Below are positions 1 to 43,577 of a stretch of 43,577 nucleotides of DNA, piece after piece. Each line of letters opens with the position of its first letter. Position 1 is the first letter of the stretch. The notes beneath the pieces are model-generated. The model saw only the letters and a list, made by a program, of their open reading frames with translations. It made no database searches and had not been told where the DNA came from. The position numbers were made by a program, and so were the translations under genes. Source of the DNA: Deltaproteobacteria bacterium (lineage in GTDB: Bacteria > UBA10199 > GCA-002796325 > JACPFF01); the NCBI GenBank assembly GCA_016183065.1, contig JACPFF010000006.1, forward strand, positions 1 through 43,577, in the 5' to 3' direction.

Positions 1-158
1 CATGAAAGGGACCGGGCACCGTCACCGCGTTGACGGGGGGTTCTCACAATGAGGCGCCCGGCGGGGTGGCCTGGGCGTGCGGGTGGGGAAAAACGATGGC
101 ATTTCCGTCGGGTGCATGGTGCCCTGGGGTGGCCCGGATCTTGCTGCGCTGTGGGGGT

Positions 159-3100
159 ATGCGATGGGGACGCCGGTTGATCGGGCTGGTGCTGCTGAGC
201 GGGGGCTTGGGTGTGACGTTCTCCGCGGGGGCCACGACGAGCTATTACGGGGCCACCCCCGGGAGCCCCTTCGCGCAATACGTTGGCAATAATGTCTACG
301 GCTGTGGGTATACGTTTGGGGCGGCCGAGATCGCCCAAATTCCGGCGCTGCAGGGCTGTGCGATTACGGCCCAGCACTGGTATCTGCTCCTCGGCGGGGG
401 CGCCCAGGTCCCCATCGAACAGGGGCTGGGCCTTCAGCTCGGCTCGGGGACCATCGTGCTCGATGCGCAGTGGTCCCCCACCGCGCTGGATCTCTATGTG
501 AATCAGTCGATCGCCTGTAGCTATCCCCTGCCGATCGCCATGCAAGTCACGTCGACATGCCCGGGGGATGCCGCCCCGAAGCCGTCGCCCTCCAAAGAGG
601 AGTCCCAGCCGACCCCGAAGCCCTCGTGCAAGGACAAACCGTCGGTCAAGGTCTGCGTCGATCTCAACCAAAACGGCATCGGGGAGTTGAGCGGTGGAGC
701 CGTCTACGAGCGCTGTGCGTATGACGAGCTGGCGCAGACCCTCCCGCACCATTTTCTCACGGCGCCCGCAAAGCTATGTGGGGAAGAGTGTCAGACCTTC
801 AAAGCCATCGCGCAGTGTCCGGATTTTGATAAAAATGGCCAGGCGGATTTCTCCGGACAATGGATCACAGACAATATCTGCGACACGCTCTACGACTATG
901 TCCACAAGGGCGATGTCTATAATGGCATTCCCTATCAATACGGCTATATGTATCGGCTGAAGGGGGGGTGCCAGCCCTATGAGTGTACGACCAATCCCGA
1001 TGTCGCGATCTGTCCGGATGCCGATCAAGACGGATTTAAAGACACGGCGGGGAGCTGGTGGCCGGACTGTGCGTATCAACAGGCCTCGGTGAACGGCCAA
1101 TCTGCGCAGGGGTGGACACTGCCGAAACACTATTTTCTGGGCGATGATCACGGCTGCGGTCTGCTCGATTGCGATCCGACGGACAAGGCGATCCATCCGG
1201 GCCCCGACGGGCTCCTCGTGTGGGCGTGTCAGGATCATGATGGCGACGGATTTGCCAATGTGCCCGCCTCAAATCAGACCAACATGTGTGCCGCCGGCAA
1301 GGGGCTGCAGGCGCCGGCGCCCCCGGGCTATTTCTGGGGCTATCCGGATTGCCAACCGTCCGATTGCGACGATGACCCCACGGACGACATGCCGGGCGAG
1401 CCGCCGGCCAAGGCCAAATGGCAGCAAGTCGCTGCGTGGCGGGACTTGGACGGGGACGGATATTTCGGGGGGACGAAGCTCTACCTCTGCATCGGCCAGG
1501 AGCTCCCGCCGGGCTATACCGACGTGGCCCCCCCCGCGAATGCCGTCGATTGCAACGATTGGCCTGCCACCCCGTGGGCCGCGGAGACGAACCCCGAGAC
1601 GGTCTGGGTATTTGATGCCGATGGCGACGGGTGTCCGGGGACGTATGAGTATCCGTCGTGCACGACCCCCACGATCGATCCCGTGAAGTTTCCCCAGGGC
1701 GCGTGGATCCGGAAGGCCCAGATCGCGCAGGACCACCTTGAGACCGATTGCGAGGAGACGAATCCGAAGCGCTGCGTGCCAGACTGGTACGCCGATGCCG
1801 ATCGGGATGGGGTGGGGACGGTCTGGTGCAATCACGGGTGTCAGCCAGATCCCAAAGCGGCCGCCTGTCAAGCGGCCCTCACGGAGTGCGCGGCGACCAA
1901 TGCGCTCCTCGCGACCGCGACGGGCGCGGCGATCACTGTCGGCGCGGGCGCCGCGGGGGCGCCCCCGAGCAGCCTGTGGGCCACGATGTTGCAGCCAGCC
2001 GGGGCGGCCTCCTCTGCACAACGGCCCGGCGGCCCCCTGCCGCGGGCCGTGCCGCGCGCCGGCGCTCGCATTGAGATCGCGCAGGATTGGCACGTGCTGG
2101 GGCCGGGCGGGGGCCCCGCGGCGGCCCCATGGTGGGCCACGACACCGTGGTCGGCCGGCGCGGCCGGGGTCTTTGCCGCCACCGCGCCCGCCGCGCTGGG
2201 GAGTGCGGCCACGGCCCTGCCGGCCCCCTACGCCACCACCCCCGGCGATTGTGATCCCTGCAACCAAAACATCACCGATGGCAATCAGGAGGTTTATTTA
2301 GATATCGATGGGGATGGCTATGGGGATGGGGCGTCATTTACCCTCCCCTGTCACGCGTACGAAGAAAAGAAGCGCGACGAGACGCAAGCGAGCCTGCTGA
2401 AACCGGAGTGTGTGGAGCAGGCCACGCAAATCATGAAGCAACATCAACTCTCCGGATTAGATGCCGAAGCGGTCTGCACGCAGGCCATTGCCAGCGATAC
2501 CCTCTGGGTCGCCATGAAAAAGGGTGACGGCCTTGATCTCTCACCAGAGATATCGCCGGACATCACCTGGGGATTCGATGGAGATAGTGATGGATTTATC
2601 CGGGCTGCAGGAAGTAGCCCCATGCCCCTGTCGGAACTTTTTCTCCAGTGTTTTACGCCCTCAAGCCATTTATTCACCTTCAACGCCGCACATCCCCCGT
2701 GCCAAAAGGGAACCTTCGATTTCTGCCAGGCATATTGGAGTTCCCCAGAGTGCATAGAACTGTTCTACACGATGCAATTTGCGAAATATAATGGCTTTGC
2801 CGATTGCAACGATACCGATCCGCTCAACCTGAACACTTTTAGCGAAGATCTCGACGGCGACACCGTGCCCAATGCCAACACACTGTATTGTTCACTACCA
2901 AGCGGCGTTCCCGTAGTGGCCTATTCCCATGAAGGCGATTGCGAGGACCTGAATGCGCAAGTGGGCGAGGCTGAAAAAAAATACGCCGATGATGATGGCG
3001 ACGGCTTCGGGGATCCCCATCGAAAATGGTCATTGTGTCCGGGAGATCCGCACCCGGAAGGGGTCGTGTTGGTAGACCATCCCAACGACTTCGCTGATTA

Positions 3101-4544
3101 TTATCCGTCTCCCTCAGTAATAGAAAACATGGCCTTTCAGGCGGACGGAATATTCTATCTGGAAAAATCAACGGGATTTAAAGAACTCTGTTTTTTTGAA
3201 GACAGTGAGTGGGAGACTCTCGGAGAAGGTCCCAAAATATATTATTATGGGTGTCTGCCAATGGTCCTGTCTGAATTGCTGGCCAAATCCCTCTTATACC
3301 CGGAGAATATCCCTGTCCTTAATGAAGCTGAACTGAGCAGTGATGAAAATGGAACAGCTTTTTATATTAAAAACCTGACAACCCATGAGGTCATCGCGAA
3401 CTATCTTCAATTGAGATATGGCAATCTTCCGCTCATTATTGAAAACCCGCTCACAAAAAACAAGGTGATCATGATTAATGGCACGGTTTACGATACGACC
3501 GTTAAATCACTCAAAGAAGGCTTGGGAGGCTGCATCGCACCCGAGGGGCTGTTGGGGGTTCCGATTCAGCATCACGTTTTATCCGATATCGAGATGTCTC
3601 TGTTTAGTGATCTGGGATACTCAAAATCATTTGTATTTGAAAACATCAAAGAATGTCTTTTATACACGCATGGTATCTATAATATAAAAGGAACCAAGTA
3701 TCTTATCAAAATGGAAAGTGATGACTCGGGCCAATTTTTGACGGCTCATGCATTGGGCGTTCTAGCTGATGCAGTGCCAACACTGAGCGTACCAATTGAT
3801 TTTAAATATCTGAATGACACCGACAAGGACGGTCTCGCGAATGAGCGGGAAGATATCAACACGAATGGTATTGTGGAGAGCGGAGAAACCGATCCATGGA
3901 ATCCAGATACCGATGGAGACGGGCATGAGGATGGTGTAGAAGTTGTTGACGGCGATACGACTGCTGCACTCAATCCCCAATTGCAGCCCTATGCAGATTC
4001 CTGTTTTTTTCTGGTTCCCCAAATATTGACAAATGCAGAGAAGGAAATCTGGGATTCCCGAAAGGCTATGGCCTTAAAGGTGGCGCCGATTGTCTGGAAA
4101 AAAATACAGAAGACCATTCCCGTTGCTTTTTTTAGTGGGCGCATGCTGGAGGAGGCTATTCAGGTGGCCATTCCGGCGTATATTCGGATCAAGCCGAAGT
4201 GCAATGCTACGACATACAGCTACGCATCAGGAGGTTACGTAAAAGTTGAAGGAGCGTGGGGGTTACAGGCGAGCACCTACCCGAATGATGAAGTCTACAT
4301 TGATTTGAAAGCGATTCTGAAAGACTATCCACCAATGTCTATCGAGGCGTTTAAATCAATGAAGGATCCATGGAATACACATCTACTTGACACATTTCTC
4401 CACGAAGCCATGCATGCCGCTCTCGATTTTACAATGTTTTCAGAATCTAACAAGGACGAGGTAGCATTGGGGCATCTCTATATTTACAGCATTCTTTCAA
4501 ATGGAAAATATAAGACTCTAGAAGGAATTCAAGCATTTGAATAA
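159..4544 (+). CDS. Large secreted DxDxDG-repeat protein with C-terminal HExxH motif
   Basis: The reading frame is open from position 30, but the ATG at 159 gives a clean Sec signal peptide (MRWGRRLIGLVLLSGG, then an AxA-like cleavage region), so I take 159 as the start, giving 1461 residues. About 13 EF-hand/thrombospondin-3-like motifs (DADQDG, DHDGDG, DLDGDG, DIDGDG, DDDGDG, DTDGDG) are spread over nucleotides 655-3930. They sit next to paired cysteines and DCDP, DCDD or DCND motifs, as in MopE-type putative metal-binding domains. An Ala/Gly/Pro-rich stretch (about nt 1860-2240) interrupts the repeats. Near the C-terminus, HEAMHAALD (residues 1415-1423) matches the HExxH zinc-peptidase signature, so a surface or extracellular metalloprotease is possible. 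Base composition falls sharply after about nt 2900, so the last third may have a separate origin. An export location is well supported; the enzymatic role is inference. Confidence 0.8.
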   Translation: MRWGRRLIGLVLLSGGLGVTFSAGATTSYYGATPGSPFAQYVGNNVYGCGYTFGAAEIAQIPALQGCAITAQHWYLLLGGGAQVPIEQGLGLQLGSGTIVLDAQWSPTALDLYVNQSIACSYPLPIAMQVTSTCPGDAAPKPSPSKEESQPTPKPSCKDKPSVKVCVDLNQNGIGELSGGAVYERCAYDELAQTLPHHFLTAPAKLCGEECQTFKAIAQCPDFDKNGQADFSGQWITDNICDTLYDYVHKGDVYNGIPYQYGYMYRLKGGCQPYECTTNPDVAICPDADQDGFKDTAGSWWPDCAYQQASVNGQSAQGWTLPKHYFLGDDHGCGLLDCDPTDKAIHPGPDGLLVWACQDHDGDGFANVPASNQTNMCAAGKGLQAPAPPGYFWGYPDCQPSDCDDDPTDDMPGEPPAKAKWQQVAAWRDLDGDGYFGGTKLYLCIGQELPPGYTDVAPPANAVDCNDWPATPWAAETNPETVWVFDADGDGCPGTYEYPSCTTPTIDPVKFPQGAWIRKAQIAQDHLETDCEETNPKRCVPDWYADADRDGVGTVWCNHGCQPDPKAAACQAALTECAATNALLATATGAAITVGAGAAGAPPSSLWATMLQPAGAASSAQRPGGPLPRAVPRAGARIEIAQDWHVLGPGGGPAAAPWWATTPWSAGAAGVFAATAPAALGSAATALPAPYATTPGDCDPCNQNITDGNQEVYLDIDGDGYGDGASFTLPCHAYEEKKRDETQASLLKPECVEQATQIMKQHQLSGLDAEAVCTQAIASDTLWVAMKKGDGLDLSPEISPDITWGFDGDSDGFIRAAGSSPMPLSELFLQCFTPSSHLFTFNAAHPPCQKGTFDFCQAYWSSPECIELFYTMQFAKYNGFADCNDTDPLNLNTFSEDLDGDTVPNANTLYCSLPSGVPVVAYSHEGDCEDLNAQVGEAEKKYADDDGDGFGDPHRKWSLCPGDPHPEGVVLVDHPNDFADYYPSPSVIENMAFQADGIFYLEKSTGFKELCFFEDSEWETLGEGPKIYYYGCLPMVLSELLAKSLLYPENIPVLNEAELSSDENGTAFYIKNLTTHEVIANYLQLRYGNLPLIIENPLTKNKVIMINGTVYDTTVKSLKEGLGGCIAPEGLLGVPIQHHVLSDIEMSLFSDLGYSKSFVFENIKECLLYTHGIYNIKGTKYLIKMESDDSGQFLTAHALGVLADAVPTLSVPIDFKYLNDTDKDGLANEREDINTNGIVESGETDPWNPDTDGDGHEDGVEVVDGDTTAALNPQLQPYADSCFFLVPQILTNAEKEIWDSRKAMALKVAPIVWKKIQKTIPVAFFSGRMLEEAIQVAIPAYIRIKPKCNATTYSYASGGYVKVEGAWGLQASTYPNDEVYIDLKAILKDYPPMSIEAFKSMKDPWNTHLLDTFLHEAMHAALDFTMFSESNKDEVALGHLYIYSILSNGKYKTLEGIQAFE

Positions 4545-4734
4545 ATGTTCCAACGGAATAACCCTGCTCGGTTGATAGTTTCTTGGAGGCCCATCATTTT
4601 TTACGAGATCTCCGCTTTTGTCCTCCAGGACGTTCACATATCCGCAAAATGGACATCGATGGTGGGTGTCGTGCAGGACATACTTTCCAAGGCATGTGGC
4701 GAAACGGTCATGCCGCCAATTTTTTCCCGGCCGC

Positions 4735-5397
4735 TTACAGGTGTTGCGGGCACGCGAGGGCTTCGGCCGGGAGGAGTCCGATTGACGCGGGCGGACCGTG
4801 CGACCGGATGAACCAATAATTCGAGAGGGGTGCGATCAGTGGCGAGACCGCGTCCACCACGTCACCGTGGGCCACGTGGCGTGCCGTGGCCGTGACCCGT
4901 CCGGTGGAATCGAGAAAATCGTGCACGGTAGCACGGCGTATGTTTACGGTACAGACCAGTGGTGCGCGACGCCGTGCGCGTTGGAAGGCGTCGCGAGACC
5001 ACCCCGAGCCGCAGCAGTCGGGGAAGCCGCCATGGAGCCGGATCTGTCGCGGATCGACATCGAGAAACAGGGTGGGGGTGTTCGGTCCGAACGAGGCGGC
5101 ATAGCGCTCGATCCCAGCGGGCGACTCTTTCCAGGGATAGAGCGGACCCGCCACGCATTCACACTGATGGGCGGTGGGACCAAAGACGGCGGTGTAGCCG
5201 ATAAAGAGTGCGTGCGCATCCCCCACCACGACGAGTCGACTGCCACCGAGCGTGCCGTTGGGATAGAAGCCCATCAGGTCGCTTGCCCCACCCGACGGGG
5301 CTGGGGTACACTCGGCCGGTTCACAGGCAGGGAGATCGGATGGGATCGATATCATGACCGCACTGCAACAGCCGATCAGCAGGAGACTGAGACGCAT
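4735..5397 (-). CDS. Putative lipoprotein of unknown function
   Basis: The 220-residue product starts MRLSLLLIGCC, a short signal sequence with a lipobox (LIGC), so it is probably lipid-anchored. The mature part is Cys-rich (CECVAGP, PDCCGSGW) and I recognise no family in it. The frame stays open 24 codons further upstream, but the lipobox decides for 5397. A GAGAG stretch about 8 nt upstream may be a weak ribosome-binding site. The start codon lies in the same CATG tetranucleotide as the start of the divergent membrane protein at 5396. Composition resembles the host genome. Confidence 0.6.
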   Translation of the reverse strand: MRLSLLLIGCCSAVMISIPSDLPACEPAECTPAPSGGASDLMGFYPNGTLGGSRLVVVGDAHALFIGYTAVFGPTAHQCECVAGPLYPWKESPAGIERYAASFGPNTPTLFLDVDPRQIRLHGGFPDCCGSGWSRDAFQRARRRAPLVCTVNIRRATVHDFLDSTGRVTATARHVAHGDVVDAVSPLIAPLSNYWFIRSHGPPASIGLLPAEALACPQHL

Positions 5398-5761
5398 GTC
5401 GACACTCTCTAGCGTTGTCCCGACGAGAACGCAAGCGTGGGGAGGCTTAGTCGTCCTGTTGAGCGGCATCGCGCTCTACAAATCGGTCGTGATTCTGTCC
5501 CAGGCCTCGTGTGCCTATTACGAGGGGATTCTCCATCGATGTATAACCGGGGTCTTTTGGACTGGGATGATTCCACTCGGATTCCGGATTTTCGCCCAGT
5601 GGTTTTTTCATCTGTGCCGAAAAAAATGGCGACCACTGTTGGGCTACAGCGGTCTTATCGGTCTTCTCCTGCTGATCGCACTCTGGCTCGGTTGGTACGA
5701 TCTCGAATACTGCCTTCTGGGGTATGACGGTACCGGATTTCCGCCTGATCTGGCGGACTAG
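5396..5761 (+). CDS. Small integral membrane protein, unknown
   Basis: The 121-residue product has three hydrophobic segments: around VVLLSGIALYKSVVIL, around GVFWTGMIPLGFRIF, and GLIGLLLLIALWLGWY. A basic CRKKWR loop lies between the second and third. I chose the ATG at 5396 because AGGAG lies 10 nt upstream. The in-frame ATG at 5354 would add 14 residues lying inside the divergent lipoprotein gene. No family is recognised. Two CDS sharing one CATG is unusual, so one of the two starts may be wrong or one ORF may be unexpressed. Confidence 0.5.
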   Translation: MSTLSSVVPTRTQAWGGLVVLLSGIALYKSVVILSQASCAYYEGILHRCITGVFWTGMIPLGFRIFAQWFFHLCRKKWRPLLGYSGLIGLLLLIALWLGWYDLEYCLLGYDGTGFPPDLAD

Positions 5762-5762
5762 T

Positions 5763-5885
5763 GTACTGCGTCAGAAATTCCTTTATGCTGCGTTACCCCC
5801 TCACTCGCGATCCTCACGTACAACCCAGTACGCTCCGGTGGCTCGTTCGCGGGTGCCTTGCCTAAAGGAATTTCTGACGCAGTAC
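5763..5885. repeat. Palindromic element with perfect 23-bp terminal inverted repeats
   Basis: The left arm 5763-5785 (GTACTGCGTCAGAAATTCC...) and right arm 5863-5885 are exact reverse complements over 23 bp. The 77-bp interior has further self-complementary pieces (GTAC...GTAC around AACCCA, and CTCGCGA against TTCGCGGG). It begins directly after the stop of the membrane-protein gene. Size, lack of coding and terminal symmetry fit a MITE or REP-type element. Only one copy is in this window. Confidence 0.75.
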
Positions 5886-5961
5886 TGTAAAGAAGCGTTG
5901 GACGCACTACACTAGAGGCCCCGTGATCTGTCCGGGAAGGGCGAAGTCTCCTTCCAGGGTG

Positions 5962-5981
5962 CCACGGGCGTGAGCCCGTGG
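5962..5981. terminator. Strong GC hairpin between convergent genes
   Basis: CCACGGGC, loop GTGA, GCCCGTGG forms a perfect 8-bp stem, lying 16 bp past the 3' end of the minus-strand ATPase gene and about 200 bp past the plus-strand membrane protein gene. There is no T-run on either strand, so intrinsic termination is uncertain. The flanking GTGGGGCCC resembles the GTGGGGCCCCAC end of the dispersed repeat family, so it may be a remnant of that family. Confidence 0.4.
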
Positions 5982-5997
5982 GGCCCTACTGAGACAC

Positions 5998-7125
5998 TCA
6001 CCGAAACTGCTGCAGAAATCGCTGAAAGAGTGGATCACTGAGCTGATATCCGCGATCAGACCGTTCAACAATCGACCGATTGAGCAGGTGTGCCATGATG
6101 AGCTGCATACCTCGCGGGCTCACGGAGACATTTTTCAGCACGGATTTCCCTGTCGGTTGCCGAATGATGGTCTCCTTTGCCATGACGATCAGGAGGCGCT
6201 CTTCTTTGGCGGAACATTGTGCCAGATACGTTTCGTACCGACTGCGCCGGTTTTCCACGGTGCGATCAATCGCCACATGCAGATCAGCACCGGTCACCGT
6301 GTGATGCGTAAACTCTCTGACGAGTGTGGCACAGACCATGTTGATGGCCTCGGGATTCCGATGTAACAGGTCTTGCAATTGTACTGAGCCCTCGGAGGAG
6401 ATCTGGATCTTGTGCGGAGCAAACCGTTCCGCCATGTAGTGGTAGTATTCCCGATAGGGGATTGGTCCAAAGGCAATATCTTCTCCAAATCCGGCCAGAG
6501 GCGCATTCGGTTTTGCAAGCATCCCGGCCAGCAGATGCTGCTTGGATCCCATCACAATGAGTGGAGTGTCGCGGAATTCCTGCAGCGCCTGCCGCATGAG
6601 TCCCTGCGCCTCTTCAACCAGGGCGATATCCTGGAACTCGTCGAAGACGACCAGTGTGGGGACTTGCGGGGCGATCTTCCCGCGAATAATGGCGAACAGT
6701 TCGCTGAACGACTCGCTTGCAGGGCGGGACGCGTTTCCGAGCGTTAACGTCGGCAGACCTGTGACCTCATCCACGCTGATCTGTGGACGCAGCCCTCGAA
6801 GGAATTGCTTGACCGATGTCAAAAACTGTTTTCCCGGGAAGGATTCGCCAAAAGAGTAGCCAAAAGCGTTGCGGATTCGCTCATGGATCGACGCCAACGT
6901 CTTCACCTCCATGACATCGACGAAAAGGACAAAGGCGCGTTTGTGCTTGCGGCGAAACTTCGGAATGATCACGCTCTTGAGGAGGGAGGTCTTGCCCGAA
7001 TTCCGGTGTCCATAGACCACCAATTTTGCTTTTCTTTCGATGCCGTCCCAAAGGGCCTTTTGTTCTGCATGGAGGTTGCAGATGTTTTCTGCATCCAGAA
7101 TCGTATCGAAATAGAATCCCTTCAT
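5998..7125 (-). CDS. Stand-alone AAA ATPase with C-terminal winged-helix-like region
   Basis: The 375-residue product has Walker A (GHRNSGKTSLLK, residues 39-50) and Walker B (LVVFDEFQDI, about 158-167), a helical lid, and a basic C-terminus (RSIVERSDRGYQLSDPLF) that looks like a winged helix. This layout matches the archaeal-type ATPase group (Pfam ATPase_2/COG1672-like), often single mobile genes of unknown role. The start at 7125 has no Shine-Dalgarno, only TATAAAATAAACCC upstream, so the message may be leaderless or nearly so. Two tandem palindromes at 7138-7164 sit directly in front of it. No partner gene is adjacent. The family is fairly sure; the function is unknown. Confidence 0.75.
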   Translation of the reverse strand: MKGFYFDTILDAENICNLHAEQKALWDGIERKAKLVVYGHRNSGKTSLLKSVIIPKFRRKHKRAFVLFVDVMEVKTLASIHERIRNAFGYSFGESFPGKQFLTSVKQFLRGLRPQISVDEVTGLPTLTLGNASRPASESFSELFAIIRGKIAPQVPTLVVFDEFQDIALVEEAQGLMRQALQEFRDTPLIVMGSKQHLLAGMLAKPNAPLAGFGEDIAFGPIPYREYYHYMAERFAPHKIQISSEGSVQLQDLLHRNPEAINMVCATLVREFTHHTVTGADLHVAIDRTVENRRSRYETYLAQCSAKEERLLIVMAKETIIRQPTGKSVLKNVSVSPRGMQLIMAHLLNRSIVERSDRGYQLSDPLFQRFLQQFR

Positions 7126-7137
7126 CGGGTTTATTTT

Positions 7138-7164
7138 ATACTTTCAGTATAATACTGCAAGTAT
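7138..7164 (-). promoter_or_regulatory. Two tandem ATACTnnnAGTAT palindromes upstream of the ATPase
   Basis: 7138-7150 is ATACTTTCAGTAT and 7152-7164 is ATACTGCAAGTAT. Each is a perfect 5-bp inverted repeat around 3 bases, spaced 14 bp centre to centre, so both lie on nearly the same scale as 1.3 helical turns. They start 13 bp upstream of the ATPase start codon. The site overlaps AT-rich sequence that could serve as a -10 box, so a repressor operator, perhaps autoregulatory, is the natural inference. Confidence 0.5.
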
Positions 7165-7196
7165 AATCGATTGATTGCGCCATGACCCATTCGCCA

Positions 7197-7335
7197 CCAT
7201 TACAGGGGCTCACGTTGCCCCCTCCAGCGGCAAAGCCGCTGGAGCCTCCCCCTCTCGCGCGCGGGGCGCGCTGGGGTACTTCCTCGTCCACCCAGCTTCG
7301 CGGGTCCCCGGACTCGGTCCTCGCCACAGCCCCCT
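7197..7335 (+). repeat. Dispersed modular repeat, copy 1 (truncated)
   Basis: It begins with the family end ATTACAGGGGCTCACGT, then a hairpin (7223-7231 pairing with 7235-7243 around AAA), then CTCTCGCGCGCGG and the core GTACTTCCTCGTCCACCC... to about TCGCCAC. It lacks the GTGGGGCCCCAC end seen in copies 2 and 3. It fills much of the 363-bp gap between the ATPase and the Skp gene. The rest of the gap (7336-7488) holds no gene I can support; a weak TTGTCA-17-TATGCG promoter-like pair lies at 7405-7433. Confidence 0.8.
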
Positions 7336-7488
7336 CCAGTGGCACAGTGACCGACGCCTTCCCGGTGTGCCTGGCCCCCCAGTCCAGGCCTCCGCGAAAA
7401 ATCCTTGTCATCTGGGGGATGCTCAACTATGCGACTCAGCACGTGTTGCAAAAAGGCACTGATTTTTCAAGGAAATGTGGAGGAGATT

Positions 7489-8064
7489 ATGCAACGGGTC
7501 GGAGTGCGATGGCGCAATGTGTGGTGTGGAGTGTCTGCGGCAGTGCTGTTGTGTGGTATCCCGTTGGTGCATGCCGCCTCGGAGAGCACACCGCGCATCG
7601 GGTACGTCGATCTGCAGCGGGCGCTCAATAACGTCAATGAAGGGCGGCGCGCAAAGGGCGAACTGGAACGGATCTTTACCAAGCGCCGGACCGAGCTGGA
7701 ATCGCTCAAGACAACGCTCGAAAAGAAACAGCAGGAACTCGAAAAAGATCGGCACATCCTGAGTGCAGAGGCATTGCAACAGAAGCAGGAAGCCTATCGC
7801 AATGAACTGCTAACGCTGACACAGAAAATGAATACCTATGAGGGGGAATTGGCGCAAAAAGAATCGGAGACCACGGGGGCCATTCTGAACGCCCTGCGGC
7901 ACGTGGTGCGCAAGCTCGGTGCAGATGAGGGGTTCGAGGTGATCCTCGAGACCTCGCAGGACGTCGTCCTCTTTTCACCGACCAAGTCCGATCTGACCGA
8001 GCGGGTGATTGAGCGATATAACGCCCTGCCAGAATCGCAGCGGCGGATTCCGGTGCGAAAGTAA
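7489..8064 (+). CDS. skp: OmpH/Skp-family periplasmic chaperone
   Basis: The 191-residue product has a signal peptide (about residues 1-31, ending VHA-A), then RIGYVDLQRALNNVNEGRRAKGEL, the classic OmpH/Skp beginning. A long charged coiled coil follows (about residues 60-125), then a C-terminal beta region (FEVILETSQDVVLFSP). The family forms jellyfish-like trimers that hold outer-membrane proteins unfolded in the periplasm. The start at 7489 is fixed by GGAGGAG 4 nt upstream; in-frame codons back to 7405 have no such site and would bury the signal peptide. The gene runs into the Trm112-FHA gene with 5 bp between. Confidence 0.9.
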   Translation: MQRVGVRWRNVWCGVSAAVLLCGIPLVHAASESTPRIGYVDLQRALNNVNEGRRAKGELERIFTKRRTELESLKTTLEKKQQELEKDRHILSAEALQQKQEAYRNELLTLTQKMNTYEGELAQKESETTGAILNALRHVVRKLGADEGFEVILETSQDVVLFSPTKSDLTERVIERYNALPESQRRIPVRK

Positions 8065-8069
8065 CGCCC

Positions 8070-8726
8070 ATGGCGGTGGATCAGCAATTGTTGGAGATTC
8101 TGGCCTGCATTCAATGTCGGGGACCGTTGGTTGCCGTGGAAGGGGGACGCGGCCTGTTGTGTGAGGCGTGCAAACTCAAATTCCCCGTGCGGGACGACAT
8201 CCCCGTGCTCCTTCTCGAAGAAGTGCTCGACATGCAGAGCGGCGCCCGCGGCGCGACGTCAGTGGCCGCTGCGACCGACCTGCACGTCCCGACCGTGACA
8301 TTTCGGGTGACGGCCGGGCCGAAGAAGGGGATGACGATCCAGCTGGAACGGGGGACCTGCAAGGCGGTGGGCCGGACCGTGGGCGATCCGCACAAGACGA
8401 CCTCGTATCACCACATCGACGTCACCTTGAGTCTCGACGAGAATACACGCAAATTGATCCAGCAATATGTGGCCAAACAATTCCGCCGCGCCGATAACGG
8501 CCCGGGAAAAGAATTCGGTTTCCGACGGACCGGCGATATTGTCCTCGACGATGTCTCGGTGTCGCGGCTGCATGCCATGTTTTTTTACGATGACATCGGC
8601 GTCGGGATTCTCGATCTCGTGAGCAAGAATGGGACGTATGTCAACGGGGAAGAGGTGGAAAGTCGTCTCCTCCGCAAGGGGGATGTCATTGAATTGGGAG
8701 AGTCGAAGATTGTCTTGGAAGAATAG
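8070..8726 (+). CDS. Trm112-like zinc-ribbon fused to an FHA domain
   Basis: The 218-residue product begins with a Trm112/YcaR-like zinc ribbon: cysteines 13, 16, 31 and 34 in CIQC and CEAC, then FPVRDDIPVLL. From about residue 76 an FHA fold follows, with GR (101-102), DIVLDDVSVSRLHAMF (156-171) and KNGTYVNG (186-193). These include the Arg, Ser-Arg-x-His and Asn-Gly residues that bind phosphothreonine. About 50 residues (103-155) are inserted between the first strands and DIVLDD, longer than the usual loop. The protein is cytoplasmic and probably an adaptor for Ser/Thr-kinase signalling. No kinase is visible nearby. The ribosome-binding site is weak. Confidence 0.8.
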   Translation: MAVDQQLLEILACIQCRGPLVAVEGGRGLLCEACKLKFPVRDDIPVLLLEEVLDMQSGARGATSVAAATDLHVPTVTFRVTAGPKKGMTIQLERGTCKAVGRTVGDPHKTTSYHHIDVTLSLDENTRKLIQQYVAKQFRRADNGPGKEFGFRRTGDIVLDDVSVSRLHAMFFYDDIGVGILDLVSKNGTYVNGEEVESRLLRKGDVIELGESKIVLEE

Positions 8727-8770
8727 GGGCGCGGCGTGCATAGTGTTCCGCGGTTGTATGGACGATCCAC

Positions 8771-9019
8771 TATTACAGGGGCTCACGTACCCTGCGGCTC
8801 CGCCTTCGGGTACTTCCTCGTCCACCCAGCTTCGCTGGGTCCCCGGACTCGGTCGTCGCCACTGCCCCCCCAACGGGCCAAGCCCGTTGGGTCCCCCCCC
8901 TCTCGCGCACGGTGCGCGCTGGGGTACTTCCTCGTCCACCCGCTTCGCGGGTCCCCGGACTCGGTCGTCGCCACATCCCCCCTCTCGTGCGCGGGGCGCG
9001 CTGGGTCGTGGGGCCCCAC
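8771..9019 (+). repeat. Dispersed modular repeat, copy 2 (longest, core duplicated)
   Basis: It runs from TATTACAGGGGCTCACGT to the palindrome GTGGGGCCCCAC (9008-9019). The core GTACTTCCTCGTCCACCC...GTCGTCGCCAC occurs twice. Between the two cores is the hairpin CCAACGGGC/GCCCGTTGG (8870-8878 and 8882-8890). It fills the gap between the Trm112-FHA gene and yicC and ends 12 bp before the yicC start. Confidence 0.85.
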
Positions 9020-9031
9020 AATAGGCCGAAC

Positions 9032-9898
9032 ATGAAATCGATGACCGGATATGGCGCTGCAGAGGGAAAGGTGGGACGGGGCAAGGTCTTCATCGAGGTC
9101 CGGACCGTCAATCACCGCTACAGCGATATTACGCTCAAGGTGCCGCCGAAGTTGCATGTGCTCGATGCCGCGCTCCGCAGGGAAATCCAGCAGACAATCA
9201 GTCGCGGCAAGGTGGAGCTTTTTTTGAAAGAAGAGGAAGAAGTCGCACCGGCCCCGCGCGTGGTGTTGAATGTCCCCCTCGTCCAGGCCTATGAACGCGC
9301 CCTCCGGACCTTTGAACGGACCTTCGGCAAGAAGGGGGGCCATTACGACTTGCTCGACGTCATCGACCTGAGGGACTGTGTCCGCATGAAAGAGCCGGCC
9401 GTCAAATACGAACGGTTGTGGCGCGAGATCCGGCGCGTCTGTCGGGGGGCCCTCAAGCAGTTGGACCGGATGCGGGGAGCAGAAGGGGCGCATATCCGGC
9501 GCGACCAGTTGCAGCGCCTGCGATGCATTGTCCGCCATTGCGGGAGAATTGGGCAGCTGGCCGACCAGAATGCGCGCCAGCTGAAAAGTGCGTTGCGGAC
9601 GGCCGCGCCGACCAACGGAGAGCATGCGCGCAATGCGAGTGAATCGATCAGTGCCGCGATTGATCGGGCCGACGTGACGGAAGAGCGCATTCGTTTCGAG
9701 AGCCACCTGGCCCAATATCGGACATTTCTCGGGCGGAGTGGGGCCATTGGACGGCAGCTCGATTTTCTCATCCAGGAGATGAACCGAGAGGTCAATACCA
9801 TTGCGTCGAAGAGCGGGGATGCCCGTGTGTCGCAGCTGGTGGTCGAAATCAAGAGCGAACTGGAAAAATTGCGGGAACAAGCGCAAAATATTGAGTGA
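9032..9898 (+). CDS. yicC: YicC-family endoribonuclease-like protein
   Basis: The 288-residue product starts with the family signature MKSMTGYG and ends with LDFLIQEMNREVNTIASKSG, typical of the YicC C-terminal domain. Length matches the family (about 290). E. coli YicC is an endoribonuclease involved in RNA turnover. The frame is open back to 8912 through the repeat, but MKSMTGYG fixes the start at 9032. The Shine-Dalgarno is poor (AGGCCGAAC). It leads the operon yicC-gmk-spoT-yraN, a common arrangement for the first genes in proteobacteria. The repeat immediately upstream may carry or disturb its promoter. Confidence 0.92.
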   Translation: MKSMTGYGAAEGKVGRGKVFIEVRTVNHRYSDITLKVPPKLHVLDAALRREIQQTISRGKVELFLKEEEEVAPAPRVVLNVPLVQAYERALRTFERTFGKKGGHYDLLDVIDLRDCVRMKEPAVKYERLWREIRRVCRGALKQLDRMRGAEGAHIRRDQLQRLRCIVRHCGRIGQLADQNARQLKSALRTAAPTNGEHARNASESISAAIDRADVTEERIRFESHLAQYRTFLGRSGAIGRQLDFLIQEMNREVNTIASKSGDARVSQLVVEIKSELEKLREQAQNIE

Positions 9899-9907
9899 AC
9901 GACGAAC

Positions 9908-10474
9908 ATGTCTGGCCATCTCATTGTGATCTCGGCCCCCTCGGGGGCGGGGAAGACGACTGTTGTGAATGCCATGTTGGCGCGGTTTCCCGATTTGGCG
10001 CTGTCGGTCTCGTATACCACACGTCCGCCGAGACGCGGTGAGCAGGAGGGGGTCCACTATTATTTTGTCGATCAGCCGACCTTTGACCGGATGATCGCGG
10101 ACGGTGCGTTCATTGAATGGGCGCGCGTCCATGACCACGCCTACGGCACCCCGCGGGCGCCCATTGTCCGGTGGCGTCGTGCAGGACGGGATGTCATCCT
10201 CGATGTCGATGTGCAGGGCGCAGCGGCGATCAAGGCCGATGACCCGACCGCGACGCTCATTTTCCTGGCGCCCCCGTCCCTGGCGGTCCTGGCGCAGCGC
10301 CTGCAACAGCGTGGCACTGATGCGCCGGAGACCATCGAACGGCGTCTGCGGCACGCGGCCGGAGAACTAGCCGCGCAGGCGCAGTACGACATCGTGCTTG
10401 TCAATGATGCCTTGGACGAAACCTGCCGCCAGGTCGCTGATGTCATCGTGGCCTGCCGGAGAGGGGAGTCATGA
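9908..10474 (+). CDS. gmk: Guanylate kinase
   Basis: The 188-residue product converts GMP plus ATP to GDP plus ADP. It shows the P-loop SAPSGAGKTT (residues 9-18), the GMP-binding region SYTTRPPRRGEQEGVHYYF, and the FIEWARVHDHAYGTP segment. It is slightly shorter than E. coli Gmk (207). It lies 9 bp after yicC, and its TGA stop overlaps the ATG of the following (p)ppGpp gene (ATGA at 10471-10474). rpoZ, which often sits at this junction, is absent. Confidence 0.95.
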   Translation: MSGHLIVISAPSGAGKTTVVNAMLARFPDLALSVSYTTRPPRRGEQEGVHYYFVDQPTFDRMIADGAFIEWARVHDHAYGTPRAPIVRWRRAGRDVILDVDVQGAAAIKADDPTATLIFLAPPSLAVLAQRLQQRGTDAPETIERRLRHAAGELAAQAQYDIVLVNDALDETCRQVADVIVACRRGES

Positions 10475-12630
10475 TCCGTCTGCACGACATCCTCGACGCC
10501 GTGGCGGCGTATATTCCCGACGCCGACCTGGAACCGATCCAGAAGGCGTACATTTTTTCTGCCAAGTCCCACAAGGGGCAGACGCGCCGCTCCGGCGAGC
10601 CGTACCTGATCCACCCGATGGAAGTGGCGTGGATCCTCACGCAGATGAAACTCGACGTGGCCAGTGTGGCCACGGGCCTCTTGCATGACACCGTGGAAGA
10701 CACGGTCGCCACACTTGAGGAAGTCGAGGCGCTCTTTGGGGAAGAGATCAGGGAAATGGTCGATGGCATCACCAAGCTCGGAAAAATCCGGTTTCAGACC
10801 ACGGAAGAAAAGCAGGCCGAAAATTTCCGCAAGATGATCATGGCCATGGCCAAGGATATCCGTGTCATCTTCGTCAAACTGGCCGATCGCCTCCATAACA
10901 TGCGCACGCTCTCGCATTTGCTCGAGCCCAAACGGGTCGAGATTGCCCAGGAGACCCTCGACATTTACGCGCCGATCGCCAACCGGCTCGGGATCCAGCA
11001 GATGAAAGTGGAGTTGGAGGATCTGGCGCTCAAATATCTGAAGCCGGATGTCTTCCACATGATTGAGGAGAGGATCGCGAAACGCAAAGTGCATCGCGAT
11101 CATTTTATGCAGGAGGTACGGGAGATCGCGCAGCGCGAACTGGCAAAGCACCAGCTCTCCTGCGAGATTGTGGGGCGGACCAAGCATCTCTTCAGTATTC
11201 ACCGCAAAATGGAAGCGCAGAACATTCCCTTTGATGAAGTGCACGATCTGGTGGCGTTTCGCATCATGGTGGGGACGCTCTCGGAATGTTACGAGGCCCT
11301 CGGCATCCTCCATGCCCTCTGGAAGCCGGTTCCAGGCCGGTTCAAGGACTACATCGCCATGCCGAAGCAGAACAACTACCGCTCGCTCCACACGACCGTG
11401 GTCGGACCGCATGGCGAGCGGTGCGAATTCCAGATCCGGACGCGCGAGATGCACGACATCGCGGAACGCGGGATTGCGGCCCACTGGCGGTACAAGGAGC
11501 GCGGGCGGAAGATCGACCAGCAGGACGAGATGAAATTCAAGTGGGTGCGCCAGCTCCTCCAGTGGCAACGAGAGCTCGACGAGCCGGCGGAATTTCTCGA
11601 TACGATCAAGCTCGATCTCTTTGCCGATGACATCTACGTCTTTACCCCCAATGGCGAACTCAAGGAACTCCCGCGCGGCGCCACGCCGATCGATTTTGCG
11701 TATGACATCCATACCGATGTGGGGCACGCGTGCGTGGGCGCGCGGGTCAACGGACGGATTATCCCGCTCCGGTATCAATTACACAGCGGGGATACGGTCG
11801 AGATCATTACCGGCAAACAGAAGCGGCCGAACAAGGACTGGTTGCAGTTTGTCCGGACCTCCCGCGCAAAGGCCAAGATTCGCCACTATCTCCGTCATGA
11901 AGAACGGGAGCAGGCCGAGGCGATCGGCCGGGAGCTGCTCGACAAGGCGGGACATCGGGTCGGGGTCTCTGCGGCGAAAATCCTGAAGAGTAAAGAGGTC
12001 GCATCGTTCATGGTCCAGCACGGAATCAAAGATGTGGAGGGACTCCTTGCAACGATTGGCTATGGCAAGATGACGACCGATGAAGTCCTGGCCCTGGTGA
12101 TACCGAGGGAAGAGTGGCAGCAGGCCGAGTCGGTGCCGGCGCCGGCATCGAAGATGTCCCGGCTCGTCGGCAAAATCACGCGCCGCTCGCACAGTCCGGT
12201 CAAGATCAGCGGGATCAGCGACGTGCTGGTCCATTTTGGCAAATGTTGCAACCCCGTGCCGGGGGACTCGATTGTCGGTTTTGTCACCCGCGGGCGCGGT
12301 GTGAGCATCCATACGATCGATTGCGCCCGCGTGCTGGCGAGCGATCCGGCGCGGTGTCTCCCGGTGGAGTGGAATGTCGAGGCCGGGGCGGTCCGTATCG
12401 CGAAAATTCGCATCTCCTGCGTCGATCGTCCGGGACTTCTTGCCAAAATGACCGAGGCGATTACGGAACAGGAGGTCAATATTGTCGAGGCCTCCATCCG
12501 GACGATGGAGGATCAAAAGGCGGTCAATGTTTTCTCCATCGAGATCTCCGATCTGAACCAGTTGCGACAGGTGATCCATGCCCTGGAGAAAGTGAAGGGA
12601 GTCATCGCGGTCGAGCGGGTGCGTGGATAG
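10471..12630 (+). CDS. spoT: Bifunctional (p)ppGpp synthetase/hydrolase (RelA/SpoT family)
   Basis: The 719-residue product has the full domain set. The HD hydrolase contains HDTVEDT (residues 72-78), the intact active-site form. The synthetase contains RFKD (290-293, the RxKD form of bifunctional enzymes) and YRSLHTTVVGP. TGS follows (DDIYVFTPNGELKELPRG, about 386-403), then a Cys-containing zinc-finger region (HFGKCCNPVPGD, about 588-599) and a C-terminal ACT domain (RISCVDRPGLLAKM onward). It makes and degrades the stringent-response alarmone in the cytoplasm. Its ATG overlaps the gmk stop, so translation is probably coupled. Residues for both activities are present, so Rel/SpoT rather than RelA is the correct class. 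Confidence 0.95.
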   Translation: MIRLHDILDAVAAYIPDADLEPIQKAYIFSAKSHKGQTRRSGEPYLIHPMEVAWILTQMKLDVASVATGLLHDTVEDTVATLEEVEALFGEEIREMVDGITKLGKIRFQTTEEKQAENFRKMIMAMAKDIRVIFVKLADRLHNMRTLSHLLEPKRVEIAQETLDIYAPIANRLGIQQMKVELEDLALKYLKPDVFHMIEERIAKRKVHRDHFMQEVREIAQRELAKHQLSCEIVGRTKHLFSIHRKMEAQNIPFDEVHDLVAFRIMVGTLSECYEALGILHALWKPVPGRFKDYIAMPKQNNYRSLHTTVVGPHGERCEFQIRTREMHDIAERGIAAHWRYKERGRKIDQQDEMKFKWVRQLLQWQRELDEPAEFLDTIKLDLFADDIYVFTPNGELKELPRGATPIDFAYDIHTDVGHACVGARVNGRIIPLRYQLHSGDTVEIITGKQKRPNKDWLQFVRTSRAKAKIRHYLRHEEREQAEAIGRELLDKAGHRVGVSAAKILKSKEVASFMVQHGIKDVEGLLATIGYGKMTTDEVLALVIPREEWQQAESVPAPASKMSRLVGKITRRSHSPVKISGISDVLVHFGKCCNPVPGDSIVGFVTRGRGVSIHTIDCARVLASDPARCLPVEWNVEAGAVRIAKIRISCVDRPGLLAKMTEAITEQEVNIVEASIRTMEDQKAVNVFSIEISDLNQLRQVIHALEKVKGVIAVERVRG

Positions 12631-12640
12631 GGAGAACGGT

Positions 12641-13012
12641 ATGGCACGACATCAGTGCGTGGGGGCCTGTGGCGAGGAGATCGGCGCGGCCTTTTTGACC
12701 GCGCGCGGGTTTCGGGTCTGCACGCGCAATTATCGCACGCGCTGGGGCGAAATCGATCTGATTGTCGAGCAGCGGGAGACGCTCCACTTTGTCGAGGTGA
12801 AAACCACGACCCGGGGAGGTCAGCAGGAACCCGCGGAATGGGTCACGGCGAAAAAACGGCAGACCATTGCCCGCGTGGCCGGGAGCTATCTCGCCCTGCA
12901 TCGCATCGACGTGGCCGTGGCCTTTTCTGTCTTGACCGTCAATCTCTCGGTGCATCCGCCGCAATGCCACTGGTATCCAGCGGTGTTTGATGGGGATGGT
13001 GTCTGTTGGTAA
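12641..13012 (+). CDS. yraN: YraN-family endonuclease-like protein (UPF0102)
   Basis: The 123-residue product contains GEIDLIVEQ...LHFVEVK, the E/D-xVK core of the YraN/UPF0102 group within the PD-(D/E)xK nuclease superfamily. Its substrate is not established. The ATG at 12641 has GGGAGA about 5 nt upstream. A GTG at 12623 in the same frame overlaps the end of spoT and is less likely. The gene lies 10 bp after spoT and is the last of the operon; a hairpin follows at 13017. Confidence 0.85.
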   Translation: MARHQCVGACGEEIGAAFLTARGFRVCTRNYRTRWGEIDLIVEQRETLHFVEVKTTTRGGQQEPAEWVTAKKRQTIARVAGSYLALHRIDVAVAFSVLTVNLSVHPPQCHWYPAVFDGDGVCW

Positions 13013-13016
13013 GGCC

Positions 13017-13051
13017 ATTTCTCTTCAAGTTTTTGATGAGAGAAGAGAAAT
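13017..13051 (+). terminator. 10-bp perfect stem after yraN
   Basis: ATTTCTCTTC (13017-13026) pairs exactly with GAAGAGAAAT (13042-13051) around a 15-base loop that includes GTTTTTGATG. It lies 4 bp past the yraN stop and upstream of the rpsA promoter. There is no terminal U-run, so it could be a Rho-type 3' end structure or an mRNA stabiliser. Confidence 0.4.
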
Positions 13052-13099
13052 AACATTCTGAAATCCTGATATTTAGGCCTGTTTTTCTCTGGAGAGCCA

Positions 13100-13128
13100 T
13101 TGACAACACTCCGAAACCAGTTTATAGG
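13100..13128 (+). promoter_or_regulatory. Sigma70-like promoter for rpsA
   Basis: TTGACA (13100-13105, perfect -35), a 17-bp spacer, then TATAGG (13123-13128, 4 of 6 matches to the -10 consensus). Predicted transcription start is about 13135, giving a leader of about 47 nt before the rpsA ATG at 13182. The leader contains GTGT-CATAA-ACAC, a short inverted repeat that could take part in S1 autoregulation (inference). Confidence 0.6.
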
Positions 13129-13181
13129 ACGCCGACTTACGGGTTTTTGTGTCATAAACACTTGATCGAAAAGGAAAAATC

Positions 13182-14765
13182 ATGGTGGTCGCAGTGAGAG
13201 ATGAAGAGAGAGATACTGAGAAGCGGTCCGATTTTGCCCAGTTGCTTGAGCAGAGTTTCGGGATGTCGCCGGTGGAAGAGGGGGAGATTGTCAAGGGGAC
13301 GATCGTTGGGATTACGAACGATATGGTGATCGTCGATATCGGTTTTAAATCCGAAGGCCAGATCTCCGCGAGTGAATTCAGAAACCCCAAGGGAGAGATG
13401 ACCCATAAAGTGGGCGATGTGGTGAATGTCTTTGTGGAAGAAGTCGAGAACGCCTCGGGGTTGGTGGGACTCTCCCGCGAACGGGCCGAAATGGTCCAGA
13501 CCTGGGATCATCTGGTCGAGGCGAGCGAAAAGGATGTGACGGTTGAAGGGACGGTGGTCGGCAAGGTCAAAGGGGGCCTCTCGGTCGATATTGGGGTGAA
13601 GGCATTTCTCCCAGGGTCGCAGGTCGATATCCGGCCGGGTCGGAGTCTCGACTCCTATATTGGGGAAACGTTCGCGTTCAAGATTATCAAGCTGAATAAA
13701 AAGCGGGGGAATGTCGTGGTGTCGCGCAAGGTCGTCCTGGAGAAGGAGCGGGAACGGCTCAAGCACGAAGTCCTCGCCAATCTGCAGGAGGGCCAGATCC
13801 TGGATGGCATGGTCAAAAACCTGACCGACTATGGGGCGTTTGTCGATCTCGGCGGTCTCGACGGGCTGTTGCATATCACCGACATGAGCTGGGGACGGAT
13901 CAATCACCCGTCAGAACTCTTTTCCGTCGGGCAAACCATTCGGGTGAAGGTCCTCAAATATGATGAAAAGAGTGAGCGGGTCTCGCTGGGCTACAAACAC
14001 CTCCAACAGGATCCATGGTCGGGTGTCGAGGAGCGCTATGCCGTGGGGGCCCGAGTGACCGGGCGGATCGTGAACATTACGGACTACGGTGCGTTTGTCG
14101 AACTGGAGCCTGGGGTGGAAGGCTTGGTCCATATCTCGGAGATGAGTTGGTCGAAAAAGATCAAGCATCCCTCGAAGATTGTGGCGGTCGGGCAATCGGT
14201 CGATGCGGTCATTCTCGATATTGATCCGGACAACAAACGGATCGCCCTGGGACTCAAACAGCTCCTCGAAAATCCGTGGGACTTATTGCGCGAACAGTTT
14301 TCGCTCGGGGCGCGCGTCTCCGGGACCGTCAAAAATATCGCCGATTTTGGCCTCTTTGTGGAGGTCGGGTGCGAGATCGATGCCCTGGCCCATATCTCCG
14401 ATCTCTGTTGGGTACAGACCTTCGACAGTCCCGCAGAGGTTTTCCACAAGGGGGATCAGGTGGAAGGGGTTGTGCTGCAGATCGATCCGGAAAATGAACG
14501 CTTTGCCATCGGATTAAAGCAGTTACTCGATGATCCGTGGGAGATCATCGAGCGGAAATATCCGGTGGGTGGCACGGCGCAGGGCCGGGTGGTGCGACTC
14601 TCCAAGATTGGGGCAGTCGTTGAGTTGGAGCCGGGAGTGCAGGGCGTCATCCCCCGGCAGGACCTTGCGGAAGAGCCGCCGATCGGCACCGAATACCCCG
14701 CGTTGGTTGTCAGCCACGCGGATCCGCGAGAGCGGCGCTTCTTCGTCAAACCCCAGGGAGTCTAA
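13182..14765 (+). CDS. rpsA: 30S ribosomal protein S1
   Basis: The 527-residue product has six S1 (OB-fold) repeats, at about residues 33-99, 119-183, 203-271, 288-357, 375-444 and 461-523. Repeats 3-5 carry the canonical DYGAFVDL/HISEMSW pattern. The first two, which dock on the ribosome, are divergent as in E. coli S1 (557 residues). The sixth is the least conserved. S1 brings structured mRNAs with weak Shine-Dalgarno sequences to the 30S subunit. The start at 13182 has AAGGA 7-8 nt upstream. It heads rpsA-sppA-ihfB-HIT-lapA, close to the E. coli rpsA-ihfB-lapA order. Confidence 0.97.
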   Translation: MVVAVRDEERDTEKRSDFAQLLEQSFGMSPVEEGEIVKGTIVGITNDMVIVDIGFKSEGQISASEFRNPKGEMTHKVGDVVNVFVEEVENASGLVGLSRERAEMVQTWDHLVEASEKDVTVEGTVVGKVKGGLSVDIGVKAFLPGSQVDIRPGRSLDSYIGETFAFKIIKLNKKRGNVVVSRKVVLEKERERLKHEVLANLQEGQILDGMVKNLTDYGAFVDLGGLDGLLHITDMSWGRINHPSELFSVGQTIRVKVLKYDEKSERVSLGYKHLQQDPWSGVEERYAVGARVTGRIVNITDYGAFVELEPGVEGLVHISEMSWSKKIKHPSKIVAVGQSVDAVILDIDPDNKRIALGLKQLLENPWDLLREQFSLGARVSGTVKNIADFGLFVEVGCEIDALAHISDLCWVQTFDSPAEVFHKGDQVEGVVLQIDPENERFAIGLKQLLDDPWEIIERKYPVGGTAQGRVVRLSKIGAVVELEPGVQGVIPRQDLAEEPPIGTEYPALVVSHADPRERRFFVKPQGV

Positions 14766-14788
14766 CCGTCGGGCAGCACGGGAAGAGC

Positions 14789-15679
14789 ATGAAACGGGCG
14801 TGGGTGTGGGGCATCAGCATTCTCTTGATCGGCGGAGTGGTGGTGATTGCCGGTCTCTTTCTGGCCACGCTCCTTGTGGTATCCCCCCAACACGGGTGCC
14901 AGGCCATGTGGGGGGATGGCGTTGCGCTTCTCGATCTGCATGGTCCCATTGTTGAAGTCGATGCCCTGCTCGAACAGATCGAGGAGGCCCGTCGCGACGA
15001 TGCCGTCAAGGCGGTCGTGTTGCGGGTGAATTCCCCGGGCGGTTCGGTCGGGAGTTCACAGGAGCTCTTTCATGCCTTGCGACGGCTCGATCGTGAAAAG
15101 CCGCTTGTCGCCTCGTTTGGGATGATGGCAACCTCGGGGGGCTATTACGCCGGGGTTGCGGCCCGCAAGATCTTTGCCCTCCCCGGAACCGCCACCGCAA
15201 GCATCGGTGTCCGGATGTCCCATCTCGATGCCGAGGCCCTGCTGCAGTGGAGCGGCCTCAAGCCGGAGATATTAAAAAGTGGATATTTCAAGGATGTGGG
15301 GGCCATGCACCGACCAATGCGCGAGGATGAGCGGGCCTTATTGCTCGGCGTCCTGGGCGACATGCATGAACAATTCCGTGCAACGGTCGCCGAGCGGCGG
15401 GGCATTCCCCGGGAACAGCTCGATCCCATGGCCGATGGCCGGGTGATGACGGGCGATGCCGCGCGGGCGGCAGGATTGATCGACGCCATCGGGGACCTGC
15501 AGGATGCCATCAATGCTGCGGCCGCCTATGCCGGGCTCGATCCCGATCCGCGCGTGATCCACTTCGAGCCGCAGCGACCGTGGTGGATGGCGTTGCTGGG
15601 AGGCCGCGTCCGTGCAGCGATGCAGGGCGTGTTGGCACAATTCCCTTTGCCGGGGTTTGGATATTATTGGCTCCCGTGA
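14789..15679 (+). CDS. sppA: Signal peptide peptidase SppA (short form)
   Basis: The 296-residue product has an N-terminal membrane anchor (residues 6-31). The ClpP-like fold follows, with VNSPGGSVGSSQELF, MMATSGGYYAG (nucleophile candidate Ser116) and KSGYFKDVG (Lys168). Ser116 to Lys168 is 52 residues, as between Ser147 and Lys199 of B. subtilis SppA, so the Ser-Lys dyad looks intact. The enzyme removes cleaved signal peptides in the membrane. It starts 23 bp after rpsA with GGGAAGAG just upstream, and 31 bp later ihfB begins. Confidence 0.93.
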   Translation: MKRAWVWGISILLIGGVVVIAGLFLATLLVVSPQHGCQAMWGDGVALLDLHGPIVEVDALLEQIEEARRDDAVKAVVLRVNSPGGSVGSSQELFHALRRLDREKPLVASFGMMATSGGYYAGVAARKIFALPGTATASIGVRMSHLDAEALLQWSGLKPEILKSGYFKDVGAMHRPMREDERALLLGVLGDMHEQFRATVAERRGIPREQLDPMADGRVMTGDAARAAGLIDAIGDLQDAINAAAAYAGLDPDPRVIHFEPQRPWWMALLGGRVRAAMQGVLAQFPLPGFGYYWLP

Positions 15680-15710
15680 GCGCACGATGAGACAAGGGAA
15701 GGAGGGCGGG

Positions 15711-16004
15711 GTGAATAAGAGTGATCTCATTACCGCGGTGGCGGGGCAGATGCCGAATCTGGCCATGAAAGATGTCGAGATCATCGTGAATACCATTTTC
15801 CATAGCATGACGGACGCCCTCTCCACTGGCGATCGGATCGAAATCCGTGGGTTCGGCAGCTTCGAGGTCCGCGTGCGGCAGCCACGGTCGGGACGGAATC
15901 CGAAGACTGGTGAAAATGTCAGTGTCGGTCTCCGGCGCGTCCCGTTTTTCAAGGTGGGGAAGGAGCTGCGCGAGCGGATTCGCGATGACGAGCGTGGCGC
16001 GTGA
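15711..16004 (+). CDS. ihfB: Integration host factor-type HU/IHF protein
   Basis: The 97-residue product begins VNKSDLITAVAGQ and contains GRNPKTGE (residues 61-68), with the Pro that intercalates in DNA, followed by VPFFKVGKELRERI. Starting at GTG 15711 gives the normal family N-terminus with AAGGAGG 5-6 nt upstream. An ATG at 15687 would add eight odd residues. The position after rpsA supports ihfB (beta subunit) over HU. It bends DNA and shapes the nucleoid. Its stop overlaps the HIT gene start (GTGA, 16001-16004). Confidence 0.9.
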   Translation: MNKSDLITAVAGQMPNLAMKDVEIIVNTIFHSMTDALSTGDRIEIRGFGSFEVRVRQPRSGRNPKTGENVSVGLRRVPFFKVGKELRERIRDDERGA

Positions 16005-16510
16005 AGGCCCTCTGGGCGCCATGGCGGATGGAATATATCGCGGCCCCCAAGCCGCGGGGCGGGGAATGCCTCTTGTGTGCACTGCAGACGACGGGCGATG
16101 AGCGGTCGCGTCTCATCCTCTGGCGTGGGCCATCCGCCTGTTGCATCCTGAATCGCTATCCCTATAATCCGGGACACCTCATGGTTTCGCCGTATGCCCA
16201 TACGGACCAACTTGCGGCGCTGCCGGCTGCGACACAACAGGAGTTGATCTGGATGCTCGGCGAGGCGAGTGCGATCGCGCTGCGGGTGTTGCGCGCCGAA
16301 GGACTGAATTGCGGCATGAATATCGGACGCACCGCAGGCGCGGGTATCGTGGATCATCTCCATTTTCACATCGTTCCGCGATGGAACGGCGACACGAACT
16401 TTTTACCGGTCTTGGCGGACACCAAGGCGATGCCGCAATATCTCGACGAGACATACAGAGCGCTGGCGCCCGATTTCGCGGCGCTTCCCGGGGGAGGGCC
16501 CAATGCGTAG
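16001..16510 (+). CDS. HIT-family nucleotide hydrolase/phosphorylase
   Basis: The 169-residue product has HLHFHIVPR (histidines 119, 121 and 123), the HIT nucleotide-binding triad. Upstream are the family's CLLC motif, RYPYNPGHLMVSP, and NIGRTAGAGIVDHLH. The WAPWRMEYI N-terminus is typical of bacterial Ap4A phosphorylase/hydrolase-like HIT proteins. The substrate is not fixed by sequence. The GTG start overlaps the ihfB stop, and its end overlaps lapA by 8 bp, so it is translationally coupled on both sides. Confidence 0.88.
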   Translation: MKALWAPWRMEYIAAPKPRGGECLLCALQTTGDERSRLILWRGPSACCILNRYPYNPGHLMVSPYAHTDQLAALPAATQQELIWMLGEASAIALRVLRAEGLNCGMNIGRTAGAGIVDHLHFHIVPRWNGDTNFLPVLADTKAMPQYLDETYRALAPDFAALPGGGPNA

Positions 16511-16880
16511 ACTGTTGTTTGCCCTGTTGTTGGCGCTCTTTTTCCTGGTCCTCGTGATCTTTGTCCTCTCCAATCGCGATGACACGACCTTTGGCTATGA
16601 AATGATCTTTCAATTTCATGTTCCCCATCTCTTTTCACGGCACACCAAGCCGATTCCGGTCGGATTTGTCCTGATGATCGCCTTCTGTCTCGGCATGGTC
16701 ACCACGCCGTTCCTGGAGGCGTTGCCGAATCTCTACAAATCGTTGGAGCTCCGCGCGAAGAACAAGCGGATCCGGCAGCTCGAGCGGGAACTGACCATGG
16801 TCCGTGAAATGGTGGTCTCGGAGAAACACCAATATCGGAGTGAGGTGCTCTCCACATCCCAACCGCCCGAGACGTCCTAG
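16503..16880 (+). CDS. lapA: LapA-family (DUF1049) inner-membrane protein
   Basis: The 125-residue product has two membrane segments (residues 4-24, and about 49-70 with PVGFVLMIAFCLGM) followed by a cytoplasmic coiled coil (KNKRIRQLERELTMVREM). This is the LapA/YciS architecture; in E. coli LapA works with LapB to control LpxC and LPS synthesis. lapB itself is not next to it. The gene overlaps the HIT gene. Its TAG stop shares a CTAG with the stop of the convergent gene at 16877. Confidence 0.8.
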   Translation: MRRLLFALLLALFFLVLVIFVLSNRDDTTFGYEMIFQFHVPHLFSRHTKPIPVGFVLMIAFCLGMVTTPFLEALPNLYKSLELRAKNKRIRQLERELTMVREMVVSEKHQYRSEVLSTSQPPETS

Positions 16881-17623
16881 CTCCGGATCCCCCGGCGACT
16901 CCGGCGGATCGCTTTGAGACGCGGCCCGCGGTCCTCTGGCCTGTCCGGCCCGACCGACGCCGGCAACTTCGCTTTTTCCAGTGCCTTGAGCGCACGCTGT
17001 TTCTCCGCACCCACCGTGTTCGAGAGCATGCTGAATGTCGAGGCCTCGGCCCGGGCCAATTGCTGCGGCGTTGCAGGTCCGTCGGGGTTGAGTGCCAGTT
17101 CGGTCGCGAGCATGGTGGCAAAGAGGAGTTCCAGCCGGCGCAACGGCGAGGGGTGTTCTTCGAGCCACTGTTGAATGCGCGCCTTGGCCGTCCGATCAAC
17201 TGTGAGCAACCCGCCCGGCTGACGGATCTCTTTTTTCAAGGTGTCGATCTGCTGCTGGAGCGTGCGGTGATTCCACCCACAGGAGGGGGCAATGCTCGCG
17301 TCGACGAGTTCTTGAAACCCCTCGTCGGTATACTGTCCTTCATTGATCAGGCGCGGTTCAAAGGGGGCATACAGCTCACCTTGGTATCGATAGTGATCGA
17401 GTGTCATAAAATCGGGCTTTGAAAGGATATAGGTCCCCTGGGTAGTCCGAAAGGGGGCAAAGGCGTTCTGCCATGCTTCCATCGCGAATTGGGTCGTATC
17501 GACGAAACCGAGCTGCCAGAGGAGTTCGATGTCCACATCCAGATAGGTGATATGCTCACTGTCAGGGGCCTTGGGGATGTGTCCCCACAGATACTCACAC
17601 ATATCGATATCGGCGGCTTTCAT
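16877..17623 (-). CDS. Hypothetical protein, unknown family
   Basis: The 248-residue product is soluble and has no signal peptide. The N-terminal half is rich in aromatic and acidic residues (MKAADIDMCEYLWGHIPK, YLDVDIELLWQLGFVD). The C-terminal third is basic (RAEASTFSMLSNTVG, then ALKALEKAKL and RRSRRGIRS). I recognise no domain. The start is well set: AAGGAGGAG lies 4 nt upstream, and TTTTCA-16-TATGCT upstream could be a promoter. It converges on lapA with stop codons interlocked in CTAG. Composition is like the host core. Confidence 0.65.
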   Translation of the reverse strand: MKAADIDMCEYLWGHIPKAPDSEHITYLDVDIELLWQLGFVDTTQFAMEAWQNAFAPFRTTQGTYILSKPDFMTLDHYRYQGELYAPFEPRLINEGQYTDEGFQELVDASIAPSCGWNHRTLQQQIDTLKKEIRQPGGLLTVDRTAKARIQQWLEEHPSPLRRLELLFATMLATELALNPDGPATPQQLARAEASTFSMLSNTVGAEKQRALKALEKAKLPASVGPDRPEDRGPRLKAIRRSRRGIRS

Positions 17624-17758
17624 GGTCTCCTCCTTTGTTCCCGATCAGCATAGCACTTAAATCCGGCGTGAAAATGCCATTTTTCAGACCAGCGAATCAA
17701 GTTTTTTGATTTTTTTCATCGCAAATTCGAACACATCCTGATGGGGACTATTTTTTGG

Positions 17759-19125
17759 GGTCATCGTAAAACCGAGTGGGTAAATTGAAGGGATTGAAGC
17801 GCCTGCAAGTCGCTCTAGAAGCGGCTAAGAAAAAGATTGAAGGGGTCCAGAAACCTGTAGGACTGAGGGATGCGAAAGAAGAGATGCCTTGGGGATGAAT
17901 ATCGGTTCCCCGGATTGTATCCCAAGTCAGGCGTTCAGAGGATTTTTGGAGACCCGAAAGCCCGCAGTATTGTTCTCATCCGTCGTCAAAAAAAACGAGA
18001 TGCGGTTCTTGCGGAACCTTCCATCGGAGCTTCTACGACCGGAAGATGCGTTGGGTACGGGACTTGTCGTGCGGGGATGCTCGGATCTATCTGGACCTGG
18101 AGATTCGACGGGTCTTTTGCCGGAGCTGCGGGAAGGTGAGGCAGGAGAAGCTCGATTGGTTGGCCGACAATCCGTTCTACACGAAGAGATTCGCTTTCTT
18201 TGTCGGGAGACGGTGCCGGGCGATGACGATCCAGGACGTGGCCAAGGAGACCCGTCTGGACTGGCACACGATCAAGGAGTTGGAGAAGCAGTACATGAAG
18301 GAACAGCTCCGGAGGACGGGGACGCCGGCGCCGAAGGTCATCGGCATCGACGAGATCTCGATCAAAAAAGGGCATACATATCGGATCGTGGTGAGCGATC
18401 TGGAGAGGCGGCGTCCCATCTGGTTCGGTGGAATGGACCGGTCGGAAGAAAGCATGGATCTGTTTTACCAATCCCTGGGGTCCAGGAAGGCCAAGAAGAT
18501 CCGGTCGGCGGTGATGGACATGTGGAAGGCTTTCGAAAAGTCGGCGAAGAAGAATATCCCGGAGGCCGCAATCCTTTACGACAAGTTCCATGTGATGCGG
18601 CATTTGGGCGAGGCGATGGATACGGTGAGGAAGAAGGAATACGGGAGGCTTGCGGGAAAAGACCGGTCGTTTATCAAGGGGCAGAAGTACACGTTACTTT
18701 CGCGGAAGGAAAACCTGGATCTTCCGGGTCGTCAATCGCTTCGGAAGCTCTTGAAGGCGAACAAGAGGCTGAATACGGCCCATCTTTTGACGGAGACCTT
18801 TGGGCAGTTGTGGAGTTACGAGACGGAAGGCTGGGCGCGTCGGTTCTTCGACAACTGGAAAGCATCGTTGAAGTGGCAGAGGCTCAAGCCCTACGAAGAG
18901 TTCGCCGAGATGATCGAGCGGCATTGGGAGGGGATCGCGGCCTACTGTCATCCCGAAAACAAAGTGGCCTTGGGATTTGTGGAAGGCTTAAACAACAAGA
19001 TCCGGGTGATCCAACGACGGGCCTACGGTCTACGAGACGAAGAATATCTTCGGCTCAAGATCCTGACTTGTATGCTCAAGGGGATTTGAAACCGTGAAAA
19101 TCACCCACTCGGAAACGCGAAGACC
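17759..19125 (+). mobile_element. ISL3-family insertion sequence
   Basis: An ISL3-type transposase ORF lies between imperfect inverted ends. The left end is GGTCATCGTAAAACCGAGTG... from 17759. The right end, read on the minus strand from 19125, is GGTCTTCGCGTTTCCGAGTG. They share GGTC, TCG and CCGAGTGGGT. The length is about 1.37 kb, usual for the family. ISL3 elements normally make 8-bp target duplications; the flanks (TTTTTTGG and TAAATAAA) do not match, so it may have recombined after insertion. It marks the left edge of the AT-rich island. The 135 bp between the unknown gene and this IS (17624-17758) hold only T-rich sequence. Confidence 0.8.
18046..19089 (+). CDS. ISL3-family transposase, N-terminus in another frame
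   Basis: The 347-residue ORF covers the second half of a zinc finger (CRSCGK) and an HTH region (TIQDVAKETRLDWHTIKELEK). The DDE catalytic core follows, with DEISIKKGH, YDKFHVMRH and FVEGLNNKIRVIQRRAYG. In frame, sequence just upstream of the ATG encodes RCGSCGTFHRSFYDRK, the first zinc-finger half, but no start codon precedes it in that frame. The likely N-terminus (ATG 17870, YRFPGLYPKSGVQRIFGDP...RRQKK) is in the next frame and reaches a run of eight A at 17988-17995. A -1 slip there joins both parts into a full transposase. Either programmed slippage or an inactivating indel is possible. Confidence 0.85.
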   Translation: MRWVRDLSCGDARIYLDLEIRRVFCRSCGKVRQEKLDWLADNPFYTKRFAFFVGRRCRAMTIQDVAKETRLDWHTIKELEKQYMKEQLRRTGTPAPKVIGIDEISIKKGHTYRIVVSDLERRRPIWFGGMDRSEESMDLFYQSLGSRKAKKIRSAVMDMWKAFEKSAKKNIPEAAILYDKFHVMRHLGEAMDTVRKKEYGRLAGKDRSFIKGQKYTLLSRKENLDLPGRQSLRKLLKANKRLNTAHLLTETFGQLWSYETEGWARRFFDNWKASLKWQRLKPYEEFAEMIERHWEGIAAYCHPENKVALGFVEGLNNKIRVIQRRAYGLRDEEYLRLKILTCMLKGI

Positions 19126-19134
19126 TAAATAAAA

Positions 19135-19980
19135 CTATCGTTTTTTCTTTCCGGACACTCTTGTCTTTTTATTCACACCATTCTTTTTCCTCACCGTTTT
19201 ATTTTTTGGCACAATGCGTGTAGATGAAATGCTCTTTTTTCCAGGTGCGATAACACCACCGGAATCCAATTCAATTCCAAACAACTGTGACAGATTTTTA
19301 GATTTAAGAACTTTGTCAGTTTGTTTACCACTTGTGGTGATTCCAGTTGTCCCTGCGGCAATGAGTTCCAAGTGATCCACATGACGCAGCTCGAAAAAGA
19401 GTTCCGGCTTTTCATCCAAACGTGCGCCGACACCATAAAGTGCTGCGGCCACATGCTTACACATGACAGCACCATCCGGACAAGAGCAATCCATCGAAAT
19501 TTGTTGGGGAGAAGGAAATAAACCTTTTTGTTTGTCGGTAATGACGCCCATGACAGCTTTTGAAAACCTTCCCTGCAACAGTTCAATCAGTGAGTCGATT
19601 TGTCCTGAGCAGTTTTTGATTAAAGATTGCCAACGATCTTTTTCGAGAGCCCGAATGACAATCTCAACAGTGTAAAGCGACGAACCGTTGACCAGCGCTG
19701 TGACTTTACCTTTGCCGATTTGTAAATCCAAGACGGAACCGTTGCGTAAATAACTGCGTCCACGCGGGAGGCGGTTTTCAAAATCGCTATAGGCTTCGAG
19801 ATTACTGCACCAAGATTTACCCCAGAACGTTTTGGCAATCGTCCGGCCTTCGAGTTGAACGGGACTAATGGATCGTCCCTTTTTCTGCAGGGCTTTGATT
19901 TTTTTAGCGGCCTGTAGCTTTCGTTTAGCCACCGATACATAAGGCGCAAAACCTCCGTAACTGTAATAACCATAAGACAT
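19135..19980 (-). CDS. SWIM zinc-finger protein
   Basis: The 281-residue product carries CSCPDGAVMCKHVAAALYG (about residues 162-180), the CxCx(n)CxH signature of SWIM fingers, thought to bind DNA or protein. The N-terminus (YGGFAPYVSVAKRKLQAAKK) and FWGKSWCSNLEAY are typical of the SWIM proteins paired with SNF2 helicases (B. subtilis YwqB-like). The C-terminal tail is very basic (KKNGVNKKTRVSGKKKR). ATG 19980 is chosen over GTG 19986 because GAGGTG lies just upstream of the ATG. It follows the helicase by 7 bp; its ribosome-binding site overlaps the helicase stop. It is clearly AT-richer than the host genes. Confidence 0.85.
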   Translation of the reverse strand: MSYGYYSYGGFAPYVSVAKRKLQAAKKIKALQKKGRSISPVQLEGRTIAKTFWGKSWCSNLEAYSDFENRLPRGRSYLRNGSVLDLQIGKGKVTALVNGSSLYTVEIVIRALEKDRWQSLIKNCSGQIDSLIELLQGRFSKAVMGVITDKQKGLFPSPQQISMDCSCPDGAVMCKHVAAALYGVGARLDEKPELFFELRHVDHLELIAAGTTGITTSGKQTDKVLKSKNLSQLFGIELDSGGVIAPGKKSISSTRIVPKNKTVRKKNGVNKKTRVSGKKKR

Positions 19981-19987
19981 ATTCACC

Positions 19988-22762
19988 TCAGCTTTCTTCT
20001 ATGGCACTCTTCAAATCAAGCGAAACAAGTTTGATGAGGTCTGTGTTAGACATTTCTGTCAGCACAGCATCTTGACTGCCCTCTAAAATTTCTTGAGACA
20101 ATTTCTGTTTTGATTTGATGAGTTCATCAATACGTTCTTCAATTGTTCCGCGACAAATAAATTTATGCACCAGCACGTTCTTTTTTTGCCCGATACGAAA
20201 AGCGCGGTCGGTGGCTTGGTTTTCCACCGCAGGGTTCCACCATCGATCAAAGTGAATCACGTGCGAAGCCGCCGTTAAATTCAAACCTGTACCTCCCGCT
20301 TTGAGCGAAAGCACAAAATGGGGAGGGCCTTGTTCCTCTTGGAATTCTTTAACCATATCACCACGGTTTTTAACAGTGGTTTCTCCATGCAAAACAAGAC
20401 CTGTTCTAGCAAAAATACCGGCCAGGAAGCGCGAGAGTGGTTCCGTGATTTCACGAAACTGCGTGAAGACCAAAAGCTTTTCCTGCTTGGCGGCAATCTC
20501 CTCACAAATCTCGCGCAGCCGGTTAAACTTACCGCTATCTTGTGGGGCATATTTGCCGTCCGAAAACCATTGGGATGGATGATTGCAAATCTGTTTGAAA
20601 CGCATGAGCGAGGCAAGAATAATGCCGCGTCGCTGAATGCCGTCCGCTTCGTCTAATTGTCTGGCCAAGGTATCCACCGATTGCTGATACAGCGCCGCTT
20701 GCGCTTTGGTGAGCGGGCAGTAAACCGAGAGTTCGGTCTTGTCTGGTAAATCAGAGATAATACGTTTGTCGGTTTTGAGGCGTCGTAACAAATACGGTCG
20801 CACCAAATCACGCAACGCACCATACGGCTGGGTCGCATCATTCTTTTCGCAAGCTTTAACAAATTTTTCAAATGCCTTGGCCGAACTCAAAAGCCCTGGG
20901 CACAGAAAGTCATAAATCGACCACAAATCGGAGAGATGATTTTCAACCGGCGTACCCGTCAATGCCAAACGATGACGACTTTTCAAGTCTTTGACTGCAC
21001 GAGTTTGTTTGGTTCCTGGGTTTTTAATGGCCTGTGCCTCATCAATGACAATAACATTCCAAGAAGTTTTTTTCAGCCAATTCAGTCGCCCTAAAAAACC
21101 ATAAGTTGTGATGACAACATCTGTGTCTTGCAAAATCTTTTGCGAAGGATTTTCGATATCACCGGTTTTTTGACCATCAGTTCCAATGGCTGATGGATGA
21201 GCAATAAAATATTTAAGGCTAGGGGCAAATTTTTCGATTTCGGATTTCCAATTTCCAATGAGCGAGGCCGGAACAACCAGCAGATTGATTCTCGATTCAT
21301 TTTGAGAAACTTTCATTTTTTCTTTTTGTAGCATCAAAAATAACGCAATTACCTGCACTGTTTTACCAAGACCCATATCGTCAGCCAAGCACGCACCAAG
21401 TCCTAATCGATTGAGGAACCACAGCCACTGCACTCCAATTTGCTGGTAAGGTCGCAGTGTGGTTTTGAGTTCTGCCCCAAGAGCAGTATTTGACTTTATT
21501 TTGCCCTGTGGGTCTTTAAGTTCGGCGAGCTGTTTTGCCAAAACTTCCCCGGCAACCACTTGGGACCAATCTGCAGAAGCCTGAGAAAATAATTCTCCAT
21601 CATCGCCGCCAATGGCTGCTCCCGAAAGCAATCGCATCCCTTCGATAAACGATAAGCCATCTTCAGCGTGACGTTCAACGGTCTTCCAATGTTTGAGCGC
21701 TTCTTTGAGCTTGTCCTTGTCGACCTCTGTCCATTGGCCACGTAGCAAAACTAACCCATTGGTGCCTGCAAGAATTTGCCGCAATTCCTCCTCACTCAAT
21801 TTTTCACCGCCCAAAGTGACAGAAACAGAAAAATCCAATAGCGCGTTGGCTCCAACTGCTGACATTCCCTTGTTGCCGATAGTCACCGAAACTTGAGGCC
21901 TTGATGGCTGTTTTGGCTTCCACCAGTCTGGAATACGCACAACAACACCTGATGATTCCAGCACAGGAATATTTTTTAGAAATTGATGAGCCTCTTGCGG
22001 TGTCCAGGCGAGCGGGTGATAAACCTCTCCGGAGTCAACAAGCCCTTTGATAAATTCGCTTTGGCTGGCTGCTTTTTGAACGGGCGTTAAGAGTTGCAAA
22101 AGCTGAACCTTGTTTTTGGCTCCGGCATATTCTTCCAGCGCTTTTCCCAAGGGAATGTGTTGTGCCTTTCCTTGCATCGAGAGTTTGTGTGTGTAGGTGG
22201 CCAGAAAGGCAAAGGGCGCCACAGGGTTATTTTTATTCTCGGCCAAATGAAAACAAACGCGCCCGATAAGATTCAAAACAGAACCATGACTTTCAAAAAA
22301 AGACTGAACAGGGTTTTCTGTGCTTTTTGAAAGGGAGGCAAGAAATCCGCTCAACTCTTTTTGAAAAGCAGTTTGCAATTGATCCCAAATTTGAGTGAGC
22401 ACATCCACGTTTAAATATTCGGCTCCCATCATGGGCGGTGGTGTTGTGGCGAATGTTGTCAATTCGTCGTGAGGCACGGGGATTTGAATGGTAATAGCCA
22501 AGTCAGGATTTGTCAGTTCCGGTAATCTGCAGAGATGAGAAAAAAACAGTCTGGAAAAATCAATCCAATAAGAAATATCCGGTGGCAAGTCATCAGAGGT
22601 TGGAGATAAACCAAGATACAAAAGTCCGACGATGCCACTACGCGCAAAAGTCAAGCGAATCTTATCTGACAAGTTCTTGCCCGCATCGGGCAGAAGATGC
22701 ACCATGCCTTGCGGCGAAAGCGCGATTGAAAAATGTTCGTGCTCCATAATCTGATTTGTCAC
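19988..22762 (-). CDS. SNF2-family DEAD/DEAH helicase
   Basis: The 924-residue product has an N-terminal SNF2-associated region of about 420 residues, then a complete SF2 motor. Motif I is DDMGLGKT (about 462-469), motif II VIDEAQAIKNPG, and motif III ALTGTPVENHLSDLWS. The C-lobe has SLKAGGTGLNLT, HFDRWWNPAVENQ and ATDRAFRIGQKK. Bacterial SNF2 proteins translocate on double-stranded DNA. The start is taken as GTG 22762: it overlaps the upstream stop as GTGA (22759-22762) and has GGAAAG before it. ATG 22747 lacks a ribosome-binding site. Size and pairing with the SWIM protein match the YwqA/YwqB pair, whose role is not established. Confidence 0.93.
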   Translation of the reverse strand: MTNQIMEHEHFSIALSPQGMVHLLPDAGKNLSDKIRLTFARSGIVGLLYLGLSPTSDDLPPDISYWIDFSRLFFSHLCRLPELTNPDLAITIQIPVPHDELTTFATTPPPMMGAEYLNVDVLTQIWDQLQTAFQKELSGFLASLSKSTENPVQSFFESHGSVLNLIGRVCFHLAENKNNPVAPFAFLATYTHKLSMQGKAQHIPLGKALEEYAGAKNKVQLLQLLTPVQKAASQSEFIKGLVDSGEVYHPLAWTPQEAHQFLKNIPVLESSGVVVRIPDWWKPKQPSRPQVSVTIGNKGMSAVGANALLDFSVSVTLGGEKLSEEELRQILAGTNGLVLLRGQWTEVDKDKLKEALKHWKTVERHAEDGLSFIEGMRLLSGAAIGGDDGELFSQASADWSQVVAGEVLAKQLAELKDPQGKIKSNTALGAELKTTLRPYQQIGVQWLWFLNRLGLGACLADDMGLGKTVQVIALFLMLQKEKMKVSQNESRINLLVVPASLIGNWKSEIEKFAPSLKYFIAHPSAIGTDGQKTGDIENPSQKILQDTDVVITTYGFLGRLNWLKKTSWNVIVIDEAQAIKNPGTKQTRAVKDLKSRHRLALTGTPVENHLSDLWSIYDFLCPGLLSSAKAFEKFVKACEKNDATQPYGALRDLVRPYLLRRLKTDKRIISDLPDKTELSVYCPLTKAQAALYQQSVDTLARQLDEADGIQRRGIILASLMRFKQICNHPSQWFSDGKYAPQDSGKFNRLREICEEIAAKQEKLLVFTQFREITEPLSRFLAGIFARTGLVLHGETTVKNRGDMVKEFQEEQGPPHFVLSLKAGGTGLNLTAASHVIHFDRWWNPAVENQATDRAFRIGQKKNVLVHKFICRGTIEERIDELIKSKQKLSQEILEGSQDAVLTEMSNTDLIKLVSLDLKSAIEES

Positions 22763-24177
22763 GTCTTTCCGAAGAGAGCCCGTACTGTGATATATTTTTG
22801 TTTTTTACTTCTTGGAACATCCGGCAACGTATAAGCCAGTTTTCTTTCTTTAATAAGACGTGGAAGCAATTCTTTTCGGACATAGTCCAAACTAAGGCCG
22901 GTCTCCGCAATAATTTGGTCCCGGCTTTTTGCTGTTTTGCAAAATTCCAAAATCTTCAGTTCAGATGACGAAATATCATCATGATCATGGGGGGTATCAT
23001 GGGGGGTATCATGGGGGGTATCATGGGGGGTATCATGACGGGCAGCATCAGCCGGTTTTGCGCCAAAGGTGACTTTAAATCCTTGGTCTTCTTCTAGAAT
23101 TGGTTCGGGATGTCCGGCGGCCTTTGTCTCCTCAATCATCTTCATCACGCCGCTTCCCCATTGCTCAATGAGCCCCACATAAAAGAACATTTTGGCAATC
23201 AGTTTGTTTTTGGGAAATGAGCGGTGTTCTTTTTTCAATTTTTCAACGGACAAGTTCTGAGGCAGGTCTCCCGGATTCCAGACCAGAATATGATCATCGT
23301 AAATTCGAATTTGGGTGTGACCGGTTTCTGCATAATCCCTGTGGCAAACGGCATTGGTGACAGCCTCACGCAGAGCATCAAGCGGATATTCCCAAATCAC
23401 ATCTCTTTGAGGTTTGCCGGTCATTCTGAATTCAGTTTGCAGGCGGTCACGAAAATACTGCATGGTATTTTCAACTTGATCAAAGAGTGTTTCTTCAACT
23501 TCACGATCATCCACAATCAGGGTTTCCGATCTAAAACGTCCGATTTTTATGACGGCATGCGAATAAAATTTTTGTGGATTCTTACCAAACAGAAGCACAG
23601 CAGCTCGGGTGAGTTTGCCATCTTTCATCAAGTCCAGTTTTCCCAACAATTCCGGTATTGAAATAGAGGCTGGAATGGGTCTTCTTCCAATTTCGTTTGC
23701 CTTGCGAATGAAAGTTTTGATTTTGGTTGTGCTGATGTCAGCGATTTTGGCACGAGGCTCTGGCAACGCATCCCATGTGACACCGATATGATCCAAAACC
23801 AGGCGGGTTAATTCGTTGGCTCCCATCTGCCGCGTTGTACTGCCAACACGACGATAGGCACGCCCACGATACATGACAGGCTTGATCTTGTTTTCCGAAA
23901 CCTGAATTAAAATGATGTTTTTTTCATCGACTCGGACCGCCTTGATGGATGGCTGTAGCCCCGTGCCTTGATCGATTTGGTTGGCCATGTCCTTGAGTAC
24001 GGACTGATCGGCTTTGACTCCAACCACAACACCCTTGTCGTTGACGCCAACAAACACAATGCCCCCCTTGGTATTGGCAAGGGCCGAAAGCGACTCAAGC
24101 ACCTCACGGGAAAACGACTGCTTGAATTCAACGATTTCCGATTCACCGGACTTAAGCATTTTTGTGATGTTGTCCAT
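22759..24177 (-). CDS. AlbA_2 (Schlafen-type) and HATPase domain protein
   Basis: The 472-residue product begins with MLKSGESEIVEFKQSF...LANTKGGIVFVGVNDKG, an AlbA_2/Schlafen-like DNA- or nucleotide-binding domain. Next comes the RecG-like/HATPase_c_4 part with ALREAVTNAVCHRDYAETG and WNPGDLPQNLS. A repetitive HDTP linker follows, then a winged-helix-like end (SSELKILEFCKTAKSRDQI). Such proteins are usually annotated as putative transcriptional regulators; some family members occur in defence loci. The first gene of the operon is AT-rich. ATG 24177 gives the family's normal beginning; ATG 24189 and TTG 24213 are also in frame and none has a clear Shine-Dalgarno, so the start is uncertain. Confidence 0.85.
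   Translation of the reverse strand: MDNITKMLKSGESEIVEFKQSFSREVLESLSALANTKGGIVFVGVNDKGVVVGVKADQSVLKDMANQIDQGTGLQPSIKAVRVDEKNIILIQVSENKIKPVMYRGRAYRRVGSTTRQMGANELTRLVLDHIGVTWDALPEPRAKIADISTTKIKTFIRKANEIGRRPIPASISIPELLGKLDLMKDGKLTRAAVLLFGKNPQKFYSHAVIKIGRFRSETLIVDDREVEETLFDQVENTMQYFRDRLQTEFRMTGKPQRDVIWEYPLDALREAVTNAVCHRDYAETGHTQIRIYDDHILVWNPGDLPQNLSVEKLKKEHRSFPKNKLIAKMFFYVGLIEQWGSGVMKMIEETKAAGHPEPILEEDQGFKVTFGAKPADAARHDTPHDTPHDTPHDTPHDHDDISSSELKILEFCKTAKSRDQIIAETGLSLDYVRKELLPRLIKERKLAYTLPDVPRSKKQKYITVRALFGKT
22984..23031. repeat. Four perfect 12-bp tandem repeats within the AlbA_2 gene
   Basis: ATCATGGGGGGT occurs four times in a row, followed by a partial fifth unit. On the coding strand it encodes Thr-Pro-His-Asp repeats linking the ATPase and winged-helix parts. 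Unit changes would stay in frame, so linker length can vary by slippage without killing the protein. Confidence 0.9.
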
Positions 24178-24419
24178 TTTTTGGCGCATTTGAAATGAAA
24201 CATATACCACCAAATACCAGAAATCAAAGAGCTATTTCGTTTTTCAGATCTGAAACTCACCTTAGTTTACGGTCATTGCATAATACCTCATGTGCGGTCG
24301 CGTTGTGCCGCATTCAAATGGGAAAAATGTGATGACTATCAGCGCGGACGGCATGCCCACGACCTTCATCAGCCTCGCCAGCTCGCGCTTCCGCCGCGCC
24401 CTCCACCCGGCCTTCATCA

Positions 24420-24650
24420 ACGAAGTTGTCGGTTTCTCCCCGGTCGTAGAAACTCGGGTAGGTGACTCCGTAAGACCCACAGGCTGTAGTTTTTGACGAC
24501 GCCGGAGCGTGCCACCTCTCGTCCCCGGATTGCCAAGAATCCCCTGAACCCTCGCTTTAGGATGAAATCCGGGGAACCGATACGCATCCCCAAGGCCTCT
24601 CTTTTTTTGCCTCCCTTATTCATCCAGGTTTTTAGTTCTCACGCGAAGGA
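24420..24650 (-). mobile_element. Inverted remnant of an ISL3-type element (N-terminal part)
   Basis: Read on the minus strand, GCCTTGGGGATGCGTATCGG... matches the start of the IS at 17.88 kb. Both have CTTGGGGATG, TATCGGTTCCCCGGATT, GTCGTCAAAAA and TTTCTACGACCGG in the same order. The translation YRFPGFHPKARVQGILGNPG aligns with YRFPGLYPKSGVQRIFGDPK of the left copy, and the zinc-finger CGSCG appears as CGSYG. No DDE core and no CCGAGTGGGT end remain. It lies between the island operon and the sensor kinase. The stretch 24178-24419 shows no gene I can support. Confidence 0.75.
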
Positions 24651-24675
24651 TGTTGCGTCGCCGCGTGGCACCTTT

Positions 24676-24681
24676 TATAAT
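24676..24681 (+). promoter_or_regulatory. Perfect -10 box just upstream of the sensor kinase
   Basis: TATAAT lies 9 bp before the ATG at 24691, with TTGCGT (24655-24660) 15 bp upstream as a poor -35. Transcription would begin about 3 bases before the ATG, giving a nearly leaderless message; no Shine-Dalgarno is present. The box is 26 bp beyond the end of IS-like homology. Confidence 0.4.
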
Positions 24682-24690
24682 GCAGGCACC

Positions 24691-26034
24691 ATGTCATTGA
24701 CCATCCCGTGGAATCTCTACGGCTCGATAGTTGCGCTCGCGCTGGGTCTCGTGGTGATCGGCATGGGGGTCCGGTATTGGCCGATGCTCCAGACCGTGTG
24801 GCAGCGGGTGCGCGGAAGCACTCCCGACACCAGTCATGATGCCGCGATGGCCGATCTGAGCGTCGCGGCCCTGCGGGATGGCGACCGCGCCGTGGGCCGC
24901 AATCTCCTCCTCTTCCTGACCGAGTTTGTCGATGCCGAGGGGAGTTCGTTGTTGACCTGCGACCCGGCAACAGGGCGCTTCCAGCTCCAGGAGATCGTTG
25001 GGGCCAAACCCGGGTCCTTTCAGGTCGGCGACATCGATACCTTCCTTCAAGCCCTCCGGGAACGCCGCCAGATGATCACCCGGCGGGCCCTGGTCAATGA
25101 CAAGGCCCTGGCCGAGATGAAGACCATCGGGCTGCAGTACGCCGTGCAATTTCATGCCGAGGCGTGTCTCCCCTCTTTTCTCGGCGAACACTTGTTGGCG
25201 GTGGTCAATTTTGGCCCGCGAAAAAATAATACGCTGTATGATGATGCCCTATGCCAGCAGCTCGGTCGCCTGGCATCGCAATGTGCCCTGTTGCTGCAGC
25301 ATGCGCAGTTGTCCGCCGCGCTGCGGCGTGCGGATCGGGAAATGGCAGGTCATGCCGCCCTGCGCCGGCAGTTGCTGGCCAATATGTCCCACGAGCTCCG
25401 GACGCCCCTGTCGAGTATCATCGGATTGACCGAACAGCTGATGGACACGGAGAGTGTTGCGACACCGGAAGAACGGCGCGCCCACTTAGGCATGGTGCAC
25501 GACTCTGGCCAGCGGTTGCTCCGGACGGTGACGGCGCTCGTTGACCTGGCAAAACTCGAGGCGCATGGAGAGGGGCTGGCCATCGGGCGCATTCATCTCA
25601 GTCGCGTCCTGGAAGCACTCACCCCCCAGCTCCGACCGACAGCGGCGACCCAGCTCCTGCTGCGGCTCGATGACGGCATTCCCCCCATTTATGGGGACGA
25701 GACGTGGGTCCGCTGCCTGCTCAACCATCTCCTCGAGAATGCGGTCAAATTTACGCCGCAGGGGCGTGTGTGGGTCGATGCGGAACGCCGCGGCGACATG
25801 CTGAAGGTCGGGGTCCACGATACCGGCATCGGGATTCGGCCGGAAAAACAGGAGGTCATTTTTTCAGGGTTTATCCAGGCCAATGGCGGTCCGGAACGCT
25901 CACACGAGGGGAGCGGCATCGGGTTGGCGATCTCCCGCCGCGTTGTGGAACTGCATGGGGGACGGCTGTGGCTGCAGAGTCAACCGGGCATGGGGAGTCA
26001 CTTCTTTTTTACCCTCCCGCTCAAACCGTCGTAG
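24691..26034 (+). CDS. Membrane-anchored sensor histidine kinase
   Basis: The 447-residue product has one N-terminal membrane segment (IVALALGLVVIGMGVRYW) and a GAF-like region (about residues 60-200). HisKA follows with NMSHELRTPLSSIIG (phosphorylated His234). HATPase_c has N box HLLENAVKF, G1 DTGIGIR, and G2 GSGIGLAISRRVVELHGG. There is no receiver domain and no response regulator next to it, so it is an orphan. The frame is open back to 24493 through the IS remnant; ATG 24691 is chosen because the membrane segment follows directly. The signal sensed is unknown. It stands 57 bp before the TolC-like gene and could regulate that cluster (inference). Confidence 0.88.
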   Translation: MSLTIPWNLYGSIVALALGLVVIGMGVRYWPMLQTVWQRVRGSTPDTSHDAAMADLSVAALRDGDRAVGRNLLLFLTEFVDAEGSSLLTCDPATGRFQLQEIVGAKPGSFQVGDIDTFLQALRERRQMITRRALVNDKALAEMKTIGLQYAVQFHAEACLPSFLGEHLLAVVNFGPRKNNTLYDDALCQQLGRLASQCALLLQHAQLSAALRRADREMAGHAALRRQLLANMSHELRTPLSSIIGLTEQLMDTESVATPEERRAHLGMVHDSGQRLLRTVTALVDLAKLEAHGEGLAIGRIHLSRVLEALTPQLRPTAATQLLLRLDDGIPPIYGDETWVRCLLNHLLENAVKFTPQGRVWVDAERRGDMLKVGVHDTGIGIRPEKQEVIFSGFIQANGGPERSHEGSGIGLAISRRVVELHGGRLWLQSQPGMGSHFFFTLPLKPS

Positions 26035-26091
26035 GGTCCGCACAATTCTATTGATCGCCCCTCCCCCCTTTGCTATTCCGCATGGCCGTTT

Positions 26092-27525
26092 ATGCGTCAT
26101 ATGTCCCGGATCATAGGGAGGGTCCTCCTGGGGGTTGCCGCGTCCATGATGGGGCTTTCTGCGGCCCACGCGGACGAGGCGCGCCAAGCATATCTCATGC
26201 AGGTGCGCAGTGCCCTCCTCGATTCCCCGCTCCATCAGCTCCGCGGGAGGCCCGTGGCCTTGTCGCTCGACGAATGTGTCCGGTTGGCGCTGGCGCACAA
26301 TGCCAAAATCGGGGCGAGCGATCATGCCATTGATGCGGCAAAGGCCCAGCAAAGAGAGGCCCATGCCCGCGGATGGCCGGTGTTCGAGTACGAATACCGG
26401 ACCGCCCCGGTCCCGCGCGATCTGAGCGATGCGGCCGGGAGTTTTTTTTCGGGCGATCTCGCCTGGTTTCACTCGTTATCGCTCAAGGTCGGCATTCCCC
26501 TCTATGCCTTTGGCAAGCTCTCCATTGCGCAAGCATTGGCCGAGCGCGGCGTGGTCGCCGAGCATGAGAAAAAACGGAAAGAGGGGGCCTCGGCGGTCGC
26601 AAAGGTGCGGCAGCTCTATTACGGGGTGCAACTCGCCGAAGAACTGGCCGGTGTCAGCCAGGAAGCGATCGACCGACTGACGGAGCGGATCGAGATCGAC
26701 CGCGACGAGGCCCGCAAAAAACGCGTCTCGCCCGTGGAACAATTGCGACTCCAGATTGTCCGTGCGGAAATCGAGAAGCAGCTGGCAGAGGCCCGCACCA
26801 AGCAGCGGCTCGCGCTGGAAGGCCTGCGGATCCAGGTCGGCCTTCCGGAAATGACCCCCGTCACGGTCACCTCGCGCGCCTTGCATGCACGGCGGGTCTC
26901 GTTGGCATCGATCGATGCCTATCTCCAGGAGGCCCGCACAGGACGTCCCGATGCGCGCCTTGTCGACATCGGTGTGGAGGCCAAGGCGCTCGAATATCAA
27001 TTGGAACGGAAAAAGGATCTCCCCGACATCGGGGTGGGCGGGTTTGTCGACATGGGGCGCACCATCGGTTCGATTCGCGGTATTACGAGCACGGACGATT
27101 TCAATCACCCGTTTCGGTACGCGCGGGCGGGGGTCGGGGTCCAACTGAAAGGCCGATTTGATCCGCACGGCGGGGCGGCGAGGATCCGCAAAAAGCGGAG
27201 CGAATATTACAAGGTCACTCTGGAGCGGGATCTGGCCAAGGAAGGGATCGCGCTCGAGGTCCGACAGACCTTCCTGGAGGCCAAGGCGGCGCATGAACAG
27301 GTGATGCGGGCCGATGAAAGCCGGGAATTGGCGCGCCGGATGTTTTTCTTGACGAAGAGTAATAATGAACTAGGGATCGGCGACAGTCGAGAATATGCCG
27401 ATGCCGTACAGATGCTCCTGATGACCCAGGGGCGGTATTTTGAGGCAGTGTTTGCCTGGAATAGTGCGCTCGCCTCCCTCGATGACAAGATTGGATTGGT
27501 GCCGTATGCGGAATCGATGGAATAA
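26092..27525 (+). CDS. TolC-family outer-membrane efflux protein
   Basis: The 477-residue product has a signal peptide (RIIGRVLLGVAASMMGLSAAHA) and the TolC/OEP repeat: LSLDECVRLALAHNAKIGASDHAI near residues 60-80 and a second helical half near LEVRQTFLEAKAAHEQ. Long coiled coils and a YGVQLAEELAG segment are typical. It forms the channel of type I secretion or tripartite efflux, but no pump or adaptor is encoded beside it. A second in-frame ATG follows three codons later; the ribosome-binding site is weak for both. Its last 20 bp overlap the MlaC-like gene. Confidence 0.87.
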   Translation: MRHMSRIIGRVLLGVAASMMGLSAAHADEARQAYLMQVRSALLDSPLHQLRGRPVALSLDECVRLALAHNAKIGASDHAIDAAKAQQREAHARGWPVFEYEYRTAPVPRDLSDAAGSFFSGDLAWFHSLSLKVGIPLYAFGKLSIAQALAERGVVAEHEKKRKEGASAVAKVRQLYYGVQLAEELAGVSQEAIDRLTERIEIDRDEARKKRVSPVEQLRLQIVRAEIEKQLAEARTKQRLALEGLRIQVGLPEMTPVTVTSRALHARRVSLASIDAYLQEARTGRPDARLVDIGVEAKALEYQLERKKDLPDIGVGGFVDMGRTIGSIRGITSTDDFNHPFRYARAGVGVQLKGRFDPHGGAARIRKKRSEYYKVTLERDLAKEGIALEVRQTFLEAKAAHEQVMRADESRELARRMFFLTKSNNELGIGDSREYADAVQMLLMTQGRYFEAVFAWNSALASLDDKIGLVPYAESME

Positions 27526-28255
27526 ATGGATGGTGATCCCTGTTGGAGGGGCTCTCTGTGCGATGTTGCTCACCTCGGGCGCGATGGCCGACTCGCCAAA
27601 ATCTGTGTGGTCCTCCGTGGTCACACCGTGGCTGCAGTTTCGGGCAAGACCGTTGCAGCGCAATGGCAGCGCCACGAGCCCGACGGCGGCCATTGAGGAG
27701 CTCGACCGCCTGCTGGATGACTACCGGACCGGCGCACACCTCTCGCCCGCGGATCGTCAGCACAACCGGGAGCTGAAGAAAAAAATCCTCTCGGGGACGT
27801 TTGATATTCGCGAACTCTGCCGGACAGCGCTGGGATCGCACTGGGTCGAGCGGTCGGAGAAGCAGCAGGACGAACTTGTCGATCTCATGACCTCGTTGAT
27901 GGAAGAGAAGGCCATTACCTCCAAAGAGCAGACGGTGAAGAAGAGTCGCTCCAAGGAGGTGTATCGTGTGCGGTACACCGGCGAGCGGTATCTCGATCCG
28001 CAGAAACAACGGGCGCTGGTCTTGTCGCGGGTCTATATTCCGGCCCACGATCTGACGATTGGGATCGATTACAAATTGGAGCAGATGGGCGGTGTGTGGA
28101 AGATTTACGATGTCGTGGTCGACGGTTCCAGTCTGGTCGACAATTATGCCTATCAATTCGATACGATCATCTCGGAACATGGGTATGACGAGCTCGTCCG
28201 GCGCATGGAACGGAAACTCGCTGAATTTCGCGCGGAGGAACGCGAGGCGGGATGA
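27506..28255 (+). CDS. MlaC/Ttg2D-family phospholipid-binding protein
   Basis: The 249-residue product has a signal peptide (residues 1 to about 29, ending SGAMA-DS). The Tol_Tol_Ttg2 fold follows, with FDIRELCRTALGSHW, a KSRSKEVYRVRYTGERYL core, and MGGVWKIYDVVVDGSSLVDNY. The WKIYDVVVDGxSLV motif is diagnostic. Family members carry phospholipids (or hopanoids) across the periplasm. Its partners MlaD, MlaE and MlaF are not in the window. The start lies inside the 3' end of the TolC-like gene, and its stop overlaps the next ATG (ATGA at 28252). Confidence 0.87.
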   Translation: MRNRWNKWMVIPVGGALCAMLLTSGAMADSPKSVWSSVVTPWLQFRARPLQRNGSATSPTAAIEELDRLLDDYRTGAHLSPADRQHNRELKKKILSGTFDIRELCRTALGSHWVERSEKQQDELVDLMTSLMEEKAITSKEQTVKKSRSKEVYRVRYTGERYLDPQKQRALVLSRVYIPAHDLTIGIDYKLEQMGGVWKIYDVVVDGSSLVDNYAYQFDTIISEHGYDELVRRMERKLAEFRAEEREAG

Positions 28256-29673
28256 GCTTCCGACGCGCCCTCATGGTGATGATCGATGGGGCTCGCGCCG
28301 ATTGTTTTGAGCAGCTCGTCGCGCGCGGGGATTTGCCGAACATCTCCCGATATCTGATCGAACGCGGATCCTACCGCCGCGCCGTGACCGCCTTCCCCTC
28401 CACCACGGGTCCGGCCTACCTCCCCTTTCTGACCGGCTGCCTCCCCGCCACCTGTAATGTCCCCGGCATTCGCTGGATGGAGAAAGCGCGCTATCGCGAT
28501 GGCGGCCGGCGCGGTATTCGCAGTTACGTCGGCATTGAAACGTTCCGGATCAATCCCGACATCACTCCCGGTATCGAGACGCTCTTTTCGATCTTCCCGG
28601 AGAGTTACAATGTCTTCAATTCCGTCTGTCGCGATGTTCCGTTTTGGCACAATCTCACCCGCTTCATCCGGATCCTCTACTGGTACTATGCCCATCTCAC
28701 GGACCGGTGGGCCTTTGTCGACGCCGCAGCCGCGGCCAAACTCCTCTCGGTGATCGAACGGGATTTCCAGTTCGGCTTTGTCGTCTTTCCCGGCGTCGAT
28801 GAATATTCGCACCTCGATGACCCGTTTGGAGAGGAGACGCGCGCCGCCTATCGCGTGGTGGATGCCGCGATCGGAAAGGGGGTGCACCAGTTGAAGCGGC
28901 GGGGGATGTTTGACGAGACCGTCTGGTGGATCATCAGCGATCATGGGTTGTCCTCGACGCATACGCATTTCTGCATGAACCGCTTTCTGGAGTCCGCGGG
29001 GCGGCGTCCCCTCTATTATCCCATGATCCATCGACGCCGCTGCAGGGCCGCGAACATGATGTCCGGCAACGGGATGACGCATCTCTATTTTCGGCACGCA
29101 ACGGGGTGGAGAACGCCCATGACGATGACGCATCTTGAGGAAGAGAGCCCCGATCTCCTGCCGCGTCTCCTGGAAGAACCTGCGGTCGATCTGGCGGCAG
29201 TCCGGGTTGCGGATGGACGGATTGCCCTCCTGTGCCATGGCGGTCGCGCAACGATCGAATGGGTGGGGGCCCAGATCCGGTATACGGATCACGGCGGGGA
29301 CCCCCTACAGCTCATGGGCCATACCGGCAGTTGCCATCGCCAATTCTCTGCCGAGCAGGTGCTCTGTGAGACCGCGGACGCGCGCTATCCGGATGCCGCG
29401 TATCAGTTGGCGCATCTCTTTCGGAGTCCACGGACGGGCGATGTCGTTGTCAGTGCAACGCCGGGGTATGATCTCCGTGCGGAGTATGAAACCCCGGAGC
29501 ATCGGAGTTCGCACGGTTCACTCCACCGCGATCACATGATCGTCCCGCTGGTCTGCAATGTCCCCTTGGCGGAAGGGCCGTTGCGGACCGTCGACGTCTT
29601 TCCCACCACGCTCCATCTGATGGGCCGTGCCGCGGTCCGGCCGATCGATGGCTCCGTACGCGCTGTCACATAG
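28252..29673 (+). CDS. Alkaline-phosphatase-superfamily phosphodiesterase
   Basis: The 473-residue product has the metal and nucleophile motifs of type I phosphodiesterase/nucleotide pyrophosphatase: MVMIDGARAD (Asp12), FPSTTGPAYLPFLTG (Thr51 or Thr52), VDEYSHLDD, ISDHGLSSTHTH, and HGSLHRDHMIVP. It has no clear signal peptide. The substrate is unknown; the coupling with the MlaC-like gene (4-bp overlap) suggests a phospholipid or glycerophosphodiester, which is inference. It is the last gene of the cluster before a 115-bp gap. Confidence 0.85.
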   Translation: MSFRRALMVMIDGARADCFEQLVARGDLPNISRYLIERGSYRRAVTAFPSTTGPAYLPFLTGCLPATCNVPGIRWMEKARYRDGGRRGIRSYVGIETFRINPDITPGIETLFSIFPESYNVFNSVCRDVPFWHNLTRFIRILYWYYAHLTDRWAFVDAAAAAKLLSVIERDFQFGFVVFPGVDEYSHLDDPFGEETRAAYRVVDAAIGKGVHQLKRRGMFDETVWWIISDHGLSSTHTHFCMNRFLESAGRRPLYYPMIHRRRCRAANMMSGNGMTHLYFRHATGWRTPMTMTHLEEESPDLLPRLLEEPAVDLAAVRVADGRIALLCHGGRATIEWVGAQIRYTDHGGDPLQLMGHTGSCHRQFSAEQVLCETADARYPDAAYQLAHLFRSPRTGDVVVSATPGYDLRAEYETPEHRSSHGSLHRDHMIVPLVCNVPLAEGPLRTVDVFPTTLHLMGRAAVRPIDGSVRAVT

Positions 29674-29787
29674 CGTTCAACATGGCATGATGGGGCGCCA
29701 TTGAGAGAAAAAACACGATCTCTTGCGCAAGGCGTCAATCATATGTTAGCCGATGGCGTTCACATGGGGTTGCTGTCAGGAGGGGGC

Positions 29788-30558
29788 ATGAAGATTGGCG
29801 TCCTTGTCAAACAGGTACCAGACACCGCAACAAAAATCGTCCTAACCGCAAATGGGCGCGGCATTGAGGAAGGGAACGTCAAATGGGTGATGAATCCGTA
29901 TGACGAATATGCCGTCGAAGCAGCCTTGCGACTCCAGGGCCCATTGTCTGCGGAAGTCGTCGTTTTTTCGTTGGGGCCGGCTCGTGCGGTCGAGACGTTG
30001 CGCATGGCATTGGCCATGGGTTGTGACCGCGCGGTGCGGATTCATGCGGAGACCCCGCTCGACGCGTTTGCCACGGGAAATGCGTTGGCGGTTGCGATTG
30101 CGGCCAGTGGCTGCGAGCTCGTCTTTGGCGGCAAGCAGGCGGTCGATGACGATGCCGGCCAGGTCCTGCAAATTGTGGCTGAAGTCTTGCACTGGCCCGT
30201 GGTTTCCGTCGCAAACCAGCTCCACGTGCATGCGGGCAACGACGGGATCACGGTCCATCGGCCTGCTGCGGGCGGCGTCACCGAAGTCGTGGAGCTCGGC
30301 TTTCCGGCCGTGATCGGATGCGACAAGGGGTTGAATACGCCGCGCTACCCTTCACTCCCCGGTATCATGAAGGCCAAACAGAAACCGCTCACCGAACAAC
30401 AGAGTCGCGACCTGCTGGGGGGGGTGTCACCGCACGTCGTCTTGCAACAGTTTTCTCTGCCGCCCGACCGTCCGGCGGGACGAAAAATTACCGGTGACCC
30501 CGAAAATGTGGCGCAGCAATTGGTCGATTGGTTGCACAACGAGATCAAAGTGATCTGA
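29788..30558 (+). CDS. etfB: Electron transfer flavoprotein beta subunit
   Basis: The 256-residue product begins MKIGVLVKQVPDT and contains NPYDEYAVEAALRL, GNALAVAIAASGCELVFGGK and QAVDDDAGQV, all typical of EtfB. With EtfA it takes electrons from acyl-CoA dehydrogenase and passes them to ETF:quinone oxidoreductase. ATG 29788 is preceded by AGGAGGGGGC. The open frame back to 29701 is not needed. It heads etfB-etfA-acyl-CoA dehydrogenase. Confidence 0.95.
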   Translation: MKIGVLVKQVPDTATKIVLTANGRGIEEGNVKWVMNPYDEYAVEAALRLQGPLSAEVVVFSLGPARAVETLRMALAMGCDRAVRIHAETPLDAFATGNALAVAIAASGCELVFGGKQAVDDDAGQVLQIVAEVLHWPVVSVANQLHVHAGNDGITVHRPAAGGVTEVVELGFPAVIGCDKGLNTPRYPSLPGIMKAKQKPLTEQQSRDLLGGVSPHVVLQQFSLPPDRPAGRKITGDPENVAQQLVDWLHNEIKVI

Positions 30559-30568
30559 CGAGGGGATC

Positions 30569-31549
30569 ATGGGCAATGACATTGTGGTCGTCTGCGAAGG
30601 CGACGCCGGAAGACTCAAAAAGTATTCGCTGGAACTCGTTGCCAAGGCCGCGGAGATGGCGACGGCGCTGGACGCGACCGTGCGGGCGGTTGCCGTGGGG
30701 AAGGGGCTTGCCGAGGCCCTGCAGGTCGTCGGACCGTATGGCGTGACGCGCGCCACGGCGATCGATGCCCCCGGGCTGACCGGACACTACAACAGCGATG
30801 CCGCGACCGCCGCGCTCTCCACGTGGCTGCAGCAGGTGCAGCCGATGGCGGTTCTCTCCAGCACGTCCGCGCACGGCCGCGATTACCTTCCGCGCGTGGC
30901 CACGCGTCTCAAGACCGGATTCATCTCCGACGCCATTGCCCTCACGGTGACCGATGGCCGGCTGGTGGCCCGTCGTCCGATCTACGCGGGGAAGGCCCTC
31001 GTCGATTGCGTCGTCACGGGGAGCCCGCAAATGATCGGCATTCGGCCCAATGTCTTCGGGCTCCCCGCGGCAACGGGGGGCGTGGCGACCGTGGAGACCG
31101 TGACGGTGGAGATCGCGCCGCCGCGGGAAACGATCCGCGAAGTCGTGGCCGCCGCACAACGGGTGGTCGATCTGACCGAGGCCGAGATCATCGTCTCGGG
31201 CGGGCGCGCGATGGGGAGCAGCGACAATTTTCGGTACATCCGGGATTTGGCGGACGCCCTAGGCGGCACGGTCGGCGCATCGCGGGCTGCGGTCGATGCC
31301 GGGTACATTCCCCACGCCCATCAGGTCGGACAAACCGGCAAGACCGTCAATCCGACCCTCTATGTGGCCTGCGGGATCTCGGGGGCCATTCAACATCTGG
31401 CCGGCATGCGGACGGCGCGCCACATTGTGGCCATCAACAAGGATGCCGACGCCCCGATTTTTGCCAGGGCCGATTTCGGGATCGTCGGCGATCTCTTCAC
31501 GATCCTCCCGATCCTCACGGAGAAGATACGCAAAGTGAGATCCGCATGA
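30569..31549 (+). CDS. etfA: Electron transfer flavoprotein alpha subunit
   Basis: The 326-residue product has the C-terminal FAD-binding domain with SGGRAMGSSDNF, VGASRAAVDAGYIPHAHQVG, GKTVNPTLYVACGISG and AIQHLAGM. The length fits the family (about 320). It starts 10 bp after etfB with GAGG upstream. Its TGA overlaps the ATG of the dehydrogenase (ATGA, 31546-31549), so production of the pair and its partner is coupled. Confidence 0.95.
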   Translation: MGNDIVVVCEGDAGRLKKYSLELVAKAAEMATALDATVRAVAVGKGLAEALQVVGPYGVTRATAIDAPGLTGHYNSDAATAALSTWLQQVQPMAVLSSTSAHGRDYLPRVATRLKTGFISDAIALTVTDGRLVARRPIYAGKALVDCVVTGSPQMIGIRPNVFGLPAATGGVATVETVTVEIAPPRETIREVVAAAQRVVDLTEAEIIVSGGRAMGSSDNFRYIRDLADALGGTVGASRAAVDAGYIPHAHQVGQTGKTVNPTLYVACGISGAIQHLAGMRTARHIVAINKDADAPIFARADFGIVGDLFTILPILTEKIRKVRSA

Positions 31550-33321
31550 CGCACGGGGTGCAGGGTGGTCGATTTCTGGTCCGCCCCGTGGGTGAGGCGG
31601 ACCCGTTCATCCCGGAAGAGTTGAGCCCGGAATTGCAGCAGTTGCGCGGGCTCGCGATCGACTTTGTTGAGGGCGAAGTCATTCCGCGCGACGACGACAT
31701 TGAGGCGCAGACGCCCGGAGTCCTTCCCACTCTCCTCAAGAAAGCGGGGGAATTGGGACTGATGATGGTCGAGGTGCCGGAGGCATTCGGGGGCCTGGGG
31801 CTCGGCAAGATTGCGGCCACGGTTGTCGCCGAGGGGGCGGCTGGACAGGGGTCGTTTACCGCGGCCCTCATGTGCCAGACCGGCATCGCCACCATGCCCG
31901 TCCTCTATTTTGGCACGTGCGAACAGCAGGAGAAGTATCTCTCAAAGCTGGCCACCGGCGAATTTTTGGGGGCCTATGCACTGACCGAGGCAGGTGCCGG
32001 CTCGGACGCCCTTGCTGCGCGGACGAAGGCCGTCAAAACGCCGGATGGCAAATGGTATCTCCTCAACGGCGAGAAACAATTTATCACCAATGGCGGATTT
32101 GCCGACCTCATGACGGTCTTTGCCAAGGTTGATGGAGAACATTTCTCGGCATTCTTGGTGGAACGGACCATGCCCGGTGTGTCGCATGGCCCAGAAGAGA
32201 AAAAGATGGGGATCTACGGGTCGTCGACCGTACCGCTGATCTTGCAGGATGCCAAAGTCCCGGCGGCCAATCTCCTGGGGGAGGTGGGGAAGGGACACCA
32301 GATCGCCTTTGCGAGTCTCAACATCGGACGGTGGAAACTCGGGGCCGCCACCATGGGCCAGTGCAAGCGGATCCTCCGGCGCGTGGTGCAATACGTCAAG
32401 GAGCGCCATCAGTTCGGGGAGCCGCTGGCGGCCTTTGAACTGACGCAACAGAAGATTGCCGAGATGGCGATCAAGATTTTTCTCTGCGAGTCGATTGTCT
32501 ATCGCTATGCCGGCGAGATCGATCGGGGTGTGGCTGCACTCGACCCTGCAGGGGCAACGCATTTTCGTGAACGGGCCAAGATCAACGAAGCACTGGCGAT
32601 CGAGGCCTCGATCAGCAAGGTCTTCTGTTCGGAGTCCCTCTTCGAATGTGCGGATGAAGCCGTGCAATTGTTTGGCGGATATGGCTATCTGCGCGAGTAC
32701 CGCCCGGAACGATACTACCGCGACAATCGGATCAACCGCATCTGGGAGGGGACCAACGAAATCAACCGCTTTTTGATCCCCGGGACGTTGATGAAACGGA
32801 TGGCCAAGGGGGGGATCGACTTTCTGACTGAGTTGACGACCATTCTTGGCGAATTGAAGAGTGGATTTGCCACTGTGGATCCCGCGGTGCCCCTGGCCGT
32901 CTGGCAGGATCAGGTCAACCAGCTCAAGAAGTTGGTCATCTATGTCGGTGGCGTTGCCGTGAACGTCTATGGTCCCGACATCCAGCAGCGACAGCAGATA
33001 TTGCATGACATGGCCGACCTCGCCATTGCCGCCTATGTGGCGGATTCGGCCCTGGCGCGCGTTTTGAAATTGCATCGGCGCGATGCGGCGGCCGCACAAC
33101 TGCCGTTGTGCATGGTGACGGCGTACCTCGCGCGACGGCTGCCGGAACTCAAGATGTTGGCCAATCAGGCCGTGGCCAACATTGCCGCTGGTGATGCCGA
33201 AAAATACCGGCCGTATGGCAAAGCGGTCGGAAAATTCCTCCACTATCTCCCCTTCGATCTGGTGGCCGCCCGTCGCGATATTGCCGCGGTGATCCTCGCC
33301 CGTGGGGAGTATGGATGGTAG
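31546..33321 (+). CDS. Acyl-CoA dehydrogenase with C-terminal extension
   Basis: The 591-residue product has the three-part dehydrogenase fold: YALTEAGAGSDA and EKQFITNGGF in the FAD/substrate region, and RDNRINRIWEGTNEINR with catalytic Glu401. About 170 residues follow the core, as in VLCAD-like enzymes. It oxidises acyl-CoA in fatty-acid breakdown, passing electrons to the EtfAB encoded just before it. The frame is open back to 30823 inside etfA because of GC-rich composition; the ATG overlapping the etfA stop is the natural start. Confidence 0.93.
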   Translation: MTHGVQGGRFLVRPVGEADPFIPEELSPELQQLRGLAIDFVEGEVIPRDDDIEAQTPGVLPTLLKKAGELGLMMVEVPEAFGGLGLGKIAATVVAEGAAGQGSFTAALMCQTGIATMPVLYFGTCEQQEKYLSKLATGEFLGAYALTEAGAGSDALAARTKAVKTPDGKWYLLNGEKQFITNGGFADLMTVFAKVDGEHFSAFLVERTMPGVSHGPEEKKMGIYGSSTVPLILQDAKVPAANLLGEVGKGHQIAFASLNIGRWKLGAATMGQCKRILRRVVQYVKERHQFGEPLAAFELTQQKIAEMAIKIFLCESIVYRYAGEIDRGVAALDPAGATHFRERAKINEALAIEASISKVFCSESLFECADEAVQLFGGYGYLREYRPERYYRDNRINRIWEGTNEINRFLIPGTLMKRMAKGGIDFLTELTTILGELKSGFATVDPAVPLAVWQDQVNQLKKLVIYVGGVAVNVYGPDIQQRQQILHDMADLAIAAYVADSALARVLKLHRRDAAAAQLPLCMVTAYLARRLPELKMLANQAVANIAAGDAEKYRPYGKAVGKFLHYLPFDLVAARRDIAAVILARGEYGW

Positions 33322-33327
33322 CGGGTG

Positions 33328-34113
33328 ATGCGACTGGTTACGAGCCATGCGATGTCTGAGACGGGCTGGCGCATCGCCGTGCTCCAGCCCATGTTGCATC
33401 ACGAGACCCACGACGCCAATCTCCAGACCATTGCGGCATTGCTGGAGGGGACGCACGCCGACCTGATCCTCCTCCCGGAACTATTTTTCCGGACCAATGA
33501 CGTGTCGGCCTATCAGCACTATCTGCAGCAGCTCGCCGCCCGTACCGGGGCCCTCGTGGTTGGCGGGTCTTTCTGGATGCCCCAGGGAGAGCGCTGCATC
33601 AATGCCGGCTTCGTCGTGTCGCCGGCGGGGGAGATTGTGGCGCGATATAGCAAGCGGCATCCCTATGGGCGCGAACAGGCACAGGGCGTTTGCAGTGGAG
33701 CGGGGCCGGTGCGGTTTGCCTGGCGTGGGGGGAGGGTGGCCGTCATGATCTGTGCCGATCTCTGGGACCGCCGGCTGGTGGCCGATGTGAGCCTCGACTG
33801 CGAGCTCCTCTGTGTGGTGGCCGAGAGTGTGGCCGAGGCGCATCCGCCGGGCGTTGCGCGGACATTATGGCATCAGCTCATGGCCGTGCGGGCGTATGAG
33901 GGTGCCCAACTGGTCGCCGTGAGTGATTGGGCCGAGGCCCACCACCCGGATGGGAGCGCGACGTGTGGTGTCGCGGGTGTGGTCGATCCGGGCGACCTCC
34001 AGCTGGCACGGGTCTCTCCGCCGGTCTCTGGTGGGGTCGCGGTGGCCTGCTGCGAGTGGCCGCGCCTGATGGCGCATCGTCAGACCCGTCGGCAGCGCAC
34101 CTTTCTCTTTTAG
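33328..34113 (+). CDS. Carbon-nitrogen (nitrilase-superfamily) hydrolase
   Basis: The 261-residue product has the Glu-Lys-Cys triad: LPELFF (Glu51), SKRHPYG (Lys109) and VMICADLWD (Cys142). The family hydrolyses amides or nitriles; the substrate cannot be read from sequence. ATG 33328 begins 6 bp after the dehydrogenase stop. ATG 33352 is equally possible because the conserved part starts at WRIAVLQP. It probably shares the etf transcript. Confidence 0.85.
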   Translation: MRLVTSHAMSETGWRIAVLQPMLHHETHDANLQTIAALLEGTHADLILLPELFFRTNDVSAYQHYLQQLAARTGALVVGGSFWMPQGERCINAGFVVSPAGEIVARYSKRHPYGREQAQGVCSGAGPVRFAWRGGRVAVMICADLWDRRLVADVSLDCELLCVVAESVAEAHPPGVARTLWHQLMAVRAYEGAQLVAVSDWAEAHHPDGSATCGVAGVVDPGDLQLARVSPPVSGGVAVACCEWPRLMAHRQTRRQRTFLF

Positions 34114-34199
34114 GCCATTTTCTCAACTCAATTTGAAAAAACGTCAAAAATTTGACAGGATGAAAAATCTAACCCACTGAAATCCGGTGATTTTTCCAT

Positions 34200-34228
34200 G
34201 TGACATCTTGGCAAGGCTTTTGTAGAAT
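34200..34228 (+). promoter_or_regulatory. Strong sigma70-like promoter for the secreted module
   Basis: GTGACA (34200-34205, 5 of 6), a 17-bp spacer, and TAGAAT (34223-34228, 5 of 6). Transcription would start near 34235, with AAGGAG (34243-34248) 8 bp before the ATG at 34257. The 86 bp between the nitrilase gene and this promoter are AT-rich and hold no gene. Confidence 0.65.
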
Positions 34229-34256
34229 AGAGCGTCTAGAGCGAAGGAGCTTTGGC

Positions 34257-37200
34257 ATGAGGTTGCGTTTCTCTCTCATCATGATCGGTTGCATTGCCCT
34301 GACGGGCATATGGCGTGCCGATGCCGCAGAGCCCGTGTTGCAGGCCGGACAGGTCAAGATGTCCACGCCCATTCCGCTGACCCTTTCGCCGGGCATGGTG
34401 GATACCGCGGTCGACGCCCGGTTTTTTGCCCGGCACCCCCAACAGGCGACACCGTGGAAGAATTTCACGACCGCCCTCAAGGATATTCTCTTCCCCGACC
34501 AGACCGTCCAGATCGACGATGTGGCGCTCTTTGGCATCTCCAAGGGCGGCAAATGCAAGGAACTGACGGCCATTTTGGGGAAGCACGTCACCATGGTGTC
34601 GCAGACGGCCGAGCCATTCACGGATGTCGGATATGGAGAAAACCTTGAGGTCTTCAAGCCGCTCTGTGCGCAACTAATGACATTCGATGCAGCGATTGAT
34701 GGAGAGTTTGTGCCAGCGCAGGGTATTCCGATCACACCCAATTGGTGCGAAACCTTTCATGAGGGGTTCGATGCCAATGGGAATAATGCCAATTTGGATC
34801 CGCTGTGTGAGCCAATCGCGAATGCAGAGCTGGCCTTTGGTGGGGTGATATTCGGTGGATTTTGCTCCTCCTATCTGTCATGTCCGTCGACGCATAAATG
34901 GGGCAGTACCTTTGGCTATGCAGTCGATGCCTACTGTTGGAAACAGTCATTGACCGCCGAATGTATAAATGCGGGTTATTATGACCCAGGTGATAATCCG
35001 CCGGAAACGTTTGACGTCAAGAAAGAGGAGTGCCTTATGGCGCTGTACACCAATACAGCACTCTTTTGCGACGGGAAAGTGGCACCAGACGCGAAAATCG
35101 GACTCAAAGCGATTGTCAATCAGTGTCTCTCACCGAATACCCTCTGTACGGGTGTGGATGCCACGACCTGCAGTCAACGGAAATCGGTCTGCAAGGATTT
35201 GGTGCAGTTGGCGGTGGCACACTCCGATGCCGTCTGTAATCTGAGCGGGGGGAATTGTTACGGAGGGGTCGCCCACGATTTTCTCTCCTATTGTGATAAA
35301 AAGAAAGCCTTGAAAGAGGTGAACGACTTTACTGCAGAGGGAGAGGAACAGTGCGCTGCCACGGAGTCGCAGCTGGGCCCGCTTGCGGAGGTGGCCGGTG
35401 CCTGTACGGTGTTTCTCGGGTGTGCCGGGGGGACGGCGCTCGCAGGGACCTGCCCTGCGTGGCAGGCGCTCTGCCAGGAGAAGGGATATCCCACGAATGT
35501 CGCCGACGACGGATGTTTTTCGGCTGGATGGACGACACAATGCCAGACAATGCAACCGATCCTTGCCAGCTGCGGCAGCGACAATATGTGCCAGGGACTC
35601 GACGACAATGCCTGCATGCAGCTGCAGCTCATCTGCGGCCTGCTGAGTGGGGAATTCCCGCTCTCCCGCATTGTCCTTGGCGATATCCGGTCGGCAACCG
35701 GGACCGCGCAGGTGACGAACGAGTCCGAGGTGGTCTTTAGCGGAGAGAATGTCCTCCCTTATCCCTTGTCCGACTTTGGTGTGACCTATCCCGCCTCGCT
35801 GATGGGCGTCCGGAGTGGTGCGGTGGTCGAGGGAGAGGAGTGGATCGACGGGATGGCCGTGATTTTGAAAGACCCGCGTCCGCAAAAAGTGTCGGGTCTC
35901 TCCAATTCCGCACAACTCTCCCTGATGACCTATGGCTATCCCGGTGTGGCCTATTACCGGTTTTCCACGACCAATGCCGTGCCACTGCTCCGGATGCATT
36001 CGGTCAGTCCGGGCTTTCTCACCGATCACCTCATCGGACCAAAAGGGGCCTGTGAATATAATCCAAAACTCGGTGCCACCGGTGCCGCGACCTTCTTCCA
36101 GAGTCGTGGATGTGTCTTGGAGCAGAATCCCATTGCCATTGTCGCACTCGATTTTGTGGGGCATGCCGATCCCAAAGGACGCGATCTGGTCATTGTCAAC
36201 GATGCGACCTTGCCGGCCGATCCGGCACGGGCCTATGTGACGGTCCATGAAAATGTCGATCCGACCTTTGCGGCGAATGCCAAGACTTATACAGACCTCT
36301 TTGCCTATGCCGGATTTGGCGCACTGAGCAGCCGGAAGCCCTTTGGGCAGTGTGTGCACGGGAACGCCCTCTATGTCCCACTCAATCGGCCGCGCGACGG
36401 AAAATATTATGTCGATCGTGTCACCTACAATACGGAGGAGCCGTTGCTGGCGAAAAAAGTCGTGGTGGAGCCGATTGTGGTCGGAGAGGAGATCACCCCC
36501 GATAACAAGCTCAATAGCTTCGGCCCCTACAAGATTGCCTGCGGGGACTGGAACGGGGATACCCTTCCCGATTTTGCCCTGACCTGGGCAGAGCTCGACG
36601 ACACGGGGATGGCCATTGATTTTCGTCCGGACGTCTCCATTTTTGCGAAAACGCCGGCAGGGACCTATCTCTTGAGTAATAGTCTCGGTGCCATGGCGTT
36701 AAAACACGATGGGACCGATCAGCCCACGGCCGCGGATACCGAATTCTCGGCCATCGTTCGCTGCGATTTGAACAAGGACGGGCGCGATGACCTCTGTGTG
36801 GGCGATCAACGCGTCTATCAGATCGACGGCAAACCGTCCGTCTTCATGACGTACTTTCGGATGAATGACTTTGGCTATAGTCCGGCGGAGACGCACCAGC
36901 AACTCATCCCGGTCAATGCCGGGACGTCGGTCGTCTTTGAGAATGAGATTGCCGGTGTGACGGCCCTCACCGTGGATCGTTTTGAAAATCTGGTGGCCGT
37001 GCTCAGGCCGCCGGCATTGCCAGGATTTGCGCTGGAGGTGGTCTGCTTTGACCGTGACAACGACGGCATCGGGGATTATCCGGACAAAGTCATCTTTAAT
37101 GCCAATATCAAAGACTTCTCCGAACTCAATCCGGTGACCGAGGCCGAGCTGATTGCAGCGGCCAATGCCATTTGCCTCAAGGATAACTGCCCCGAAGGGT

Positions 37201-37358
37201 TCCCGGATGGGACGAAAAATAATGCCTGCCAGACAGAAGTGGAGGGGAATAGCGAAGGGGAACACCCATGCTGGAATCCCTCGCAGTTGGATGCCGATGG
37301 GGATGGGAAGGGTGATGTGTGTGAGGGCGCTGCCAATGTGGATGGAGGGAAAGGGTGA
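34257..37358 (+). CDS. Large secreted Cys-rich protein with DxDxDG motifs
   Basis: The 1033-residue product has a signal peptide (RLRFSLIMIGCIALTGIWRADA-AEP). A Cys-rich region follows (about nt 34740-35650, many CxxC-like pairs), then a middle part without a recognised family. FG-GAP/EF-hand-like motifs are in the C-terminal third: GDWNGDTLPDFAL, CDLNKDGRDDLCVG, CFDRDNDGIGDY and DADGDGKGDVCEG. The last is a thrombospondin-3-type calcium motif. It is probably a calcium-binding surface or extracellular protein. Start and ribosome-binding site are clear. Its stop overlaps the lipoprotein start (ATGA at 37355). The theme matches the first gene of the window, but I see no long sequence identity. 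Confidence 0.82.
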   Translation: MRLRFSLIMIGCIALTGIWRADAAEPVLQAGQVKMSTPIPLTLSPGMVDTAVDARFFARHPQQATPWKNFTTALKDILFPDQTVQIDDVALFGISKGGKCKELTAILGKHVTMVSQTAEPFTDVGYGENLEVFKPLCAQLMTFDAAIDGEFVPAQGIPITPNWCETFHEGFDANGNNANLDPLCEPIANAELAFGGVIFGGFCSSYLSCPSTHKWGSTFGYAVDAYCWKQSLTAECINAGYYDPGDNPPETFDVKKEECLMALYTNTALFCDGKVAPDAKIGLKAIVNQCLSPNTLCTGVDATTCSQRKSVCKDLVQLAVAHSDAVCNLSGGNCYGGVAHDFLSYCDKKKALKEVNDFTAEGEEQCAATESQLGPLAEVAGACTVFLGCAGGTALAGTCPAWQALCQEKGYPTNVADDGCFSAGWTTQCQTMQPILASCGSDNMCQGLDDNACMQLQLICGLLSGEFPLSRIVLGDIRSATGTAQVTNESEVVFSGENVLPYPLSDFGVTYPASLMGVRSGAVVEGEEWIDGMAVILKDPRPQKVSGLSNSAQLSLMTYGYPGVAYYRFSTTNAVPLLRMHSVSPGFLTDHLIGPKGACEYNPKLGATGAATFFQSRGCVLEQNPIAIVALDFVGHADPKGRDLVIVNDATLPADPARAYVTVHENVDPTFAANAKTYTDLFAYAGFGALSSRKPFGQCVHGNALYVPLNRPRDGKYYVDRVTYNTEEPLLAKKVVVEPIVVGEEITPDNKLNSFGPYKIACGDWNGDTLPDFALTWAELDDTGMAIDFRPDVSIFAKTPAGTYLLSNSLGAMALKHDGTDQPTAADTEFSAIVRCDLNKDGRDDLCVGDQRVYQIDGKPSVFMTYFRMNDFGYSPAETHQQLIPVNAGTSVVFENEIAGVTALTVDRFENLVAVLRPPALPGFALEVVCFDRDNDGIGDYPDKVIFNANIKDFSELNPVTEAELIAAANAICLKDNCPEGFPDGTKNNACQTEVEGNSEGEHPCWNPSQLDADGDGKGDVCEGAANVDGGKG

Positions 37359-38785
37359 TGACGCCACGCGATCATGCATCATGGCTGATGCGTCAAGGCC
37401 GCTATCTCTCCCTGATTCTGTTGCTCGGGAGTGCAATGGCCTGCAAAACGGGAGAGCAGGCGGCACAAACGGTAACGCTCCTCAATCTCGGCGTGGTAGC
37501 AGTGGTTGACGAACCACCGCCGCCGCCGCCTCCACCACCACCTCCACCACCTCCACCACCGCCGCCTCCGCCTGGGGAATCACCGCTTCCGTTGGGGAGT
37601 CAATGCGAGCTCCGCGTGGGACGCGAGCCGTCAATGGTCCATCCCGTCAAGCAGGCCCAAGAGTGGCAACTCTACTGGAACAATCAGCTCCGGATTGCCG
37701 GACTGACCACGGATCTCTTTGTCTTTGAAGATGGAGGGCGCGCACTGCTGAATTGCAATATCCCGCGGGCGGCGACGCGCGAGACCGAGGCGGGACTGAC
37801 AGCACAATTCTATCAACACAAGGGGATGCCGCCGCTCAATTACTTTCTCAGCAATAATCGGGTCGGCGTCGATCATGTGATTGGGCGGGATGGCCATGCC
37901 CTGCAACTCTTGCCGATTCAACTCCCGGTGGTCGCGACAAAAGATGCCGAGGCCTACATGAACATCATTGCGACCTTTCCCAGTCCCAGTTTTGATGTGT
38001 CGCCCATGACATCCGTCCTTCCGGATGCCAACATCGCGATCGGGGGCGATGGCCTCTATCAGATCAACAATGTCCTCCGGTTTGAGGTGAAGCCGATCAC
38101 TGGCGGGCCGGAGAAGATGTCAGCCGCCGCCCCGGTCGCAGACGAAGCAGGCGGTTTTGGCGCGCAGGGCATTTCGCCAAACGAGGCGCCGGATGCGGAG
38201 CGCGCACAATTCCTGATGACGAGCGTTGTCGGTCCTGACGGACCGGCCTGGGGGGATGTCACGGGACGGGTCCCGAACATCCAGGATCGATTCCTACTCG
38301 ATGGAAAGAAGATCGAGTTCGGAAAGGCAGCAGAAGTCCTCGTACAGACGGTGAAGGAAGAAATTGAGGCACGGAAAGCGAGTGGTCAGGCGCTCGACGA
38401 TCAGGAGGTCTTGGAAGCGGTTTTTGCGCGTCTGACGTATGATACGAGTGACTGGCTCCATCAGGTGTACACATTGACGACCGCGGATGATATCTTCGTC
38501 GATCCGACAGCCAAGGTCACAGCACCAGACGGCGAAGTGAAAATCCACCTCTTGACCCTGATTCCGGAAATCTCCGTGGGTGGCGCCAGCATGGGATCCG
38601 GGTGTTCACTGATCCCACAGGTGGGGCCCCACGGCCCAGCGCGCACCGCGCGCGAGAGGGGGCGCAGTGGCGACGACCGAGTCCGGGGACCCAGCGAAGC
38701 TGGGTGGACGAGGAAGTCCCCCAGCGCGCACCGCGCGCGAGAGGGGGGGACCCAACGGGCTTTGCCCGTTGGGGGGGCGACGTGA
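37355..38785 (+). CDS. Poly-proline lipoprotein with repeat-derived C-terminus
   Basis: The 476-residue product has a lipoprotein-type signal (SLILLLGSAMAC). A second ATG at 37388 would shorten the N-terminus to the more usual length. A run of 20 prolines follows (nt about 37513-37572) and then a folded part (LPLGSQCELRVG, WQLYWNNQLRIAG) of unknown family. Residues 423-476 (from nt 38621) are translated from copy 3 of the dispersed repeat. The last native residues are GSGCSLIPQ, which resembles the start of a C-terminal sorting tail. It is coupled to the Cys-rich protein upstream. The proline rod probably spans the envelope. Confidence 0.75.
   Translation: MMTPRDHASWLMRQGRYLSLILLLGSAMACKTGEQAAQTVTLLNLGVVAVVDEPPPPPPPPPPPPPPPPPPPPGESPLPLGSQCELRVGREPSMVHPVKQAQEWQLYWNNQLRIAGLTTDLFVFEDGGRALLNCNIPRAATRETEAGLTAQFYQHKGMPPLNYFLSNNRVGVDHVIGRDGHALQLLPIQLPVVATKDAEAYMNIIATFPSPSFDVSPMTSVLPDANIAIGGDGLYQINNVLRFEVKPITGGPEKMSAAAPVADEAGGFGAQGISPNEAPDAERAQFLMTSVVGPDGPAWGDVTGRVPNIQDRFLLDGKKIEFGKAAEVLVQTVKEEIEARKASGQALDDQEVLEAVFARLTYDTSDWLHQVYTLTTADDIFVDPTAKVTAPDGEVKIHLLTLIPEISVGGASMGSGCSLIPQVGPHGPARTARERGRSGDDRVRGPSEAGWTRKSPSAHRAREGGTQRALPVGGAT
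37513..37572 (+). repeat. CCN microsatellite encoding 20 prolines
   Basis: Runs of CCG, CCT and CCA triplets encode an uninterrupted proline tract, with CCACCACCT units repeated. Triplet slippage would change the length in frame. Confidence 0.9.
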
Positions 38786-38797
38786 GCCCCTGTAATA
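38621..38797 (-). repeat. Dispersed modular repeat, copy 3 (cleanest, inverted)
   Basis: On the minus strand it runs from TATTACAGGGGCTCACGT to GTGGGGCCCCAC (38621-38632). It has the hairpin 38752-38760/38764-38772 around TTT, CTCGCGCGCGG stems on both sides of one core, and a CCCAGC-TTC-GCTGGG stem. It enters the 3' end of the lipoprotein gene in the opposite orientation, supplying its stop codon. Confidence 0.85.
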
Positions 38798-38852
38798 GTA
38801 GATTTTCCTGTGAAATCAAAAGCAGGCTCGGTGTCACGATGGCCATCCCGGG

Positions 38853-38925
38853 TGAGGCGCCCGGGATTCGAACCCGGGACACCCGCCTTAAAAGGGCGGT
38901 GCTCTACCGGCTGAGCTAGCGCCTC
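38853..38925 (-). tRNA. tRNA-Lys (anticodon UUU)
   Basis: On the minus strand, acceptor GAGGCGC pairs with GCGCCTC plus discriminator A. The D-arm is GCTCAGCCGGTAGAGC; the anticodon arm is CCGCC-CTTTTAA-GGCGG (loop anticodon TTT); the T-arm has GGTTCGAATCC. 73 nt. CCA is not encoded (ACCC follows). The 311-bp gap around it (38786-39096) contains otherwise only an eleven-G run at 39077-39087. Confidence 0.95.
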
Positions 38926-39096
38926 GATGACATCCGGGGGTCCATCCGGTGCTCGCCGCCTCAAGCGGCTGCGCCCTCCGAGACCCCCGGCCCCCGCGTT
39001 CGCAGCGGCCAAGCCACTGCTCACTTTCCATGCTGCACAGGCGGGAGCCATCACAAATAACCGACGCGTGGTAGCAGGGGGGGGGGGACGTGTCAA

Positions 39097-39471
39097 CTAC
39101 CGACCAACGCGAATGACTTTTTTCGGAGGGCCTTTTTCGGCCAGCGACTTGCGGGTGTGGCCATATTGACGATTAAACATGCCGCTGCGAGAGTCCGGGC
39201 TCTGCATGGTGTTGCGCAGATCGTCGCTCACATTGAATGCGTCCGCACACTTTACACAGAGCCACGTCCCCCGCAGGATGCGATTTTTGTGGGCATACTG
39301 TTCGACGTTCGGGCGGAACTCCTCACAATGCTCGCATTGGTTACGGATTTCATGGCCTTTCCGTTCGGCATCGAGGGCGATTTCTTTCCGCTGCCGCTCC
39401 TTGGCCTTTCCGCGGGTCTGCTCGCTGCTAAACATGCCGGCCTTCTGCAGCGCTTTTTTCAACTGATCCAT
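39097..39471 (-). CDS. Small zinc-ribbon protein, unknown
   Basis: The 124-residue product has CEHC and CVKC (about residues 46-49 and 72-75), a four-cysteine zinc ribbon. Its N-terminus (MDQLKKALQKAGMFSS) is highly charged. The C-terminus (RNTMQSPDSRSGMFNRQYGHTRK) is basic. It has no signal peptide. Family not certain. The sequence before ATG 39471 is pyrimidine-rich, without a Shine-Dalgarno, so a leaderless or low-level message is possible. It lies between the two tRNA-Lys genes, on their strand. Confidence 0.65.
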   Translation of the reverse strand: MDQLKKALQKAGMFSSEQTRGKAKERQRKEIALDAERKGHEIRNQCEHCEEFRPNVEQYAHKNRILRGTWLCVKCADAFNVSDDLRNTMQSPDSRSGMFNRQYGHTRKSLAEKGPPKKVIRVGR

Positions 39472-39626
39472 AAGAGGGGGAAATCATGCCTTGGGAGGGG
39501 AGAGACGTCAAGGGGGCTGTGGAGGATTTTCTGGGTGACATGCCACGAAATATATGAATATAGATGGCCGCTCATGCAGCATTGACAAGGGTTGTAGGGC
39601 AGTGCGATTCCAAAGGAGCAGGGGCA

Positions 39627-40763
39627 ATGGTCCAAGGAAATAACGGAGCAGTGGGAGGGCGGCTCACGGGGATCCGTTTTGGGAGGCCGACCATCGGCGA
39701 TCGGGTGAAGCGAATGCTCAGTCCCCTTGGCCTGTCGGGTGTCTCCACCGCGGCCTTTGCTCGACCCGCCCACTACCGGCAATTTCATCGGACACTGGTG
39801 GAGTTGGGGCATCCACCGGCGCGCGCATGGGGCCTGTGGCAGGTGCGTCGCACCGTCTGTCGCGGGGTGTTTGCGATGGATGACGGAGCGTTGATCATGC
39901 TGGTCGCCCGGCAGGAAAAAGATGCCACTGGTGCACTGGCGGAGATCGTGGGAGCGGCCACGTTAAAGGGCCGAGCAATAAGCAATCCCGGAGATGTTGC
40001 GCGGGCGTGCAGCAATCTTGGGATTCAGACATCGTACGGTTGCTATGAAAACGTCTTGACCTACACGCCAGTATGCGGCGCGGCCATTGTCACCCTGAAG
40101 GGACGGCGGCCCTGTGACCGGCTCAACCCAGAGCAATGGGACCTTCCTCAGGGGCCATGCTGGCAGGTGCTGCCGCAGCGATCAGGTGCCGTGATCAAGA
40201 CAGCGGAATGTAAGATCATTGGGGATTTGCGGGCCCAGGCCACGTACATACTGATTCCTGACCTGGCCATTCTGGCCACTGCCGCACAATCGATCCGGTC
40301 CGAGCTGATCCAGGGGAATGGCCAGTTCACGCAGTTTCTCCCTGCGGTGGTCGAGTATTTTCGGTGGCGACCGGGGAGGGACACACCGGCGGATGCCACA
40401 CAGTCTGGTGCTGCAGAAGGAGACGACGGATACGATGCCATGCTCCGGTGGGCCATGACGCAATGGATGGTCGAAGAGGGCGGGATTACGGTCGAGACGA
40501 TCGATCGTCTCAATATTGGCGGTCTCTTTTTTGCCCGTGGAGCCCGTGTTGGCGAGGTCATGGCCCTGGGGTGCTCACCAAGAAAAATCAAACCGGAGGC
40601 GATGCTGGCTGCGGTATTGTCCGGGGGACTGGATCACCGGAACGGAAATGGTCGCGGATCGTACCGCATCGTCAGCCAGCAGGTGCTTACACCATTTGCC
40701 CCGCCGGCGAGGAAAACGCCAGGAAGACCATTGCGATTTGCCGCGACCCTGCGGGTGGCGTAA
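39627..40763 (+). CDS. Hypothetical protein, unknown family
   Basis: The 378-residue product is soluble and shows no motif I recognise. It is rich in Arg and Gly and has a conserved-looking WDLPQGPCWQVLP and GYDAMLRWAMTQW. ATG 39627 has AAGGAG 8 nt upstream; an ATG at 39564 in frame lacks one. It is the only plus-strand gene between the two tRNAs and ends 29 bp before a terminator-like hairpin. Possible divergent promoter region with the zinc-ribbon gene (39472-39626). Confidence 0.6.
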   Translation: MVQGNNGAVGGRLTGIRFGRPTIGDRVKRMLSPLGLSGVSTAAFARPAHYRQFHRTLVELGHPPARAWGLWQVRRTVCRGVFAMDDGALIMLVARQEKDATGALAEIVGAATLKGRAISNPGDVARACSNLGIQTSYGCYENVLTYTPVCGAAIVTLKGRRPCDRLNPEQWDLPQGPCWQVLPQRSGAVIKTAECKIIGDLRAQATYILIPDLAILATAAQSIRSELIQGNGQFTQFLPAVVEYFRWRPGRDTPADATQSGAAEGDDGYDAMLRWAMTQWMVEEGGITVETIDRLNIGGLFFARGARVGEVMALGCSPRKIKPEAMLAAVLSGGLDHRNGNGRGSYRIVSQQVLTPFAPPARKTPGRPLRFAATLRVA

Positions 40764-40792
40764 GAGGGCATCGCCCATATCTGTAAACACAA

Positions 40793-40816
40793 ACGCCGCA
40801 CCTTCGGGGGCGGCGT
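40793..40816. terminator. Hairpin with TTCG tetraloop
   Basis: ACGCCGC pairs with GCGGCGT, closing a cCTTCGGg tetraloop stem (40793-40799 with 40810-40816). The flanks extend the pairing (ACACAA with TTGTGT-like). It lies between the unknown plus-strand gene and the convergent tRNA-Lys(CUU) 3' end, so it can serve both strands. Confidence 0.6.
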
Positions 40817-40827
40817 GTGTTGTGCGG

Positions 40828-40900
<73 letters not shown>

Positions 40901-40986
40901 CACAAGAACGATGCCGCGCTCTGTAGCGGAGCGCGCGGGTGCTGTCAATTCTTGACTAATGGCGCGCCCTTGTCTAGGCCCCGATT

Positions 40987-41526
40987 ATGGGGACACGGGG
41001 CCGGACCGAACCTTTTGACATCTTGATCAGCGAGAAGGCGATCCAGGAACGGATCGTCGCACTCGGGGCGGAGATCGACCGCGACCTGAAAGATGGCGAC
41101 CTCGTGGTGGTCGGTGTCCTGAAGGGGTCGTTCGTTTTCATGGCCGATCTTATCCGGGCGATCAAACGGCCGGTCAGTTGCGATTTCATCCGTGTGGCCA
41201 GCTACGACCACGATCATTCCACCGGCGTGGTCCGTCTCGAGTTCGATCTGACCCAGCCGATCGCCGACAAGTCGGTCCTCCTCATCGAGGATATTGTCGA
41301 CACCGGTAGGACGCTCCGCTTTTTGCTCAAATATCTCCAGGCCAAGCGCCCGGCCCGGATTCGCGTCGCGAGCCTTCTCTACAAGGAGATCAATCCTGAA
41401 GTCCGCGGATTTATCGATTACTGTGGATTCACCGTCCCCGACAAATATGTCGTCGGCTATGGCCTCGATAGTGAGGGGCTCTACCGTTCGCTGCCGCACA
41501 TTGGCTGTCGGGCTGAGGAACGTTGA
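40987..41526 (+). CDS. hpt: Hypoxanthine phosphoribosyltransferase
   Basis: The 179-residue product has the PRPP-binding loop LLIEDIVDTGRT (about residues 100-111). It also has the Hpt N-terminus (FDILISEKAIQERI), VGVLKGSFVFMADLIRAI, and the C-terminal DKYVVGYGLDSEGLYRSLPHIG. It salvages hypoxanthine and guanine to IMP and GMP. It has no strong ribosome-binding site (AGGCCCCGATT). The following Nudix gene converges with a 7-bp gap. Confidence 0.93.
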   Translation: MGTRGRTEPFDILISEKAIQERIVALGAEIDRDLKDGDLVVVGVLKGSFVFMADLIRAIKRPVSCDFIRVASYDHDHSTGVVRLEFDLTQPIADKSVLLIEDIVDTGRTLRFLLKYLQAKRPARIRVASLLYKEINPEVRGFIDYCGFTVPDKYVVGYGLDSEGLYRSLPHIGCRAEER

Positions 41527-41533
41527 TCGCCTG

Positions 41534-42088
41534 TCATGCTCGAGGGAGACATGGTGATCGTGATGGAACGGCCATTTTTGCAAAGTGGAGGCCGGCATAG
41601 ACCTTCACATCGATGGCCATTCCCGCCTTCCGGTGCGTCGTGAGCCAGGAATCGATGTCGGCCAGCGGGACGGTGTGGACGGTAATCTGTTCGTGGGCAT
41701 CGCCACCGCCGTTGCTAATCTTGTGCAATCCGCTCGCGAGAAAAAAATCGACACGTTCACTGGTCAGACCGGCAGATGTCGGTCCGGAGAGGAGTGGTGT
41801 GAAGGTGGCGGCCTCATAGCCGGTTTCCTCGCGGAGCTCCCTCCGCGCCGCGGTCTCCGGGGCCTCGGCGGGATTGTCCGCATCGCCGACCAGGCCGGCG
41901 GGAAGTTCCAGGACGCGGCCATTGAGTGCCGCACGATATTGTTCCACCAAAATAAGCTCGTGATTCGGTGTGATCGCCACAAGGGCCACGGCGCCACGGC
42001 AGTTGATTCGGTCGACGTATTCCCAGCGGCCGATACGCCGCAGGGCCAGAAATTTTCCCGAACCGAGTGTGGTGACGGGTGCAGTCAT
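41534..42088 (-). CDS. Nudix hydrolase, ADP-ribose pyrophosphatase-like
   Basis: The 184-residue product has LVEQYRAALNGRVLELPAG followed by a Nudix box ending AARRELREETGYE (Arg83-Glu84, Glu87-Glu88, Gly90). One residue seems inserted between the first Gly and Glu75 of the box. YRAALNGRVLELPAGL resembles NudF-type ADP-sugar hydrolases. ATG overlaps the stop of the upstream metallo-beta-lactamase-fold gene (ATGA). GAGGAG lies 9 nt before it. Confidence 0.88.
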   Translation of the reverse strand: MTAPVTTLGSGKFLALRRIGRWEYVDRINCRGAVALVAITPNHELILVEQYRAALNGRVLELPAGLVGDADNPAEAPETAARRELREETGYEAATFTPLLSGPTSAGLTSERVDFFLASGLHKISNGGGDAHEQITVHTVPLADIDSWLTTHRKAGMAIDVKVYAGLHFAKMAVPSRSPCLPRA

Positions 42089-43035
42089 AGTGAAAACTCC
42101 TCTGTGATGGTTGCTCCATTACTTTCGCTGACGATGTGATGCGTCAGCGTGGTGAAAATTGCAATGCCATGTTTTTTCAACCGCGCCAGGACTTCAGCAT
42201 GGGGATGTCCGAAGTCGTTGTTGGGTCCGACAGAAATAATGGCAGTGTCCGGCGTTGTCAGCACAAGGAGCGTGTCGTTCGTGGCCGTCCGGCTGCCGTG
42301 ATGGCTGACGTGCAGGACGTCGACATCTCCTGCCAGCGGTGCAAGCGGCGATTCGAGATTGATCGTCTGGTAGGGCGGAATGCCACCGCCACCCGGGAGG
42401 TCACCCATGTGGAGATAGGTGGTGGCACCGTAGGTGACCTGGAGCACCATGGAGTGGGCATTTTCATCGTCGGGATCAATGGCGATCTGCGTGCCATCGG
42501 CAAACGTCCCATTGACGGCGAGGAGTGTGAGGGCGGCGCCCCCGATGGGGAGCGTCTCGCCGGCGGTCAGAGTGTGCGTACATCCTGAGCGGATGGTGAG
42601 GTAGGTCTTGCTGCTCCATGTGGCCGGTGTTTCAGCAGGCGCGCCGCGGTCGAAACAGGCAATGCGCGGCAGACGGTCGTCGGCCGTGGCGGGCGTGGCA
42701 TCGGGACCGATCAGATATTCCACCAGGCCACCGATGTGATCGAGGTCGTAGTGCGTGGCGAGCGTGTAGTCGGGTCTGTCGATCTGTCGTGTCGCAAGCG
42801 CTTCCTCGAGGATCGGAAGACTCCCCGGCGGGCCTCCGTCGATCAAGAGTGTGGTGCCATCGGGAAACTCGACCAGGGTCGCATCCCCCTGGCCGATGGC
42901 GAGGGCGGTGATGCGGAGAGTGCCGGCGTCAAGCGCCTGCAGAGAAGGCGGGGGGCCGTGGGCGTAGAGTGCCGGTGCGGGCGTGATCGGTCCCCCACAC
43001 CCGAGACAACCGCAGAGGAGGAGCAGCGCGCGCAT
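42085..43035 (-). CDS. Metallo-beta-lactamase-fold lipoprotein (ComEC hydrolase-like)
   Basis: The 316-residue product starts MRALLLLCGCLGC, a lipoprotein signal. It carries GQGDATLVEFPDG, LIDGGPPG and THYDLDHIGG (His95, Asp97, Asp99, His100), VSHHGSRTATN, and NDFGHPHAEVLARLKKHG. These are the metal ligands and pattern of the extracytoplasmic ComEC-like hydrolase domain. It probably cuts a nucleic acid or nucleotide outside the cytoplasm (inference). The lipobox decides the start at 43035; the open frame back to 43350 runs through a hairpin repeat. The four-base overlap with the Nudix gene suggests shared nucleotide scavenging. Confidence 0.82.
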   Translation of the reverse strand: MRALLLLCGCLGCGGPITPAPALYAHGPPPSLQALDAGTLRITALAIGQGDATLVEFPDGTTLLIDGGPPGSLPILEEALATRQIDRPDYTLATHYDLDHIGGLVEYLIGPDATPATADDRLPRIACFDRGAPAETPATWSSKTYLTIRSGCTHTLTAGETLPIGGAALTLLAVNGTFADGTQIAIDPDDENAHSMVLQVTYGATTYLHMGDLPGGGGIPPYQTINLESPLAPLAGDVDVLHVSHHGSRTATNDTLLVLTTPDTAIISVGPNNDFGHPHAEVLARLKKHGIAIFTTLTHHIVSESNGATITEEFSL

Positions 43036-43178
43036 CGCTGCGGGTTGATGCAAGGGTTGTGCCGGAGTTACAGCCCGACAGACAGTTGACTCCTTAAGTA
43101 AAATGTGTGCCGTGACTGCCTGCCGACTGAAGCGATTTTGTGCACGACTGTGTGAGACTTGGTCATGGGATGTGGCTT

Positions 43179-43293
43179 CAGGAGTGGGGACCCGCCGGTG
43201 CGCTGGTGCGTAGGGAGGGGGACCCGCCTTTTTGCCGGGGAAACGGAGTTTCCCCTGTTTTCGCGTCAGCGCACCGGCGGGTCCCCACTCCTG
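43179..43293. repeat. 115-bp hairpin element with perfect 27-bp arms
   Basis: 43179-43205 (CAGGAGTGGGGACCCGCCGG...) and 43267-43293 are exact reverse complements over 27 bp. The interior holds a second perfect hairpin, GGGGAAAC-GGA-GTTTCCCC. It fills much of the 330-bp gap between the lipoprotein start and the next gene. The arms differ from those of the 5763-5885 element. The remainder of the gap shows no gene. Confidence 0.8.
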
Positions 43294-43365
43294 GCGTCGA
43301 CATCCATCGACATACTTTGGACACGACCCTCCAGTTGCGCAACTTGGCATCGCATTTGCTTTCTC

Positions 43366-43577
43366 ATGGCCGCGATGCTGCGCCTCTTCCTGATGCTCTC
43401 TTCCCTGTTCTTGCAGGTTTCACCGGCGGTCGGTGCCGCGAAAACCACCCGGTCTCCCTTCGCACATGCCGCCATGGCGCGCGTGACACCACTCCAGATG
43501 GTGCAGGCGCAACAACAGATGCCCTCGATGGCCGCACTCCATGCCGCGGTTCGTGCCCATGCGCAGCTTTCATCGCA
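43366..43577 (+). CDS. Start of a secreted protein, cut by the window end
   Basis: From ATG 43366 (or 43375) the frame runs without a stop to the window end. It encodes a signal peptide (MLRLFLMLSSLFLQVSPAVGA) and then a region rich in Ala, Gln and Met. The family cannot be determined from the 60 or so residues present. Confidence 0.55.
   Translation, partial: MAAMLRLFLMLSSLFLQVSPAVGAAKTTRSPFAHAAMARVTPLQMVQAQQQMPSMAALHAAVRAHAQLSS

Follow-up and report, generated by a model that had tools for sequence, protein, structure and literature searches.

Three tightly packed genes in a Deltaproteobacteria bacterium contig encode an AlbA_2/HATPase protein, an SNF2-family motor and a SWIM zinc-finger protein. 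Do they form a fixed three-part system, or does the first gene travel on its own account beside an established pair? SNF2-SWIM pairs are spread over many phyla without an agreed function, and here a Schlafen-type gene, possibly one for RNA cutting, is joined to the known pair as an occasional, swappable neighbour. Throughout, "the window" denotes the whole stretch of 43,577 nucleotides that was analysed.

Gene content and chromosomal setting

The locus and its edges comprise the following features.

17740–19130, plus strand: near-complete ISL3-family insertion sequence at the left edge (profile matches)
19135–19980, minus strand: SWIM zinc-finger gene, partner of the SNF2 motor (ORF calls, Pfam)
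19988–22762, minus strand: SNF2-family gene with a DUF3670 domain, 924 aa (ORF calls, Pfam)
22759–22762, minus strand: GTGA stop/start overlap of the AlbA_2 and SNF2 genes (sequence inspection)
22759–24177, minus strand: AlbA_2 (Schlafen-core) plus HATPase_c_4 gene (ORF calls, Pfam)
24440–24631, minus strand: inverted 192-bp remnant of an ISL3 5′ end at the right edge (70–78% over about 190 bp)

The head-to-tail packing of three minus-strand genes, the GTGA overlap and the 7-bp gap between the SNF2 stop and the SWIM start (ATG 19980), all described in the sequence-only reading, were confirmed in the ORFs, and Pfam upheld its AlbA_2/HATPase, SNF2 and SWIM domain calls. The arrangement is operon-like and the genes are probably co-transcribed. 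The AlbA_2/HATPase frame is open to 24213 (22759–24213, minus strand) with an ATG at 24177, which the sequence-only reading took as the gene's end; the SWIM frame covers 19135–19986 (minus strand), and its ATG at 19980 is preceded by a good Shine-Dalgarno sequence, GAGGTGAAT-ATG.

The SNF2 protein matched DUF3670 (PF12419, E 1.4e-33), SNF2-rel (PF00176, E 3.6e-66) and Helicase_C (PF00271, E 1.3e-18). Its motifs DDMGLGKT, DEAQ and QATDRAFRIGQ are intact, and the motor motifs are invariant among 32 aligned SNF2 sequences. The closest solved relative is SsoRad54 (PDB 1z63, E 2e-128), and the predicted structure model has a pLDDT of 81. By family, and with its motifs intact, this is a putative dsDNA translocase. 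The SWIM protein matched its Pfam family (PF04434) at E 3.3e-4, just above the cut-off; the zinc motif CxCx6CxH is intact, and CxC..CxH is present in 74 of 74 relatives. Foldseek gave no significant structural match to the AF2 model of this protein (pLDDT 80). ZSWIM8, ranked top in a second structural comparison (Z 7.2, 101 residues, rmsd 4.6), was rejected as lying within the range of chance arrangements.

For the first gene, both SLFN_AlbA_2 (E 2.8e-20) and HATPase_c_4 (E 2.1e-21) scored above cut-off, and the C-terminus, which has no Pfam match, shows a sequence pattern that fits a wHTH. Residue numbers here start at the TTG at 24213. Of the putative catalytic acids, E24 does not vary among 19 aligned homologues, E29 is shared by at least 90% and D59 by most of them, and the HATPase N-box residues E283 and N287 are invariant. 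In rat SLFN13, E205, E210 and D248 are required for tRNA cleavage (PMC5862951). The E-E spacing of 5 in the AlbA_2 domain equals that of E205 and E210, and the third acid, D59, is placed by alignment only. A 2026 survey assigns an AlbA_2-HATPase-wHTH architecture to an accessory RNase that accompanies BREX and related systems in at least 1017 taxa (PMC12839542). Given the retained putative catalytic acids (PMC5862951) and an architecture described for an accessory RNase (PMC12839542), a Schlafen-type RNase-fold protein is more likely than the roles originally proposed for this gene, regulator and DNA-end sensor. The first gene encodes a bacterial Schlafen-type protein, with RNase activity predicted from its family.

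The linker of this protein contains four DTPH units, encoded by a 12-bp tandem repeat at 22972–23048; in a 63% relative from genome G031, TPQA units stand there instead. A second, solo AlbA_2/HATPase gene lies between host genes elsewhere in the same genome (G000:C15, about 116900–118330; L107, 6903–8330) and is also of foreign composition (GC3 0.50).

GC content drops from 0.60 in the flanks to about 0.45 in the segment. Its three genes range from 0.44 to 0.46, and their GC3 is 0.42–0.46 compared with 0.67–0.76 in six surrounding host genes, which bears out the description of a foreign island. That the island is "IS-bounded" holds in part: a near-complete ISL3 element stands on the left, and on the right there is only the inverted ISL3 remnant. 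The left transposase lies at 18046–19089, the N-terminal zinc-ribbon portion of its ORF is incomplete, and the element has a relative with 75% identity elsewhere in the same genome (C25). Between the AlbA_2 gene and the remnant is a short ORF (24290–24496) starting MCGR; it resembles the first residues of SRAP/YedK proteins and is perhaps a gene fragment.

To the left of the ISL3 element lies the block S49-HU-HIT-LapA-orf248, which three related genomes retain in full; a fourth has the first four of these genes. The last member, orf248 (16877–17623, 248 aa), has no Pfam match and shows 38–47% identity across the three related genomes. Since this block is kept in related genomes, the segment is most likely an insertion beyond orf248. 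The histidine kinase to the right of the segment was not found in the related genomes that keep the left-hand block. The best reading is that the AlbA_2-SNF2-SWIM segment was acquired horizontally.

A conserved pair and a changing neighbour

We took a census of the 80 closest SNF2 loci in GTDB genomes, which come from many phyla and share 51–66% identity with the window protein. In 77 of the 78 readable loci a SWIM gene lies directly downstream, no more than 300 bp from SNF2; at the single exception (L019) a plasmid-type, pRiA4b ORF-3-like gene (10579–11649) stands between the two. Plasmid copies of the pair sit among IS elements and toxin-antitoxin genes. Control searches found the DUF3670 and SWIM families in the B. 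subtilis genome as well, and we take these two genes to be YwqA and YwqB. The pair, already called a known unit from the sequence, is indeed a known and very widespread cassette, and it is the conserved unit of the locus. Mobile systems are reported to carry SsoRad54-type SNF2 ATPases associated with SWIM as a common feature (PMC5512222). For B. subtilis YwqA, binding to RNA polymerase and a more severe PcrA-depletion phenotype on its loss have been reported, along with an inferred RapA-like role (PMC7385302, PMC10804225); the ATPase core is the ground for regarding it as a putative RapA homologue. Literature searches on HelZ/Rv2101 and on a pilus-regulating Snf2 yielded nothing on function.

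The third gene behaves differently from the pair. None of the 80 loci yielded an AlbA_2 gene next to the pair, in 714 kb of flank with mechanically called ORFs and short MAG contigs at some loci. One apparent AlbA_2 neighbour, 4.5 kb off at L038, was rejected: its N-terminus looks DUF4062-like and does not align with AlbA_2, and the HATPase half alone matches. No other third gene recurs among 103 immediate neighbours, where the top Pfam family, HipA_C, occurs three times. At one locus (L021, 547–1881) the overlap of a HipA-type gene with the start of SNF2 is operon-like. Nor is there a PADLOC excess beside the pair, with 55 families in the 103 neighbours and 51 in 103 control genes, a rough comparison because families were counted, not proteins, and the controls were drawn from different genomes. 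As a fixed three-gene system, AlbA_2-SNF2-SWIM fails.

The adjacency is nonetheless not peculiar to the window, as a chance event confined to this locus would be: AlbA_2 also adjoins the pair in two more genomes of the host phylum and in one from outside. DUF3670 occurs in 32 of 290 genomes sampled domain-wide, and AlbA_2 lies within 10 kb of this family in four of them (the window's genome, G030, G031 and G083). The host-phylum sample consists of 46 genomes, and AlbA_2 adjoins the pair in all three that have the family, one of them being the ascertained window, where about 0.03 cases would be expected within 5 kb. Outside the phylum, one linked case was observed against 0.29 expected within 5 kb. 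This case, in G083 (L109, C120; 338–7442), has SNF2, SWIM, a DUF4143 AAA ATPase (PADLOC candidate PDC-S01) and AlbA_2 in succession on one strand, and the genome holds nine AlbA_2 matches in 1.7 Mb.

Gene orders in the host phylum are of three kinds: AlbA>SNF2>SWIM, AlbA>SWIM>SNF2 and convergent. SWIM precedes SNF2 in G030 (L104, 9413–13002) and G031 (L105, 11024–14668), opposite to the 78 other readable close loci, and the SNF2 proteins of these two genomes form a clade of their own. In trees, the pair-linked AlbA_2 proteins are non-orthologous and are not sisters. G031 holds, as unlinked genes, the sisters of the window protein (63%) and of the G030 copy, and the pair-linked AlbA_2 of G031 itself is a third type. 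Because the linked proteins are non-orthologous, the linkage must have arisen or been exchanged several times in the host phylum. On this reading the Schlafen-type gene moves on its own and, in one phylum, lies next to the pair more often than chance would give.

Weighing the alternatives

We consider it about evenly balanced that the locus is a mobile cassette of SNF2 and SWIM joined by a Schlafen-type accessory gene that can be exchanged. SNF2 would be an ATP-driven motor travelling along double-stranded DNA that, to judge from its family, may displace or remodel proteins sitting on it, for example stalled RNA polymerase or obstacles to replication, and the SWIM protein would be its DNA- or partner-binding subunit. 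The Schlafen-type first gene would be a separate mobile gene, co-transcribed with the pair and repeatedly linked to it in the host phylum. Its product, predicted to combine an RNase-fold AlbA_2 domain bearing an acidic triad with an ATP-binding GHKL-like domain and a wHTH-like tail, would most likely act as an ATP-gated RNA-cleaving or self-regulating stress or anti-phage effector. Functional coupling to the pair, as effector or regulator, is plausible, and a defence role for the locus is possible; adjacency itself need not imply joint function, because cargo genes cluster in islands.

A rather unlikely account is that a solo Schlafen-type gene and an SNF2-SWIM pair are unrelated cargo brought together by chance at one IS-marked insertion site. 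The GTGA overlap and common composition of the window genes speak against it, as does the linkage in all three host-phylum genomes that have the family, in three arrangements, against about 0.03 expected. The lack of AlbA_2 near the 80 closest loci is what such an account predicts, and the near-background count outside the phylum (1 against 0.29) and the non-orthology of the linked proteins agree with it; so do the solo islands in which AlbA_2 genes commonly occur, for example the second copy in the same genome (G000:C15:116.9–118.3 kb). It is quite unlikely, in our estimate, that SNF2-SWIM provides, in the host phylum, the sensing half of a modular system for abortive infection, into which different, non-orthologous AlbA_2-HATPase proteins have been plugged at least three times as swappable Schlafen-type RNase effectors. 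An older annotation (COG2865) would make the AlbA_2/HATPase protein a transcription regulator and the operon a genome-maintenance unit. Its first position, its wHTH-like C-terminus and the genetic link of YwqA to replication-transcription conflict suit this idea, which we nevertheless hold to be decidedly unlikely: RNase-type acids are retained, and a regulator of the operon should have stayed with the pair in other genomes, as AlbA_2 has not.

A fully fledged three-part anti-phage system, in which SNF2-SWIM would sense or act on invading DNA and the Schlafen RNase would cut tRNA and abort infection, seems improbable to us. It draws on the Schlafen-HATPase-wHTH RNases that stand beside BREX/BR in at least 1017 taxa and have been described as abortive effectors that cut tRNA (PMC12839542), on the G083 row of SNF2, SWIM, PDC-S01 ATPase and AlbA_2, and on single neighbours at other loci that include DpdF, HmaC, PsyrT, HipA and an MTES_1575 nuclease. 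Set against these are the non-conservation of AlbA_2 as third gene and the similar PADLOC tallies of neighbours and controls (55 and 51 families). Within the window, ten other large ORFs gave only a weak RelA/SpoT cross-match to PADLOC, and those with Pfam matches are housekeeping-type genes. Viral contigs scanned with the AlbA_2 and SNF2 proteins contained no relative of either, in narrow scans whose single-protein queries detect close relatives only.

If the repeated linkage of the pair to different Schlafen-type proteins is functional, it offers a clue to a shared pathway of a DNA motor and an RNA-cutting effector. If it reflects shared cargo only, the idea of a fixed three-part unit is corrected, and a measured baseline is gained for the loose travel of AlbA_2 genes.

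Relation to named systems

An SNF2-type motor core is common to the window protein and to DISARM (DrmD), Zorya (ZorD) and Dpd (DpdE), and the match is mostly to this core and far below curated cut-offs. With NCBIfam models, the window protein scored 101.6 of 950 and 70.9 of 610 bits for DrmD and 289.7 bits against a cut-off of 1500 for ZorD. PADLOC matches to ZorD, DpdE and DrmD were rejected as identities, the common SNF2 core alone being responsible. DrmA, DrmB, DrmC, a methylase and other partner genes were absent from the window ORFs scanned. The comparison with DISARM that had been drawn from the sequence has the SNF2 core as its sole basis and falls short of the curated cut-offs. RapA/HepA likewise shares the SNF2 ATPase core, and YwqA reportedly binds RNA polymerase; unlike RapA/HepA, the window protein has no RapA-type flanking domains detectable with profile libraries, and it scored 44.6 bits with the RapA model, far under the cut-off of 576.

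The first gene resembles the bacterial Schlafen RNases of BREX/BR, which combine AlbA_2, a minimal HATPase and a wHTH, in domain order (its own wHTH being putative), in the acid triad E..E..D and in the N-box. Unlike them, the window copy, a putative RNase, is linked to an SNF2-SWIM pair instead of BREX core genes. The pair itself is closest to the SWIM-associated SNF2 ATPases (SsoRad54 type, YwqA/YwqB of Bacillus, SCO1167/SCO6262 helicases), which likewise have a DUF3670+SNF2+Helicase_C motor with an adjacent SWIM gene; the SCO1167/SCO6262 helicase equivalog (NCBIfam) gave 564.6 bits, below its cut-off of 1200. SNF2 proteins of the window type, at about 920 aa, are shorter than the 1030-aa branch, and the window operon differs from these relatives in having an AlbA_2 gene joined on.
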